A DNA stretch of 51,939 nt. It comes from a virus. The first letter of the stretch is position 1, and every line of letters begins with the position of its first letter. Location of the stretch: positions 1 through 51,939 of the IMG/VR virus record IMGVR_UViG_3300044998_001165; one strand, written 5' to 3'. Both the position numbers and the translations under genes were made by a program. A model generated the notes under the pieces. It ran no database searches, was not told where the DNA came from, and saw only the letters and a list, made by a program, of their open reading frames with translations. Positions 1 to 51,939 of this stretch are shown in pieces.

Positions 1-127
1 TACACTTTTCCGTCTCTGCTTGCAGGACTTCGATCTCATCATGTAATCTTTTACGCAAAGACTTAATGAGCATCACATATCCCTCATTTGGAGGGCAGTT
101 GCTTTCTGAAATAGATTTTTGCTGATC
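1..127. repeat. terminal direct repeat, left copy
   Basis: These 127 bases recur exactly at 51813-51939. A perfect end overlap of this size shows that the sequence closes into a circle. 127 is also a common assembler k-mer, so the repeat is more likely an assembly overlap than a physical terminal repeat. A coding sequence runs through it unbroken. Confidence 0.97.
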
Positions 128-130
128 CAT
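1..130 (-). CDS. small hypothetical protein, 5' part (crosses the circle junction)
   Basis: The ATG is at 128-130. The frame runs off the left edge and continues on the circle to a TAA at 51784-51786, giving a 52-residue protein that starts MDQQKSISES. It is rich in charged residues with a likely helical middle and four cysteines. It lies between the tRNA-Ile gene and another short charged gene that starts 1 base beyond its stop, so it belongs to the small accessory operon running down to 49.2 kb. I do not recognise the family. Confidence 0.7.
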   Translation of the reverse strand, partial: MDQQKSISESNCPPNEGYVMLIKSLRKRLHDEIEVLQAETEKC

Positions 131-151
131 AAAAAATAAAAATATGTTAAG

Positions 152-224
152 TGGTAACAGCAGGACTCGAACCTGCGACCTTCTGCGTATCAGGCAGATG
201 CTCTACCAACTGAGCTATGTTACC
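152..224 (-). tRNA. tRNA-Ile (GAT)
   Basis: A complete cloverleaf reads on the minus strand. The 7-bp acceptor is GGTAACA/TGTTACC, the D stem GCTC/GAGC, and the anticodon stem TCTGC/GCAGA with loop CTGATAC (anticodon GAT, plus strand 189-191). The T arm is GCAGG-TTCGAGT-CCTGC. The discriminator is A and CCA is not encoded. It is the last RNA gene of a cluster downstream of the 918-1187 gene. Confidence 0.95.
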
Positions 225-613
225 ATTACTCGTCTTTCCGAATCGCCAGCCCCAAATCTCAGCTATAAAGGGCGGATAGGTTCTGATCCTACGTTTATTA
301 TTGCCAGTAATAAACGCTCATTCATTCAAAACTGTTACGGAACAAAAATATTAGGCATCTCAGCCCCGCACTTGCATACTCTTAGTAACTACGTTGTTTC
401 AGAGGTGCGTTAGTTTGTTGTTTGGTATCCCGAGGGTTGCTACTCACTACAATTACATTACTGACTATGTGATGCAGTCAACGGGGTTCAAACCCGACAA
501 TCAGCATGGTAAACTGACATGCTCTTGATGTAGTGATTCAGCGAAGCCCGTTTTCGATACGGGTTATCGAAAGAGTGATAAAAAGGACAAATTAGTCTAC
601 CCACAAGACTCAG
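225..613. other. non-coding stretch between tRNA genes, rich in hairpins
   Basis: No convincing gene is seen here; the open frames are short and lack family features. Strong stem-loops are present. A 9-bp stem at 292-300/308-316 encloses the 7-base loop TTGCCAG. A TAGG/CCTA hairpin lies at 277-291. A 7-bp pairing joins 367-373 to 403-409. A three-armed structure at 444-536 is listed separately. These may be decayed tRNA genes or structured spacers in a tRNA precursor. Confidence 0.6.
444..536. ncRNA. cloverleaf-like RNA element of unknown identity
   Basis: An 8-bp closing stem, TCACTACA (444-451) with TGTAGTGA (529-536), encloses three hairpins. They are TGACT/AGTCA (462-480), CGGG/CCCG around a 7-base loop GTTCAAA (482-496), and GCATG/CATGC (504-522). 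This four-way junction recalls a tRNA, and the middle hairpin recalls a T arm, but arm order, loop sizes and lengths fit no canonical tRNA on either strand. It lies between tRNA-Trp and tRNA-Ile. It could be a degenerate tRNA or a processing structure. The pairings are seen; a function is not. Confidence 0.35.
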
Positions 614-685
614 CACCTCCTACAGGACTCGAACCTATACTAACGATTTTGGAAACCGTCGTGCTACCATTACAACTAAAGAGGT
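614..685 (-). tRNA. tRNA-Trp (CCA)
   Basis: The acceptor ACCTCTT/AGGAGGT (7 bp with one G-U) and the anticodon stem ACGGT/ATCGT are clear. The loop TTCCAAA gives anticodon CCA (plus strand 650-652). The T arm is ATAGG-TTCGAGT-CCTGT. The discriminator is G and CCA is not encoded. The D stem is poor (GTTG against GCAC), which is odd for a functional tRNA but not rare in phage tRNAs. Confidence 0.85.
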
Positions 686-830
686 TTTATAAGATGCCCG
701 TCCACTGCCGGGCTGTGCATCTGTTTCGTAGCGTGCAAGTACGGATAGCCAAATCATTTTACAGACGTTTACCATCTTTATCAACTGTTGATCTCCTCTG
801 TTTAGGGAAGACTCAAAAACCTTTGGCTTG

Positions 831-909
831 TCCCGGGAGCAGGAGTCGAACCTGCCTCACTGTATTAGCGACTTTGAAGCGATACGCAACAGTGATACCA
901 CGCCCCGAG
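831..909 (-). tRNA. tRNA-like gene with irregular anticodon arm (possible UCA anticodon)
   Basis: The outer parts are canonical: acceptor CTCGGGG/TCCCGGG, T arm GCAGG-TTCGACT-CCTGC and discriminator A. The middle is not. It is about 6 bases longer than usual and forms no normal 5-bp anticodon stem around the loop-like CTTCAAA (UCA, plus strand 875-877). It can instead form CACTGT/ACAGTG (861-866 with 889-894 on the plus strand) or GTAT/ATAC pairings. CTTCAAA and the T arm resemble tRNA-Sec or an opal suppressor, but no readthrough of TGA is visible. It may be a degenerate tRNA. It starts 9 bases after the 918-1187 gene. Confidence 0.5.
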
Positions 910-917
910 ATATATTA

Positions 918-1187
918 TTATTTTCCTTGATTAGACAAACGTTTCAATTCATCTACCTTTTCGGAGATACTTTTCCTGATTTGCTCATCGCTCAAAGCTA
1001 ATAAGGCTAATAACCTCATGTATGCGCGATCAACATCCATCGCGGCGTGATGAAGCTGGGTGGAAATGTCATTATCCCAATCATCGGCAACTTCCTCAAA
1101 GATTGTTACTAAGTTAGACTTACATTGCTCAGTAACATCTAAGGCGCGTGCGACCAACCTTAACTCTGTTCTTTCTCTTTCTGTCAT
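918..1187 (-). CDS. small helical hypothetical protein
   Basis: 89 residues starting MTERERTELR at the ATG 1185-1187; a TTG two codons earlier is also in frame. The protein is acidic and almost entirely helix-forming, with leucine/isoleucine heptad-like spacing in the second half (residues 55-85). A Bacteroidota-like -7 box (TACTTTTG, minus strand 1191-1198) sits only a few bases before the ATG, so a leaderless transcript feeding the tRNA cluster is possible. No family is recognised. Confidence 0.65.
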   Translation of the reverse strand: MTERERTELRLVARALDVTEQCKSNLVTIFEEVADDWDNDISTQLHHAAMDVDRAYMRLLALLALSDEQIRKSISEKVDELKRLSNQGK

Positions 1188-1219
1188 GTGCAAAAGTATA
1201 TCCGTTTTTTAGCCCGGAC

Positions 1220-1257
1220 GCTTTGTGTCAACTGTTTAATTTTACTTGACACAAAGC
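1220..1257. repeat. 12-bp inverted repeat, possible operator
   Basis: GCTTTGTGTCAA (1220-1231) is perfectly inverted at 1246-1257 with a 14-base spacer. It spans the last codons and stop of the HTH gene and lies just upstream of the 918-1187 gene. No T-run follows on either strand, so an operator or RNA stem is more likely than a terminator. Confidence 0.6.
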
Positions 1258-1476
1258 ATTATCACTATAATAGCCGTTCTTTTGTTGCTCTAAGAAAGCC
1301 ATCAAATCATCTTTCTTCCACAGCCATTTTTTGCCCAGCTTAATAGCCGGAATGCGCCCTTCCCGCGCCCAACGGGTCAGCTTTTGACCGTTCATGTTTG
1401 GTAAAATCGCCTGCACACCGACAATATCGAGGTACTCGGTCTCCTGCTTGGGGGGTATTCGCTTGTTTACACTCAT
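1228..1476 (-). CDS. excisionase-like helix-turn-helix protein
   Basis: 82 residues. The central part (about 17-65) has the winged HTH pattern of MerR/excisionase (HTH_17) proteins: a first helix (DIVGVQAILP), a turn with a recognition helix (GQKLTRWAREGRIPAIKLG), then the typical KKWLWKKDDLMAFLEQQ wing and helix. It should bind DNA, as an excisionase or a small regulator. The ATG overlaps the TGA of the tape measure gene (ATGA), so it is translationally coupled to a late gene, an unusual place for a regulator. A 12-bp inverted repeat at its end could be its own operator. No integrase accompanies it, so regulation is likelier than excision. Confidence 0.75.
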   Translation of the reverse strand: MSVNKRIPPKQETEYLDIVGVQAILPNMNGQKLTRWAREGRIPAIKLGKKWLWKKDDLMAFLEQQKNGYYSDNALCQVKLNS

Positions 1477-4400
1477 GGAATCCGGGTACTTTTCTTTCTG
1501 ATGAAGGCTTCTCTTTTCATGCTCTTGGTCGTGATGGAGGCGATGCCCCGTTCGTCTATTTTCTGCTCCACGCGGATGTCCTGACTTTCAATGGCATCCG
1601 TCAGATCAGATAGCTTTTGACTGATCTCCGTTAATCGGTGGTCGTGGAGGACTACCTGATGCTCGATTTCCTTTTCTTTATAAAGGTTGTTTTGGTGAAT
1701 GATGTGCCGGTTGAGCGTGCGTACATCTTCGTATCGCTCTGATACCGCCTTCCAATTGGTATCAGGTAGGAATGCCTCAACGGGAGGCATCTTAGGCAGT
1801 TCGATTACAGCCCCCTTGTGGATCGCTTCGAGTACCGGACGGTTTTTATCTACGTGCTTTGCCTGCGTTACCCATTCGCCCTTATGCACCACCCCCGCAA
1901 TTTCGTGCGGATTGCCATAGCCCGTAAAGCCCCCTTTATAAAAACCGATCGCCGCTTCCGCCTGCGATTTGGCTGCTGCCAAGCCAGCTCCCAGAGCAAT
2001 CAAGGTCGCCGCGATCGTAATTGGTGCCGCGATACCGCCCTCTGCTGCTGCCTTGGCAATGGCAACAAGGGACTGGGCGACCAACTGGGCAACGGCTAAA
2101 GCCTGCTCCTGACGAACGGCATCTTCCTTCATCTTTTGAATGTCATCTAACCGCTTTTCCTCTAACTGCAACTCATCCGCGTTGTACTTCTCTTTAGCCT
2201 TCGTCCCTTGGTCTAAGAAACCTTTGATTTTTTCGATTTGCTCTTGTTGACGTTGCTCTAATAAGGAAAGCTGATTGATCGTTGCCTCTATGCCGGCACT
2301 GATTGCCGAAGCGATCGAATCCGCCAAAGTCTCAAAAAAACCGATAATGGCTTTGGCTTTCGCACCGCGTGCCTGACGATCTAATTCGTCCAACTTCCCC
2401 TTTCCCTCCTCGATCTTCTTATCAATGTCTTTCAACGCATCATTATTTGCCTGCAAATCTGCTGATGCTTTTTTCTTTTCTTCCGGTGAGGCGGTATCCG
2501 AAGTCAAAATGTCTTTATTTTTAGCAATTTGATCTTCAATCGCTGTTCGCTGTTTTAGGAACTTATCTAAATCTCTATTTGCGGCATCCAATTGCTTTTG
2601 CTGATCGGCACGCAGTTTCTTAAAGTCTGCAAACTGCCCCAATGCCCGCCCAATCGCCTGTGATCCCGCAGAGATTTGCGCCGCCAAGGCATCCGTATTC
2701 TTGCCCTCACCAATTTTGACTGTCTGCCCAATTTTATTTAGCGTGTTTTGGAGCAGTGTGGCTTGGGACTCCAACCGTTCCGCCGCTTTAAGGTTGATTT
2801 CATAAACCTTTTGCGCCCGCGCCTCCTCAACCTTGGCGACCTCTTCCGTGAATTTGAACTGAAGGGCAAGGTTCTCATTGTTGTATTTACGTATGATATT
2901 AGCCTTTTCTTCGGCTGTTAAACCCTCAACTTTGAGGCTCTTATCAAGATTTTCTTGCAGAATACGCTGTTCTTCGGCATAATATTCTATCAATAAAGTC
3001 TTGCGCCGTTCAAAATCATCTGTCCCACTGGCTAATTGAATGATGAGATCGCGTTGCGTTTTGCGGATTTCGCGTTCCTGCTGGAGCAGCTGCTCTAAGA
3101 GCTTTTTCTGAATAGCCGTCTCCTGTACCGTCCGCTTCTTGAAGTATTCATCCCGCAAGACGAGTTCTTCCTGCTGGAAACGCTCGACCATCTCTAACGT
3201 ATCGCGCTCGGAGGCTTCATCTATCTTGGCGATTTCTCCGATAAATAACTCCTCTATTTGTTTCAACTTTTGCGCTTTTACCCCTGCCGATAGCTCCGAT
3301 TCCTTCACCGCCTTGATGTTATCCAACCGTTGCTGTTGCAGGTTGGCAAGGGCTTCGGCTTTTCGGTTATCCAAATCCTTCTGGGCATTCCGCTTGGATG
3401 CCGCCAACTGCACCTGCGCCAGCCGTTCTTGCAGGTTGGTAGCACGGCGGGTAGCTTCGGCTTCAGTGAAGTCAAAACCCGCAGTTTGGTAGTCAAATTC
3501 AAATTGAATGAGGTTGGTCTGTTTCTTGTCGGCAAGTGCTTGGATGTCCGACTCCGCTTTTTGGATCGCCGTCTCAAAAGGTTTAAGGTCGGCTTTGATT
3601 TTGATCTCGACGTCGGCGGGTTTAGAGCCGGATTGGGGGGCATTAAATTGCGCTCGAAGTGCTGTAAAATTGTCTTTGGAGTCTTGTAAAACTTGGCTTT
3701 GGGTCTTTTTTTGGTCATCCAAGACCCGATTAAACCCGTTTTTGGCTAATTTTCCGTAATCCGTTAGGTCTTTGCGGAAATTATCCAAACTTAATTTAGG
3801 GTCAATATCAAGATTAGTATCAAGCAGTGTGTTAGATGCCTGCTTAATCAGATTAATCAAGGTTGCATAGCCTTTTGCCGCCAAGGCTAAAGTATTTGTA
3901 AAAGCACGCAACGGTAAAAGAGCCACATCAAGCGCACGGGAAAGGAGCGAAACGATCGTCGTTGTTGCATTGGCTTGGCTATTGAATGCGGGAAAGACTA
4001 CCGAAACAGCCGTTCCTATGGCATTAAAAAGATCGGAAAAGGATAAATAAATCTGCCGAAATATGTCTTGAATCGGTTGGGATTTAGCAATCAAATCCGC
4101 CAGAAAGTTACCGATAGATGCTACTGCCGGCGCAATCGCATTGATAATCGTTAATCCAAAAGTCTTTAATTGAATACCTATCAATTGGAAAGCGGAGGCA
4201 GTTCCTTTAGTTGTATCATTAAATACAGCGTATTGCTCATTTAAGGCTTTGTTCGCTTCCACCAGATTCAGTTGCGATTGCTGAACTGCTGTTAGTGGTT
4301 CGCGTGCTTGATTGAGTCCGGCATTAAAGTCAAGTATGAATTTTAAGAGTTTATCGCGCCCCGCATCCTCTCCGGGTGATCCACCCAAAGCATCGGCAAT

Positions 4401-5627
4401 TAGCAACTGCGTCTGCTGGGTTGTTAACCCGACTTTTTTAGCCTGTTCAGCAATACTGACAAAAGTCTGAAAAGCCGTCTTTGAGCCTGTCTTTAATCCT
4501 TTTTCAAGCTCTTGATTAAATTTGGGTCCCAACGGTTTGAGTGCATCCTGAGTAGCCTGCGAAAATTCAGATATTTTGATCTGTGCTTCTTTCAAGGCAT
4601 CAACCGCTTTATCATCATAAAAACCTTCCACCCGTGCTTTTCTGATGAAATCCCCCGTCTGGACAGCAGTAAGTCCGATTTCTTTTAACTGAACATCATA
4701 TTCATTTAATTGCCTTAAAAATTCGTCATCAAAAGCCCCACCGCGTACTAATTGATCTTGGACAATATTTGTTGCTTGGTCGAATGATATTTTTCTATTT
4801 TTGGATATAGTATTGATCGTATTGATTAGTTTTTCACTATCTATTCCAAAAGTATCACTAATAGATTTTATGTTAATAGATGCGGAACGCAACTCATTTC
4901 CCGTCAATCCTGCAAAACCTGCAATTTCATTCTGTAATGAGGCAATTTCTTTCGCACCCTCTTGTGCATCCGCTCCCAATGCAATGATTGCGCCCCCTAC
5001 CGCCGCTACTCCTACAGCAGCAGCCGTAGCCGGATTTGCCAATGAAGTCAACGATCCTGCCAAATTGCCTAAGCCACCCGTTGCCTGTTCCACACCCGGT
5101 AAATTGTTAGCCTGTTCCTGCGCACCCGAGAAAAACGATTTCGCCCTTGAGATCAGTCCGCCCCCACCGGATTCCTTGCTTTTTTGACCAACCTCCTGTC
5201 CCTTATTCGCCTCCGCATTGATTTTCTCCTGTTGCTCCTTAATCTTCTTCTGCACCTCAGCCAACTCCTGTGCCTCCCTAACGGCATCGGCAAAATGGTT
5301 GGTCATATACGCCAACTGGTCGTTTGCCTTTTTAATGTCATCCGCTTTGCTGAATTTCGATAACGCTTCGCTACCCGCTTGTGCCGTCTTTCCCACCTGC
5401 GCCATCTGTTTATTCAGCCCCGCCGTAGCCACCGAAGCCGTCCCCAGCTTTTTGCCGATCGCATCAAAGGCGTTGCCACTATCTTTTTTCGCATCATTGA
5501 CCGCCTTTTGCAGGTCATCAAAACGGCTGTTCAGTACCTCAACCGCCTGATGTGCCGTTTTCAAATTCTTGATCTCAACCGCGTTGAAATTAAGTTCAAA
5601 TGCAACCTCATAAGCAAGTTCCGCCAT
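1473..5627 (-). CDS. tail tape measure protein
   Basis: 1384 residues, the longest helical protein of the genome. It sets tail length and is threaded through the tail tube before DNA ejection. Long coiled-coil stretches (about 30-130 and 650-1140) alternate with hydrophobic segments, including Ala/Gly-rich membrane-like helices near 185-215 and 1200-1230. Near residue 1240 the C-terminal part carries the motif GGFTGYGNPHEIAGVVHKGE, seen at the ends of many tape measure proteins. The first ATG follows a Bacteroidota -7 box (TACCTTTG, 5646-5653). Its place after the chaperone-like gene agrees with siphovirus tail modules, although a plus-strand insert separates them. Confidence 0.93.
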   Translation of the reverse strand: MAELAYEVAFELNFNAVEIKNLKTAHQAVEVLNSRFDDLQKAVNDAKKDSGNAFDAIGKKLGTASVATAGLNKQMAQVGKTAQAGSEALSKFSKADDIKKANDQLAYMTNHFADAVREAQELAEVQKKIKEQQEKINAEANKGQEVGQKSKESGGGGLISRAKSFFSGAQEQANNLPGVEQATGGLGNLAGSLTSLANPATAAAVGVAAVGGAIIALGADAQEGAKEIASLQNEIAGFAGLTGNELRSASINIKSISDTFGIDSEKLINTINTISKNRKISFDQATNIVQDQLVRGGAFDDEFLRQLNEYDVQLKEIGLTAVQTGDFIRKARVEGFYDDKAVDALKEAQIKISEFSQATQDALKPLGPKFNQELEKGLKTGSKTAFQTFVSIAEQAKKVGLTTQQTQLLIADALGGSPGEDAGRDKLLKFILDFNAGLNQAREPLTAVQQSQLNLVEANKALNEQYAVFNDTTKGTASAFQLIGIQLKTFGLTIINAIAPAVASIGNFLADLIAKSQPIQDIFRQIYLSFSDLFNAIGTAVSVVFPAFNSQANATTTIVSLLSRALDVALLPLRAFTNTLALAAKGYATLINLIKQASNTLLDTNLDIDPKLSLDNFRKDLTDYGKLAKNGFNRVLDDQKKTQSQVLQDSKDNFTALRAQFNAPQSGSKPADVEIKIKADLKPFETAIQKAESDIQALADKKQTNLIQFEFDYQTAGFDFTEAEATRRATNLQERLAQVQLAASKRNAQKDLDNRKAEALANLQQQRLDNIKAVKESELSAGVKAQKLKQIEELFIGEIAKIDEASERDTLEMVERFQQEELVLRDEYFKKRTVQETAIQKKLLEQLLQQEREIRKTQRDLIIQLASGTDDFERRKTLLIEYYAEEQRILQENLDKSLKVEGLTAEEKANIIRKYNNENLALQFKFTEEVAKVEEARAQKVYEINLKAAERLESQATLLQNTLNKIGQTVKIGEGKNTDALAAQISAGSQAIGRALGQFADFKKLRADQQKQLDAANRDLDKFLKQRTAIEDQIAKNKDILTSDTASPEEKKKASADLQANNDALKDIDKKIEEGKGKLDELDRQARGAKAKAIIGFFETLADSIASAISAGIEATINQLSLLEQRQQEQIEKIKGFLDQGTKAKEKYNADELQLEEKRLDDIQKMKEDAVRQEQALAVAQLVAQSLVAIAKAAAEGGIAAPITIAATLIALGAGLAAAKSQAEAAIGFYKGGFTGYGNPHEIAGVVHKGEWVTQAKHVDKNRPVLEAIHKGAVIELPKMPPVEAFLPDTNWKAVSERYEDVRTLNRHIIHQNNLYKEKEIEHQVVLHDHRLTEISQKLSDLTDAIESQDIRVEQKIDERGIASITTKSMKREAFIRKKSTRIP

Positions 5628-5645
5628 GATTCATTGTAAAATACT

Positions 5646-5653
5646 CAAAGGTA
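5646..5653 (-). promoter_or_regulatory. Bacteroidota-type -7 promoter element for the tape measure gene
   Basis: The minus strand reads TACCTTTG, matching TAnnTTTG, about 20 bases before the tape measure ATG. No clear TTG lies at the usual upstream distance, so the -33 box is weak or absent. Confidence 0.5.
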
Positions 5654-5786
5654 GATAGGTATAATAAAAAAAGGTGCTACGGTGTCAATGGTATTTATTT
5701 AATTAGTTAACAAATCGTAAATTGATAATCAAAATTTAGTAGATCAAATACTTGAGTTTCCAAATATTTGCAGGGATCGCCTTGTA

Positions 5787-6026
5787 TTGGCTTCTACGCG
5801 CCCCAACCTTACCCGCCATTTCAAATGCAATCTTTATCATATCTACGGTACAGATATTGCAATGGAAGATGAGGGTTATGTAAAAATCCTTGTTGAATAC
5901 ACCTATAGTGATAGTGAATTTTATTTCTTCGCGTATGTTAAAACAAATATGCTGAAGAATCATGATGGCTTGCGTGAACTTCCTATTTTCCTGACACAAC
6001 AAGAACCCCTGTTCCATGCGAGCTAA
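5787..6026 (+). CDS. hypothetical protein of a plus-strand insert
   Basis: 79 residues from a TTG at 5787; no ATG lies nearer the 5' end. The frame is open further upstream to about 5736 without a good start, so the true start is unsure. The sequence is rich in aromatic and acidic residues with an alternating pattern (ILVEYTYSDSEFYFFAYVKT) that suggests beta strands. It ends inside the start of the HTH gene at 6016 (11-base overlap) and shares a terminator with it. A small protein with an overlapping HTH partner could be a toxin-antitoxin or regulatory pair, but no toxin family is recognised. Confidence 0.5.
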   Translation: MASTRPNLTRHFKCNLYHIYGTDIAMEDEGYVKILVEYTYSDSEFYFFAYVKTNMLKNHDGLRELPIFLTQQEPLFHAS

Positions 6027-6219
6027 GTCTAACTTTCATAGCGTTCTCCTTTCCTGCATTGCGCAGGAAGGGGGGACTGAGAAATTTGCTCGGGCAAACG
6101 ATTTATCATATCAAACCGTCCAGCGCGCCCGCAGACCGGATACTAAACCGACCATGACACTCATTTATATTCTTGTGTCAAAATATAAACAAAAGATTAT
6201 TTTTGAGTCTTCGGAATAA
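6016..6219 (+). CDS. small HTH (Cro/XRE-like) DNA-binding protein
   Basis: 67 residues. Residues 18-55 (GTEKFARANDLSYQTVQRARRP...TLIYILVSKY) fit a short XRE/Cro fold: a helix, then a DLSYQTVQRAR recognition region, then a closing helix. It overlaps the preceding gene by 11 bases and is followed 5 bases later by a strong terminator, so the pair is a self-contained plus-strand unit inside a minus-strand late region. Two other small HTH proteins (30282-30506 and 31800-32018) share this compact design. Confidence 0.65.
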   Translation: MRAKSNFHSVLLSCIAQEGGTEKFARANDLSYQTVQRARRPDTKPTMTLIYILVSKYKQKIIFESSE

Positions 6220-6224
6220 TAATA

Positions 6225-6246
6225 AAGCCGGCATAGTCCGGCTTTT
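6225..6246 (+). terminator. rho-independent terminator
   Basis: AAGCCGG (6225-6231) pairs perfectly with CCGGCTT (6238-6244) across a 6-base loop, followed by TT. It lies 5 bases after the HTH gene stop and ends the plus-strand pair. Confidence 0.85.
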
Positions 6247-6350
6247 AAGTTTCCCATTGGGTACGATTAAACTAATAATAACACTTCTCCTCCCGCACGG
6301 CAGTCCAATTTCAATTCCTTAAGAATACGATTACTGATGCAAATAACCAA

Positions 6351-6533
6351 TTATTTAGACAAAATAGCAATCGCTTCATCTGCCACCCGCTTAGTCAAGC
6401 CAAATCCCCAAAGTGCGTCATCATCGGTTTGATCGGAGCATTGAATAAAAAAAGGCAACTGATGCTCCAGCATGTCTGTATCATCATCCAAGATTACATA
6501 ACTTTCGACCGGATTTTTAGGAGGTTTTGACAT
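6351..6533 (-). CDS. small acidic hypothetical protein
   Basis: 60 residues from the ATG at 6531-6533. It is acidic (VILDDDTDMLEHQ in the first half) with a helical end (TKRVADEAIAILSK). It sits alone between the frameshifted chaperone gene and the plus-strand insert. No family is recognised. The length, start and independent upstream region with palindromes support a real gene. Confidence 0.5.
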   Translation of the reverse strand: MSKPPKNPVESYVILDDDTDMLEHQLPFFIQCSDQTDDDALWGFGLTKRVADEAIAILSK

Positions 6534-6589
6534 ATTTATATGTAATTTTTTTACAAAAAGTGTAAAGTCTTTTCGTTCGATTTGTCTGC

Positions 6590-6600
6590 TACAAATTGTA
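6590..6600. promoter_or_regulatory. palindrome TACAAATTGTA, possible operator
   Basis: An 11-base perfect palindrome lies about 57 bases upstream of the 6351-6533 gene. A second imperfect dyad (TTTAC...GTAAA, about 6549-6566) lies between it and the start. Such paired dyads in a short promoter region suggest repressor sites. The binding protein is unknown. Confidence 0.3.
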
Positions 6601-6665
6601 TATCACAAACACCTTTTAAGGCTTATACAAATCGTAAGCGTTTACGAGCGGAAAAGGGTTAAGGC

Positions 6666-7441
6666 TTACCGCTTCTTTTTTCTTGCCTCCTCCATCTGCT
6701 TTGTCCGCTCTTTTTGCATTCGCATCACGGCTTGCATGGTCGCATAGAAATTGTCTACACTACCTTTTATCAAACGTTCCTTATTAAAGGTGTTGCCGTC
6801 GGCGATCATCATGGCGAGGTACTCGGCTTCGGCATATTGGGCGAGAATTTCACCACCGACGCTCGGCTTACTTTGCTGAGCATCGACTGGCTTTGCTGTA
6901 AATAAGTCAGGAAATCGTGTTCGGAGATATCCTTCAAATGCGGTAACATACTGATTGCAATGCGTAAAAAAAAATCTTGTGCCTCCCGATCCTCACGGAG
7001 TTTCTTTACTTTTAAGGCATAGAAGGCATCGTTGAACTCATATGGGTTTTCATCTTCCAAGATGGCAAAACAGGCACAGAGGTTAAGCATAGCATCGAGT
7101 TCAAACAACAGTTTTCTCCGCAACATCAGTTCATCCCAAAGGGCAAACACTTTCGTAAAGTCAATCTTACCACCACTGCGAACATTTCGCACCTCATTCA
7201 TGTAAGCATCCATCTCATCAAGAAAGGCAGGCGACAATCCCATACCCGCCAATTTGATAGCCTCATCAATCTTTAGTTTGGATTCATAAGGTATGATGGA
7301 CGATTCGGCAATGACGTACCACTGCTCCCCCGTGTTTGGATTTCGGTAAGCCGGCAACAAGTGCGGGTTCTTAGAATTAGACAACTGCCCGATCTGCTGT
7401 TGCCTTTGAAAACGTTTGAATATATTTTTTAACCAACCCAT
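6666..7441 (-). CDS. tail assembly chaperone GT-like frameshift product
   Basis: If ribosomes slip back one base at the 9-T run (6966-6974), the first 158 residues of the 6809-7441 protein join a second frame of 100 codons ending at TAA 6666-6668. That gives 258 residues. The -1 frame has a TGA just before the run and no ATG before its middle, so it can only be reached by frameshifting. Its sequence looks truly coding: GGEILAQYAEAEYLAMMI, then a charged helical tail ending QMEEARKKKR. Many tailed phages make their tape-measure chaperone in two forms by a -1 shift just upstream of the tape measure gene, and this position fits. An indel in the homopolymer would give the same picture. Confidence 0.7.
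6809..7441 (-). CDS. probable tail assembly chaperone (G-like), zero-frame product
   Basis: 210 residues starting MGWLKNIFKR, mostly helical with a short basic N-terminus. Residues 95-160 are clearly coding. After residue 158 two frames overlap, and the zero frame ends 143 bases before the -1 frame. The gene starts inside the end of the large terminase gene (13-base overlap). No sequence family is recognised. The chaperone call rests on the slippery site, the two-product design and the position before the tape measure gene. It could instead be another terminase-linked protein. Confidence 0.6.
   Translation of the reverse strand: MGWLKNIFKRFQRQQQIGQLSNSKNPHLLPAYRNPNTGEQWYVIAESSIIPYESKLKIDEAIKLAGMGLSPAFLDEMDAYMNEVRNVRSGGKIDFTKVFALWDELMLRRKLLFELDAMLNLCACFAILEDENPYEFNDAFYALKVKKLREDREAQDFFLRIAISMLPHLKDISEHDFLTYLQQSQSMLSKVSRASVVKFSPNMPKPSTSP
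6965..6974 (-). promoter_or_regulatory. -1 ribosomal frameshift site (U UUU UUA)
   Basis: On the minus strand the zero frame reads GAT TTT TTT TTA CGC. This contains the heptamer T TTT TTA in the correct phase, the same slippery sequence used by HIV-1. Slipping at TTT/TTA moves translation into the open -1 frame. No strong downstream stem-loop was found by eye. Confidence 0.65.
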
Positions 7442-8736
7442 GGTTTTTGATAACTAATAAAGTCTGATAGCCAAGCATTCACCGCGTAACGAAAACAGTC
7501 TAACAAGTGTCCGCGCTTGAGGTCGGATTTGTCAATACTGTTGCCTTTCATCTGAATACTCGACAAGTCCTCAATCAAGCCTTTGCACTGTGAATCTATT
7601 TTAATATTTCTATGATTTTGTAAAACTGAATTGACCAATATTTGTGAACTTCTGTGTTCAGGATTTCGGGGCGATACTTCCAACAGACTATCCGACACAC
7701 CCAGCGTTCGTGTGATCTGATCGTAATGCGAACCCAAGCTAAGGGATAGGCTCGACCGGTTGCGTCCGCTGGCATCGCCCGTGATCCCAACGATCCGCCG
7801 ATTGTATTTTGATAGAATGCGCCGGCACAATTCCGCCACATCAGCATTCTCGACTGCAAATTCATCCACCACATAGAATTCTGCCATGCCTTTGTGTTGA
7901 ATGACGATACAAGTCATCGGATTAACATTAAAGTCAAAGGACAAATACAAAGGCAAACCCGGCACATACAGCCCACTCGAAACATGTTTCGTAGAATTAA
8001 AGGCATAAGCAAACAAGGTATCGGTCGGCACCAGCAGTTCACCTAATATCTCGCGTCGGTACGTCCGATCATCATACATATTTTTTAGTGAATCCAAGTA
8101 ATCCTTGGGCAAATTGCCTTTGTTGGCATAACTTGTCCCAAAGACGAACTTGATTTCAGGATCGTTACTTTCATGAATTGACCTAAGAAACAAGATGTCT
8201 TTGGCGGTGCGGGGCGGGGTGAAAGCATAGTTGATCCGGTGCTTCATGCCCAATTTCTTAAAAGTATTTCCCCGTAACCGTCCGAGCAAAACGTTGCGTG
8301 CCTCCTGCTGAACGTCTTGAAATTCGTCAATGAATATCCGGTCGAACTCCGTCCCCCGCTGAGAATCAAAATTTTCCAAACCATCCAATACCATATAACT
8401 GCCCCAGCACGTTGTTAATATCTTGTTGTTATTTACATTTGAATAGGCAGGCACGCCCCAACTTTGAGGCGGTATTTGATTCACTACGTAATGAACATTT
8501 TTAATAAAACCCATACGTTCCCAAACCGCCTGCACTTGTACGATGGTTGAATTTTTTAACATCTTAACAGTTGGCGCAAACAAGCCCGATACTGAGCGCG
8601 GAATGACCAAGGTCTGATAACTGGATGCGCCGAGAAAAAAAGACTTACCCATCCCCACACCGCCGACCAGAAAAGTCTCCCGGGCTTGGGAGCGCATCGC
8701 ATCAGCTTGCGGGCGATTCAGTTGCAGGGTTATCAT
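7429..8736 (-). CDS. terL: terminase large subunit
   Basis: 435 residues. The motor that pumps DNA into the prohead and cuts it. The ATPase half has a Walker A GGVGMGKS at 25-32 and a Walker B RIFIDE at 133-138. The nuclease half has RNase H-like acidic positions: D268 in LSFDFN, D321 in ITGDASG and D413 in LLDCFRY. Length and order of domains are normal for TerL. It overlaps the small subunit gene by 35 bases and the chaperone-like gene by 13 bases. It is separated from the portal gene by most of the circle, which is unusual. Confidence 0.95.
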   Translation of the reverse strand: MITLQLNRPQADAMRSQARETFLVGGVGMGKSFFLGASSYQTLVIPRSVSGLFAPTVKMLKNSTIVQVQAVWERMGFIKNVHYVVNQIPPQSWGVPAYSNVNNNKILTTCWGSYMVLDGLENFDSQRGTEFDRIFIDEFQDVQQEARNVLLGRLRGNTFKKLGMKHRINYAFTPPRTAKDILFLRSIHESNDPEIKFVFGTSYANKGNLPKDYLDSLKNMYDDRTYRREILGELLVPTDTLFAYAFNSTKHVSSGLYVPGLPLYLSFDFNVNPMTCIVIQHKGMAEFYVVDEFAVENADVAELCRRILSKYNRRIVGITGDASGRNRSSLSLSLGSHYDQITRTLGVSDSLLEVSPRNPEHRSSQILVNSVLQNHRNIKIDSQCKGLIEDLSSIQMKGNSIDKSDLKRGHLLDCFRYAVNAWLSDFISYQKPWVG

Positions 8737-9127
8737 CGGGGGCTAATAGGTTAACGTTCGGCGGAGTAGCAATCGGTTGGGTAAAGGTTATCACTTGGCG
8801 ATCCAATCCCAAGATTTTGATCCGGCGATCCAACACTGCCAAACAATCCTTCACATCGCCTTTCTCACGACTGATCTTATATAAATCATTGAGTTTTTCT
8901 AATATAATAGATGCTTCATAAGTTGCGTTTTTTTCATATTCACTTCTCAACAACTTAAATACCTTTCGTACTAAATTGCCTGCCTGTGGTTTACCTAAAC
9001 CAAAATTAGATATACTAAATTCAACCAATGAATTGAATTGCATACCTTCGGCAATTTTATTCCGTAAAATGGAAAATCTGCGCTCCATTTCTAATTGACT
9101 TGCTCTGGTCGGATATTCTTTTTCCAT
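8702..9127 (-). CDS. terS: probable terminase small subunit
   Basis: 141 residues if started at the ATG 9125-9127 (MEKEYPTRASQLEMERRF). The frame is open to 9280, but that extension would be translated from the GCCCC repeat array and is not credible. The protein is helical: an N-terminal helical region (about 8-60) with a possible DNA-binding turn, a middle segment RSEYEKNATYEASIILEKL, then a helix that could drive oligomerisation, and a disordered proline/alanine-rich tail. The position directly before terL and the size fit TerS. The repeat-rich palindrome just upstream would be a natural binding site. Confidence 0.75.
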   Translation of the reverse strand: MEKEYPTRASQLEMERRFSILRNKIAEGMQFNSLVEFSISNFGLGKPQAGNLVRKVFKLLRSEYEKNATYEASIILEKLNDLYKISREKGDVKDCLAVLDRRIKILGLDRQVITFTQPIATPPNVNLLAPDDNPATESPAS

Positions 9128-9240
9128 AATTAAGACGATTAGGACAAGTGGAGACAAATAAACACAGAACCCTAATCCGGCAGGCTTTGGTGTCAAACGA
9201 TTTTTCTCTTGCCCCGAGTTGCCCCGAGTTGCCCCACGCG

Positions 9241-9620
9241 TTAACTTATGAATGCCCCGAGTTGCCCCAGCTTGCCCCACGCGTTAAGAATGGGTAAATT
9301 CTATTAATTCAAACGTTAAACAGCCTCATTATCAGCGCGTTTTTTTAGTTAAAATATGTTTGCCCCGAGTGCCCCAGCCGAATTTGCACTATTTCTATAT
9401 AGAGAGCAGAGATATATAGGCTTAAGATAGACGATTAAGTCCTATACTATTTTTTTTTCTACAGCCTGTCAATTACTTTTTAGCTGGGGCACTCGGGGCA
9501 AACATATTTTAACCTTTTTAGTTCATTGATTATCAAGCACTTTAACAAATTCTATAACATAATTTACCCATTTTTGGGGGCTGGGGCAAGCTGGGGCAAC
9601 TCGGGGCATTCATAAGTTAA
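9241..9620. repeat. 380-bp imperfect palindrome with phased GCCCC motifs (candidate origin or pac site)
   Basis: All paired blocks share one centre at 9430.5: 9241-9278 with 9583-9620 (38/38), 9289-9300 with 9561-9572 (12/12) and 9348-9378 with 9483-9513 (31/31). A CTTAA/TTAAG stem sits close to the centre (9421-9439). Blocks between them have diverged while keeping exact spacing. GCCCC (left) or GGGGC (right) occurs about 14 times from 9211 to 9640, mostly at 9-11 base steps, like iterons on one helix face. The centre is AT-rich. It lies between the primase-helicase and terS genes. It could be a replication origin, a packaging site or a replication-stalling hairpin. Confidence 0.85.
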
Positions 9621-9651
9621 TAGATGTTTATGCTGGGGCATAATTGAGCAT

Positions 9652-9683
9652 AAAAAAAAATCCACTTTAGGCGGATTTTTTAT
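9652..9683 (-). terminator. terminator after the primase-helicase gene
   Basis: The stem AATCCGC/GTGGATT (7 bp with one G-U, plus strand 9659-9665 and 9671-9677) has a 5-base loop. It is followed by a run of T on the minus strand, and another T run follows on the plus strand, so it could act both ways. It lies about 20 bases after the 9705 stop. Confidence 0.8.
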
Positions 9684-9704
9684 GAATAGATTAATCTAAA
9701 ATAA

Positions 9705-12215
9705 TCATAAAGCCTCTATCTTATATTCACGAGGTTCTTTTTTGCCGGTCATGGGGTCTCTTTTACGAGGCTGTTCGGTCAGTTTCCATTTATTCATCTT
9801 ACAGAAATAGGTCAACCGTAATTTCATGGTTTCGCTACGCATGGAAAAATGTTTATTAACGGCATTGGTATACTTTACGATAAAACCATGTAAAGTATCC
9901 ATACATCCAACCGTTAGATTAGTGTCCGCCCATTCCAAAAATTCTGCACCACAAACCTGACGGGCTTTCCGGCTTTCCATATTGATCTTATTGTATTGCA
10001 TGAATCCGTTTGAAAGGAATTTCTCCAAACAATGAAGCATGTAGTTATCAAATAAAGCCCACTGATGGTCGTTCCAGTCATCGAAAAGCAGGTGTCCGAA
10101 CTCATCTAAGGGCGTGTAGTCCGGCGTATAGTAGGGGGCAAATTCCAAGAGGAAAGTACGTCGTTCATAAGATTTGCCCTCACCGGTCAGGACAAAATTG
10201 GTGGCGATGCAGAATTTCGGAGAAGCCTCAAAAGGAATATCAAACGATTGTTTATTTTTCTTTTCGACCTCTAAATTCTCGGTGATGGAGGAAAATAACC
10301 CGTTAAAATCGAACCGTTTGGGTACGTCGGAATAGAATAGAACGCGGGTATCGTGGGTGTATTTTTGAAAATTAAACTGCCCTCGAGAGTCGTAATCTTT
10401 GAGGTTGAGTACCTTGGTCATGTGTTGAATACCCTGCATAAACAAGCCCTTTCCGGTACCTCCGTTTGCCTCATTAGTATTCTCCGCATCCTGCTCATCC
10501 ATGAGTACGACCGCCTTAGCCACCGCCTTATTTTTGTATTGGTGGATCAGGTAACCGATGGCGGTTTCAAAAGCATTTAAGCGGGCAACGGAGGCTTGAT
10601 TAACGGTTTGTCCCTCCCGGACTCTGTTGCCCGAAATGGTGTAAATAAAATAAGAAAATTCATTAGATTTATCATATAATTTGGTTTCTTTAGGGCTAAT
10701 TTCCTGATAATCACGGGGCAAAATACTTGATTTCCAAACCAAACCGTCTAAGGATTCATAGGGCTTAAACGTCCTGTCTGTCGTGGTCTCCGTGAGTATT
10801 TCATTAGGGATAAATTCAAAGGTTTCTGTTTTAGAATGAATGTGTACATATCCGTTTTTGTAAAAAACATAGGCGTTAAAACGATCATCTTTTTTGATAC
10901 TTGATAGGTCATTTTTCTCGATTTCCTGCAAAAGATAGTCGGAATAAAGCTCCTTGAGCATCTTGCAATAAGTGCCGTACACTGCTTCGGACTTGACCTC
11001 TTGCAGGATATAATCAGACACAATGTCCTGTATTTGTTTTTTACTGACCTGCTCCACAATGTTGTTGACAATCCGAACAAAAACGGGTTCATCGGGGCTA
11101 ATGAACCATTTTCGGAAGCCAATTTCGTTCAGAAAATAGATAAAACGGGGGCGTTCAATCACTGCTTTACGCCTGCCATTATCGTCCTCTTCGTAATGCC
11201 AAAAGACTAATGGGTTGCGTTTCGGGGGCGTAAAACCAACCGCTTTGGCATAGTGGACAATCGTCCCAAAGGTGTATTTTTTATCATTCGGGGGTGGGTT
11301 TTGGACGTAGTTTTTAAGATATTTACAAATTTCAGCAAACTCCTTGGGTTTGAATTTGCCCTCATCTAACATGGATAATTGCCGATACCAATATTCCGCG
11401 ACTTCAGGCTCAAACGTGCGAAAGAGTGCAATCCCTACCGCATTCCACTGTTCATATTCAAAAGTTATGGAAAGGTTATTTTTAGTCAGGTATTCGGTGA
11501 TCTGCTCAATCCGCAGTAGATTATGTTTCAGATCGCCTGCTTTTTTACTTTCGGCGGATTCCTTTTCCGATTTTTTAGCGGGGGCTTTCGGCTCTGCCTT
11601 TACTTCCGGCGGATTTTTGACCACAAAGGGGAGCGCATCTCTATTGATGTAGATTTCGGGATCGCAAGACAGGAAGCAATTGCGGGTGATGTCTTTATTC
11701 TTCTGATCTGAGGATGTGAATTGGGAGGCAAAATATTTTTCTACCTGCATCCAAGCCCTTGTTTCGTGGAAATCCGTCCACTTTTCGGCAGTGGAGGCAA
11801 CGGGGCTGTCCGGCTCAACTTTTACCAATACCTTAACGCCCTTGCCGGATGGTGAGATAAAACAAGCCCAAACATAGGGGTTGTTAGCCAAACGGCTTTT
11901 AAGTTCGTCCGGCGTGATGCCCAGCGTTGCAAGCTGATCCGCATCGTAATCCAAGCCGACGACAAAATTGTATTCGGTGATCTTATCTTTTTGCCGAATG
12001 CCCTCATAACATCCGCTGATGGTTATGTAGGGCAATTCGGTGGTTTTGATCCGGTTTTGGTCTTCCTTTTTGACTTTCGAGCGAATGCGCCCGCATATTT
12101 CATCCAAGGTGTCGGAGGTTTCTATCATCTCAAACACCTGTTCATAATCTATCTGCTCAAAACGAACCGGAGGCTTGCGAAAGACCCCCGGTTCCCATAA
12201 TGTTACCTTTGTCAT
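9705..12215 (-). CDS. primase-helicase (BT4734/VirE-type N-terminus, helicase C-terminus)
   Basis: 836 residues. Residues 15-200 resemble the BT4734-like (VirE N) domain common in Bacteroidota mobile elements, with LDYDAD at 88-93 and SPSGKGVKVLVKV at 121-133, which fit primase-like catalytic loops. Residues 235-330 look like a PriCT helical domain (EQWNAVGIALFRTFEPE). The C-terminal half is a P-loop helicase of the phage/plasmid SF3-like type: Walker A GGTGKG at 585-590, then LFYSDVP, and IATNFVL with ERRTFLLEF. It would prime and unwind the phage origin. It starts 4 bases inside the previous gene (ATGA) and ends the replication operon just before the large palindrome, a likely target. Confidence 0.88.
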   Translation of the reverse strand: MTKVTLWEPGVFRKPPVRFEQIDYEQVFEMIETSDTLDEICGRIRSKVKKEDQNRIKTTELPYITISGCYEGIRQKDKITEYNFVVGLDYDADQLATLGITPDELKSRLANNPYVWACFISPSGKGVKVLVKVEPDSPVASTAEKWTDFHETRAWMQVEKYFASQFTSSDQKNKDITRNCFLSCDPEIYINRDALPFVVKNPPEVKAEPKAPAKKSEKESAESKKAGDLKHNLLRIEQITEYLTKNNLSITFEYEQWNAVGIALFRTFEPEVAEYWYRQLSMLDEGKFKPKEFAEICKYLKNYVQNPPPNDKKYTFGTIVHYAKAVGFTPPKRNPLVFWHYEEDDNGRRKAVIERPRFIYFLNEIGFRKWFISPDEPVFVRIVNNIVEQVSKKQIQDIVSDYILQEVKSEAVYGTYCKMLKELYSDYLLQEIEKNDLSSIKKDDRFNAYVFYKNGYVHIHSKTETFEFIPNEILTETTTDRTFKPYESLDGLVWKSSILPRDYQEISPKETKLYDKSNEFSYFIYTISGNRVREGQTVNQASVARLNAFETAIGYLIHQYKNKAVAKAVVLMDEQDAENTNEANGGTGKGLFMQGIQHMTKVLNLKDYDSRGQFNFQKYTHDTRVLFYSDVPKRFDFNGLFSSITENLEVEKKNKQSFDIPFEASPKFCIATNFVLTGEGKSYERRTFLLEFAPYYTPDYTPLDEFGHLLFDDWNDHQWALFDNYMLHCLEKFLSNGFMQYNKINMESRKARQVCGAEFLEWADTNLTVGCMDTLHGFIVKYTNAVNKHFSMRSETMKLRLTYFCKMNKWKLTEQPRKRDPMTGKKEPREYKIEAL

Positions 12216-12511
12216 GGATGACCATTTCTGTTTGTTTTGAAATAATGGTTAGCGTCCACCAACCATTTCGCCCCTTGTTTTTTCGCTTTGATCCGACCAT
12301 CTCGGCACGCCGTTCGGATGGTGATTGGCGATACTGCGTTATTCATTCGGCTAACCAATGTGTCCACGTCTACCCAATCTTCCTCGTTGCTTAGGGCTAT
12401 TTCCCTTCCGATCCGCACCCCCTCCGCTATCGCCGCCGTCAGTATTTCGGGAGTAATGAGGAGGTAAGTGTTTTGCGGTAAACCCTGTAAAAGTTGTTGA
12501 AAATCACTCAT
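12212..12511 (-). CDS. excisionase-like HTH protein
   Basis: 99 residues starting MSDFQQLLQG at the ATG 12509-12511; the longer open frame lacks support and overlaps the upstream gene. The C-terminal half (NNAVSPITIRTACRDGRIKA, then KKQGAKWLVDANHYF) matches the HTH_17/excisionase pattern of a short helix, a basic recognition helix and a wing. It is coupled to the primase-helicase gene by ATGA and overlaps the upstream gene by 8 bases. It may help load the replication protein on DNA or regulate it; this is inference. Confidence 0.7.
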   Translation of the reverse strand: MSDFQQLLQGLPQNTYLLITPEILTAAIAEGVRIGREIALSNEEDWVDVDTLVSRMNNAVSPITIRTACRDGRIKAKKQGAKWLVDANHYFKTNRNGHP

Positions 12512-12872
12512 ACAGCAACGAATCTGGTAAATGGTTGGCATCAAAAGCGATCTTAGTGATGAACGTTCTCCGCACCGCATCCGCAGCGGGCAGGTAGTAC
12601 GGATAAGTGTTATCGGCAAGACAATTGATGAAATTCTCATGCGCCCGAATCCGCCGTTCGGCTCTGGCTAAATGGAGTCGAAATTCCACTTCTTTCTGCC
12701 GAATTAAGCTACTGTGTCCAAGCAAATCGAAGTATTGCTCCTGCCAAAATTCCACTTTAGCAGTGAGTTCTCGATGCTCCCTGCTTTGCTCGTAATACCT
12801 GCCAAACTGAACGCAGGCGAACGCCAAAGCACTGAGTAAAATAGCTCGCAAAATATGTTTATTAGTTTTCAT
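12504..12872 (-). CDS. small single-pass membrane protein
   Basis: 122 residues. A short basic start (MKTNKHILR) and one hydrophobic segment (about 9-24, AILLSALAFACVQFG) are followed by a charged helical region (28-85), likely a coiled coil. It would be anchored with its body outside or inside depending on topology. It is preceded by a strong hairpin (12888-12925). No family is recognised; it does not look like an i-spanin with partner. Confidence 0.6.
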   Translation of the reverse strand: MKTNKHILRAILLSALAFACVQFGRYYEQSREHRELTAKVEFWQEQYFDLLGHSSLIRQKEVEFRLHLARAERRIRAHENFINCLADNTYPYYLPAADAVRRTFITKIAFDANHLPDSLLYE

Positions 12873-12887
12873 TTTAGTAAGTCAAAA

Positions 12888-12925
12888 AAATGGGGTACTC
12901 AAAAGCCTTCTTAAAGACCCCATTT
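12888..12925 (-). terminator. terminator or attenuator between the Gp157-like and membrane protein genes
   Basis: AAATGGGGT (12888-12896) pairs with ACCCCATTT (12917-12925), 9 bp, around a 20-base loop. On the minus strand it is followed by a T run. It lies inside an operon, so it may only partly stop transcription. Confidence 0.7.
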
Positions 12926-12944
12926 GAATCAAAAATCAACTACA

Positions 12945-13472
12945 TTAAGCCACTTTTAGTCGTGTGGTTTGGATCAGGCGACAGAGTACCACGCCGTCAT
13001 CCGTTTTCAATTCCGTTTCTCCTTGCTCGGTCAGATATTGTTTAAGTGCGGTCTTGGGAACGTCCCGCGTGATGCGGACAAATTCGGCGGGGAAGTGGGA
13101 AATATGTTGCTCATAGACCTCAACGGAAACGGGATTTTTTTGAATGCTGAAGGTGTAGACACCGGCATTTACCTTTTGCTTATCCATCCTCTCGAGAATG
13201 AGTTTGATCCGATCACGCAATACGTCAGCAGAGCGTCCGTAGCGGGCTTTCTTTGCCTGCAATTTTTTGATCGCTTCTGCTAAGAGCTTCTCTTGTCCCT
13301 CTAAACCGTCAAGGACGTGTCCGCACGCCTCTAATTTGGCTGAAAGGTCTTTTTCCCAATCCGCGAACAGCTCCTCAAAAACCGCCTCCTGTCCGGTGAT
13401 GTCGCCCTCTGCCTCTTCAATCAGTTCAAAGAGGGCGAAATAATCCTGTTGAAGTTCAAATAATGTTTTCAT
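12945..13472 (-). CDS. siphovirus Gp157-family protein
   Basis: 175 residues. Residues 1-95 are a long helical coiled-coil region, and the second part has the pattern of Siphovirus Gp157 proteins: KKARYGRSADVLRDRIKLIL, then KQKVNAGVYTFSIQKNPVSV, then a short beta segment. Gp157 family genes sit beside annealing or single-strand-binding proteins in many phages. Here it lies 3 bases after the RecT-like gene, so a role in recombination is likely. Its biochemical activity is not known. Confidence 0.85.
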   Translation of the reverse strand: MKTLFELQQDYFALFELIEEAEGDITGQEAVFEELFADWEKDLSAKLEACGHVLDGLEGQEKLLAEAIKKLQAKKARYGRSADVLRDRIKLILERMDKQKVNAGVYTFSIQKNPVSVEVYEQHISHFPAEFVRITRDVPKTALKQYLTEQGETELKTDDGVVLCRLIQTTRLKVA

Positions 13473-13475
13473 GTT

Positions 13476-15212
13476 TTAGGCGCGTAAGGCGTTTTTAAGT
13501 TGTTGACGTTTATCCATGTAATACTTCTTGAGAGCGTTGTTTTGGTGATGCTTCCGGTCAAGCGAATCCCAATAGGCGACCAGTTTAGCCTCATCGTTCA
13601 TGCCTGCGATCTTGTCCTTAATTTCCTGCTGAAAACGGACATCATCGGGCGTGAGTTTGGGCGTTTGGGAGGCTTTCTTTGCCTTGATTTTGGCTAAATC
13701 ATCATCGGTAGGCTTCCAAGACGGATCATAACCCAACTGCTCGCGGGCGACCTTCATCAGGCTATTCCAACGGGTATTAAAACCGCCCCAAGCCTCCCCT
13801 TTACTGACCTTTTCGTCATACATCTTGTCAAAGTTGCTTTGGAAATTATCCGGGTTGAGGCAGGAAGGATACATCTCTTTGGCGAAGTTGCAGGCATCTT
13901 CCGGTTCTAACTCATTCATCAGCGCGGAGCAGACCTTCATCCAAATGATGTAGTTACTTTTATCGGTGTCCGGAATCCACTCTACGCTTTTTGCCTGCAT
14001 GAAAAGCAAGATGTTATGAATCCGACCTAACTTATCGGCGTACTCATCCTGTGAAGGCGGTGCGGGGGTAGGGGCAGGATTGCGTTTTTCATGGACACGT
14101 TCAAGGGCTTTATTCAAGTAAGCCAATGCTCCTGTTGCATCTTGATTGCTCAGCTTGGTCAACGTCGTTTGCTTTATTGTTTGGAATTGCTCAGCGTTTA
14201 GGCAATCGGTTGATGCCTCCAAAGTGTCCAAAAGCGACTGCATTTCGGGCGTTAACAGGGGTGTTGCAAGCAGTTGTTCAGATTCAGTCAAGTCGCTTTC
14301 GGGGGGCATTCGGGCATCCGTGCGACTTTTCAGATTAGCTAATGCCTGTGTTCTTTCAACTTTATCTAAAGCCTTTTTCAGGTAATCCAAGCAAGCAATA
14401 CTCCCTTCTTGCTCCCATTTGCTTCGAGCGATTCGTTTTAGGTCTCGGAATGCGTCAAGAGTTAGGTGGTTTGATTGCTGTATTTTGTCAAGGATTATCT
14501 GCATTTCGCTATCCCAATCCGTCTCAAGCTCTTCTTCCCACGGAACTTGCGATTTTTGCGCCGTAGCAGGCTGTAGAGCGACTTTTTCGGGTGCGGTGGC
14601 AGTTTGGGATAGGGCAAGGGCTTTGGCGGTCTCAGCGGGGACGGTGATGTGCTGAGCAGGCACGTTTAGTACCGGGTAGGCAGGATGTAAAAACTTACCC
14701 ATCACATTCCGAAGCAATTTCATGCGTAATGATTGCTCGCTCATCGCCAAGGGGTAGTTTTGCCAAGCTGTTTTTACGAATCCCTTTTTATCTTTCGGAA
14801 AGGTATTCGGATCAATCTCGCGGATCAAATAAAAAACAGGTCTGCCCTTCATGCGGATACCTATTTTGATGAATCGGGGTAATTTCCCCTTTGTGGAATC
14901 CGGGACATCCGCCCACGCATCATGCGGACTGTATTTGTAGAGGGTTTCGGTGAACCCATCGAAAAGCGGGTGCCGTTCGGCGATGGCAAACCATCCTTGT
15001 TTACTCAACTCCCATTTAATCACCCAACGATCATTCTCTTTAGCATTGGTTTGATAAAAACCTCCTGTGAAAATGCTGATCTGCATCAGATCACAAAGCA
15101 TGGACAGAAATTCTAAGTGCTTATTCGCCTCATCCCGGGGGAATTTTTGCAGGTCATAGATTGACAGCAGGTAATCCACCTCCGACGGCGTGTATCTGGC
15201 TAAGTAGCTCAT
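13476..15212 (-). CDS. RecT-like annealing protein fused to a repeat linker and a PriCT-like region
   Basis: 578 residues. Residues 35-190 resemble RecT/Bet single-strand annealing proteins: an aromatic beta region (KWELSKQGWFAIAERHPLFDG), a RPVFYLIRE strand, and W-NYPLAMSEQSLRMKLLR, like the usual W..YP..M..K..L.R end. Residues 234-288 and 321-376 are two copies of a helical repeat (EMQ--LD, then ACLDYLKKALDKV or GALAYLNKALERV). Residues 420-480 (IIWMKVCSALMNELEPEDA) resemble the PriCT domain seen in BT4734-type primases. It would anneal single strands during replication. The join with a primase-associated domain is unusual. It ends 3 bases before the Gp157-family gene. Confidence 0.65.
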   Translation of the reverse strand: MSYLARYTPSEVDYLLSIYDLQKFPRDEANKHLEFLSMLCDLMQISIFTGGFYQTNAKENDRWVIKWELSKQGWFAIAERHPLFDGFTETLYKYSPHDAWADVPDSTKGKLPRFIKIGIRMKGRPVFYLIREIDPNTFPKDKKGFVKTAWQNYPLAMSEQSLRMKLLRNVMGKFLHPAYPVLNVPAQHITVPAETAKALALSQTATAPEKVALQPATAQKSQVPWEEELETDWDSEMQIILDKIQQSNHLTLDAFRDLKRIARSKWEQEGSIACLDYLKKALDKVERTQALANLKSRTDARMPPESDLTESEQLLATPLLTPEMQSLLDTLEASTDCLNAEQFQTIKQTTLTKLSNQDATGALAYLNKALERVHEKRNPAPTPAPPSQDEYADKLGRIHNILLFMQAKSVEWIPDTDKSNYIIWMKVCSALMNELEPEDACNFAKEMYPSCLNPDNFQSNFDKMYDEKVSKGEAWGGFNTRWNSLMKVAREQLGYDPSWKPTDDDLAKIKAKKASQTPKLTPDDVRFQQEIKDKIAGMNDEAKLVAYWDSLDRKHHQNNALKKYYMDKRQQLKNALRA

Positions 15213-15817
15213 CGCGTAACTTTTTGAAGGGATTGATAGTTGATTTGGCGGTTGCGGGTAAAAAGGAGCGTAATGCCGACATCACGGCGGACGAGTGAAT
15301 AAGTGTCGGAAAACATGCGGTCTTTCTCGACGGAATACCAATCCTGCAAATGGTTTGCCTTGATGGCGTTATGGACATACGGTACAAAATCCTCCAAGAT
15401 GGCGATGTAATTGTTCTCCATCGCGCTTTTGCAGGCTAAAAACACGGCATTTTCAAAGATGGAAGCGTGTAGCCGAAGCGGGCAAATGCCAAATTGCTTA
15501 TGCCAAAAAGGCGTTTTTTCGGATACTTTCAGGCGTTCACTGAATTTGTTTAAGACGAACTCCTCAAAGCGAAACCAATTCAGTTCCGAATGACTGCGGG
15601 GATCACCTTTGCCGGCAATAACTGCGAATTTCTTCTTGTGAGGCATTTCGGCAGGGGCTATCCGAAAGAACTCATGCGGAAGGCAAGCCGGGGTGATGAC
15701 TAAACTCCAGTTGAAGAGTTCGCGGCGTAAAAGCGAACCGGGGGCAAGGAGGCTTTGCTGATAATCGCTCAGGGCAACCTCGACGTTAAGGATTTGGGTT
15801 AAGGGTGTGTGAATCAT
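15209..15817 (-). CDS. hypothetical protein of the DNA metabolism operon
   Basis: 202 residues with mixed alpha/beta character and many aromatic residues; RFEEFVLNKF and an aromatic segment EKTPFWHKQFGICPLRLHAS are prominent. It has no visible membrane segment or nucleotide-binding motif. It overlaps both neighbours by 4 bases (ATGA), so it is translated with the annealing protein and the upstream DNA-binding protein. Function is unknown; a DNA transaction role is inferred only from position. Confidence 0.75.
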   Translation of the reverse strand: MIHTPLTQILNVEVALSDYQQSLLAPGSLLRRELFNWSLVITPACLPHEFFRIAPAEMPHKKKFAVIAGKGDPRSHSELNWFRFEEFVLNKFSERLKVSEKTPFWHKQFGICPLRLHASIFENAVFLACKSAMENNYIAILEDFVPYVHNAIKANHLQDWYSVEKDRMFSDTYSLVRRDVGITLLFTRNRQINYQSLQKVTR

Positions 15818-16149
15818 AGGGGTAAATCAAAAAGGGTGGCTTGGTGTTGAAAACATTTGAACTTGCGTTTGTAGTGGACGTAGGCGGTATTGTACTTGAT
15901 ACCGAGTTTGAGCGCGATCTGCCCGAAAGTTTTGCCTGCCAGTCGCATCTGCACAATCGTCTGCGAAATCTGGGGCGTGATGATCCGCTTTTCGAGGTAA
16001 AGCCCGATCCGATAGGCTTTATTCTTAATCGAGCAGACCGTCCGCTTGATCTTCTTAGTGAGCCATGCTGCCCCTTTTCTCAGGTAAAATCGCTTCAGAT
16101 CAGCGATCTCGGCAGATGACCATTTGCGTGGAGGGGTGGTGGATTGCAT
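15814..16149 (-). CDS. two-domain HTH DNA-binding protein (Myb/SANT-like plus HTH)
   Basis: 111 residues, strongly basic. Residues 8-52 (RKWSSAEIADLKRFYLRKGA, then SIKNKAYRIGL) match the phage Myb/SANT-like pattern, in which a conserved W starts the first helix and a K-KA-R-GL element ends the recognition helix. Residues 60-95 (IVQMRLAGKTFGQIALKLGI) form a second HTH like those of Sigma-70 region 4 or resolvases. It should bind DNA and may control the replication operon. It is coupled to the next gene by a 4-base overlap. Confidence 0.75.
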   Translation of the reverse strand: MQSTTPPRKWSSAEIADLKRFYLRKGAAWLTKKIKRTVCSIKNKAYRIGLYLEKRIITPQISQTIVQMRLAGKTFGQIALKLGIKYNTAYVHYKRKFKCFQHQATLFDLPL

Positions 16150-16163
16150 ATTATTCAGTAAGG

Positions 16164-16469
16164 TTAGAAAGCGATTTGAGATTGCAGAAAAGCCAAATCC
16201 TTGGTGTAAAAGGCGATCATGTGAGTGCAGTTGTCGATGGCTTGTGCGTAAGCCTCATTTTTTTCATCGTAAATGATAAGCGGGCGCAAAGAGTGGGGGT
16301 GCTGTTCCTCACCGTTGAGCGACCAGAGCCAACCGTCTCTGCCTCGATTTCCGTCTGCCCCGACCGGTGGTATTTGATGAAAGACGACTTGATGCACCTT
16401 GCTTGCATCCACGAGCCAGTACGGCGTTTCGGGGAGCAAATCGGTGGAATTGTCTAAATAGTGTGTCAT
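16164..16469 (-). CDS. hypothetical protein
   Basis: 101 residues. The first half is rich in Trp, His and Pro (YWLVDASKVHQVVFHQIPPV, then GRDGWLWSLNG), and the end is helical. It sits 14 bases before the Myb-like gene in the same operon. No family is recognised. A 103-base gap before it holds a plus-strand hairpin followed by seven T (about 16531-16556) whose purpose is unclear. Confidence 0.6.
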   Translation of the reverse strand: MTHYLDNSTDLLPETPYWLVDASKVHQVVFHQIPPVGADGNRGRDGWLWSLNGEEQHPHSLRPLIIYDEKNEAYAQAIDNCTHMIAFYTKDLAFLQSQIAF

Positions 16470-16572
16470 TTTGAGATAAGTTTGGGTGTGTTTTTGGAAA
16501 AATGGTTGCGTTAAGGGCGTAAAAGGTCAGGCACGCCTTTCGGGTGCTTTTTTTGACTCATATAAACTTGTT

Positions 16573-17040
16573 TTAGCGGAGGGTTATAGGTAGGGTATCG
16601 CCGATGCCTTTCAGATATTCATCGCTCACGATAGCCCTAAATTTGTCTAAGGCATCAAAAAAATCCTTGATTTCAGGTTTTTTGAGCAGGAGCAAGACCA
16701 GCGAAATACGAGCATGAATAGAACAGGTTAATTTTTTCATGTTTCGCTCCACAACCGAAGGGTGTAACCAAATCGAACCGTCTGTTGTAGATTTCAAATA
16801 AGGCTTTTTAAGTACCGTCAGGTGGTCGTAATCCTCGGTAAGCACATAGTCGGGTGAGTCTAATTCATACATAAAGGCACTTTCACGAAAGGCGATGGAT
16901 TCAGGCAATACATTAAAGAAATAATCCGCCTTAAAGTAGCCCCATTGGGATACGATCACCTCATCACCTAACATAGGAAAGTGGATTGCCCTTTCAAACT
17001 GAAGGTCGTAATCACTCTTGTTTTTGTCTCTCGGATTCAT
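16573..17040 (-). CDS. hypothetical protein
   Basis: 155 residues from the ATG at 17038-17040 (MNPRDKNKSD). The frame stays open to 17163 inside the RHH gene, but that part is arginine-rich and looks like a shadow. The N-terminal half is beta-rich and acidic (DEVIVSQWGYFKADYFFNVL) and the C-terminal half helical (ARISLVLLLLKKPEIKDFFD). It is the second gene of the operon headed by the ribbon-helix-helix gene. No family is recognised. Confidence 0.65.
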   Translation of the reverse strand: MNPRDKNKSDYDLQFERAIHFPMLGDEVIVSQWGYFKADYFFNVLPESIAFRESAFMYELDSPDYVLTEDYDHLTVLKKPYLKSTTDGSIWLHPSVVERNMKKLTCSIHARISLVLLLLKKPEIKDFFDALDKFRAIVSDEYLKGIGDTLPITLR

Positions 17041-17062
17041 TGTGTGGTAAAGTGTTTGAAGG

Positions 17063-17656
17063 TTAAATCTCACTGTAGAACTCACTGTAGTAGCCGTCAT
17101 CGTCCGATGCGCCCTGCACCACAAAGCCCGTATCTTCCACGATCTCCGGCAGGGAGTCCTCAATCTCGGATTCTAACCGGCGAAGCATCGCCTTGGTGAT
17201 CTTGTCCGTAAACTGAATCAGGGGCGCGTAGCCGTTTTTTTCCAAGCCTCGCCACTTTTCGCGTTTCATCACCAAGCGATCTTTGGAAGGCTTACCATCC
17301 AAACCGATTGCCGGCTCAAAGTCCGCCTCGGTCAAGATCACAGGCTTGTAGGTCGGAAACTTTTTGTAGCCCTCCCCGTCCTGCATATTCGGAACGGATT
17401 GCCTCGGACGACCCTCCGTAACCGGTGGTGTGGGTGGTGGTGTTGCCGGATAAGCCGTGCCATTGATCGGACGCGGTGCCGACGTTTGTAAGTGCGCCGG
17501 CAGGTAGTCTTGGTGGTTGAGGATGAACTCCTCAATGGCGCGGGCGTAGAGTGCTGCCTTAGATAACTTCATACCACTTGCGACAATGTCTGCCTTATGA
17601 GATAAATCAGTAGGGCAATCAATAGTCAATCGACTTAAAGTTTTTTCTTTAACCAT
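17063..17656 (-). CDS. ribbon-helix-helix transcription regulator, first gene of the replication operon
   Basis: 197 residues. Residues 5-48 have the Arc/CopG pattern: a basic beta strand (LSRLTIDCP), helix A (DLSHKADIVASGM) and helix B (SKAALYARAIEEFIL). A proline/threonine-rich linker (about 58-85) and an acidic C-terminal part ending in DDDGYYSEFYSE follow. Such proteins bind tandem operators as dimers. Two tandem 38-bp repeats lie directly upstream (17666-17741), just downstream of its promoter, so autoregulation is likely. It is divergent from the XRE repressor gene. Confidence 0.75.
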   Translation of the reverse strand: MVKEKTLSRLTIDCPTDLSHKADIVASGMKLSKAALYARAIEEFILNHQDYLPAHLQTSAPRPINGTAYPATPPPTPPVTEGRPRQSVPNMQDGEGYKKFPTYKPVILTEADFEPAIGLDGKPSKDRLVMKREKWRGLEKNGYAPLIQFTDKITKAMLRRLESEIEDSLPEIVEDTGFVVQGASDDDGYYSEFYSEI

Positions 17657-17665
17657 TTGCGTAAT

Positions 17666-17741
17666 TAACTTGATTCGCGTTGCGTTACGCTACTCGCGTT
17701 GAGTAACTTGATTCGCGTTGCGTTACGCTACTCGCGTTGAG
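17666..17741. repeat. tandem 38-bp direct repeat, probable operator of the RHH protein
   Basis: Two perfect copies (17666-17703 and 17704-17741) are followed by a third start TAACT. Each copy contains small dyads: GCGTTACGC and ACTC-GCGTT-GAGT, with GAGTAACTC at the second junction. They begin about 10 bases after the expected start of the RHH transcript, so bound protein could block RNA polymerase. Confidence 0.8.
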
Positions 17742-17751
17742 TAACTCAATA

Positions 17752-17781
17752 CAAAGATACTGCGTATAATCATTAAGTCAA
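17752..17781 (-). promoter_or_regulatory. promoter of the RHH/replication operon
   Basis: The minus strand reads TTG (17779-17781), then 19 bases, then TATCTTTG (17752-17759), a full match to the Bacteroidota TTTG/TAnnTTTG layout. It points toward the RHH gene. Confidence 0.7.
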
Positions 17782-17795
17782 CTGCCTATAGCAGT
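17781..17795. promoter_or_regulatory. palindrome ACTGC-ctata-GCAGT, probable repressor operator
   Basis: The dyad overlaps the -33 base triplet of the RHH promoter and lies 19 bases before the XRE repressor start. A second ACTGC half-site followed by a similar TATA stretch is at 17759-17768, over the -7 box. Binding by the XRE repressor here would shut the replication operon. Confidence 0.55.
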
Positions 17796-17813
17796 ATTAA
17801 GAATCATTAACTT

Positions 17814-18119
17814 ATGCAAGATATTGGTCATATATTACGAGAACTAAGAGAATCTCGCCAAATCTCTCAAAATTCTTTGGGAGAACTCTTGGGTATGACT
17901 CAAAGTGCCATTTATCGTATTGAGTCTGGAAATAGCTCTCCTACGATAGAAACGATAACAAAGATCGCCGACTATTTTCATGTCTCGGTAGATTATCTTC
18001 TGGGGCGTGTTCCGTCCGGCGACACCATTTCCCAGCACGGCTCTGACATTAACAATAGCACGGTTCTCGTGGGTAAAAGTATCAGCAATGGTTTTGATGC
18101 TGAATGTCGGGAAAACTAA
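17814..18119 (+). CDS. XRE-family (CI-like) repressor
   Basis: 101 residues. Residues 5-62 are a textbook XRE HTH: ILRELRESRQISQNSLGELL, recognition helix MTQSAIYRIESG, then PTIETITKIADYFHVSVDYL. The C-terminal part (65-101) is short and polar, with no peptidase domain, so it would not be cleaved like CI. It is divergent from the RHH gene with dyads between them, forming a genetic switch. Its last codons overlap a 40-codon frame whose coiled-coil sequence resembles the normal C-terminal tail of many Bacteroidota phage repressors, so the tail may be made by coupling or frameshift. Confidence 0.9.
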   Translation: MQDIGHILRELRESRQISQNSLGELLGMTQSAIYRIESGNSSPTIETITKIADYFHVSVDYLLGRVPSGDTISQHGSDINNSTVLVGKSISNGFDAECREN

Positions 18120-18226
18120 AAGTCGCGCAGGATCGCATCGTCTCTTTAGAAGCGGAACGCGATCGTCTTTTTCAAATTGTACTTAACTTATCCGGTTCAC
18201 CATCTAATGAACAACAAGCTGTATGA
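18104..18226 (+). CDS. 40-residue helical ORF overlapping the repressor gene
   Basis: It starts at ATG 18104-18106 in the -1 frame relative to the repressor, overlaps it by 16 bases, and ends at TGA 18224-18226. The sequence is amphipathic helix (QDRIVSLEAERDRLFQIVLN), like the coiled-coil ends of XRE repressors. It overlaps the next ORF start (ATGA). It may be a separate coupled peptide or the detached C-terminus of the repressor. Confidence 0.5.
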   Translation: MSGKLKVAQDRIVSLEAERDRLFQIVLNLSGSPSNEQQAV

Positions 18227-18345
18227 ATAAGAAAGGGTGCTTAAAATGGTTTTTGATCTTGTTTATAGCTGTTCCTATGGGATTCGGGCTTGCTTTCTCT
18301 GAGGCTCTATCCTTTAACTCGGAAGATGAATCAGTATTAGAATAA
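18223..18345 (+). CDS. 40-residue single-pass membrane peptide
   Basis: The ATG (18223-18225) overlaps the TGA of the preceding ORF. A basic start MNKKGCLKW and a hydrophobic helix FLILFIAVPMGFGLAF (residues 10-25) are followed by an acidic tail. This is the usual look of a small inner membrane peptide. Being in the repressor operon, it would be made when the repressor is on, so a superinfection exclusion or host-modifying role is possible. Confidence 0.55.
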   Translation: MNKKGCLKWFLILFIAVPMGFGLAFSEALSFNSEDESVLE

Positions 18346-18363
18346 AGCACTTATAGCAATATT

Positions 18364-21300
18364 TCACCCACACCCTTCTATAATCTCACAGAACGCCTTT
18401 TTCTTAACCTTAATGTCAATCCACCAATTATACCCAAACTCTGAATTTTGATCGATTGTCCCATCAAATGTATATTCGACGTTATCAATCAAAAAGGAAG
18501 GGGCGGTAAGGATGTTTAAGAACCGTTTAACTACGTAGGGAGGCATTCCATCCAAAACTAACCGGTAAACCTCCTGACCCGTACTCGAAATTACCCGCCC
18601 GTTTTCCTCCTGCCGGGTAACTTCGTAAGAATCGAATAGTAGATACCCATTCATGCGTAACCGCTCAATATGTTTGAATGGCGTTCCGATAAATTGATCT
18701 ACTAAGCCGTAAAAATGACCACTGCAATCCGAGTCCGTTAGTGCCTCAAAAACCATCGTTTGCTCACAACAACCATTCGTTTTACGATAGAGCGGACTAT
18801 AAATGACTGTTTCACGGGGCAAGGTTCGGAAAGTGAACCGCAAAAAGAAACAATTAGGCAGAAATTCGGTATTGACTTCGATGCCTTGGTAAGTCCGTTC
18901 CGTTTTGCGATCACGCCCAACATAGTAACGCAATGCCAAACTGCTTAAAGGAACTATGATGTTACCGTCAGGATCAATCGCCTCGACTGTGGCAAACCAA
19001 TTCCCGCTTTTCGTTTCCTGCCAACCCGCTGTCGGTGCGGTATCATAATCATTGATTCGATCAGGGATGTTAAATTGAAAGTACAGTTTTTCGGGTTCTG
19101 TGCCGCAACATAGATCATAAACTTTCGGAGGTGGCGGGTCTATAATATCCGGGCAATCAGCCGGGGGGGAACAGCATTCATTAGAAATTATCTCCCAGTC
19201 CAAACCCGAATAGTTAGCAACATTTGGGCAAAAACGGATGCCGTCCTTACATATGTCAGAATTAAAAACACGTTGCCAAGCTGAACGGGATGTTGTGATT
19301 GTAAGTATCCCTTCATTGGCATTAACAGATTCATAAACCAACTGTCCTCCGTAATTGGTAGGCCAGAAATTAAGATTATGGATTGCTACGAAATTGTTAA
19401 AATAGGTTGTAAAATCAGTATTGCGATAATCATCTATCCGGATTTGCCACCAAAAAGAATTATACCCCGCCTCACCTGTTGCCACACAGGGACGATTCGT
19501 AGCCTCTAAAGGTAAACCAACATGATCCCCGCCCGTGCCAAATACCATCCCATTATTTCTTACCCGAATTTTGATGACGTTCTTATCAGGATCGGGGCAG
19601 GGTTTGCCACAATCTTCTCCGCAACAAAGCGGTTGTTGCGTGATCTCTATCGTCGCATTTCCAACCAAATCCGACACGATTCCTACGCTACACACTTTGA
19701 AGGTCAAAGTACAGAAATCAACTCCTTTTTGTGCTAACCACCAAGCCCGAGAAACGCGAATACGCATTCGGTTACCGGTTACAGTTACTACTTGATTAGG
19801 CGCATCGTTCATCGTGCCTACAAAAGACTGTAAGACGGAATTAAGTGAGGGGAATGTTGAATAATCCTCAACCGAAAAAACAAAATAAGGGTCTCCCGGA
19901 GAAGGCGTTAAGGAAACGGGACAAGTCGTATTAAACGGCACTAAAGCCCATGCCACGTTATCATTTTCATCGGGGACTAAATTACGTAATTCAAACTCTA
20001 AATCCGCGTAAGCACAGCCTTCCGGCGGACAGCATTCGGGTTGCTTGGAAACGTTAAGGTCTAAGGTTTGGACGGGTAACGGACTACTCTCGGATATAAA
20101 CGGACAACACCAATCCGATATGATTTCAACCGGAACAGTCTGCGCGTCCGGCGTGGTTGTGCCAAAATCGGTTAGATTGTTATAGTTTAAATAGTTTGAT
20201 CCTGAACTACTCTCCACTGCTATTTGAACCACCGGTGTGCAGGGCAATTCAGAACAGGGCAGATAAAAGAACAACTCCGTAGGGTCTCCAATACTTTGGG
20301 TAACGTAGTGTAGGGGAGAAAGAGCCTCCCAAGCGGTTATCAAATTTGTAATAAACTCGTCAATATCTGCCCCCGAATCAACCGTTATTGTTTCATAAGT
20401 AACGGGCATTGTAGCAGAGCAGGTAGCCTTAAAGTTCACGGTAACACTTTCCGATGCCAATCCAAACACAACATTAACCCTTGTGTAAAACATACAAACA
20501 GGGGTAGCCGATTGCGTGCAAGCAATCCATGATGCTAAACAGAGGTTATAACCAAAAAGCGTTTGAAAATTGGCAACATTGTAAGTTAAACAAAAGATGT
20601 TTCCGTTTTGGCTAATACTTGAACCTCCGCCTATCGTCGTAGCTAAGTCTGAAAAAAACGATGCGACTATAACTTTGTATTCATCAAAATCAGCAACCGA
20701 CGCAATGCTTAACTCCGGGATAATCGGTGGATCACAAGGCAGTGAATCCGGTTGTAAAAAAAATGACGCGTCGGTATTGGGGTTTCCATATTCAAAATTT
20801 GCACCAACCTTGAAACATAGTTGTGCCATACCCGCACCAATACTTTGGCAATTACCCGGACAGCATTCCGTTTCTGCCGTAAATAAATAAGGATCGCCTG
20901 TGCCTGTTAATTGCAAAGTAGCCGTTTCGCCGCAACAAGTTGCCGGCATAGGCATTTGAATCGTGATAACGTTCGTTCCATTGGTATGTATTGATGTAAT
21001 GCCATTATCGGTGTATGTGGTGCTTTGTAGTGCTAAATGGAGTTCATCTGCATAATCAATACCGGAAGGTTGTAATTCAACGATTGCATCTAAATCTAAA
21101 GAAAAACATGGTGAAAACGGATCGCCGATATACATATAAAAACCGTTTAGCGTATCGCCAACATCTGGGTCTCCGATCGTAAACGTAAAACGCGCATAAC
21201 CGTCAGGAACGGAGGTACAAGGTTCGGCAGGACAGCATTCTACCACCCCAAACGCAGTATACATCCCCTCGTAAGATTCTACAGTAAAACTACTTCCACA

Positions 21301-23367
21301 ACAATCCCCATCCCATTCAATATATAACAATTTACCGTTTGTTGATGCAATTAAATTAACAGATTCTTTGACTGCAATGATTGTCGCATCAAAACAATTA
21401 TTTATCCAATCTGCAATATTTTGAGCTAATGTAAATGGATTTGAATCATAATTGGGAAAACAAAGGGTTGATGCACTCATATCTAACGCCAAGCATCCAA
21501 AAACGTTAAATATTGCCGGCAGATCGTTTACATTTACATAATCCTGCATATCTAAAACAAGGCGCATTCTGTCTGAAGGCACCGCGCATTCGTTGGTATG
21601 ATAACCCGCTTGGCACAGCGAAAAAGTCCGCGTACAAAGATCAATCCCCAGATTTTGGATAAAGTATTCCGCATCCAAAAAGAAATAGATCGTCCCGAGA
21701 GCTTCATTCAGCACCAGATAAGAATTACCTAAGACTTCATAAATACTACGTAGGTAGTTGTAAACATTTGCCAAGTATTCACTAAAATTACCCGCTTCTG
21801 ACATCCGCATTTGGGTCGGAATATCATTCCAATTTACACCTCCGCAAGTCAGGTTATCAATCAGTCCCCGAATGACAAAACCCGCATCGTTAAAAGGATT
21901 ATTCCAAACGTAATCCGGGTCATTTTTAATGGTGATTTGAGCCTTTGCGAAGCCCACCGGACAGGCATCTGTATCCGTTGACTGCCCCTCAACCGGACAG
22001 CAATAGAGTTCTGTCGAAACCGTGAATCCCGATAAATCGCCCGAGCATTCGCAGACTTTCCAAGTGTCTCGACACCAATCCCGCTTACTTAAATCAAGGT
22101 AGATATAAAAGCCTTGCGTCGGATCAGATGGGTTGACGTACTCGATGTATGAACTCCCGAAATGTTGCGGGAAAGCGGGAAATAATTCGGCTTCCAACCA
22201 TTGCTTTAAGCGATTATTGGTATCTAAATGCGTTGGGGGCTGAACGCAGGGCAACTCGCTTAGGGCATCGCAATCCAGAAAACCCGGAATAAAACGATAT
22301 GTACCCAATCCCCCGGGGTATGGTGGGAACGTCTGCACTTTTAGCCGAGCGTACCCGTCGGGGAGGATGCAGGGTGCATTGACTTCCGCCCGATTACCGC
22401 ACTGCATAAAATCTTCGGGGTTTACCTCAAAGCAAAAAAACGGCTGGGTGATCGTTGGCGGGAAGCCTGAGAATCCGGTAAAGGAGATGCTCGTACCATT
22501 CGCACAAGAACATCCCGGGAAGTCTGTTGGCGAAAGGTAAAAGGCTATTTCCCGCTCATTGGCTCCGTTTTTGAAGTAAACCAAGTCCGAATTCACATAC
22601 AGCGACCGAAAGTAGCCTTGTAAAGCTCCGAAAAAGAAATCAACGTCATGCGGACCCGCCCCCCAAAGGTCGAGCATCATTTCGCCCAAGTCAATAGTGA
22701 TACCGCACCCTAAGTCTATGCGAATCGGTTGGGAAGTAATGTCATCAAATTGATAATTGCCTGCACCGATTTTGAAGGAGAAAACGTTAGTTGCCGGACG
22801 CGAAACAGGGGGAACAACGCCTGTAATACAATCACAATTAAAAACGGCATCAGGCGTACCAATACCCGATCGCACCATAGAAACGGTTTGAAGCGTACAA
22901 TCACATTCATCCAACCAACGTTTATTCAAATAAAATTTAATCGTCGTATCGTCCGCAACCGCAAAAGAAGGAAAGAACCGACGATTGAACTTGGTGATGA
23001 TGTCTAATTGCAGTTCTTCGGTGGTATTGCCTGACGCATTGATGTAAAATGTTCTGCCACAGGGATTAAGGGTAATGCTATTCAAAACGCCCACTTCGCC
23101 CCTGCCTACCGAAACCCCTAAAGTCAGCACTTGATAACAGCAATCCACTGCACCCAAACCGGGGGCAACAAAGCAAGGCGCGCAAACCGGAATCGCAAAC
23201 AACTCGCCTCCGTTACAATCGCCCGTGAGGATTTCTTCTAAGGTCAATCCCTGCTGAATCGCGCCATTATTGCAGTCAATTTTTAAGGGCAGTAGTTTGA
23301 TGGCTGTATCCGAACCGTTGCTTACAACCGTATTCGGAAGCGGATATTTATAGGTATTGGTAGGCAT
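18364..23367 (-). CDS. giant cysteine-rich repeat protein of the tail tip (probable adhesin)
   Basis: 1667 residues. About ten modules of roughly 110-130 residues, each opened by a cysteine cluster (ECCPAEPCTSVPDGYARFTF, ECCPGNCQSIGAGMAQLCF, QPECCPPEGCAYADLEFEL and so on) followed by an alternating beta pattern, run from about residue 55 to 1350. The final 250 residues differ: a TYQGIEVNTEFLPNCFFLRF region and a C-terminal domain with RMNGYLLFDSYEV. It has no signal peptide. It is the last gene of the tail-tip operon, a position of receptor-binding proteins. Paired cysteines suggest disulphides formed outside the cell. I do not recognise a named family for the module. Confidence 0.75.
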   Translation of the reverse strand: MPTNTYKYPLPNTVVSNGSDTAIKLLPLKIDCNNGAIQQGLTLEEILTGDCNGGELFAIPVCAPCFVAPGLGAVDCCYQVLTLGVSVGRGEVGVLNSITLNPCGRTFYINASGNTTEELQLDIITKFNRRFFPSFAVADDTTIKFYLNKRWLDECDCTLQTVSMVRSGIGTPDAVFNCDCITGVVPPVSRPATNVFSFKIGAGNYQFDDITSQPIRIDLGCGITIDLGEMMLDLWGAGPHDVDFFFGALQGYFRSLYVNSDLVYFKNGANEREIAFYLSPTDFPGCSCANGTSISFTGFSGFPPTITQPFFCFEVNPEDFMQCGNRAEVNAPCILPDGYARLKVQTFPPYPGGLGTYRFIPGFLDCDALSELPCVQPPTHLDTNNRLKQWLEAELFPAFPQHFGSSYIEYVNPSDPTQGFYIYLDLSKRDWCRDTWKVCECSGDLSGFTVSTELYCCPVEGQSTDTDACPVGFAKAQITIKNDPDYVWNNPFNDAGFVIRGLIDNLTCGGVNWNDIPTQMRMSEAGNFSEYLANVYNYLRSIYEVLGNSYLVLNEALGTIYFFLDAEYFIQNLGIDLCTRTFSLCQAGYHTNECAVPSDRMRLVLDMQDYVNVNDLPAIFNVFGCLALDMSASTLCFPNYDSNPFTLAQNIADWINNCFDATIIAVKESVNLIASTNGKLLYIEWDGDCCGSSFTVESYEGMYTAFGVVECCPAEPCTSVPDGYARFTFTIGDPDVGDTLNGFYMYIGDPFSPCFSLDLDAIVELQPSGIDYADELHLALQSTTYTDNGITSIHTNGTNVITIQMPMPATCCGETATLQLTGTGDPYLFTAETECCPGNCQSIGAGMAQLCFKVGANFEYGNPNTDASFFLQPDSLPCDPPIIPELSIASVADFDEYKVIVASFFSDLATTIGGGSSISQNGNIFCLTYNVANFQTLFGYNLCLASWIACTQSATPVCMFYTRVNVVFGLASESVTVNFKATCSATMPVTYETITVDSGADIDEFITNLITAWEALSPLHYVTQSIGDPTELFFYLPCSELPCTPVVQIAVESSSGSNYLNYNNLTDFGTTTPDAQTVPVEIISDWCCPFISESSPLPVQTLDLNVSKQPECCPPEGCAYADLEFELRNLVPDENDNVAWALVPFNTTCPVSLTPSPGDPYFVFSVEDYSTFPSLNSVLQSFVGTMNDAPNQVVTVTGNRMRIRVSRAWWLAQKGVDFCTLTFKVCSVGIVSDLVGNATIEITQQPLCCGEDCGKPCPDPDKNVIKIRVRNNGMVFGTGGDHVGLPLEATNRPCVATGEAGYNSFWWQIRIDDYRNTDFTTYFNNFVAIHNLNFWPTNYGGQLVYESVNANEGILTITTSRSAWQRVFNSDICKDGIRFCPNVANYSGLDWEIISNECCSPPADCPDIIDPPPPKVYDLCCGTEPEKLYFQFNIPDRINDYDTAPTAGWQETKSGNWFATVEAIDPDGNIIVPLSSLALRYYVGRDRKTERTYQGIEVNTEFLPNCFFLRFTFRTLPRETVIYSPLYRKTNGCCEQTMVFEALTDSDCSGHFYGLVDQFIGTPFKHIERLRMNGYLLFDSYEVTRQEENGRVISSTGQEVYRLVLDGMPPYVVKRFLNILTAPSFLIDNVEYTFDGTIDQNSEFGYNWWIDIKVKKKAFCEIIEGCG

Positions 23368-23396
23368 GGTATTTTATAAATTACGGCGAATACGCT

Positions 23397-23621
23397 TTAA
23401 TTATTTTTTGCTAAATGTGCGTGCAAACGATTAACCATATTTTTAAGACATAAATCAATAAAGACAGCATTAGGTGGCTGATAGACAATCATGTCGGTAG
23501 CATATTGATTGTTTGCTATTTTTTCGGGTGGTTTGCCAATGTTGAAACTGACCAAATAGCCTTCTTGCTCAATCTCTTTTACGACATCAGCCAATTTATC
23601 AATCAATTTATCAGAAAGCAT
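23397..23621 (-). CDS. small hypothetical protein of the tail-tip operon
   Basis: 74 residues: an N-terminal helix (MLSDKLIDKLADVVKEIEQE), a beta-like middle and a C-terminal helix (IDLCLKNMVNRLHAHLAK). It lies 29 bases before the giant repeat gene and 18 bases after the acetyltransferase. It might be a chaperone for a tail protein, but only position suggests this. Confidence 0.55.
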   Translation of the reverse strand: MLSDKLIDKLADVVKEIEQEGYLVSFNIGKPPEKIANNQYATDMIVYQPPNAVFIDLCLKNMVNRLHAHLAKNN

Positions 23622-23639
23622 ATAATTGCTATTAGAAGG

Positions 23640-24113
23640 TTAGGTGGTTTCATAAACTTGTTCTAAAGCCAACTTTTTTCGGACGTTTGGCGGAGTGTAG
23701 CACATGGAAACACTCGCTTTCCGGGTCTCTTCAAAGCCTAATTTTTTGAAAATGGGATAGGATGTTTCTAAAATAGCAATACATCTTAGCTGTGTTTGCA
23801 TCACCTCAGCTACCCCTTTAGCATGCTCTACCAATGCAGAGAAGTAGCCTTTCTTTCGCTGATCCGGAGCGGTGAAACAATCACTGATTTCAACCCCCCA
23901 TCGTTCAAACTCGTTCGGATTCATGTAAACGACAATAGAGCAGACTGCGCAGATGTTTCCGGCATCGTCCTTCACTGCCCAAAGGGTGATATTCCCCAAT
24001 TCTCCTTCTTCATATCGCATACCGAATATTTCCTCCACCTCATCAGGAAATTGGCGCATGAAGTCCAGAAAATCGGTTTCGGTAATGCGGGTGATGATAA
24101 TATTTTCTTTCAT
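23640..24113 (-). CDS. GNAT-family N-acetyltransferase
   Basis: 157 residues, the full length of a single GNAT domain. Beta strands NITLWAVKDDAGNICAVCSI lead to motif A: VEISDCFTAPDQRKKGYFSAL, with the acetyl-CoA pyrophosphate loop QRKKGY at 85-90. Motif B follows (IAILETSYPIFKKLGFEE). It would transfer an acetyl group from acetyl-CoA to an amine; the substrate is unknown. It sits between two large adhesin-like genes, so modification of a tail protein or of a host target are both possible. Confidence 0.85.
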   Translation of the reverse strand: MKENIIITRITETDFLDFMRQFPDEVEEIFGMRYEEGELGNITLWAVKDDAGNICAVCSIVVYMNPNEFERWGVEISDCFTAPDQRKKGYFSALVEHAKGVAEVMQTQLRCIAILETSYPIFKKLGFEETRKASVSMCYTPPNVRKKLALEQVYETT

Positions 24114-24125
24114 ATAGATATTGAA

Positions 24126-27100
24126 TTAATGATTTACCCATGCCGGCAACGTGCCGACCGGAAAAGTTGCTTTGGGACGAATCCCGAAATTATGTAGTTG
24201 AGCGGGGTTGTTGTAAGGTGAGGTATCCGGCGCAATGATTCGACCTTCCGAGCCATTCGCACTACCAAATAAACTACCATTATCCACCCCGTTTTCATTC
24301 AGTCGCCAACGTCCAACCAAGTTCCCTGCCGGCGGAATACCGCCTAAGTTGTAGTTGTATAGTCCAAATACCTCGGAGGCACTCAAAGCCTTGTTATATA
24401 AGAGGATTTCGTCCAACATACCCCACAAACTCAAGTTCTTTGCCGAAACGGGACATTCAGAGAACCTCCCCTTGTTTTGATTACCTGCCCAAATCGGAAA
24501 ACCATAGTTCAAATTTTGGCTATCTGTGCCACCACTACCGGTGGTGTCGGACGTAGTCGTCGTCAAAAGACAGCCATTGGCATACAGTTTCCATTTTGTA
24601 TTGATAGTTCCCGGATCACGAACGGCGCAGAAGTGATACCACTGCCCATAATTCAGCCTCAAATTACCGGAAGTGATTTCTAATGCTTGCCCGGTATTTT
24701 TATGAATGACAAATTTCAATGCCCAAATATTGGCTGATATGTATCTCAAATAAAGCCCCCAACCCCGCCAAGAGGTACACCCCCCCGGCAACGCCGATGC
24801 AAAGCCCATCGAGCCGATTAGCCACTGCTCCTCCACCAAATCGAAAGCGTCTTTTTTACCTGACAACTTGGCAAAAAGAGCAACGGAAAAGGGATTTGTG
24901 CCGAAATTATAGGCAGAAATGGGCGGGATAACTAACGTATTATTGTCGGGATAATCCTCTTTATCAAGGTATTGCGGAATAAAAAATAAGGCATTGCCCA
25001 GCGGTTCGTTAGGAAAGGGAATCGCATTATTACACAACTCAACCGATTTACGAATTAACCTGTCGGACGCATCCTTAACCTCCACTGTATAAACATTATT
25101 CGGCGGTAAAGCCCCGGCATAAGCCGTTAATGATTGTGGCATATTATTCCATTTGTAAGTATAGGGAGGTGTTCCACCGGACGGTACGGCTACGATTTGC
25201 CCGTTAAATGGACATGCGGTAGCGGTGTTACAAGTTACATTCAAGGCAACCTGAAAGCCCTGTGCTTTCCGAATTGCGCCTACTCGATACCGACGATCGG
25301 TTATCAAAGCGGGTGCTGAAATCTTTGCTTTGGCAATATGGGTAGCATTATCAAACTGCAAATCGGCACTGACTAAGGGCGATTCGGAAAGGCGGGCTAA
25401 TAAGCCGGAGTAACTTTCGTATTCCTTAACATTAGGAAGAGAGAATATCTCTTTGTCGGTTATGGCTATAAAATTCGCATCGGTAGAATTATTTAAGTCA
25501 GTGACCTTGACATAACAATCCGTTCCGCCGGAGCAAAAAACACGTAACGGATCGCCGTTTTGTTCCTGTAATTCAATCGTCATCGTGGTTTCATCAAAAG
25601 CCTTAACCGCAACCACTTGCGTAAAGATTAATTCATCTTGAAACGAAATAGGGTTTTGATAATCCAAAATGAATTTATATTCCACGTAAATTGTCTTACC
25701 TGTCCAATCTTGATTCCCATTTGCCGGAGCTACGGGCGTTTGGGATGACTCAATTAGCGTTACGACATTAGCAGTATTCTGTTCCGAACGAATGCGAAAC
25801 GGGTATTTCATCTGCATTTCATAGGAATAGGGGTCTATATTGACCTCACCCTTACCGTTGGCATTCCAAGTTCCGTTCCCGTTCCCGTTTCGGGTAAAGG
25901 AGTGCTTTTCAACTACCTGCCGATAAATGCTTTCCAGATAGTATAACGATACCTCAATCCGTTGCAAAGCGGCAAACCATCCGCCCGAAAAAGCTATCCT
26001 TTTGGCATCATAAACATTGTAATTAACGCTCAATTCAGATTCTAAACGCTCGTAAGGGGCGCATTGAATTGCGTTACCGTATTCGGAATTGTAGTCCCGA
26101 AGCATTCCGGTAATCAATGGCGGGATAAGCGGTGGTGGAGTGTCGGCGGTAAGTGATGAAGAGATGAACGAATAGGATGCCAGTTTGTTTACCGCTTGCT
26201 CATAATTAACGACTACAATTACCCTATAACTTGCGCCCGGGGTTAACTGTGAGGCTTTTATGATAAACTGGGTGCGCCAAAGGTCTCCGACAACATTAAA
26301 AAGCTGAAAAGAAGGCGAATACAATACCGTCCCCCCGCCCCATTGGGTATAAAGTCCATAAGGTACTGGTAAAGGGACATTACTGCCCGAATTGGGTACA
26401 GTAGCGATGTCGGCTTTAATTGCCTGCAAAAAAGGCTGACCGTTCACTGCTCCCTCTTGAATGATCCAAACTACGACATGGGGGTTCGATTGTGTAGTAC
26501 GGCATTCAAAACGGAGTGCCGTATCTTCAAAAGCAGATATGCCCGTAACCGGCTGATTGTTTCGCAAAAGCGTAAAAGACGGATTGGCAACCAAGGTGGC
26601 TACCCCACCGTATTCATCTGAATTATACCAGCGTTCCGTTACGGTCTGATCGGCTTTACCATAACTCCAAACGGGGCGCGTTGCGGGCGGAATCGGGGCT
26701 TCTTTGAAGTAAAGCGACAGTCTAAGCACCCGATTGGTGTTGAAAACAGCTGTGCCGTTATTTTCTAACAGATCAACAGCATTAATGCTATTAAATAATA
26801 ACCGCCTGCTATTCCGCACAGACGATAGATAACCGTCCACATCCTCCAATAATGCAAAAGTGCCAACAACCTTAATCCGCAGGTTGCCCGCCTGCTCCTC
26901 AAATATAATAGACCAAATGCCCGGACGGGCTTCCTGTTGCCCAACGTAATCCAGTTGATAGGCGGTATTCAGCGTTTTACCCGTTGATTCTGCATAAAAA
27001 TAATTCCCCGACGGTGAGGACGGGTTTTCTAAAGCAAAGCCGGGCGGAAGAAACAGCCCGAAATTGAGGAAAAACTCTCCATCAGGGGCGGGATCAAGCG

Positions 27101-27233
27101 GGGCTTGGGCTTTGTCGGTATCAAAAACAGCCTCAAAACGGCATAAATTACCGATAGAAAGCATCCGAACACCCGCAACGGGCGTGCTTTCGGAAATTTG
27201 ATAAACGGCTAATGAAGTTGCGGTATATAACAT
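24126..27233 (-). CDS. tail-tip adhesin with SprB-like and LamG-like domains
   Basis: 1035 residues. The first 650 are beta-rich with no clear family. Residues 664-733 contain the SprB-repeat pattern (GGTPPYTYKWNNMPQS, then VYTVEVKDASDR) known from surface adhesins of gliding Bacteroidota. Residues 775-965 form a LamG/concanavalin-like jelly roll (FSVALFAKL, GQWYHFCAVRD, WKLYANGCLL, LDEILLYNKALSASEV). Both domain types bind glycans or surfaces, so this is a good receptor-binding candidate. It follows the 566-residue tail protein by 1 base. The SprB unit was probably taken from a host gene. Confidence 0.8.
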   Translation of the reverse strand: MLYTATSLAVYQISESTPVAGVRMLSIGNLCRFEAVFDTDKAQAPLDPAPDGEFFLNFGLFLPPGFALENPSSPSGNYFYAESTGKTLNTAYQLDYVGQQEARPGIWSIIFEEQAGNLRIKVVGTFALLEDVDGYLSSVRNSRRLLFNSINAVDLLENNGTAVFNTNRVLRLSLYFKEAPIPPATRPVWSYGKADQTVTERWYNSDEYGGVATLVANPSFTLLRNNQPVTGISAFEDTALRFECRTTQSNPHVVVWIIQEGAVNGQPFLQAIKADIATVPNSGSNVPLPVPYGLYTQWGGGTVLYSPSFQLFNVVGDLWRTQFIIKASQLTPGASYRVIVVVNYEQAVNKLASYSFISSSLTADTPPPLIPPLITGMLRDYNSEYGNAIQCAPYERLESELSVNYNVYDAKRIAFSGGWFAALQRIEVSLYYLESIYRQVVEKHSFTRNGNGNGTWNANGKGEVNIDPYSYEMQMKYPFRIRSEQNTANVVTLIESSQTPVAPANGNQDWTGKTIYVEYKFILDYQNPISFQDELIFTQVVAVKAFDETTMTIELQEQNGDPLRVFCSGGTDCYVKVTDLNNSTDANFIAITDKEIFSLPNVKEYESYSGLLARLSESPLVSADLQFDNATHIAKAKISAPALITDRRYRVGAIRKAQGFQVALNVTCNTATACPFNGQIVAVPSGGTPPYTYKWNNMPQSLTAYAGALPPNNVYTVEVKDASDRLIRKSVELCNNAIPFPNEPLGNALFFIPQYLDKEDYPDNNTLVIPPISAYNFGTNPFSVALFAKLSGKKDAFDLVEEQWLIGSMGFASALPGGCTSWRGWGLYLRYISANIWALKFVIHKNTGQALEITSGNLRLNYGQWYHFCAVRDPGTINTKWKLYANGCLLTTTTSDTTGSGGTDSQNLNYGFPIWAGNQNKGRFSECPVSAKNLSLWGMLDEILLYNKALSASEVFGLYNYNLGGIPPAGNLVGRWRLNENGVDNGSLFGSANGSEGRIIAPDTSPYNNPAQLHNFGIRPKATFPVGTLPAWVNH

Positions 27234-27234
27234 G

Positions 27235-28935
27235 CTAAACGGTTCCTTTTATGGTAATGACATTTGATTTAACAGTCAACTCATTAATCCGAGCTAAGTA
27301 TTCGCCATTTCCAATCTTAAATTTTATACGCTTATCTAAGTCTATGGATTTGAGTAACTCGCAAGTCTTAACAACCGTCATGGTGAAATCCCAACCGACA
27401 AAAGGCGAATTCGGATTATTGGGTTCTTCGCCAAAATAGAAACGATCATACAGATTTTCGTCCTGAAAATAGAATTTATTGAGGCTTGGTGGGTTATTTC
27501 GGTCGCCATACCAATAATCGTAGTTGTAATGGAAGTCTTCACTGCCCGGATTGCGATTTCGGCGTAGGATTTTTGCGTTATCATGTGCAGAGTTGCCATC
27601 CCAAATGAGGAGTTTAGGATTCAAACAAACCCCCGAATTTAGGAGCAGGTTGTTATCGTCCCGCGATTCAATATTTAGGATGGTATCGCTGATGAAGGGT
27701 ATCTCCTGCCATCCCGAAAGCACATCCCGTTCGATCCCGTCGCGACGATAACGGGAAGGGGCGAATTTCAGTGCATACACTTTTTCACCCTCAAGGCGCG
27801 GATCAACGACGTTTCGATCAAAATCGATCTTTTCATTATATAAAAAAGAGGCTTCATTGCCTACGAAATCGCGGGGGTCTTTGGCATAATCGAATGTATA
27901 ATAACGAGGCAAACCATCCGTAAACGTAAAACAGGGCTTTTCGATGATGTTCTTATCCTCCAAACTACTCGCATCATACCAGATTGAATTATCCGAAATA
28001 TCCCGCGTCCGCTCGAATTTGACGACTCCGTTTTTGATGCGATAATCGGCATTAAACACAGGCTTTAAGTCATCCAAAAGGCGTGCTCCGTTGATGTTGG
28101 GATCGTTTTCTTCTCGGTAGGAATGATAATCAAAAGTACCTTCCTTGACCGGTGCAACAAAGTAAAGGGTATTGTAATAAGGCGAATTCGGGTTGTTAAA
28201 GATGGACGAATCGAACGTTAATCCACACTGATCGCAGGCGTTTTGCATCATTTCACGCACCAAGAACGCAGGATGCCCTTGCCCACAACCCACCACGTAG
28301 TTTTGAATGAGGTTTATCAGATTATTAACCTCATTATTCAGCGAAAAGGTAATCTCTAAACCATCCAGCCCCAAAAATGAGGTTATCGCATTAATGATAG
28401 CTATGATAGCCTCAATAACCAAAGCCAGCGGTTTCAATACCAAAACGACTGTAATAACCAACAGCATTCCAAATACCAAATACATATCGTGCATCGTATT
28501 GGAGCGCATCTCGTTGCAATAGCGAACGAACTTGTGTTGTCTGGAGCGAAAGCCGTTATAATCCGCCGTCGTCGAAACCCGCGCCAAACACCCCCAATCG
28601 GGGTCATTTTCCGTCAAACTACCTGTTACATAGCATTCTCCGGCACACCATTCCAAACTACCCAAGTCCAATTTGCCGGCAAAAAGCAGATGCCCATCGC
28701 AACAATCATCATAGATATTGACTAAGAGTATTTTCGTCTTTCCGTTTCGCAAATCATAGATAATCTCATCATAGATCAGATTATAAGCCTCACCATAAAA
28801 CTTTAATTCCGAGCCAAACCCCACCGCACGAAGTCCCGTTTCGTCGGAAATGCGATACGTAAACTCAGCCGATTGCAAGCCCTGAACGTCGGAGGCTTTG
28901 ATCGGTTGATTGTTGATGGTGATGCGGTAAGCCAT
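27235..28935 (-). CDS. tail tip/baseplate protein
   Basis: 566 residues. The first 120 residues are beta-rich and may form a distal tail or hub domain. A hydrophobic segment (about 150-190, MYLVFGMLLVITVVLVLKPL and following) is long enough to cross a membrane twice, which could help DNA entry. The rest is mixed, with NPNSPYYNTLYFVAP and a late DFTMTVV strand region, ending in a small beta domain. It leads the operon that encodes both large adhesins, so a hub joining tube and adhesins is the best guess. No named family is certain. Confidence 0.65.
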   Translation of the reverse strand: MAYRITINNQPIKASDVQGLQSAEFTYRISDETGLRAVGFGSELKFYGEAYNLIYDEIIYDLRNGKTKILLVNIYDDCCDGHLLFAGKLDLGSLEWCAGECYVTGSLTENDPDWGCLARVSTTADYNGFRSRQHKFVRYCNEMRSNTMHDMYLVFGMLLVITVVLVLKPLALVIEAIIAIINAITSFLGLDGLEITFSLNNEVNNLINLIQNYVVGCGQGHPAFLVREMMQNACDQCGLTFDSSIFNNPNSPYYNTLYFVAPVKEGTFDYHSYREENDPNINGARLLDDLKPVFNADYRIKNGVVKFERTRDISDNSIWYDASSLEDKNIIEKPCFTFTDGLPRYYTFDYAKDPRDFVGNEASFLYNEKIDFDRNVVDPRLEGEKVYALKFAPSRYRRDGIERDVLSGWQEIPFISDTILNIESRDDNNLLLNSGVCLNPKLLIWDGNSAHDNAKILRRNRNPGSEDFHYNYDYWYGDRNNPPSLNKFYFQDENLYDRFYFGEEPNNPNSPFVGWDFTMTVVKTCELLKSIDLDKRIKFKIGNGEYLARINELTVKSNVITIKGTV

Positions 28936-28972
28936 ATGAATAGATATCGCAATTTAAGATTACCATTCACCG

Positions 28973-29155
28973 CTATTCGCTATCTGTCAACGCTTTATTT
29001 TCAACTTCCGTACCACACAATACCGTACTCCCCTCCACATTTTGGGCAATGGAGATGGTGTTTCCTACCAGTATAACAACCGTAATCCCTTGTTCTGTCG
29101 TAACGACTTCCTGTAAGGCTTGTGTTATAATCTTAGTGGCATTCTCTATATTCAT
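28973..29155 (-). CDS. small hypothetical protein, first gene of the tail-tip operon
   Basis: 60 residues: a helix (MNIENATKIITQALQEVV) then a beta-rich hydrophobic part (GITVVILVGNTISIAQNVEG). It starts 20 bases downstream of a TATATTTG box and precedes the baseplate gene by 37 bases. No family is recognised. Confidence 0.6.
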   Translation of the reverse strand: MNIENATKIITQALQEVVTTEQGITVVILVGNTISIAQNVEGSTVLCGTEVENKALTDSE

Positions 29156-29174
29156 GCGAATAAAATTAATTTTA

Positions 29175-29182
29175 CAAATATA
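29175..29182 (-). promoter_or_regulatory. Bacteroidota -7 element of the tail-tip operon
   Basis: The minus strand reads TATATTTG (TAnnTTTG) 20 bases before the 28973-29155 start. A terminator for incoming minus-strand transcription lies just upstream, so this promoter likely drives the whole 29.2-18.4 kb operon. Confidence 0.6.
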
Positions 29183-29225
29183 ACATAGAGAACAATACCT
29201 TGCCTATACCCCTATTAATAAAAAA

Positions 29226-29250
29226 ATCCTTTAGCTGTTAACTAAAGGAT
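29226..29250 (-). terminator. terminator insulating the tail-tip operon
   Basis: ATCCTTTAG (29226-29234) pairs perfectly with CTAAAGGAT (29242-29250) over a 7-base loop, and the minus strand continues with a run of seven T. It would stop transcripts coming from the clamp operon. Confidence 0.85.
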
Positions 29251-29330
29251 CGGCATAGATATAATCTTTCACTGCCTTGCGACAGCGCAACGCACAAAAG
29301 TAACGATATTGCCATAAAATCCAAGCCTTA

Positions 29331-29431
29331 ACATTTTTTATACACCTTAATATTGTGTAGTTCAAAATTTTGCCGTTACTTTGTACCATAATCTTTCACT
29401 CAAACAAACAGCAACAATGACAGCAACAATC
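29331..29431 (+). repeat. duplicated promoter-leader block, copy 1
   Basis: About 100 bases match 30487-30587 at roughly 85% identity with no gaps, offset by 1156 bases. The block holds the end of an HTH-gene remnant (frame NIFYTP-stop, 29331-29351), a TACAC...GTGTA dyad, TTG (29353), a -7 box (TTACTTTG, one mismatch, 29376-29383) and the first codons MTAT. It drives the 29417 gene. Confidence 0.8.
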
Positions 29432-29941
29432 AACCGCTCGCAAATCTTCAAAAACGCTTGGAACTTCGTTCGCACCTTAGCGTTGAGTATCTCTGAAGCC
29501 CTCAAGAGGGCATGGGCAGAGGCGAAAAACGGAATCGGCGCAATGGCAGTAATTGCGGAAGAGGTAAAAACGGTAACTTTTGAAGTTACGACGCGTTCGC
29601 TCGGTAAAGTTACGGCAATTGTCGAAGTTACGGAAAAAGGAATAAAAAACGGCGCACCGGTAGGAAAAATCATGAAGGACGGGAAAGAGGTGTGTGCTAT
29701 AAAATCAGTAGAACGCTTTACTTATTTTATCAAAGACCACTCCGCATCGTTGAAAGTAACGATCAACGGGGTTGATGGCAAAATTTTGATAAGCAAAGAG
29801 CAAGGCGATTCTTGCTTTTTTTCCCCGCGAGTTGACGCGGTAACTGAGCGAAAATGGAGCGAAAGCGAAGGATGCTACGTAGATATTACGACGGAATACA
29901 TAAACGGCAAAAAAATTGTAAGAAAATCTTTTGATTATTAA
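29417..29941 (+). CDS. early-region protein with N-terminal SEALKRAW motif
   Basis: 174 residues from the ATG at 29417, which matches the start of the 30573 gene in the duplicated leader; an upstream TTG at 29381 lies inside the promoter. The N-terminus (SQIFKNAWNFVRTLALSISEALKRAW) resembles a short element placed at the start or end of many Bacteroidota phage and mobile-element proteins. Residues 55-174 are beta-rich with internal similarity of strands (TFEVTTRSLGKVTAIVEVTE). Function unknown. It opens the plus-strand early operon. Confidence 0.7.
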   Translation: MTATINRSQIFKNAWNFVRTLALSISEALKRAWAEAKNGIGAMAVIAEEVKTVTFEVTTRSLGKVTAIVEVTEKGIKNGAPVGKIMKDGKEVCAIKSVERFTYFIKDHSASLKVTINGVDGKILISKEQGDSCFFSPRVDAVTERKWSESEGCYVDITTEYINGKKIVRKSFDY

Positions 29942-29964
29942 TTCACCCTTAAACTCTTAAAGCA

Positions 29965-30285
29965 ATGACAGCAACACAGATGACCACGAGCCATATTGCA
30001 CGCATAACCGAAATGACTCAAAAAATCGAGGCTATCGGGGAACTTAGAGCATCTAAATTTCATGCCCTTGCAAATACTGACAAAATCAGGGCAAGGGGTA
30101 TGATGGAGTTGGAAAAAGATTTAGCGCAAGACTTTGATGTGTTTGTAACGAAAACTATCAAGGATGCAGAGGAGGCTTTATCATTCATTTTGCCCCTCTG
30201 CCAAGCCGACCCAATATGGGAAGAATTTAGCTCTGGGGAGTGGCTTGACTGGATTAATTCTCACCATGATTATAAAAAACAATGA
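29965..30285 (+). CDS. small helical hypothetical protein
   Basis: 106 residues starting MTATQM, the same first four residues as the 29417 and 30573 genes, behind a similar leader (AAAGCAATGACAGCAACA). The protein is mainly helical with an acidic, Trp-containing end (WEEFSSGEWLDWINSHHDY). The stop overlaps the next start (ATGA). No family is recognised. Confidence 0.65.
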   Translation: MTATQMTTSHIARITEMTQKIEAIGELRASKFHALANTDKIRARGMMELEKDLAQDFDVFVTKTIKDAEEALSFILPLCQADPIWEEFSSGEWLDWINSHHDYKKQ

Positions 30286-30506
30286 AGCACCCCGCAACCA
30301 AAGAAACGATAACCCGCCTCCTAAAAGAAGCGGGTTATGTTAATGAAAACAGACGAATTCAACGCGCCCGCTTCTGTAATGATACCGGAACGAATCCTTG
30401 TACATTTGATAAGTGGATCAACGGACAAGTCGCTATATCATTAACTACGCTCGAATCCTTAGCCCAAAAACTATCCATAAACATTAACATTTTTTACACA
30501 CCTTAA
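30282..30506 (+). CDS. small XRE-like HTH protein
   Basis: 74 residues. ETITRLLKEAGY leads into ARFCNDTGTNPCTFDKWING (helix-turn-helix), then LTTLESLAQKLSININ. It is a likely DNA-binding regulator. It is a relative of the 31800-32018 protein (both begin MKHP, with similar spacing). Its 3' end lies within the duplicated leader, and a remnant of the same end is found at 29331-29351. The ATG overlaps the previous stop. Confidence 0.7.
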   Translation: MKHPATKETITRLLKEAGYVNENRRIQRARFCNDTGTNPCTFDKWINGQVAISLTTLESLAQKLSININIFYTP

Positions 30507-30587
30507 TATTGTGTATTCCAAACCAGTCTGCTATCTTTGTAGCATAATCTTTCACTCAAACAAACAGCAACAATGACAGCAACAACA
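30487..30587 (+). repeat. duplicated promoter-leader block, copy 2
   Basis: It matches 29331-29431. It has TTG (30509-30511) and a perfect TATCTTTG -7 box (30532-30539) 23 bases apart, then a leader (CATAATCTTTCACTCAAACA and on) and the 30573 start codon. The block begins in the last codons of the HTH gene. Confidence 0.8.
30509..30539 (+). promoter_or_regulatory. early promoter (Bacteroidota type)
   Basis: TTG at 30509 and TATCTTTG at 30532-30539 fit the Bacteroidota promoter pattern. The same spacing is kept in the other copy (29353 and 29376). The dyad CACAC...GTGT overlapping the TTG (30498-30514) may be an operator for one of the small HTH proteins. Confidence 0.7.
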
Positions 30588-30932
30588 TTATCCCGCGTTA
30601 TTTTTGGCAATTTCGCCTTAAATTACAGCGACCGCAAGGATACGCCTTACTTTTATGTCAGCAAGGCTGACGGAACTTTGGTAGGCGATTGTCAATATTC
30701 GATAGAGATTCACAATCTCTACGAGATTCAACGCTGGGCTATTTTGGATAGCTTAAAAGATGTTGAAGAAATTACTGATCCCGAAATCGCGCTTGATTAT
30801 TTGAGAAATACACTAAGCCTACCTGATTTCGATAGCTACATTCCAGAGGCTTTCAATCAATTAAGCGAAGACGATAAGCAGTATTGCTACCTAATTTGCT
30901 TTGAATTTGCACTCAATAAACTCTATGCTTAA
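30573..30932 (+). CDS. hypothetical early protein
   Basis: 119 residues. A beta-rich start (VIFGNFALNYSDRKDTPYFY) is followed by a helical, acidic second half with a YCYLICFEFALNKLYA end. It is driven directly by the second leader copy. The end overlaps the next start by 8 bases. No family is recognised. Confidence 0.65.
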   Translation: MTATTLSRVIFGNFALNYSDRKDTPYFYVSKADGTLVGDCQYSIEIHNLYEIQRWAILDSLKDVEEITDPEIALDYLRNTLSLPDFDSYIPEAFNQLSEDDKQYCYLICFEFALNKLYA

Positions 30933-31233
30933 TTCACCGATCATCTGCCTCCGTTTCATCGCAGTTTTTTGCGATGAAACGGGCTTAAATTTTGGGGCTA
31001 AAGATTTAGAATTTAACCCCGATACCAAAGAAATTACCGGATGGTTAACGGTTGGTAAAGGAGACTTTTCGACTTTTTGTAGTCTGCTAACGACCGAATG
31101 CCACGCTTTAGGACTTTTGTCGGAAATGCTCCGAATCGAAATAAAAGGTTTATCCTTAGCAGAAACGGACTTGTTATTTAGTGAATTAGAGCAGAAAGCA
31201 ATCGAAAATAATATCGTGTGCTTTGCCGAATAA
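30925..31233 (+). CDS. hypothetical early protein
   Basis: 102 residues from the ATG at 30925, which overlaps the preceding gene; a TTG at 30901 is also in frame. Alpha/beta character: strands IICLRFIAVF and KEITGWLTVG, then helices LSEMLRIEIKG and ETDLLFSELEQKAI. A GC-rich hairpin (31258-31271, CCCGC/GCGGG) follows but lacks a T-run. No family is recognised. Confidence 0.6.
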   Translation: MLNSPIICLRFIAVFCDETGLNFGAKDLEFNPDTKEITGWLTVGKGDFSTFCSLLTTECHALGLLSEMLRIEIKGLSLAETDLLFSELEQKAIENNIVCFAE

Positions 31234-31302
31234 GAGCCCTTTCGTTAAGACACCTAACCCGCTCCGGCGGGGACTTATTCAAACCATTAAACTTATAAAG
31301 CA

Positions 31303-31800
31303 ATGAATATAGTTAACTGTACGCCGCACCCCATTACCCTTTTGGGTGTGGACGGTGAAATGGTAGCCGAAATTCAACCATCGGGCATTGTCCCACGCGC
31401 AACCAAAACCACAGAAACGGTTGCACATGTTGAAATAAACGGGAATCAAATCCCCGTTATCGTTCCAAAATTTGGGGGGGTATCCAACCTTCCCGAGCCA
31501 GAAGAAGGAACTATGTTTATAGTGTCGCTTATCGTACAGCAAGCCTGCCCCGAGCGTACCGATCTTCTCATCGTCGAGGATGTAGTGCGGGACGGCAGTG
31601 TAATCGTAGGCTGTAAAGCCTTTGGCGCGCCCACACCTTCTGAAGAAGCGAAGGTTCTTGCTGAGAACTTGCGCATGATGTACGACGGATGGGCGTACGT
31701 AGCTTGGTGCGGAGGTGATAATCCACATAATACCCCGCACAGTGTTTCGCAAGTGGTGCAAGAGTTGATGATTAAACATACAGGCAAAACATTATATTAA
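31303..31800 (+). CDS. conserved phage protein, function unknown
   Basis: 165 residues. The N-terminal part (NCTPHPITLLGVDGEMVAEI, then PSGIVPRA) and VSNLPEPEEGTMFIVSLIV, then RTDLLIVED, match a small beta protein widely seen in phage and prophage early regions. Residues 108-165 are a helical extension that is less familiar. The leader AAACTTATAAAGCAATG is like that of the 29965 gene. The stop overlaps the next ATG by one base. No activity is known to me. Confidence 0.7.
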   Translation: MNIVNCTPHPITLLGVDGEMVAEIQPSGIVPRATKTTETVAHVEINGNQIPVIVPKFGGVSNLPEPEEGTMFIVSLIVQQACPERTDLLIVEDVVRDGSVIVGCKAFGAPTPSEEAKVLAENLRMMYDGWAYVAWCGGDNPHNTPHSVSQVVQELMIKHTGKTLY

Positions 31801-32018
31801 TGAAGCACCCCGACACGCAACTCATTACAACTCGCCTTATGATCGAGGCGGGTTTCCGTAATAAAAACTGGACATATGACCAAAAGGTGTTCTGTGAAGC
31901 AACGGGGCTTAAACCCCGAACACTTGCAGGCTACTTGGATGGTAAATCATCTATCAGCGTGCAGAAAGTACGCAAGTTATTAGAAACCCTAAACCTCAAA
32001 ACGTTTGATATTGTATGA
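31800..32018 (+). CDS. small XRE-like HTH protein
   Basis: 72 residues beginning MKHPDTQLITTRLMIEAGF. The HTH is FCEATGLKPRTLAGYLDGKS followed by SVQKVRKLLETLNL. It is a paralogue of the 30282-30506 protein. It is coupled to both neighbours (TAATG before, ATGA after). It is likely a regulator of early genes. Confidence 0.7.
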   Translation: MKHPDTQLITTRLMIEAGFRNKNWTYDQKVFCEATGLKPRTLAGYLDGKSSISVQKVRKLLETLNLKTFDIV

Positions 32019-32197
32019 CGTACCACACCCCCATCCAACTCGGATTAACACCTAAACATTTCGACACGCCTGCGGATTGCCTGCGGGCGTGCGAACTTAT
32101 AAGGCAATATATGCAACGCAAGGTCATCCGTGTACCGATTGGCAAGCGTGCGATTCAGGCTTTAGAGATTAAGGCGCATCGGTTAACCATTACCTAA
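32015..32197 (+). CDS. small basic hypothetical protein
   Basis: 60 residues, basic, with a helix CLRACELIRQYMQRKV and a C-terminal KRAIQALEIKAHRL. It starts inside the stop of the HTH gene (ATGA) and ends at the early operon terminator. It might bind nucleic acid; no family is recognised. Confidence 0.6.
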   Translation: MTYHTPIQLGLTPKHFDTPADCLRACELIRQYMQRKVIRVPIGKRAIQALEIKAHRLTIT

Positions 32198-32220
32198 CCC
32201 GCTTCGGCGGGTTTTCTTTT
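32196..32220 (+). terminator. terminator of the plus-strand early operon
   Basis: AACCCGC (32196-32202), loop TTCG, GCGGGTT (32207-32213), then TTCTTTT. This is a classic tetraloop terminator. Confidence 0.92.
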
Positions 32221-32329
32221 ACCTGCTACATAACAAAGCGATCGAAAATGACTATCCCAATAAGGATAATTCCACGAACAATATCGCATTTCAATTAAGT
32301 CTATGAAAGTAAAAGCCTGCATAAATATA

Positions 32330-33469
32330 TTACCCCTCAATACTCTCACTAATCACGATCGGCATCAGTAACATCAGCAACTCCTCATTGCTTTGATTGT
32401 ATTCCGGCAAGACCACGGCTGCGCGGGAAGGGGTATCCAATTCCAAGGTTACCTCTTCGGAATCAATGTTGTTCAGCACCTCCGTCATCAGTGAAATATT
32501 GAACCCGATTTCAATTGCCTGCCCTTCATAGATACAAGAGATTCTTTCACGACCTTTGTTACCATCCAAATTATCAGAAGAGACCAACACTTCCGATTTA
32601 TGAAACGCAAATTTTGCCAAGCGATCTCCCGCATTAGCATAGTTTTTCAAGCGTTTTATGGTGGATAGCAAAAATCCTTTTCCAATCATTGCTTGGTTCG
32701 GACTGGATTTCGGGATGACGCTTTCATAATCCGGGAAAGTAGCGTCAATCAGTCGGCACACTAATAGTGTACTGTCAATATAAAAGAAGGCATTCCGGTC
32801 GGTGTATTGTAAAATGATGTCTTCATTTGCGTTGGTGCAGGCGTTTTTGACCAACTTCAAAGCCTTGGCTGGCAAAATAAAATTGGCGGGTTCATTCGCC
32901 TTAATATCCGTGCGCCGACATCGCACTAAGCGGTGCGCATCTGTAGCAACAAAGTCCGCATACTCCATTCCGAATTGAAAATATACCCCGGTTAAGGCGA
33001 GCTTCATTTCATCAGTTGAAACCGCAAAAATCGTTCGATCAATAATAGCATTCATTACATCGGGATTGATGGTAATGGAATGCGTCTCATCCGCTTTGGT
33101 GAACCGCGGGAAGTCCGCTCCATCCCTGCCGGTAATGTCATACTCCCCGTTATTGGTGATGATTTTGACAATCGGCGAAATGCTGTCCGGTAATAATTGA
33201 AATGTTAGCTCCTGCTCCGGTAATGCCTTAAGGGTATCAAGAATGATTTTGCCGGGCAAGGCTATGTTAAATATGGATTTCGGATCACATTCCACCGATA
33301 GCACGGTTTGCATCATGATCTCCATATCGGTAGCTGTCAGGAATAATTGTCCTTCCTGTACCTCAAAAAGAATATTGGCAACGATCGGCAAGACGGGCTT
33401 GGAAGGCACTGTTCCCAAAATTATGCCGAGGCGTTTTTGTAATTCGGATGACGAAACAGTGAATTTCAT
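32330..33469 (-). CDS. dnaN: DNA polymerase III beta-subunit-like sliding clamp
   Basis: 379 residues from ATG 33467-33469 (MKFTVSSSELQKRL), the usual start of DnaN and coupled to the upstream stop by ATGA. Three clamp domains are visible: residues 1-120 (SKPVLPIVANILFEV, TATDMEI), 125-245 (FAVSTDEMKLALTGVYF, VATDAHRLV) and 250-379 (LIDATFPDYESVIP, ending ELLMLLMPI). The signature ATDAHRL and ATFPDY are intact. The clamp ring holds polymerase on DNA. The phage shows no polymerase, so it may engage the host polymerase or tether the neighbouring exonuclease and nuclease. Confidence 0.95.
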   Translation of the reverse strand: MKFTVSSSELQKRLGIILGTVPSKPVLPIVANILFEVQEGQLFLTATDMEIMMQTVLSVECDPKSIFNIALPGKIILDTLKALPEQELTFQLLPDSISPIVKIITNNGEYDITGRDGADFPRFTKADETHSITINPDVMNAIIDRTIFAVSTDEMKLALTGVYFQFGMEYADFVATDAHRLVRCRRTDIKANEPANFILPAKALKLVKNACTNANEDIILQYTDRNAFFYIDSTLLVCRLIDATFPDYESVIPKSSPNQAMIGKGFLLSTIKRLKNYANAGDRLAKFAFHKSEVLVSSDNLDGNKGRERISCIYEGQAIEIGFNISLMTEVLNNIDSEEVTLELDTPSRAAVVLPEYNQSNEELLMLLMPIVISESIEG

Positions 33470-34002
33470 GTGTTGGAAGTATTTAAGTACCAATCAATTA
33501 GGGTTCTAAAATCATCATACTTGCGTATGACTTTAACAAGGTAGTTTTGAGCAGTGAGCAAGGCGTGTACCTTACGCTGTTCCGCATCAGGATAATTGCC
33601 GGGCATCTTAAACTCAACAAATAATCCTCCGTAGCTATGGGAAGCCACATTGACAGCGAGGTCGGGATACCCATCTGTGTACCCCGATTCTTTCGCTTTA
33701 TAATTTCCGTATCGAGAACTTTGGTTTCTAGTATGACAAATGACTACATCTGGATAAGTGTTGCGAAGCCATTTGACGCACTGGGTATGCAAAGCGTGTT
33801 CATCTGACATTGACTTTTGTGCCGCTAAGTCGTGATCTACGTTCGTATAAAGTTCTCTTTGTTCTGACGTAATAACAACAGGGGAATCCGATATAGGCAT
33901 ATCAAACAGGGCATGAAACTCCTTTTTAGTCAGGCGTTTCGTTGATGAGGATTTCTTTTTACCCCCCGAATATGCGTGAATGTAGCCCTTTCTTTTAGCC
34001 AT
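33466..34002 (-). CDS. VRR-NUC-type nuclease
   Basis: 178 residues. After a basic N-terminus (1-35), residues 68-170 form a VRR-NUC (PD-D/E-xK) domain: EHALHTQCVKWLR, then GYPDLAVN with D114, LFVEFK with E130 and K132, and AEQRKVHALLTAQNYLVKVI. Phage VRR-NUC proteins cut branched or structured DNA. It is coupled by ATGA to the sliding clamp gene, so clamp-directed resolution of replication intermediates before packaging is plausible. Confidence 0.88.
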   Translation of the reverse strand: MAKRKGYIHAYSGGKKKSSSTKRLTKKEFHALFDMPISDSPVVITSEQRELYTNVDHDLAAQKSMSDEHALHTQCVKWLRNTYPDVVICHTRNQSSRYGNYKAKESGYTDGYPDLAVNVASHSYGGLFVEFKMPGNYPDAEQRKVHALLTAQNYLVKVIRKYDDFRTLIDWYLNTSNT

Positions 34003-34259
34003 TAAGCAACTTCATTATAGGTCTCGATAAAAATATCGGGCTTACAGGGATAGAATTCCCCTTTAAGTCCTTTGATTACGTAGTCCCCTTTAGAGACTGT
34101 CATTTCGCCCTCAAGGGTTCGGATCGTTAACCGCCCATTCACGTTAATAAATGCCTGCCCTTTGCAGAAATCGAGGATTTCATCCGTATTCCTGCCTTCG
34201 CCGGTGTATTCTATCGCCTCGATGACGATTGGATTTTTGATATACTTTTTTACTGACAT
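34002..34259 (-). CDS. conserved small phage protein (PGDYVIKG type)
   Basis: 85 residues. The pattern IEAIEYTGEG, EILDFC, LTIRTLEGEMTVSKGDYVIK and GEFYPCKPDIFIETY is typical of a small beta protein common in tailed phages. Its function is not known. It overlaps the nuclease start by one base. A relative lies at 34786-35049. Confidence 0.8.
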   Translation of the reverse strand: MSVKKYIKNPIVIEAIEYTGEGRNTDEILDFCKGQAFINVNGRLTIRTLEGEMTVSKGDYVIKGLKGEFYPCKPDIFIETYNEVA

Positions 34260-34261
34260 AG

Positions 34262-34366
34262 TTATTTATTACTGATTAATTCGCGTAAACAATAGATGAG
34301 CAAGAACAAGGTGAAAGAGCCGAAGGGCAGGGTGATTAGGAGTAAGAGTAGTTCTTTAGGAAACAT
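34262..34366 (-). CDS. 34-residue membrane peptide
   Basis: ATG 34364-34366, TAA 34262-34264. The start overlaps the upstream stop (TAATG). The peptide is nearly all hydrophobic between residues 6 and 27 (LLLLLITLPFGSFTLFLLIY), then ends CLRELISNK. One membrane helix is expected. It fills the gap between two genes exactly, which supports it. Confidence 0.6.
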   Translation of the reverse strand: MFPKELLLLLITLPFGSFTLFLLIYCLRELISNK

Positions 34367-34773
34367 TATTTGACCAACTTAAGTTTGCCGTTCTCGAATC
34401 TTTCCTTTGAACGTTGCTCAACACACGAACGCGCGGCGTATAAATGAGAAAGAGCCAAATTGTTTGACGGATCGGGGAATTGACCATTCAGTTTAGCAAT
34501 CCGGTCAATGAGTACATCAAGAACTTGTATATCAATCACACCACTAACCATTTCTTTATCGTCAATACGATGAAAAAACGTAAGTTCCTGTAAAGACTCA
34601 CTTTCCACCCAATGACCGTCTTCATCACGTCCGTTAAGATTTGAAATGACATACCGATGTGCGCCACCATATTCATCAGTGGCAACCTGTACGGTATTTT
34701 GCAGGAATCCATTTACCACCGGAGCAGTATAATTACGGGACTCGACCGCTAAATTGTTTTTAATCAATTTCAT
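34366..34773 (-). CDS. hypothetical protein with C-terminal helical hairpin (possible Acb2/Tad1-like)
   Basis: 135 residues. The first 65 are beta-rich (NTVQVATDEYGGAHRYVISN). Residues 85-130 form two helices: VLDVLIDRIAKLNGQ, then DPSNNLALSHLYAARSCVEQ. The second half recalls the hairpin of Acb2/Tad1-type phage proteins, whose pattern is P-x-x-x-x-LA-x-x-x-L-x-x-A and which soak up cyclic nucleotide signals of host CBASS/Thoeris defences. The match is by eye and weak. It lies in a cluster of small accessory genes, where anti-defence genes often occur. Confidence 0.55.
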   Translation of the reverse strand: MKLIKNNLAVESRNYTAPVVNGFLQNTVQVATDEYGGAHRYVISNLNGRDEDGHWVESESLQELTFFHRIDDKEMVSGVIDIQVLDVLIDRIAKLNGQFPDPSNNLALSHLYAARSCVEQRSKERFENGKLKLVK

Positions 34774-34785
34774 ATATTTAGGTAA

Positions 34786-35049
34786 TTATTTGAAAGTATT
34801 AACTATTTTCCACTTCTTCTTAAATTCAGCCAAAGGAACTACCGATAGATTTCGATGTTCGTCTATCAAGATATAATCTCCATAATGCGCCCCTTGCTCA
34901 CCTTTATTAGTTTGAACCATCAATGTATAATCTCCTGCTAAATGAAGTGGAACTCGAGCCTTGCCTTGACAAAACTCTAAAACTTGGTTTAGGTTTTCAT
35001 AGCGAAATTCAAGGCACATATGTGTAAATGTTTTCCTCCTACTTGCCAT
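34786..35049 (-). CDS. relative of the 34002-34259 phage protein
   Basis: 87 residues from the ATG 35047-35049. The order LEFRYENLNQVLEFCQGKA, YTLMVQTNKGEQGAHYGDYI and LSVVPLAEFKKKW matches the 34002-34259 protein (EFCKGQA, LEGEMTVSKGDYVI, PDIFIETY) in layout. It is probably an old tandem duplicate with another gene pair now in between. Function unknown. Confidence 0.65.
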   Translation of the reverse strand: MASRRKTFTHMCLEFRYENLNQVLEFCQGKARVPLHLAGDYTLMVQTNKGEQGAHYGDYILIDEHRNLSVVPLAEFKKKWKIVNTFK

Positions 35050-35052
35050 CAA

Positions 35053-35532
35053 TTATCTCCTCATTACAATAAAAAATATGACCAACACCAACAAAAAACC
35101 AAGTATCCCTATCGTAACCCAAGCCCAAATCGGAACGCGAACAGCCTCCTTGATAATCAGTTTTGGCGGGCGTAATTCAGTGCTGAAGATGGTCGCAATA
35201 CCTTTGGGAACATAAACCGTTTTTGTTTCGGAGGGGCAAATCGCCTCCACCCGAAAAGTTGAATCGGTTAGTGGATGGATATAGATATTCTTATTCGCAA
35301 TCAATTTGGGTCTGTAATACGCCTTATTGGTCAACGTGTCAACCACTTTTTGAATAATCAGCGAATCAAATAAGCTACGCTCTTTGATCAATACTTCTAA
35401 CGTAGTGTCGCGGTATTCGATCCGCTTGGTCGTATCAGCTTGCCACAAACCCTCATAGAGATCATTACACCTTTCGAGGGAAGGGCGACAGGATGCTATA
35501 ACCAATACTGAAAGTATAATTAGGTATTTCAT
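35053..35532 (-). CDS. unimolecular spanin (u-spanin)
   Basis: 159 residues. The N-terminus MKYLIILSVLVIASC is a lipoprotein signal with a lipobox cysteine at 15. The middle (35-130) is a beta-rich periplasmic part (DTTLEVLIKERSLFDSLII, ETKTVYVP). The last 27 residues are one membrane helix (VPIWAWVTIGILGFLLVLVI) with a basic end. A protein anchored in the outer membrane by lipid and in the inner membrane by its C-terminus is the definition of a u-spanin, which fuses the two membranes in the last step of lysis. Endolysin and holin lie upstream in the same direction. Confidence 0.85.
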   Translation of the reverse strand: MKYLIILSVLVIASCRPSLERCNDLYEGLWQADTTKRIEYRDTTLEVLIKERSLFDSLIIQKVVDTLTNKAYYRPKLIANKNIYIHPLTDSTFRVEAICPSETKTVYVPKGIATIFSTELRPPKLIIKEAVRVPIWAWVTIGILGFLLVLVIFFIVMRR

Positions 35533-35544
35533 ATTGATTGTTGT

Positions 35545-35682
35545 TTAAGGTTTAGGATTCGGTCTTGCCAACTGCCCGATTAAGCCCTGTTTGGTAATCC
35601 CAGCCGAGTTGACCGGGATTACTATTATGTTGGCTTTGGGATCGTCGAAGATGTTACCCTTCTTTTGGATTATTGTTCCCAT
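35545..35682 (-). pseudogene. truncated macro-domain remnant
   Basis: 45 residues from ATG 35680-35682, overlapping the exonuclease end by 13 bases. MGTIIQKKGNIFDDPKANII, then VIPVNSAGITKQGLIGQL, matches the first strands and ligand loop of macro domains (GNI-x-D, PVN-x-G), then stops where the domain should have another 90 residues. It is probably a decayed ADP-ribose-binding gene. It could still make a short peptide. An alternative ATG is at 35710-35712. Confidence 0.5.
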
Positions 35683-36404
35683 ACCTGCATTCCACTTAAT
35701 CGTTGATAGCATTTCATCGTTGCGATTACGTCCTGCTCGCAATAGGCTGCGATTACGTCCTGCTCGCAATAGGCTGCGATTTCCTCGATCCGTCCATCCC
35801 AATAAGCCTGCCCAACCTGAGAGCCGTCCATATTGGTTTTAGGCGATTCAATGCCTAAGTTATAGCACAATTGATCGAGCGTAACAAACGAGTCTCGTAT
35901 GTTACCGAATGCCCACATGTCTTGTGTATCCAACACTTTTACCGTCCAAGGTTTATCATCTTGTTTCGGTGTTTGTGGAAGACGGGGCATATTAAGGATA
36001 AACGAACGCCGAGAGAGGTAGGGTAGATCAAATCCCTTCATATTGTGTCCCAATAGCCAAACGCCTGTCGGATCGTCTTTTTTACCCTGCATCAGCCGTT
36101 TTACTATGCTGACCAACTCACGCACAATATCAGCTTCACTTCCGACTATCTTTTTGGTATGATATTTTGCGTTTTTCTCATCCATGAAGCCGGTAACTGC
36201 ACAAACAATCTGCCCAAAACCACGATCAGCAAAAAGAGCTGATCTGTCAGTATAGCTTTCTTCGGGTGAAGCATAATCCTCTGCGAAACACTGTTCATGT
36301 TTCCGAGTCCACAACTCCTGCACTTTTTGCGGTGCTTCAGATAGGGATGGATACGCAGGAGCTGTTTCGAGGTCAAAACAAATAATGTTTGAATAAGGAA
36401 TCAT
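35670..36404 (-). CDS. DEDDy 3'-5' exonuclease (PolB-exonuclease-like)
   Basis: 244 residues from ATG 36402-36404 (MIPYSNIICF). ExoI is FDLETAP (D11, E13), ExoII is LLGHNMKGFDLPYL near 145, and ExoIII is AYCEQDV near 215. This is the predicted 3'-5' exonuclease family related to the proofreading domain of PolB. It would trim 3' ends during replication or recombination. A perfect 27-bp tandem repeat makes ExoIII appear twice (AAYCEQDVIAAYCEQDV), adding nine residues. The clamp and VRR-NUC genes follow in the same direction. Confidence 0.85.
   Translation of the reverse strand: MIPYSNIICFDLETAPAYPSLSEAPQKVQELWTRKHEQCFAEDYASPEESYTDRSALFADRGFGQIVCAVTGFMDEKNAKYHTKKIVGSEADIVRELVSIVKRLMQGKKDDPTGVWLLGHNMKGFDLPYLSRRSFILNMPRLPQTPKQDDKPWTVKVLDTQDMWAFGNIRDSFVTLDQLCYNLGIESPKTNMDGSQVGQAYWDGRIEEIAAYCEQDVIAAYCEQDVIATMKCYQRLSGMQVWEQ
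35724..35777. repeat. 27-bp tandem duplication inside the exonuclease gene
   Basis: Two perfect copies of 27 bases (35724-35750 and 35751-35777) duplicate nine codons covering the ExoIII motif, in frame. This is a recent replication-slippage event or an assembly error. Confidence 0.95.
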
Positions 36405-36434
36405 AATTAAGGCACTAATTTTGATTTGAAAACT

Positions 36435-36442
36435 CAAAAATA
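36435..36442 (-). promoter_or_regulatory. possible -7 element before the exonuclease gene
   Basis: The minus strand reads TATTTTTG (TAnnTTTG) about 30 bases upstream of the exonuclease ATG. No TTG is seen at the usual distance. Confidence 0.35.
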
Positions 36443-36484
36443 TAGCAGATTTCGGCAGAGTTTGCTACTTGTCATATAAATAAG

Positions 36485-36512
36485 ATGCGTCTACCGTGCC
36501 TGATAGACGCAT
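36485..36512 (-). terminator. stem-loop after the endolysin gene
   Basis: ATGCGTCTA (36485-36493) pairs with TAGACGCAT (36504-36512), 9 bp, with a 10-base loop. The minus strand then reads CTTATTTATA, a weak T-rich tail. It probably lowers read-through from the late operon into the exonuclease operon. Confidence 0.6.
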
Positions 36513-36541
36513 TCCACACCCTCAAACTGATCGGTAATCTT

Positions 36542-37267
36542 TTATAGCGTTTGTAACCATGCCCGCTGATTGAACGGGTCTCGGGTCTCAATATTTTTCA
36601 AAGAGATGCCAATCTTTGCGCAGAAGTCCGGCACCCAAAACGAAGGGCAGGCTTTGTTGTGTACCTGATTATGACCGACAACTTTGATGTCGGGACACTG
36701 GCGGATCACTTCCTTGATGATCTTTGCAAAAGATGCCTCCTGTTCGGTTGTCATGGTATTTTTCGGATTCTTATACGCCGCATCCATGCCACCGATGTAG
36801 CAAATATGAACGGAAATAGGATTCCACTCCGCCGCGCCGTAGGTAATTTCAAAGGGTTGGAAACCGTCCGTCAAGTTCACATCCCACGTGTTCACAATGC
36901 GCCCATCGTATTCTACGATTTTGCTGTAACCCGGTCTGCCCCATTTGAGCGTCTCCATATGATAGCGAACGATCTGATCTGCATTCACCCCAGCCGATCG
37001 CTCCGGTGTGGCAGAGCAATGGAGCATCAGGTATTTCGGCATCGTCTTGGGGGCAAGAGCTATCAAGCCCAACGCCTGCAAAGTCTGTGATCCGACGATT
37101 CCGTCTTGTGCCAAGCCTTTTTCGCGTTGAAAGGCTAAAACGACGGTACGGGTTTCCTCGCCAAACCATCCGTCCACCGACAGTGCGTAGCCCCGCTTGC
37201 GAAGCTCGTTTTGGAGTGCGCGAACTTGATCGCCCACTGATCCGAATTTTAAGATTCCAAAGGTCAT
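36542..37267 (-). CDS. endolysin: peptidoglycan-binding domain plus N-acetylmuramoyl-L-alanine amidase
   Basis: 241 residues. Residues 5-68 are a PG_binding_1 domain (VGDQVRALQNELRKRGY, DGWFGEETRTVVLAFQ). Residues 75-220 are an Amidase_2 domain with zinc ligands H83 (LMLHCSAT), H199 and C207 (VGHNQVHNKACPSF). It cuts the bond between N-acetylmuramate and L-alanine in the periplasm. It has no signal peptide, so it needs the holin at 39083-39583. The order binding domain then catalytic domain is typical of phages of Gram-negative hosts. Confidence 0.95.
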   Translation of the reverse strand: MTFGILKFGSVGDQVRALQNELRKRGYALSVDGWFGEETRTVVLAFQREKGLAQDGIVGSQTLQALGLIALAPKTMPKYLMLHCSATPERSAGVNADQIVRYHMETLKWGRPGYSKIVEYDGRIVNTWDVNLTDGFQPFEITYGAAEWNPISVHICYIGGMDAAYKNPKNTMTTEQEASFAKIIKEVIRQCPDIKVVGHNQVHNKACPSFWVPDFCAKIGISLKNIETRDPFNQRAWLQTL

Positions 37268-37277
37268 ATTTCATTTA

Positions 37278-38795
37278 TCATAAAGCGACAATACTCATTT
37301 TACTACTTTTAATTTCAACCGTTACGGGATCAGCATTCGTATTGTTACTAATGTACAATTCAAACGAGTCAGGAAGAGCGGGTGGTGAATTATAAGAACA
37401 GGTCGTTTCTGTCATACAGACTGCCAATGCACCCTTATCCGTTGTGTAAACCCGACACTCCGAATTCGGAATCACAACCCCGTTTTTAGCGATGAATAAT
37501 GACACGGATGTTGTACTGCCGTCGGTTGGGGTGAGGTAAGCAACTGCCGTTATCTGTACACGGATAGGCGTGCGAACGTTGTAAGTTAGCTGGTTATCGT
37601 TATGTATAAAACCACGGGAACTGATAAGGGTTGTTTGCCCATTGGCTTTTACAGGACTTTCCGGGGGCAATGGCATCGGAGCAGGTGCGGAATCTAAGAA
37701 ATTGGTCGGTGAAGAGGTGGTGAAGTAATAAGAAGCAGAAGCCCTACTATCTTCAACACCATGATTTGCCCGGTTGAAGATAATCGGGTTATCAAAAGTA
37801 ACCCCGTCAAACACAAGCCCGCCACCGTCAAAATCACATCCAATTATTTTGAACTTATGATCCCCTGATGGTAATATGTTAAACGCATTAAATTGTGTAG
37901 CAGGATCAAGGTAAATACCCGTCGTCCCTGCGGGAAATAAACCTTTACAGCCTGCAAAATCCATCCACAACCCAATTGAGGTGGTGGAGGTGGTATAGAT
38001 GTATTGAGGTGCGCTGTTAAAGTTAACTAACCCAATACGGTCAAATAGAACCGTTCCGCAAAAACCGTCTATTTCCAACCCGACTGAAAAACCTACAAGT
38101 GATCCCAATAAACCAAAACGCGTGGTATTGATATTTGCAATCCTACCCAAGTCTCCTCCCGGAGCTATGAAAAAACAGCCCGTTATGAGTAATTGCTCTA
38201 ATCCGTCCACATCAAACAATGTGAAATTGGTATCATTAAAATTTACTTGGATGTTATCGATATGCAACACCCCGCCGGTATTGGTCGAAGTGATAAAAGT
38301 ATCTCCGTCTGTTACACTACTTTGGAAAGTCGTAATAAACGTCCCCTGTCCGCGTAACGCACAAAATTGCGGACAGACCAATACATTATTACCTAAGTTA
38401 AGCGGTCCGGGCGCGAACTCATACAGCGTTTGATTCTGAAGGGTGATAACATTTCCCACAGGTTCGGGCAAATCTGCTAAACTATTCACATGAACCACGT
38501 AATTTAACGGAACGTCGTTTATGTTCGGCATCGTTACAAAAGGCACAGCTCCTGTCCAAGCTGTTAACAATGCCACATCCGCATCCCGCGCCGTATTGTC
38601 TGCATAATCCTCTAATTGAAACTGCCCCTGTGAATTGCTGAAAATTAACACATTGTCATAAAACGTAATAATTTCCGGCACATCGGCTTTATCAAAAGTA
38701 TGCAGGCTAACAACCGCCGGACTGGTCTGCCGAAGGGAAAACGTGGTCGGCGATTCGTCGTGTAGATCGTGTGTAAGCCGTGAATAAACAAGCAT
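37278..38795 (-). CDS. beta-helix tail fibre/appendage protein
   Basis: 505 residues. Residues 1-90 resemble a fibre attachment region. Residues 100-370 show short strands separated by turns (VLHIDNIQVNFNDTNF, LLITGCFF, KFKIIGCDFDG), the look of a right-handed beta-helix as in pectate-lyase-like fibres. Residues 390-505 resemble a C1q/TNF-like jelly roll at the tip (RVQITAVAYLTP, VSLFIAKNGVVI, SFELYISNNTNADPVTVEIK). It probably binds the cell surface. It lies between the lysis genes and a small gene, 11 bases before the endolysin start. Confidence 0.7.
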   Translation of the reverse strand: MLVYSRLTHDLHDESPTTFSLRQTSPAVVSLHTFDKADVPEIITFYDNVLIFSNSQGQFQLEDYADNTARDADVALLTAWTGAVPFVTMPNINDVPLNYVVHVNSLADLPEPVGNVITLQNQTLYEFAPGPLNLGNNVLVCPQFCALRGQGTFITTFQSSVTDGDTFITSTNTGGVLHIDNIQVNFNDTNFTLFDVDGLEQLLITGCFFIAPGGDLGRIANINTTRFGLLGSLVGFSVGLEIDGFCGTVLFDRIGLVNFNSAPQYIYTTSTTSIGLWMDFAGCKGLFPAGTTGIYLDPATQFNAFNILPSGDHKFKIIGCDFDGGGLVFDGVTFDNPIIFNRANHGVEDSRASASYYFTTSSPTNFLDSAPAPMPLPPESPVKANGQTTLISSRGFIHNDNQLTYNVRTPIRVQITAVAYLTPTDGSTTSVSLFIAKNGVVIPNSECRVYTTDKGALAVCMTETTCSYNSPPALPDSFELYISNNTNADPVTVEIKSSKMSIVAL

Positions 38796-38807
38796 GGTTC
38801 TTTGTAA

Positions 38808-39086
38808 TTAAAAATAGGCTGCAATTAAGTTTCGCATGGCGATCATCTGGGTTTCATTAGAAAAACCTGAGATCACAATCATGCCTTGGATGTGCAATAT
38901 TGATAAAGTTTTATTCTTTAGATCAATGATATAACCCACCCTAAACTGAATGTTATTGCGGGCTAACTGTACTTCGACATGTTCGATGGCATCAATATTA
39001 GTCGAGCGGAAGCGGATATTTTTTGCCCCATCCAAGGTGGAACTGATCTGCACTTGCCCGTTTTGGAATGTTGCTAATCTATTCAT
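38808..39086 (-). CDS. small hypothetical protein
   Basis: 92 residues, beta-rich (GQVQISSTLDGAKNIRF, IQFRVGYIIDLKNKTLSILH) with a helical end. It is coupled to the holin gene by a 4-base overlap and precedes the fibre gene by 12 bases. It might be a fibre attachment protein or chaperone. No family is recognised. Confidence 0.6.
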   Translation of the reverse strand: MNRLATFQNGQVQISSTLDGAKNIRFRSTNIDAIEHVEVQLARNNIQFRVGYIIDLKNKTLSILHIQGMIVISGFSNETQMIAMRNLIAAYF

Positions 39087-39583
39087 GATTCTTTTTTGAG
39101 TGCTTTATAAATACCGTTTTCGTCAAATTCTTTTAGCTTACTGACAAGCCATTTGGGGAAGACGCTCTTCTTGAAATACAGCTGACTAACCGCCTCTATA
39201 TTTTCAATCAATGAAAGAAACTCCGTTAATAATATAGCCGAATAGATGCCCCCTTTGATATAAAAAGCAAAATCGGCAGATATGGTAGCGATGTAGAAAG
39301 AGAAAGCAGTCGTCCCCCAAAAAGCACAACCATACATCAATACCTTAAGAATCGTCCTACCCATTTTTCGGGAAAAAATATTTCCTAAAGCCCAGCCCCT
39401 AACCAAACCACCCACAAAATCGGCGATCATTAACACGCTAAGGGCAAGGATAAAAGACAGTTCGTTCTCAAAGCCCCAGCCTTTAACCAGCTCCCAGCCG
39501 GGCAAGGTGGCAATACTTCCGAGCAAAACCATTGCGGAACGTGCCGGGGACTCAAACATTTTTATTACGGGTAGTGAATTCAT
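39083..39583 (-). CDS. holin (phage holin 4/TcdE-like)
   Basis: 166 residues. Four hydrophobic segments are visible: about 18-35, 45-62 (ILALSVLMIADFVGGLVR), 78-100 and 108-128. The second matches the A-L-x-x-L-x-x-x-D-x-x-T/G-G pattern, followed by a basic FSRKMGRTILK loop, as in the holin_4 family. The C-terminus is charged. It should form membrane holes that release the amidase. It overlaps the neighbouring membrane protein gene by 32 bases. Confidence 0.8.
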   Translation of the reverse strand: MNSLPVIKMFESPARSAMVLLGSIATLPGWELVKGWGFENELSFILALSVLMIADFVGGLVRGWALGNIFSRKMGRTILKVLMYGCAFWGTTAFSFYIATISADFAFYIKGGIYSAILLTEFLSLIENIEAVSQLYFKKSVFPKWLVSKLKEFDENGIYKALKKES

Positions 39584-39986
39584 AAATGATTGTGTTTAGA
39601 TGTTTAATATAATTAAGCAGTAAAGCCCGATCATCATATTTGCTGGTGGCATTGACGATCCAATACCAAAAAACCTTATTAGCCACTGCCAACGATATGG
39701 GAAGCATGAGCCAATACCAAACCGCATCAATAAGCCCCAGAAATAAGCCCCAAATCGGATAAAGCAAGATGCAAATCCAAATATTCATACAAACTGAACA
39801 GCCCCCCATGGGTTTGTACCACCATCCGAACGCCTCTTTGTTTCGCTCTAACCATCGTTTGTAAGCATGAAATATCTGCCCCTCCCTAATCAGGGAATAA
39901 AAGAATGATGAACAGCAAGCCCCGATTCCTCCAAGGAAGACTATCAAAGCTATTTTCAAAAGCTGTTCTACTATCGTTAAGGTCAT
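39552..39986 (-). CDS. membrane protein with CxxC motif
   Basis: 144 residues. Hydrophobic segments at about 8-30, 65-85 and 85-110 surround a KPMGGCSVCMNIW motif. This GGC-x-x-C-x-x-x-W layout is common in small membrane proteins next to holins in Bacteroidota phages. It may be a second holin, an antiholin or a metal-binding partner. Overlap with both neighbours (4 and 32 bases) points to co-translation with the holin. Confidence 0.65.
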   Translation of the reverse strand: MTLTIVEQLLKIALIVFLGGIGACCSSFFYSLIREGQIFHAYKRWLERNKEAFGWWYKPMGGCSVCMNIWICILLYPIWGLFLGLIDAVWYWLMLPISLAVANKVFWYWIVNATSKYDDRALLLNYIKHLNTIIYEFTTRNKNV

Positions 39987-40579
39987 GGCACAATAATATC
40001 AAAGGTAAAAGGGTCAATCACACAATTATATGCCTTCGGAGTAACCGTTACGGTATGCGTTCCGGGATCAGTGATTTGCACCAAAAATACTGCGTCTTGC
40101 CCGCTCAATGTGCTATTCTGTCCATCCCATTTTACGGTATATTCGTAAATATCTGCGGAGCAACCCGGCTCAGGGGTGATGCTGTAAGCATAGATGGGAG
40201 GAGTCGTCTGCTCAAGAATAGGGGTGATATAAAAAATACAGGAACAGACCGCCGGCTCCGGTGTTTTGCAATCGGAATATGTACCTTTTTCATGATGCAC
40301 ATGGATTTCAAAAACAAAACAATCCTTATCCAAGTAAGTGTAACGACTGTCATCCGGGCGGAAGATGTTTACGGTTACTCGGTTGTCCTCATTGAATTGT
40401 CCCGGAATGCTTAATGGGTCGTCTAAGTCAAAGGTACGCGAAACGATGAATGTCCCCGAAGTCGGGTAGCTATACTCAAAACGCCATTCACCCGCCATAT
40501 CTGCCGTCAATGCACCCAAAATGACGCATTCGCAGGGTGAAAAACAGCCTAAAAAGTAATTATTTTCACATCCACACAT
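39983..40579 (-). CDS. cysteine-rich virion protein (probable tail/neck component)
   Basis: 198 residues from ATG 40577-40579 (MCGCENNYF). Residues 1-25 hold six cysteines (GCENNYFLGCFSPCEC). Residues 35-95 and 120-198 look like two beta sandwiches (WRFEYSYPTSGTFIVSRTF; a second, PKD/Ig-like, TITDPGTHTVTVTPKAYN-like region near the end). The cysteine style is like that of the giant tail-tip protein. The position after the neck genes suggests a tail or decoration protein. Confidence 0.55.
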   Translation of the reverse strand: MCGCENNYFLGCFSPCECVILGALTADMAGEWRFEYSYPTSGTFIVSRTFDLDDPLSIPGQFNEDNRVTVNIFRPDDSRYTYLDKDCFVFEIHVHHEKGTYSDCKTPEPAVCSCIFYITPILEQTTPPIYAYSITPEPGCSADIYEYTVKWDGQNSTLSGQDAVFLVQITDPGTHTVTVTPKAYNCVIDPFTFDIIVP

Positions 40580-40581
40580 GA

Positions 40582-41094
40582 TTAACAACCGCAATTAAGT
40601 TTAATCTCACAGGTTTTGGGAAGTGCAACCGCCATTCTACCACGAAAATAAAGGGCTACCAATGCGATCTTATCCAAGTTTTTAATATCCGTTACACCCG
40701 TTTCATCCACAAACACTTGCCACTTGTTGACCTCCGAACTGAGTAGCTCCCATTCATTAGAATAGTTAGCGAACCACCACCGCATCAAAAGCTCAACCTC
40801 CCACACATTTCTTTTGGGCGCAAAGATGACCAACCGCGACTTATAGGTAACAATGTTTTGATAAGTATTCGGGGAAGGTCGCTGACTGTTGTCGTATGCT
40901 ACGGAATCGGGTAGGACTAAATAAAAATAAGCCCCTTCCGTATCCGTGAAGTTGAGTTTTTTGCCGTTTTCGTCTAAAAGTTTGAATAACTCCCGCTCTT
41001 GTACGATATGCCCTTTCTCAAACAGTTGCTTGAGGTCGGGCGAGCTGAGTAGCTTATCCTTAAGTTTCGGAAGGTGCTGTTCAATCGTTATCAT
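40582..41094 (-). CDS. probable tail completion/terminator protein
   Basis: 170 residues from the ATG 41092-41094, which overlaps the upstream stop (ATGA). A helical start (EQHLPKLKDKLLSSPDLKQL), then a beta-rich alpha/beta body (YKSRLVIFAPKRNVWEVELL, VALYFRGRMAVAL), ending LNCGC. Size, fold type and place after the 203-residue gp10-like gene fit a tail terminator. No sequence family is certain. Confidence 0.55.
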   Translation of the reverse strand: MITIEQHLPKLKDKLLSSPDLKQLFEKGHIVQERELFKLLDENGKKLNFTDTEGAYFYLVLPDSVAYDNSQRPSPNTYQNIVTYKSRLVIFAPKRNVWEVELLMRWWFANYSNEWELLSSEVNKWQVFVDETGVTDIKNLDKIALVALYFRGRMAVALPKTCEIKLNCGC

Positions 41095-41702
41095 CTGCGC
41101 CAAGGGGGAGTAGGTTCACGTGAGCCGGGCGGGAGTGTGCCTTGATTACGCATGATGAGAAAGGCAATGAAATCATACGTTTGCGCGGCGGGCTTGAGGA
41201 AGACCCCGAAGCGTTGTTCCAAGCCTTGCAGTTTGCCTTCCGCACTTTTGTAGCTGATGATGAGTTTGTTACCACGAACGACGATCGTCATTGAATTCAT
41301 CAACTCCCCGCTCCGAAAACGGTAGGGATGGCGTTTGATTTCGCCCTCTGAAGCATAATCCGCTTCAAATTGAGTCCTTTTTTTACCGATACTAATGCCT
41401 AAAATTTTCTTACCTCTGACAGTTACCCTGCGTCCGGCGCGTGTTTGTCCGGCGGTTAACTTGCCCCTTCGTTCAAAGTCCCGTCGCCAACGTGCTTGAG
41501 GCATCTGTTGCCCATCAGACCGGATACCTTCCTCAAAGATTCGTTCTGTCTCAAACTCCTTTATTGAGTTCAGATCGCGGGCAGATAGGGGCAACTTATC
41601 CAAGCCCAAGGCATCTTTCACCCGCGAGAACAAGCCTTGCGGAGTGAGTGCGTTGCGGAGTTCGTTTCTGCTTATTTGGTACGTTCTAACGCCTGTTGCC
41701 AT
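41091..41702 (-). CDS. HK97 gp10-like/virion morphogenesis protein
   Basis: 203 residues, very basic. A helical N-terminal half with the motif IRSDGQQMPQARW, then HPYRFRSGELMNSMTIVVRG, which matches the R-x-SG-x-L-x-x-S pattern of gp10-type head-tail joining and phage virion morphogenesis proteins. The C-terminus (AAQTYDFIAFLIMRNQG) is a strand or helix near the family end. It helps to join tail to head. Confidence 0.65.
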   Translation of the reverse strand: MATGVRTYQISRNELRNALTPQGLFSRVKDALGLDKLPLSARDLNSIKEFETERIFEEGIRSDGQQMPQARWRRDFERRGKLTAGQTRAGRRVTVRGKKILGISIGKKRTQFEADYASEGEIKRHPYRFRSGELMNSMTIVVRGNKLIISYKSAEGKLQGLEQRFGVFLKPAAQTYDFIAFLIMRNQGTLPPGSREPTPPWRR

Positions 41703-41705
41703 ATT

Positions 41706-41867
41706 TTATTTAGGACAAGTGGAACAAGGAGTTGTGGCTGATTTCCCGCCTTTTTTACTGTTTGGGCTATCGTAAACAACTTTACCCTTTAGCTTTTCGC
41801 CTTCGCTTTCTCCCGTTAAGCGGAAAAGCCGTACTGATTTAGTTACCATTTCTTTGAAGTTGCCCAT
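41706..41867 (-). CDS. 53-residue protein with C-terminal CxxC
   Basis: ATG 41865-41867, TAA 41706-41708. It exactly fills the gap between two head-tail genes, 1 base after one and 3 bases before the next. It starts MGNFKEMVTKSVRLFR, has a basic middle and ends PCSTCPK. The CSTC pair could bind metal or form a disulphide. Its small size and late-operon position suggest a minor virion or assembly protein. Confidence 0.6.
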   Translation of the reverse strand: MGNFKEMVTKSVRLFRLTGESEGEKLKGKVVYDSPNSKKGGKSATTPCSTCPK

Positions 41868-41868
41868 T

Positions 41869-42837
41869 TTATAAAGCTCTCTCAATTAGTGTGTTTCCGA
41901 TACAATGGATGCAGTGTTTGTCAAATTGCTTGAGCAAATATTGACTTTGTTCGATTGCCGACCGAACCGCCTCAACAAACCGTTTCCTGACCTTATTGAT
42001 TTGAATGGTGAGTTGATCTTGGTTGAGGGTGGTGCTATTCAACCGATCCGAACCCTGTGCCTCCAAGATCAATTCTTCCTGAAGTTTATACATTAAGGCT
42101 TCCGATAGCATATTTCGCATTTCACAAAGCAGAACGTCCATATTGCAAACCATTTGCACATCCGGCACGATTCCCCATGAATACCCGCTTGAATTTCCGC
42201 CGTCTACTCCCGTCAACCGCAAATGATGATCCTCGTAACTGAAACCGCCACAACACGCCGTTGATCCAAACGTGGATTGATTCATACGAACGTTGGCATT
42301 GTTAATGGTCAGGCTAACTTTTTTGGTTTTGGCGAAATAATAAACCCCTACCTCTTGCTCGATATTCGCTTCCAAATTGACGGGTACTTGTTGCTCAAAA
42401 GCCCCGTCCTTGATGATTAACGACGCATTCGGATAATCATCATGGCAAAGGATACGCACGCGGGGAATATAAACTTGAGCCATTCGGCTAAATTCACATC
42501 TCCGCTCAATAACCAAGCCCCGAAAAACAGGGCTTGGTGTGGCGATGAGCGAATCCGAAAAGTTACCGATTTGCGACGTGTGCATGATACGATTCAATCT
42601 AAACCCGCTTTCGGACAACTGGTTGACCAATTCGGTGCGGATATTGGCAAAAGCAAGGTTTAGCTTATTTTCAAATAACTGCTGTGCTGTTTCGGATGTC
42701 TCTAAATCGGCGATCTCGGCTAATCGGCTAACGTTGAAATATTCAAAGTCCTCCAAATAGTAGCCCGAAAAGGGCGGAACGCTATTACCACAGCCTTTCC
42801 GCGTAAACCCGATCAAATCACGATAACAGTTCAGCAC
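41869..42837 (-). CDS. virion structural protein downstream of the capsid gene
   Basis: 322 residues, beginning at a GTG (42835-42837). The first part is helical. Residues 95-215 are beta-rich (VFRGLVIERRCEFSRMAQVY, KVSLTINNANVR, FGSTACCGGFSYED). Residues 235-310 are helices. It may be a head-tail connector or a head completion protein by position, directly after the major capsid gene and before a gp10-like gene. I do not recognise a family. Confidence 0.65.
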   Translation of the reverse strand: MLNCYRDLIGFTRKGCGNSVPPFSGYYLEDFEYFNVSRLAEIADLETSETAQQLFENKLNLAFANIRTELVNQLSESGFRLNRIMHTSQIGNFSDSLIATPSPVFRGLVIERRCEFSRMAQVYIPRVRILCHDDYPNASLIIKDGAFEQQVPVNLEANIEQEVGVYYFAKTKKVSLTINNANVRMNQSTFGSTACCGGFSYEDHHLRLTGVDGGNSSGYSWGIVPDVQMVCNMDVLLCEMRNMLSEALMYKLQEELILEAQGSDRLNSTTLNQDQLTIQINKVRKRFVEAVRSAIEQSQYLLKQFDKHCIHCIGNTLIERAL

Positions 42838-42848
42838 AAGGCAAAAGA

Positions 42849-43901
42849 TTAAGGAGTGGTGGTAATGACTGCGATACCGTTTACGTCTTGTAATTCATCT
42901 CCCGCACCGAAAGAATCGGAAGGGATCGCATACGGTTGGTAATGTTTTTCAATGACGATCGTTACGCTGTTATCTTTATCGCAGTCATCGTATTTAACGA
43001 ACATATCGAAACTGATGCCGGTAACAAGATCACGATAACGCCCCTTTTCCTGTGAACCGATTTGAACCGCCACCAATGGGTTACGATTCCACTCGAACAT
43101 TTGAAACGCGCCGGGTTTTAAGCCGATGATACAACGGTTGTTAGGAGTTAATAAAGTATCGGTAAAATCATCCCGGTACTCCGTTACGTTGTCAAAGATT
43201 GCAGGCATGTTGATACCGGTGTTAGTATTCATGCCACCCATTGTTGATCTAAAAATACGAAGGGTCGTTAACTCTGCCTCGCCGATTAGCATCACGTTGT
43301 TATCAACGCCCGTATCGTTCAAGTCTTTTAACATCGAAGCCCACTGCGAAGCTTTGATGCGTTCGTTGGTCGTATCGTACAAGTCGTAAGGTGTGGCAGA
43401 AAATAACGTCCCGCCTTTCTTTTTGTTTGGTAAGGCAGCGATGTAGCTAATAAGGGTTTGGTCAATATCAGCACAAAGTTTGTGCATGATATGCTCAATA
43501 GAGGTAGCGATCAAGTAATCCCGCCCTTCGCAAAACTCTTTTAACTGTCCGAAATCCAATTTAATGCTGTCGGAAGATACCCTTGTAATTTCGATAAGAT
43601 CACTTTTCCAGATCGGATCGGCGGCGGGATCACACAAGTTCTTCTCCGTATTGGTCGGCGTTCCTTTCGGTCGGCGTTGCATGTACTTGAATTCTACTTT
43701 TCGTAATTTGCCATCACCGCCACCGCCGGTAAAATCCGGAGCCTGTACATAACTACGGTTTAGCTGGCTGGTTGTCGCCATCACTACCCCATAGTTTCCA
43801 CGCCTATTTTGAGGCGCAAATTGTCCATTGAGGTAGTATTCTGCCATCCGTTGCTGGATGTTCACACATACTCCCTCAATGTAGTTAGAAGTTAAAGACA
43901 T
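42849..43901 (-). CDS. major capsid protein
   Basis: 350 residues. It follows the scaffold gene and has the makeup of an HK97-fold capsid protein: an N-terminal arm (1-60), a long helix DYLIATSIEHIMHKLCADID, then QTLISYIAALP, a P-domain beta region (VMLIGEAELTTLRIF), and a late GISFDMFVKYDDCD, then VTIVIEKHY strand pair. Length and position fit. Direct sequence similarity to a named family cannot be shown here. Confidence 0.8.
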   Translation of the reverse strand: MSLTSNYIEGVCVNIQQRMAEYYLNGQFAPQNRRGNYGVVMATTSQLNRSYVQAPDFTGGGGDGKLRKVEFKYMQRRPKGTPTNTEKNLCDPAADPIWKSDLIEITRVSSDSIKLDFGQLKEFCEGRDYLIATSIEHIMHKLCADIDQTLISYIAALPNKKKGGTLFSATPYDLYDTTNERIKASQWASMLKDLNDTGVDNNVMLIGEAELTTLRIFRSTMGGMNTNTGINMPAIFDNVTEYRDDFTDTLLTPNNRCIIGLKPGAFQMFEWNRNPLVAVQIGSQEKGRYRDLVTGISFDMFVKYDDCDKDNSVTIVIEKHYQPYAIPSDSFGAGDELQDVNGIAVITTTP

Positions 43902-43957
43902 TCTTAGTTAGTGTTAGTTAGTTTATTGAAAGTACGTTGTGCTTTTGATAAAAGCAT

Positions 43958-44809
43958 TTACTTAATTGTAACGCCTTGCGCTTGCAAGTCTCGCAATACC
44001 GCATCCATGCCTGCCGGTAAAGGGCGTTGAGCTGCGTTGGGTAATTGCTGTTGATTCGGGTTATTTTGCGGAGTTTCAAGCGTCCTATTTTGTGAATTAC
44101 CCGATGCGGAGTTTTTCTTTAAGAAACCACCCACTTCGTCGAGGTATCTTTTGACCAAGTCTTGGGTAGGGATTTCTTTATGTGTACCGTCAACCGTAAT
44201 GGCTTGATTATCCTTTTTCAAAAAGCGGATCGGAAACGTTGCATCGCCTTTGACGATATTCCATCCCATCCCTTCCGTAGCCCAAGAGATAAGGCTCTTG
44301 ACGATTTCATCCGGGTTGCCAATCACATCAAATTTTTTAATAGCCTTGACTACTTCGGAACGGATTTCAACCGCATTCAGCTTTGCCTGCCAAGTCCTGT
44401 CTTTTTCTGCAAGCTGTTGCTCCATGGATTTCAATGTCAATTCATACTCCTGATTCTTTTTCAGCAAGTCCTGTTTGTCGGTTGATGCCTTACTTGCTTG
44501 CTTTTCGACCAGTAGCGTAATCAATGACTCAGGATCGGCGTTTTGGATGGTTTCCGCCGGAAGTTGCGATAAATGCTTTCCAATACATTCCTTCCAAGCG
44601 GTGTTAACCCGAGATTCGGCATCTAACTTAATCGGCTTTACAAACTCTTCATTTTGTAACAAGCGATTCCCAACAGTGTTGATGACCTTTTGGGAAAATT
44701 CAACGGAGTCGAGTGCCTGCACGGAAAGTTCGTCTTTGAAAGTTGTAGCAGCATCTTCCAACCCTAAATTTTGGAAAATATCAATGCTTTTGTTTAGGAT
44801 ATTGCTCAT
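43958..44809 (-). CDS. capsid scaffolding protein
   Basis: 283 residues, acidic and helical, with a coiled coil at about 105-145 (LLKKNQEYELTLKSMEQQLA) and a low-complexity, Asn/Gln-rich segment (235-265, NNPNQQQLPNAAQ) before a short C-terminal helix. Scaffolds usually have a coiled-coil body and a C-terminal capsid-binding helix. It lies between portal and capsid genes, as usual. No protease is visible, so scaffold exit may not need cleavage. Confidence 0.75.
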   Translation of the reverse strand: MSNILNKSIDIFQNLGLEDAATTFKDELSVQALDSVEFSQKVINTVGNRLLQNEEFVKPIKLDAESRVNTAWKECIGKHLSQLPAETIQNADPESLITLLVEKQASKASTDKQDLLKKNQEYELTLKSMEQQLAEKDRTWQAKLNAVEIRSEVVKAIKKFDVIGNPDEIVKSLISWATEGMGWNIVKGDATFPIRFLKKDNQAITVDGTHKEIPTQDLVKRYLDEVGGFLKKNSASGNSQNRTLETPQNNPNQQQLPNAAQRPLPAGMDAVLRDLQAQGVTIK

Positions 44810-44837
44810 AATAGTTAGCGTTTATAGGTTAGTGTAT

Positions 44838-45071
44838 TTAGGCTTTAGGTTTGGCTTTGGCGGAGTTCTTTTCGTCGGTTGGTTCACTTAAATCGGACAA
44901 ACTTGCACTTTTCTCCTCCCTGATTTGCGCCTGAAATTCCTGCAAGCTGACGGTTGGATTAATGCGGACAAATTCTTTAGGCGAAGCCAACAAAATTTCA
45001 GCAACTACCGCCGTAACAGTTTTTTCTGTATTCGTTTTTAGATTACGAACAGTAACAAGGTCTTGGCTCAT
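44838..45071 (-). CDS. small head-module protein
   Basis: 77 residues. A beta start (LVTVRNLKTNTEKTVTAVVA) and an acidic tail ending SAKAKPKA. It is coupled to the portal gene by ATGA and precedes the scaffold. It resembles small head proteins with an N-terminal SH3-like strand region, but the family is unclear. Confidence 0.6.
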   Translation of the reverse strand: MSQDLVTVRNLKTNTEKTVTAVVAEILLASPKEFVRINPTVSLQEFQAQIREEKSASLSDLSEPTDEKNSAKAKPKA

Positions 45072-46843
45072 GATAAAATAGATTGATTTATGTTAGTGTT
45101 TAAGCGGACTTCTTCATTTAGTTTATCGGTCAAATTGAGTTCAATGCGCTGATTAATCAGCACATCTAAATCGTTTTTGATCGTCATGTAATCGGCATTC
45201 ATAAACCACTCTTTACCATCCCTTTGTTTTCCGTTTGGATCAAGGTCTTGGTTAATTAAGTAGTCTAAAGATGAATAAGCATAAATGGAACGAATGGCAT
45301 CGTTTAACGAAATCACGTTTTGACTGATCGCAAAATTGAGTTCGTCCCATTTCATCCCGCAAAGCGCGTCGTAATTTATCAGGAATTGGGCTATTTTCTT
45401 TTGAATGGGGTCTCCGTTGAATCGTTTGTCGGCTAATGCGAGATAGGTTTGCTTACTCATTTGATCGTAAGCCCCGCCTAATTGTTGGTATTGCAACAAC
45501 TCATCGGCTAATTCCGACTCTCCTTTGATATGGAAAGACATGGGTTTGATGATCTTAGGCAGTTGGGCATTGCGTCCCGAACGGTATAGCTCAATGATGT
45601 ACAGTGAATTATACATCACATTATCAAAAATATTATTTGAGACCCGGGTCAATAAGGTAAAAAATTCGTCTTTATCTTCTCGCTTGGCTGCTGCGCTCTG
45701 TGCTTCCCATGTGTAACGAACGTTTACCGCTCGTTCCGCTTGCTCTAAAAGCGACTCGTAAGCCTCCTTCAGCATGGTAATCGGCTCAAAGGGCGGAGTG
45801 TAATATTTAATGGAATCAAAATCATTCGGACCATTAATGCCCCCCTTATCTGTTTTAACAATCACAGAAGAAGGATTTAGTCGAATATGCTTACCCGTCC
45901 CATTACATTTAGGGCATTCTGTCGTTTGCCCCGTTTCATTAGTTACGTATCCATTTGTACATCCCTGATAATCACAATCCAACGGACGAATCTGCATAAT
46001 CGGATAGGAATTATGCGTTAGCGCAAATTGATAATCCGAAAAGCAAGAAATAGCTTGATTCGCAAACCCGCAAAAAGCATCAAAGAACGACTTGTAAATA
46101 CCCTTAGTGTTTAATTTCCCGCCCAGCGTTAATGCAGGTAATCGCAGTAGATTGTGATTGAAATACCCTAAAGCGATGGAGCGGGAGTTGTTATCATACT
46201 GGCTTTTAGTAAATGAATACCAATATTCATCCGTCAAGACATGATAGATCGGTTGATCTATTCCGTCCGAAGTGCGATAACAAGCCTCGTCTTTCCAAAT
46301 CCTTACATTTTTATCATCATAAATTTGATGATCAGAGGTTACAACCATCGGCTCAACGTCTACGCCGATATTTTCCGGCAATGTCCCGTTGCTCTGCATC
46401 GAAATCATTTCAGCCGTTGGCAACCATACCACCCAAGCGTTAGGGTCTTCCAACATCAATGCAAGGCAGAACTGCTGGACAAATAGCCAAAAGTCCAAAC
46501 CTTCATAACTAAAGGTTTGTAGGTAGGTTTCCAACTCATCCGATAGCTCTGTGGAATATTGCGAATCTTGAAATATCCGAAACATTCCATCACAAGCCCG
46601 CTCATAAACCGACTGCGTAATAGGTTCGTAGTTATCGCACCGCCATTTGAATGTTGCTTCTGATTCAGACAACCGCCTGCTGATAATCCGATTTAAGTCT
46701 GTACCCTTTTGCTCACGTGGTCGAATACCCTGCGAATGAATAATCATTCGGTTACGAATTTTTATTCGCTCCGTGATGATCCCGTTCCGCTTTGCCATCA
46801 GGACGGGTAGTTGATTCACATAGTATTGCGGGTCGAGAGCCAT
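45068..46843 (-). CDS. portal protein with a zinc-ribbon-like insertion
   Basis: 591 residues. The dodecameric ring through which DNA enters the head. Typical points are the N-terminal part (DLNRIISRRL), a long alpha/beta body and late helices FFTLLTRVSNNIFDNVMYNS. Residues 288-320 carry four cysteines, C290, C295, C310 and C313, in the form C-x4-C...C-x-x-C-x-G-x-G, as in DnaJ-type zinc ribbons. This is unusual in portals. It starts one base inside the methyltransferase stop (TAATG) and ends coupled to the next gene. Confidence 0.85.
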   Translation of the reverse strand: MALDPQYYVNQLPVLMAKRNGIITERIKIRNRMIIHSQGIRPREQKGTDLNRIISRRLSESEATFKWRCDNYEPITQSVYERACDGMFRIFQDSQYSTELSDELETYLQTFSYEGLDFWLFVQQFCLALMLEDPNAWVVWLPTAEMISMQSNGTLPENIGVDVEPMVVTSDHQIYDDKNVRIWKDEACYRTSDGIDQPIYHVLTDEYWYSFTKSQYDNNSRSIALGYFNHNLLRLPALTLGGKLNTKGIYKSFFDAFCGFANQAISCFSDYQFALTHNSYPIMQIRPLDCDYQGCTNGYVTNETGQTTECPKCNGTGKHIRLNPSSVIVKTDKGGINGPNDFDSIKYYTPPFEPITMLKEAYESLLEQAERAVNVRYTWEAQSAAAKREDKDEFFTLLTRVSNNIFDNVMYNSLYIIELYRSGRNAQLPKIIKPMSFHIKGESELADELLQYQQLGGAYDQMSKQTYLALADKRFNGDPIQKKIAQFLINYDALCGMKWDELNFAISQNVISLNDAIRSIYAYSSLDYLINQDLDPNGKQRDGKEWFMNADYMTIKNDLDVLINQRIELNLTDKLNEEVRLNTNINQSILS

Positions 46844-47547
46844 TAGGGTTTGATAAAGTAAAAGGACTCTTGTTTGGGGGAAACGTGGTATTCAAAATCA
46901 GCCGGCACGTCCAACGTCTTAACGAATTTATGTACCTCCGCGCAAAGGTCGCGCGCCCAACCCAAATCCGGCGAATAGTCGTGTCCGGCTATGATGCCAC
47001 CGCTTTTTACTTTTGGATACCAAGCCCGAAGGTCGAAAGCAACATTTTCGGCATCATGCGCCCCGTCAATAAAGACCGCATCTAAGGTATTGTCTTCAAA
47101 TTGCCTAACCGCCCCCTCTGAATAATCCGCCAGTAAAAAGACCTCTTGTTGATACCCCGCCTCCCGAATGTGTTTTTCAAAAAGGGCATGGGCATCGGGT
47201 TTGTAACTATTGCTTACCTCCCCAAACTGCCAGAGCTGTCCGTCAAAGACAGGCTGAACTACGAACGGATCAACCGTTACAAAATGAATTTTTTTTCCCG
47301 ACTGTTCGATCAATTCTGCCATCAGTACCGCCGACTTACCGAGCCATGCGCCAATTTCTACGATTTTACCGCCTTTTTTAGGACAAGCCTCCACGATCCT
47401 ACGGTACAATGCCTCAAAATTGGTAAAGCTATCCGGTACGGGGATTGCTTTATACTTAGACACGACCTGCAAGGGTGCGGGTTGACTTTCCGTATTTGGA
47501 GAAGTTACTGTATTGGAATTGAGGGAAGTTGAACTGGTGGTATCCAT
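46843..47547 (-). CDS. SAM-dependent methyltransferase (class I, Methyltransf_24-like)
   Basis: 234 residues. The SAM-binding loop is VEIGAWLGKSA (64-73), motif II is HFVTVDPF (89-95), and AVFIDGAHDAENVAFDLRAW (157-176) and GGIIAGHDY complete the family pattern. This group includes methyltransferases that modify sugars. The first 28 residues are Ser/Thr/Asn-rich and overlap the glycosyltransferase gene by 92 bases; a GTG at 47461-47463 would shorten the overlap to 8 bases. Together with the glycosyltransferase it may build a methylated sugar. Confidence 0.88.
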   Translation of the reverse strand: MDTTSSTSLNSNTVTSPNTESQPAPLQVVSKYKAIPVPDSFTNFEALYRRIVEACPKKGGKIVEIGAWLGKSAVLMAELIEQSGKKIHFVTVDPFVVQPVFDGQLWQFGEVSNSYKPDAHALFEKHIREAGYQQEVFLLADYSEGAVRQFEDNTLDAVFIDGAHDAENVAFDLRAWYPKVKSGGIIAGHDYSPDLGWARDLCAEVHKFVKTLDVPADFEYHVSPKQESFYFIKP

Positions 47548-48451
47548 GAAAATAGTTTAATAAATCGTTATAAACGTCAATGTCTTGTTGGTTACTTCTT
47601 TCGCCCATCATCGTTATACCCATGTATCTCGATACGATATAATCGCGATAGGATAGTTTAGAAGTGGCGTATGAGTAAGGATCGTATTTCGCATCATAAA
47701 ACGGCACAAACGGCACAGTAGCCGGCTGTATGCCCGTTCGCGCAGAGGCGATGTTGAAATAGTATTCGTCGGGTGCTTCGTTTCGGAAGTCGTGATAATT
47801 CTGGTTAGGCTCGTCATACAAACGAATCATCTCATCAAATAAAGGCTTACTACCTTCTTTCTTGAAATAGACAAACGAGCTATTTGTTTGCGGAATCTTT
47901 GTCTGCTGTAAACCATAACGATTAACGACCGACTCAACCCTACCATCCCGCGACCAAACTCCATAAGCCGGCTTATCAGGAACGGTGAGCTTCATCGTTG
48001 CTACGTCATACGAATTATAAACCATCGGTTGGTAAATAATCGAATCAGCCGGAATCCTATTCCCCTCCGAATCGGTTACGGTTGGCTTTACGAGGCGTTC
48101 AACAATCTGCGGAAATATGCCGTTATGGATGAGTAACGAGTCGCTGTCAAGCCAGAAGGTATGCTCAAACGGTGATAACTCATGTAAGTATAACTTAGAC
48201 TTGAAATAAACAACCTTGTCGTTGGATACATAACACTCCTTGGGCATCGGAATCATCCGATCAAAATAGGCTGTATGCTTGGGCGACAAATCCGCCACCG
48301 CCGAGTCATCATAAAAAAGCCACACCGGCAACTGCGGGGAATCTTTTTTATATTGACCCTTGATACTCAATGCACAATTAAAAGCCATCCGCCCGTAGGC
48401 TTTGGCTCCTAATGCAATAAGAATACACCCTACTTTGAAATCCGCCATCAT
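47456..48451 (-). CDS. glycosyltransferase (GT-A fold)
   Basis: 331 residues. The metal-binding DxD of GT-A enzymes is clear in HTFWLDSDSLLI (DSD at 102-104). The N-terminus VGCILIALGAKAYGRMAFNC, then LPVWLFYDD, fits the nucleotide-sugar binding half, and DEYYFNIASAR near 230 resembles the acceptor-side motif. It should transfer a sugar from a nucleotide sugar. It is placed inside the structural operon between the tube-like gene and the methyltransferase, so virion proteins are plausible acceptors; lipopolysaccharide is another. Confidence 0.8.
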   Translation of the reverse strand: MMADFKVGCILIALGAKAYGRMAFNCALSIKGQYKKDSPQLPVWLFYDDSAVADLSPKHTAYFDRMIPMPKECYVSNDKVVYFKSKLYLHELSPFEHTFWLDSDSLLIHNGIFPQIVERLVKPTVTDSEGNRIPADSIIYQPMVYNSYDVATMKLTVPDKPAYGVWSRDGRVESVVNRYGLQQTKIPQTNSSFVYFKKEGSKPLFDEMIRLYDEPNQNYHDFRNEAPDEYYFNIASARTGIQPATVPFVPFYDAKYDPYSYATSKLSYRDYIVSRYMGITMMGERSNQQDIDVYNDLLNYFHGYHQFNFPQFQYSNFSKYGKSTRTLAGRV

Positions 48452-49125
48452 TAATTGTCTAAGAGGTAAGCCAAATCATAAGGAGAATCATCTTTATACC
48501 CTTGCCCGCATTCCCAAGCCTGATAATTGTCCAACAATTCTATCAAGCCATAAACATAGTCCGGCACCAATAATTGCAAACTACTCTGCGCAGAAAGCGT
48601 ACCCGTAAACAGTTTTTTCTGCTGACTATCCGCCTCAAATGTCATGTCCACATTGAAAGTCCCCTTGTAAAAACCGTACACTTGACCGGTACACATCACA
48701 ACGGCAAAATATAACCCGCCGTTTTTGGAGAGTTCCGCAGCATAGTTGTATAGCTTTTCAAGTGAGTTATCATACCGGGCATTAATCCGATCTTCAAATT
48801 GAAAGACGTGCGTGCGCCCAATCACAACCTCGGGCTGACACGGCGAAACCCTTGCGGTTACATCCGTTGAGGCTTGCTTACTTCCGTTAACCACCCCTGT
48901 AATCCGCAGTTTACAAGCGGCAATAAGCGGTTCAACTACCGCCGGATCAATCGTTTGCCCATCCTCCAAAAAAACGCTGGGATTTCTCAAGGTCTGCATT
49001 GCCTCACAGTTAGCAAAAATCACCCGATCAAAACCTGCTTCGTTGCCATACGGATCGTTGCAATCAATGCGCGAAAGGGCTGGAAAGCCTGCGTTGTTAG
49101 TACATAATTGCGGACATGCTGCCAT
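48451..49125 (-). CDS. virion structural protein, possible major tail tube protein
   Basis: 224 residues, first gene of the structural operon. Residues 90-205 are beta-rich (VVIGRTHVFQFEDRINARYD, GGLYFAVVMCTGQVYGFYKG, TFNVDMTFEADSQQKKLF), ending in a small helix. Size and strand pattern suit a tail tube or decoration protein. It lies before the portal, not in the usual place before the tape measure gene. Six or more cysteines are present. Family not certain. Confidence 0.5.
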   Translation of the reverse strand: MAACPQLCTNNAGFPALSRIDCNDPYGNEAGFDRVIFANCEAMQTLRNPSVFLEDGQTIDPAVVEPLIAACKLRITGVVNGSKQASTDVTARVSPCQPEVVIGRTHVFQFEDRINARYDNSLEKLYNYAAELSKNGGLYFAVVMCTGQVYGFYKGTFNVDMTFEADSQQKKLFTGTLSAQSSLQLLVPDYVYGLIELLDNYQAWECGQGYKDDSPYDLAYLLDN

Positions 49126-49163
49126 TTTTTTAAGGTTTTAGGTAACGAAAGAAACGTAAAGTG

Positions 49164-49171
49164 CAAAATTA
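49164..49171 (-). promoter_or_regulatory. Bacteroidota -7 element of the late structural operon
   Basis: The minus strand reads TAATTTTG (TAnnTTTG) followed by C, about 40 bases before the 49125 start, in a very AT-rich 140-base gap. A TTG lies about 18 bases upstream. It is the likely start of the long structural and lysis transcript. Confidence 0.55.
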
Positions 49172-49266
49172 TACATACGTATTAATCAATAAAATCAAAT
49201 AATTATCATACATATAATTAAAACAAGCAAATAAATGTTATTTTATGCTATTTATTTTTTATTGCT

Positions 49267-49959
49267 TTATATGATACCTATTTGATTTGCTAAAGCAATC
49301 AGTGCGGGAATTTCGCGGGGTGTTGATTGTGGTGCGGGAAGTGAAATTGGAGTTCTCGGATCAATCAAGTCAAGGTTTTTGAGGACGGTGTAGAGCACTT
49401 TGCGAATCGTGGGCAGGTCTTCCTGTGATATTTCGCAACCCAGAAAAGCGACTGACTCAAATTTGTCTTGCAGTGATGCTTTGCGTTTATTGATCTCTGT
49501 CGGACTAAGATGCGTTAGTAAGTGCCAGTAAAGGTTCACGCTCCAACTGTCATACCCTAATTGAAGATACCCGTTTAGCTTTTTTCGCCCCGTGCAAAAG
49601 GAAGAATGATCGTGATTGCAATAGTGCGCAAACTTCTTTATATCAAAATTCTTGTTTTCATGTAAAATCTTAGTGAAAACGTGCCTGATTTCAGGGAGAG
49701 GCATTAGCCGACTGCTTCCCGTAATGGCTTTTCTAAACTTCTCCTCAGATGCCTGTACTTCTGCGTGAGCAGCAAGGAAACGGGTATAGGTAGGCGGAGA
49801 TTCTTTTAAGTATCGGTATGACCATTTTGTCAAGAGTCGGAAACATTCTCCCAAATCGCCACTGGCTAAGAATGCTTCACAATCCACCCGGTCGGTGTTG
49901 TATTGCAAAACATCTGCGCACAGCCGTTTGAAATGCCCTTTGAAGTGCTTGGTACTCAC
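49267..49959 (-). CDS. hypothetical protein
   Basis: 230 residues beginning at a GTG that overlaps the upstream stop (GTGA). It is helical throughout, with a His/Cys-rich stretch in the middle (KKFAHYCNHDHSSFCTGRKK) that could hold a metal, and a proline-rich segment (SLPAPQSTPREIP) near the end. It is the last gene of the accessory operon. No family is recognised. Confidence 0.65.
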   Translation of the reverse strand: MSTKHFKGHFKRLCADVLQYNTDRVDCEAFLASGDLGECFRLLTKWSYRYLKESPPTYTRFLAAHAEVQASEEKFRKAITGSSRLMPLPEIRHVFTKILHENKNFDIKKFAHYCNHDHSSFCTGRKKLNGYLQLGYDSWSVNLYWHLLTHLSPTEINKRKASLQDKFESVAFLGCEISQEDLPTIRKVLYTVLKNLDLIDPRTPISLPAPQSTPREIPALIALANQIGII

Positions 49960-50192
49960 TGTTTGCCTCCTTTCTTTGCTTTTTGGGCGAAGCCAAAAAA
50001 TACGGCACTAATGATACAGCCGCTCATAGATAAGAATACTCCGAAAAACACCACCATATAAAATTGCCAATCCACTCCGTCCCAATGCCAAAGATCAATG
50101 ATCGCTTTACCGATGGCAACGATCAAAAAAATGGCAAAGGTTGTGGCGAAAACAAGGATCACCCATGATAGGGATCGTTCTAAGCGTGTCAT
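49956..50192 (-). CDS. small two-pass membrane protein
   Basis: 78 residues. Two hydrophobic helices (about 8-32, WVILVFATTFAIFLIVAIG, and 43-68, FYMVVFFGVFLSMSGCIISA) are joined by a Trp/Asp-rich turn (DLWHWDGVDW). The basic C-terminus KAKKGGKQ is probably cytoplasmic. Both ends overlap neighbours by 4 bases. It could be a second holin-like or a host-membrane protein; this is not decided. Confidence 0.65.
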   Translation of the reverse strand: MTRLERSLSWVILVFATTFAIFLIVAIGKAIIDLWHWDGVDWQFYMVVFFGVFLSMSGCIISAVFFGFAQKAKKGGKQ

Positions 50193-50854
50193 GTGATTAT
50201 AACGTCTTTAATAAGTTTGAAGTAATGTATGTATTTACGATGAGCGTATTTTTCTCTGTGATAGCCAATAAATTCCTTAAGCATGTCTTCTTCCGTTTCG
50301 CCTTCAAAACCGCTTAATCGAGCTAATTCATATACTCCACAAGGGTAGGCAGTTCGGCGTAAGGTTACCTGTTTTTCTTCAATCAGAATTTTATCTACGA
50401 ACCGTTTTTCATAAACGAATGAGCCTACCGGATCAAGGATATTTAGCTCAAAAAACAGGTCGGCTCGGCTAACATTTTCGACGATAATAATCGTTTCGAT
50501 AGCCGTATTGGCTCGTGCTTCCAATGAGTCCGCATCGTTAAAAGCTATTAAGTTAGGAATAGATACCCTGTAAGTATCTCCATATTGCTTCTTATAACGC
50601 CTCGCGTAGCATTCACCATCGGGTCTTGTGTGATCGAGTCTATATTCAAGACCATGTTGATAACAACAGCGCAGTTCTACTTTTGGAAGCATTGAGAGGT
50701 ATGCTTTCATTTGGTCGAAAGTGATCGGATACTTTTCAAGATCAAATAGGTCTTGAAAACCTTCAAAACTACCCAAAGGATTATATCTATCCGTTTGTAT
50801 ATGTGCAATTTCAAGTTTCGCTTTATCTGATAAGGGCGGTATTAATGATGCCAT
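50189..50854 (-). CDS. hypothetical protein
   Basis: 221 residues from ATG 50852-50854 (MASLIPPLSDKAKL). The frame is open to 50932 inside the Gp37/Gp68 gene, but a start 12 bases after that gene's end is more natural. Residues 50-125 contain FDQMKAYLSMLPKVELRCCY and DGECYARRYKKQYGDTYRVS. Residues 130-180 are beta-rich. No family is recognised. It may work with the Gp37/Gp68 protein. Confidence 0.6.
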   Translation of the reverse strand: MASLIPPLSDKAKLEIAHIQTDRYNPLGSFEGFQDLFDLEKYPITFDQMKAYLSMLPKVELRCCYQHGLEYRLDHTRPDGECYARRYKKQYGDTYRVSIPNLIAFNDADSLEARANTAIETIIIVENVSRADLFFELNILDPVGSFVYEKRFVDKILIEEKQVTLRRTAYPCGVYELARLSGFEGETEEDMLKEFIGYHREKYAHRKYIHYFKLIKDVIIT

Positions 50855-50865
50855 TTGGTTATATG

Positions 50866-51642
50866 TTAAAATAAAGTCAAGGTTTCTTTTACGGATTCGG
50901 GCTTTTTCCATACCTTGGGATACTGTCTCCATGTCCGACCATCCAAAAACGGTTCTTTATTCCCGCCTTTCCATCCGCCGGTCTGCTTGTAGAAAAACGG
51001 AACGTCATGGGCAACACATTGATCTTTGATGTTACGTACCCATTCTTCTTGCATTGGGCGCGGTGTAGTACCGGATTCCCCGCCGACAATGACCCAATGG
51101 ATACCACCCAAATCAATTGCGCCTAAGTCCTCCAAAAGCGGTTCGATACTCAAAAACCTAATGTGAGCCGAACAAAAGTCTAATGTCCGCTTTCGATCTA
51201 ATTGCGCCCGGTTTTCAATAGAGACTCCCATCCAAATGTTAGGTGTCCATGAAAGGTCATAATTCAGTTCAAACAAACGCCCCACCCGCTTGGTCAGGAT
51301 TTGAAAGGTATGTCGGCTTGCCTTATTCATCACCCCAAAGACCTCTTTCAAAAACGATTCGGGGATGTGTTCGTGGAACATATCCGACATGCTGTTGACG
51401 AAATACAGGGTCGGATCACGCCGGGACAGTGGTTGCTTGAGCCGGTCGGGATGGCAAACCACCTGAGTGAACGGTACTTGAAATTGCTTAGGCACGGTCG
51501 GATCACCGCTACTTTTCCAATGTTCGTAGTAACGGGTGTGCAGTTCCTCAGCATAGCAAAACTTACATCCCGCCGATATTTTGGTACATCCGGTTACGGG
51601 GTTCCAAGTCCTTTCAGTCCATTCGATACTCGATTTGCCCAT
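50866..51642 (-). CDS. phage Gp37/Gp68 family protein (DUF5131, three-cysteine motif)
   Basis: 258 residues, full length. It opens with the family signature SSIEWTERTWNPVTGCTKIS, with cysteines at 19, 26 and 29 in C-x6-C-x2-C, like a radical-SAM cluster site. The blocks DPTLYFVNSMSDMFHE, FQILTKRVGRL, IWMGVSIENR, LSIEPLLEDLG and WVIVGGESG follow in order. The family is common in phages and islands; the reaction is not known to me. Its ATG overlaps the stop of the preceding small gene. Confidence 0.92.
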   Translation of the reverse strand: MGKSSIEWTERTWNPVTGCTKISAGCKFCYAEELHTRYYEHWKSSGDPTVPKQFQVPFTQVVCHPDRLKQPLSRRDPTLYFVNSMSDMFHEHIPESFLKEVFGVMNKASRHTFQILTKRVGRLFELNYDLSWTPNIWMGVSIENRAQLDRKRTLDFCSAHIRFLSIEPLLEDLGAIDLGGIHWVIVGGESGTTPRPMQEEWVRNIKDQCVAHDVPFFYKQTGGWKGGNKEPFLDGRTWRQYPKVWKKPESVKETLTLF

Positions 51643-51782
51643 TACTGCATCTCCTGTAAGCTTCTTTTGTAGTAATATTCCCGATTCAAACTATCCAACT
51701 GCATAGATTGCACTTGGATTTTGAGGCGGTTGATTTCAAGGTCTTGCTTTGTTTCGTCTCCCTGCTGAAGGAAAAAACTCAT
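51642..51782 (-). CDS. small coiled-coil protein
   Basis: 46 residues from ATG 51780-51782 (MSFFLQQGDE). The frame extends upstream into the junction-crossing gene, but this start lies 1 base after that gene's stop. It is charged and helical (DLEINRLKIQVQSMQLDSLN) with heptad-like leucines. The stop overlaps the Gp37/Gp68 start (TAATG). Function unknown. Confidence 0.6.
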   Translation of the reverse strand: MSFFLQQGDETKQDLEINRLKIQVQSMQLDSLNREYYYKRSLQEMQ

Positions 51783-51783
51783 C

Positions 51784-51939
51784 TTAGTGATAGCCAGCGC
51801 ACGCTCCCTTCCTACACTTTTCCGTCTCTGCTTGCAGGACTTCGATCTCATCATGTAATCTTTTACGCAAAGACTTAATGAGCATCACATATCCCTCATT
51901 TGGAGGGCAGTTGCTTTCTGAAATAGATTTTTGCTGATC
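51784..51939 (-). CDS. small hypothetical protein, 3' part (crosses the circle junction)
   Basis: The same gene as at 1-130. This end holds all codons except the ATG, ending at TAA 51784-51786. On the circle it encodes 52 residues ending KGACAGYH. It is followed after one base by the next small gene. Confidence 0.7.
   Translation of the reverse strand, partial: DQQKSISESNCPPNEGYVMLIKSLRKRLHDEIEVLQAETEKCRKGACAGYH
51813..51939. repeat. terminal direct repeat, right copy
   Basis: Identical to 1-127. Joining the two copies closes the circle and restores an intact small gene across the junction, which supports true circularity or circular permutation. Confidence 0.97.

Follow-up and report, generated by a model that had tools for sequence, protein, structure and literature searches.

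A 380-bp symmetric palindrome with mirrored iteron arrays, in a viral genome represented by IMG/VR record IMGVR_UViG_3300044998_001165 (the window, here the whole 51,939-nucleotide stretch that we analysed), is with a probability of about 85% a phage replication origin, and the adjacent gene encodes the SF3 (D5-type) primase-helicase that would recognise it. We favour this reading because the same layout, with different iterons, recurs beside homologous primase-helicase genes, because the iteron core and the C-terminal tail of the initiator co-vary in plasmids pSR31 and pSR14, and because the fold of the initiator resembles those of the SaPI5, D5/E5, NrS-1 and E1 helicases. An origin had already been suggested in the original prediction, made from the letters of the window, and the comparative evidence supports it, since the layout tracks homologous primase-helicase genes. 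The reading also has precedents in other systems (PMC6092414, PMC7581432, PMC4234260).

The window begins and ends with an exact 127-bp direct repeat (1-127 and 51813-51939); hence, it is a circularly closed and probably complete genome of 51,812 bp. Genes around the palindrome all lie on the minus strand, in the order primase-helicase, hairpin, palindrome, putative TerS, TerL (Table 1). The primase-helicase stop codon is separated from the start of the palindrome by 84 bp, so that the candidate origin immediately follows the initiator gene. The protein originally named TerS does adjoin the TerL gene, but a family search with its 141-aa sequence (8702-9127) gave no detectable match. Elsewhere, the phage carries tRNA-Ile (GAT) and tRNA-Trp (CCA) genes at 151-224 and 613-685, besides which no Rfam elements were found in the window, a gene for a DNA polymerase III beta clamp (32330-33493) that adjoins an endonuclease-like gene (33466-34002), and a region with a strong DUF5131 match (50866-51642; E 1e-86). 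Among the ORFs searched, none was recognisable as a phage DNA polymerase. A 1035-aa protein encoded at 24126-27233 contains Laminin_G_3 and a SprB repeat, which is suggestive of a Bacteroidota host.

Table 1. Features around the palindrome in the window, followed by the corresponding sites at homologous loci ("gene" is the primase-helicase gene; spacings in bp).
Feature or locus	Coordinates	Strand	Description
Terminase large subunit (TerL)	7429..8736	-	
141-aa protein, probable terminase small subunit	8702..9127	-	assigned from position only
Outermost iteron array	9210..9235	+	three TGCCCC, 10-bp spacing, beyond palindrome
Symmetric palindrome, core of putative replication origin	9241..9620	.	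centre 9430.5
Left outer block	9241..9279	+	39 bp, perfect mirror of 9582-9620; AT box TTAACTTATGAA and three iterons, 10-bp spacing
Left 12-bp perfect block	9289..9300	+	AATGGGTAAATT; mirror 9561-9572
Left inner block	9348..9378	+	31 bp; AT box GTTAAAATATGTT and two iterons, 9-bp spacing
AT-rich centre, putative melting site	9379..9482	.	104 bp, 30% GC (genome 44%)
Right inner block	9483..9513	-	mirror of 9348-9378
Right outer block	9582..9620	-	mirror of 9241-9279, three iterons
Single outlying iteron	9635..9640	-	GGGGCA, beyond palindrome
Intrinsic-terminator-like hairpin	9655..9681	-	3' of primase-helicase gene
Primase-helicase, putative initiator	9705..12215	-	836 aa; BT4734-like_N, weak PriCT_2, DUF5906
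pSR14 (L061)	4768-5106		3' of gene; iteron TGGTCCA, spacings 11/74/9
pSR31 (L059)	2415-2738		3' of gene; iteron TGTCACA, spacings 10-11/75/8-9
L161			3' of gene; iteron GGTCC, spacings 11/75/9, mirrored 9/75/11
L189	3000-3456		3' of gene; iteron GTGTCAC, 457-bp palindrome
L176			3' of gene; iteron TTTGTCC
L191			3' of gene; iteron TTGTCAC
L171			3' of gene; iteron AAGTGTTG
L150	6547-6680		3' of gene; iteron GTGAC
L133/L137			just 5' of gene; iteron AACTTTTATT

All perfect blocks of the palindrome (39, 12 and 31 bp, each with an exact mirror) share one centre, 9430.5, and 127 of the 190 arm positions are complementary overall. Outside the perfect blocks, 45 of 108 arm positions match (28% expected; shuffle p = 0.002), and these diverged stretches lack indels, so that their spacing is kept. 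The self-complementarity score of the palindrome is 139, compared with at most 30 among 300 dinucleotide shuffles and at most 29 in the rest of the genome. The residual arm similarity between the blocks supports an old inverted duplication with kept spacing, and the mismatched stretches within the arms argue against selection for base pairing; the duplication would instead have been retained through selection on its motifs. TGCCCC occurs 14 times, on the plus strand at 9210, 9220, 9230, 9253, 9263, 9273, 9361 and 9370 (spacings of 10, 10, 23, 10, 10, 88 and 9 bp) and on the minus strand at 9486, 9495, 9583, 9593, 9603 and 9635 (9, 88, 10, 10 and 32 bp). On the left side only, a 35-bp direct duplication within 9210-9287 (43-bp step; second copy 9253-9287) comprises an iteron triplet with ACGCGTTAA and looks like recent array growth. 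Much of the original description holds, namely the single centre, the 12- and 31-bp blocks, the AT-rich centre, the old duplication under motif selection and the number of iterons. However, the outer block is 39 rather than 38 bp long, the iteron array reaches past the palindrome on both sides (9210-9235 and 9635), and the proposed helical phasing applies to the 9-10-bp spacings inside arrays but not to the 23- and 88-bp intervals, which are not whole helical turns.

Searching the palindrome region against phage records gave no match. The pattern TGCCCCNNNTTGCCCCNNNTTGCCCC had 15 matches in viral contigs, of which only the near-identical L003/L054 were relevant; the others look like unrelated repeats and were dropped. 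Close relatives of the window's own phage were limited to one near-identical contig.

The putative initiator carries SF3 helicase motifs in alignments A1 and A2: Walker A (GGTGKG), an acidic Walker B (SDV/DDV) and a motif-C-like ATN/TTN that keeps the conserved Asn. Its helicase profile found nothing when searched by sequence against the PDB, and the relation to solved helicases was seen by fold comparison only. For an AlphaFold model of the BT4734-like_N/PriCT_2/DUF5906 protein (mean pLDDT 71; stretch 202-332 unreliable), the best solved fold was that of the SaPI5 primase-helicase (VIA-align Z 21.4 over 354 residues for 7om0_D, and a second match at Z 21.0), at a sequence identity of only about 15%, and further matches were vaccinia/mpox D5/E5 (Z ~19), NrS-1 (Z 14) and papillomavirus E1 (Z 11). 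The modelled motor is therefore of SF3/D5 type and appears related to SaPI Rep, in fold only. The last 102 residues, modelled alone, form a helix-helix-strand-strand arrangement with many winged-helix proteins among its matches (Z at most 5.2), consistent with the C-terminal domain being a winged helix.

We gathered primase-helicase homologues from viral contigs, GTDB genomes, phages and plasmids. Since exact common-centre scoring overlooks gapped cases, self-alignment and iteron scores were used instead. Distant homologues had the same layout with unrelated iterons on two Salinibacter plasmids, at several Bacteroidota/Rhodothermota loci and, upstream of the gene, on phage contigs (Table 1); L180 was likewise counted among these loci, and for L161, L171, L176 and L180 the reverse complement of each locus was read. 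In the clearest cases the spacings recur: an inner pair at 8-9 bp, then 74-76 bp (88 bp in the window), then an outer array at 10-12 bp, all mirrored. An iteron score of at least 5 within 600 bp 3' of the gene was found for 10 of 43 clusters of relatives, counted at the 70% level, compared with 11 of 600 control windows (Fisher p = 1.3e-7). The centre exceeded the locus or the genome in AT content in each of the nine cases checked, which further favours an origin, as does the absence from the 14.9-kb plasmid pSR14 of any annotated replication initiator besides the primase-helicase. In both pSR14 and pSR31, the iteron site is the strongest palindrome in the entire replicon. Comparison across relatives, proposed with the original prediction, thus revealed mirrored iterons at many loci, but none in one 70% cluster of 82 mostly marine (phage) loci, L058 included, which has no such structure beside the gene. 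The complete genome MW202828 has no structure of this strength anywhere. In L086 and L151 the primase is followed by hairpins that look like terminators, and these were rejected as origins, and a site in a Persicobacter plasmid (L064; score 36) was rejected as an AT-rich inverted repeat without clear iterons. In L189, a second repeat family (ATACTATTTATAGTAT; 3480-3580) adjoins the iteron palindrome. Both pSR31 and pSR14 (L277, L278), annotated as non-mobilizable, have a terminase-like gene near the phage-type primase-helicase and ParA, and pSR31 has an integrase; they are possibly phage-plasmids or satellites.

In these two plasmids, co-variation also points to a matching of iteron and C-terminal domain. 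Their initiators differ at 44 of 774 residues; the C-terminal 24 residues account for 10 of these differences and the 370-residue helicase part before them for 4 (tail versus rest of the initiator, Fisher p = 1.4e-7). Codon changes in the tail comprise 7 synonymous and 10 non-synonymous, compared with 58 and 4 in the helicase. Between pSR31 and pSR14 the iteron core has switched from GTGTCACA to GTGGTCCA in both orientations, and neither origin contains an exact copy of the other plasmid's core, while the flanks and the centre of the site stayed alike. Explained most simply, the iteron would be read by the initiator's C-terminal tail, the part that matches the wing in the winged-helix model. 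The co-variation is strong evidence, but it comes from one pair of plasmids and so from what would be one event.

Around the circular genome, the detrended cumulative GC skew is lowest at 9569 and highest at 34483, the two points lying 0.48 of the circle apart. This fits a bidirectional origin at the palindrome but is suggestive only: under block permutation the signal is not significant (p 0.06-0.24), and AT skew disagrees. For the change point of GC3 skew, at 9957, simple permutation gave p = 0.0015 and block permutation 0.06, which makes it suggestive only, and pSR14 and pSR31 showed no skew signal at the site. From the symmetry of the site and from known SF3 initiators, we infer a double-hexamer mechanism. 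The C-terminal domain of the initiator would bind the iterons, and the inner pairs (9-bp spacing) together with the outer triplets (10-bp spacing) would nucleate one hexamer per side. The two hexamers would sit face to face across the centre, open the duplex there and move off in opposite directions, and the N-terminal primase domain would prime both strands, giving a bidirectional theta-type start. The long palindrome would then be a by-product of two mirror-image binding platforms rather than a cruciform signal.

We considered other functions for the region. A packaging (pac/cos) site for the small subunit of the terminase, also raised in the original prediction, would account for the position of the palindrome directly upstream of the putative TerS and TerL genes. 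In other phages there are TerS sites that resemble iterons, and pSR31 and pSR14 also have a terminase gene 1.5-1.6 kb further on. However, in five relatives the next gene does not encode a terminase: as read from translations, the structure is followed by genes for an SSB (L161), a VRR-NUC-like protein (L191), a DnaA-like protein (L171), a RecA-like ATPase (L150), or a short unknown protein and then a helicase-like one (L189). Moreover, the TerL relatives L004 and L005 have no such repeats upstream of TerL. Because the next genes vary and the TerL relatives lack the repeats, we conclude that the structure tracks the primase-helicase and not the terminase; the co-variation partner, too, is the primase-helicase C terminus. 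With the structure present at homologous primase-helicase loci without an adjacent terminase, we consider a packaging site very unlikely.

To a like degree, we doubt that the region serves to regulate the late (terminase-structural) operon, as its operator or upstream activating region, without a role in replication. The array at 9210-9235 does lie just upstream of the operon start region, on the correct strand and with helical spacing typical of activator sites, but the mirror arm is directed at the primase gene's 3' end, which requires no promoter, and in relatives the structure follows the primase-helicase despite unrelated next genes. The site may conceivably combine both roles, as origin and late-operon operator.

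We think it highly improbable that the cruciform or hairpin is itself the selected origin signal, as has been argued for pRN1, in which an intact stem-loop 3' of the replication gene is required (PMC4234260). The single-strand folding energy of the region is indeed far lower than that of shuffles (z -17), but 63 of the 190 arm pairs are broken and the loop between the inner blocks is 104 nt long. Relatives keep the iterons, their spacing and the symmetry with weaker pairing: the palindrome score is 39 in pSR31, and L161, despite its mirrored iterons, is absent from the palindrome matches. These observations speak against the full-length cruciform of the original prediction as a selected feature. 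Lastly, an assembly fold-back chimera, or a recent inverted duplication without function, can be set aside with near certainty, since, although inverted repeats are a known assembly artefact, the arms have diverged with conserved spacing, the separate contig L003 runs through the palindrome with one mismatch (at 10914) in 5,116 bp, and the layout recurs in relatives; the first two points refute the chimera that the original prediction had named as its possible undoing, and the palindrome is real at 9241-9620.

As a replication origin, the window's site would by analogy work like the pri-rep-ori of SaPI/PICI elements (SaPIbov1, SaPI5, EcCICFT073), which also have the origin directly downstream of an initiator helicase gene, whose initiators recognise iterons via a C-terminal domain, and which include the best structural match of the window's initiator, the SaPI5 primase-helicase. 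The original prediction of an unusual phage origin thus holds only in part, the plan being that of SaPI/PICI-type origins. Unlike these helper-dependent satellites, the window is a complete tailed-phage genome (circular, ~51.8 kb) that encodes its own TerL; its mirrored arrays lie on a strict common-centre dyad within a 380-bp palindrome, and its primase domain is of BT4734-like_N/PriCT_2 type. Phage P4 alpha, like the putative initiator here, is a primase-helicase-initiator fusion that uses iterons, but P4 has two sites, ori and crr, kilobases apart, rather than a single symmetric one. SV40 and papillomavirus E1 origins have inverted site pairs at which double hexamers assemble, with much smaller core origins. 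The E1 motor fold is alike; however, the origin-binding domain of eukaryotic-virus SF3 initiators is N-terminal (domain order, PMC7581432), unlike the putative C-terminal binding domain of the window's protein. The Sulfolobus plasmid pRN1 has an essential inverted-repeat structure just 3' of its prim-pol/SF3 gene (orf904), and its authors proposed the same arrangement for phage BIP-1 and suggested a bidirectional start from symmetry (PMC4234260). The location fits that in the window, but the pRN1/BIP-1 structure is a stem-loop of about 100 bp without iteron arrays, with stem integrity reported as required, whereas the window has iterons and its pairing is broken at one third of positions. In SCCmec, the D5-type helicase Cch2 binds direct repeats immediately downstream of its gene via its C-terminal domain (PMC7581432). 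Unlike the window, that site has only three direct iterons.

To our knowledge, few Bacteroidota phage replication origins seem to have been characterised, and among open-licence papers we found no description of such an origin class in these phages. We are evenly divided on whether the sites represent a widespread new class of dyad-symmetric iteron origins for BT4734_N/DUF5906 primase-helicases in Bacteroidota/Rhodothermota phages and plasmids, in which the iterons switch repeatedly together with a short C-terminal wing and the mirrored geometry (inner 8-9 bp, ~75-90 bp, outer 10-12 bp) is kept for head-to-head double-hexamer loading. With the recurrent layout as a rule, such origins can be located, and the motif bound by the initiator can be predicted, from nothing but the DNA sequence. 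In pSR31 and pSR14 a specificity exchange already exists, so that some ten residues and a few bases would suffice to test the initiator-iteron code. The conserved mirror geometry offers a structural hint of the way in which D5-type primase-helicases may be loaded in pairs.
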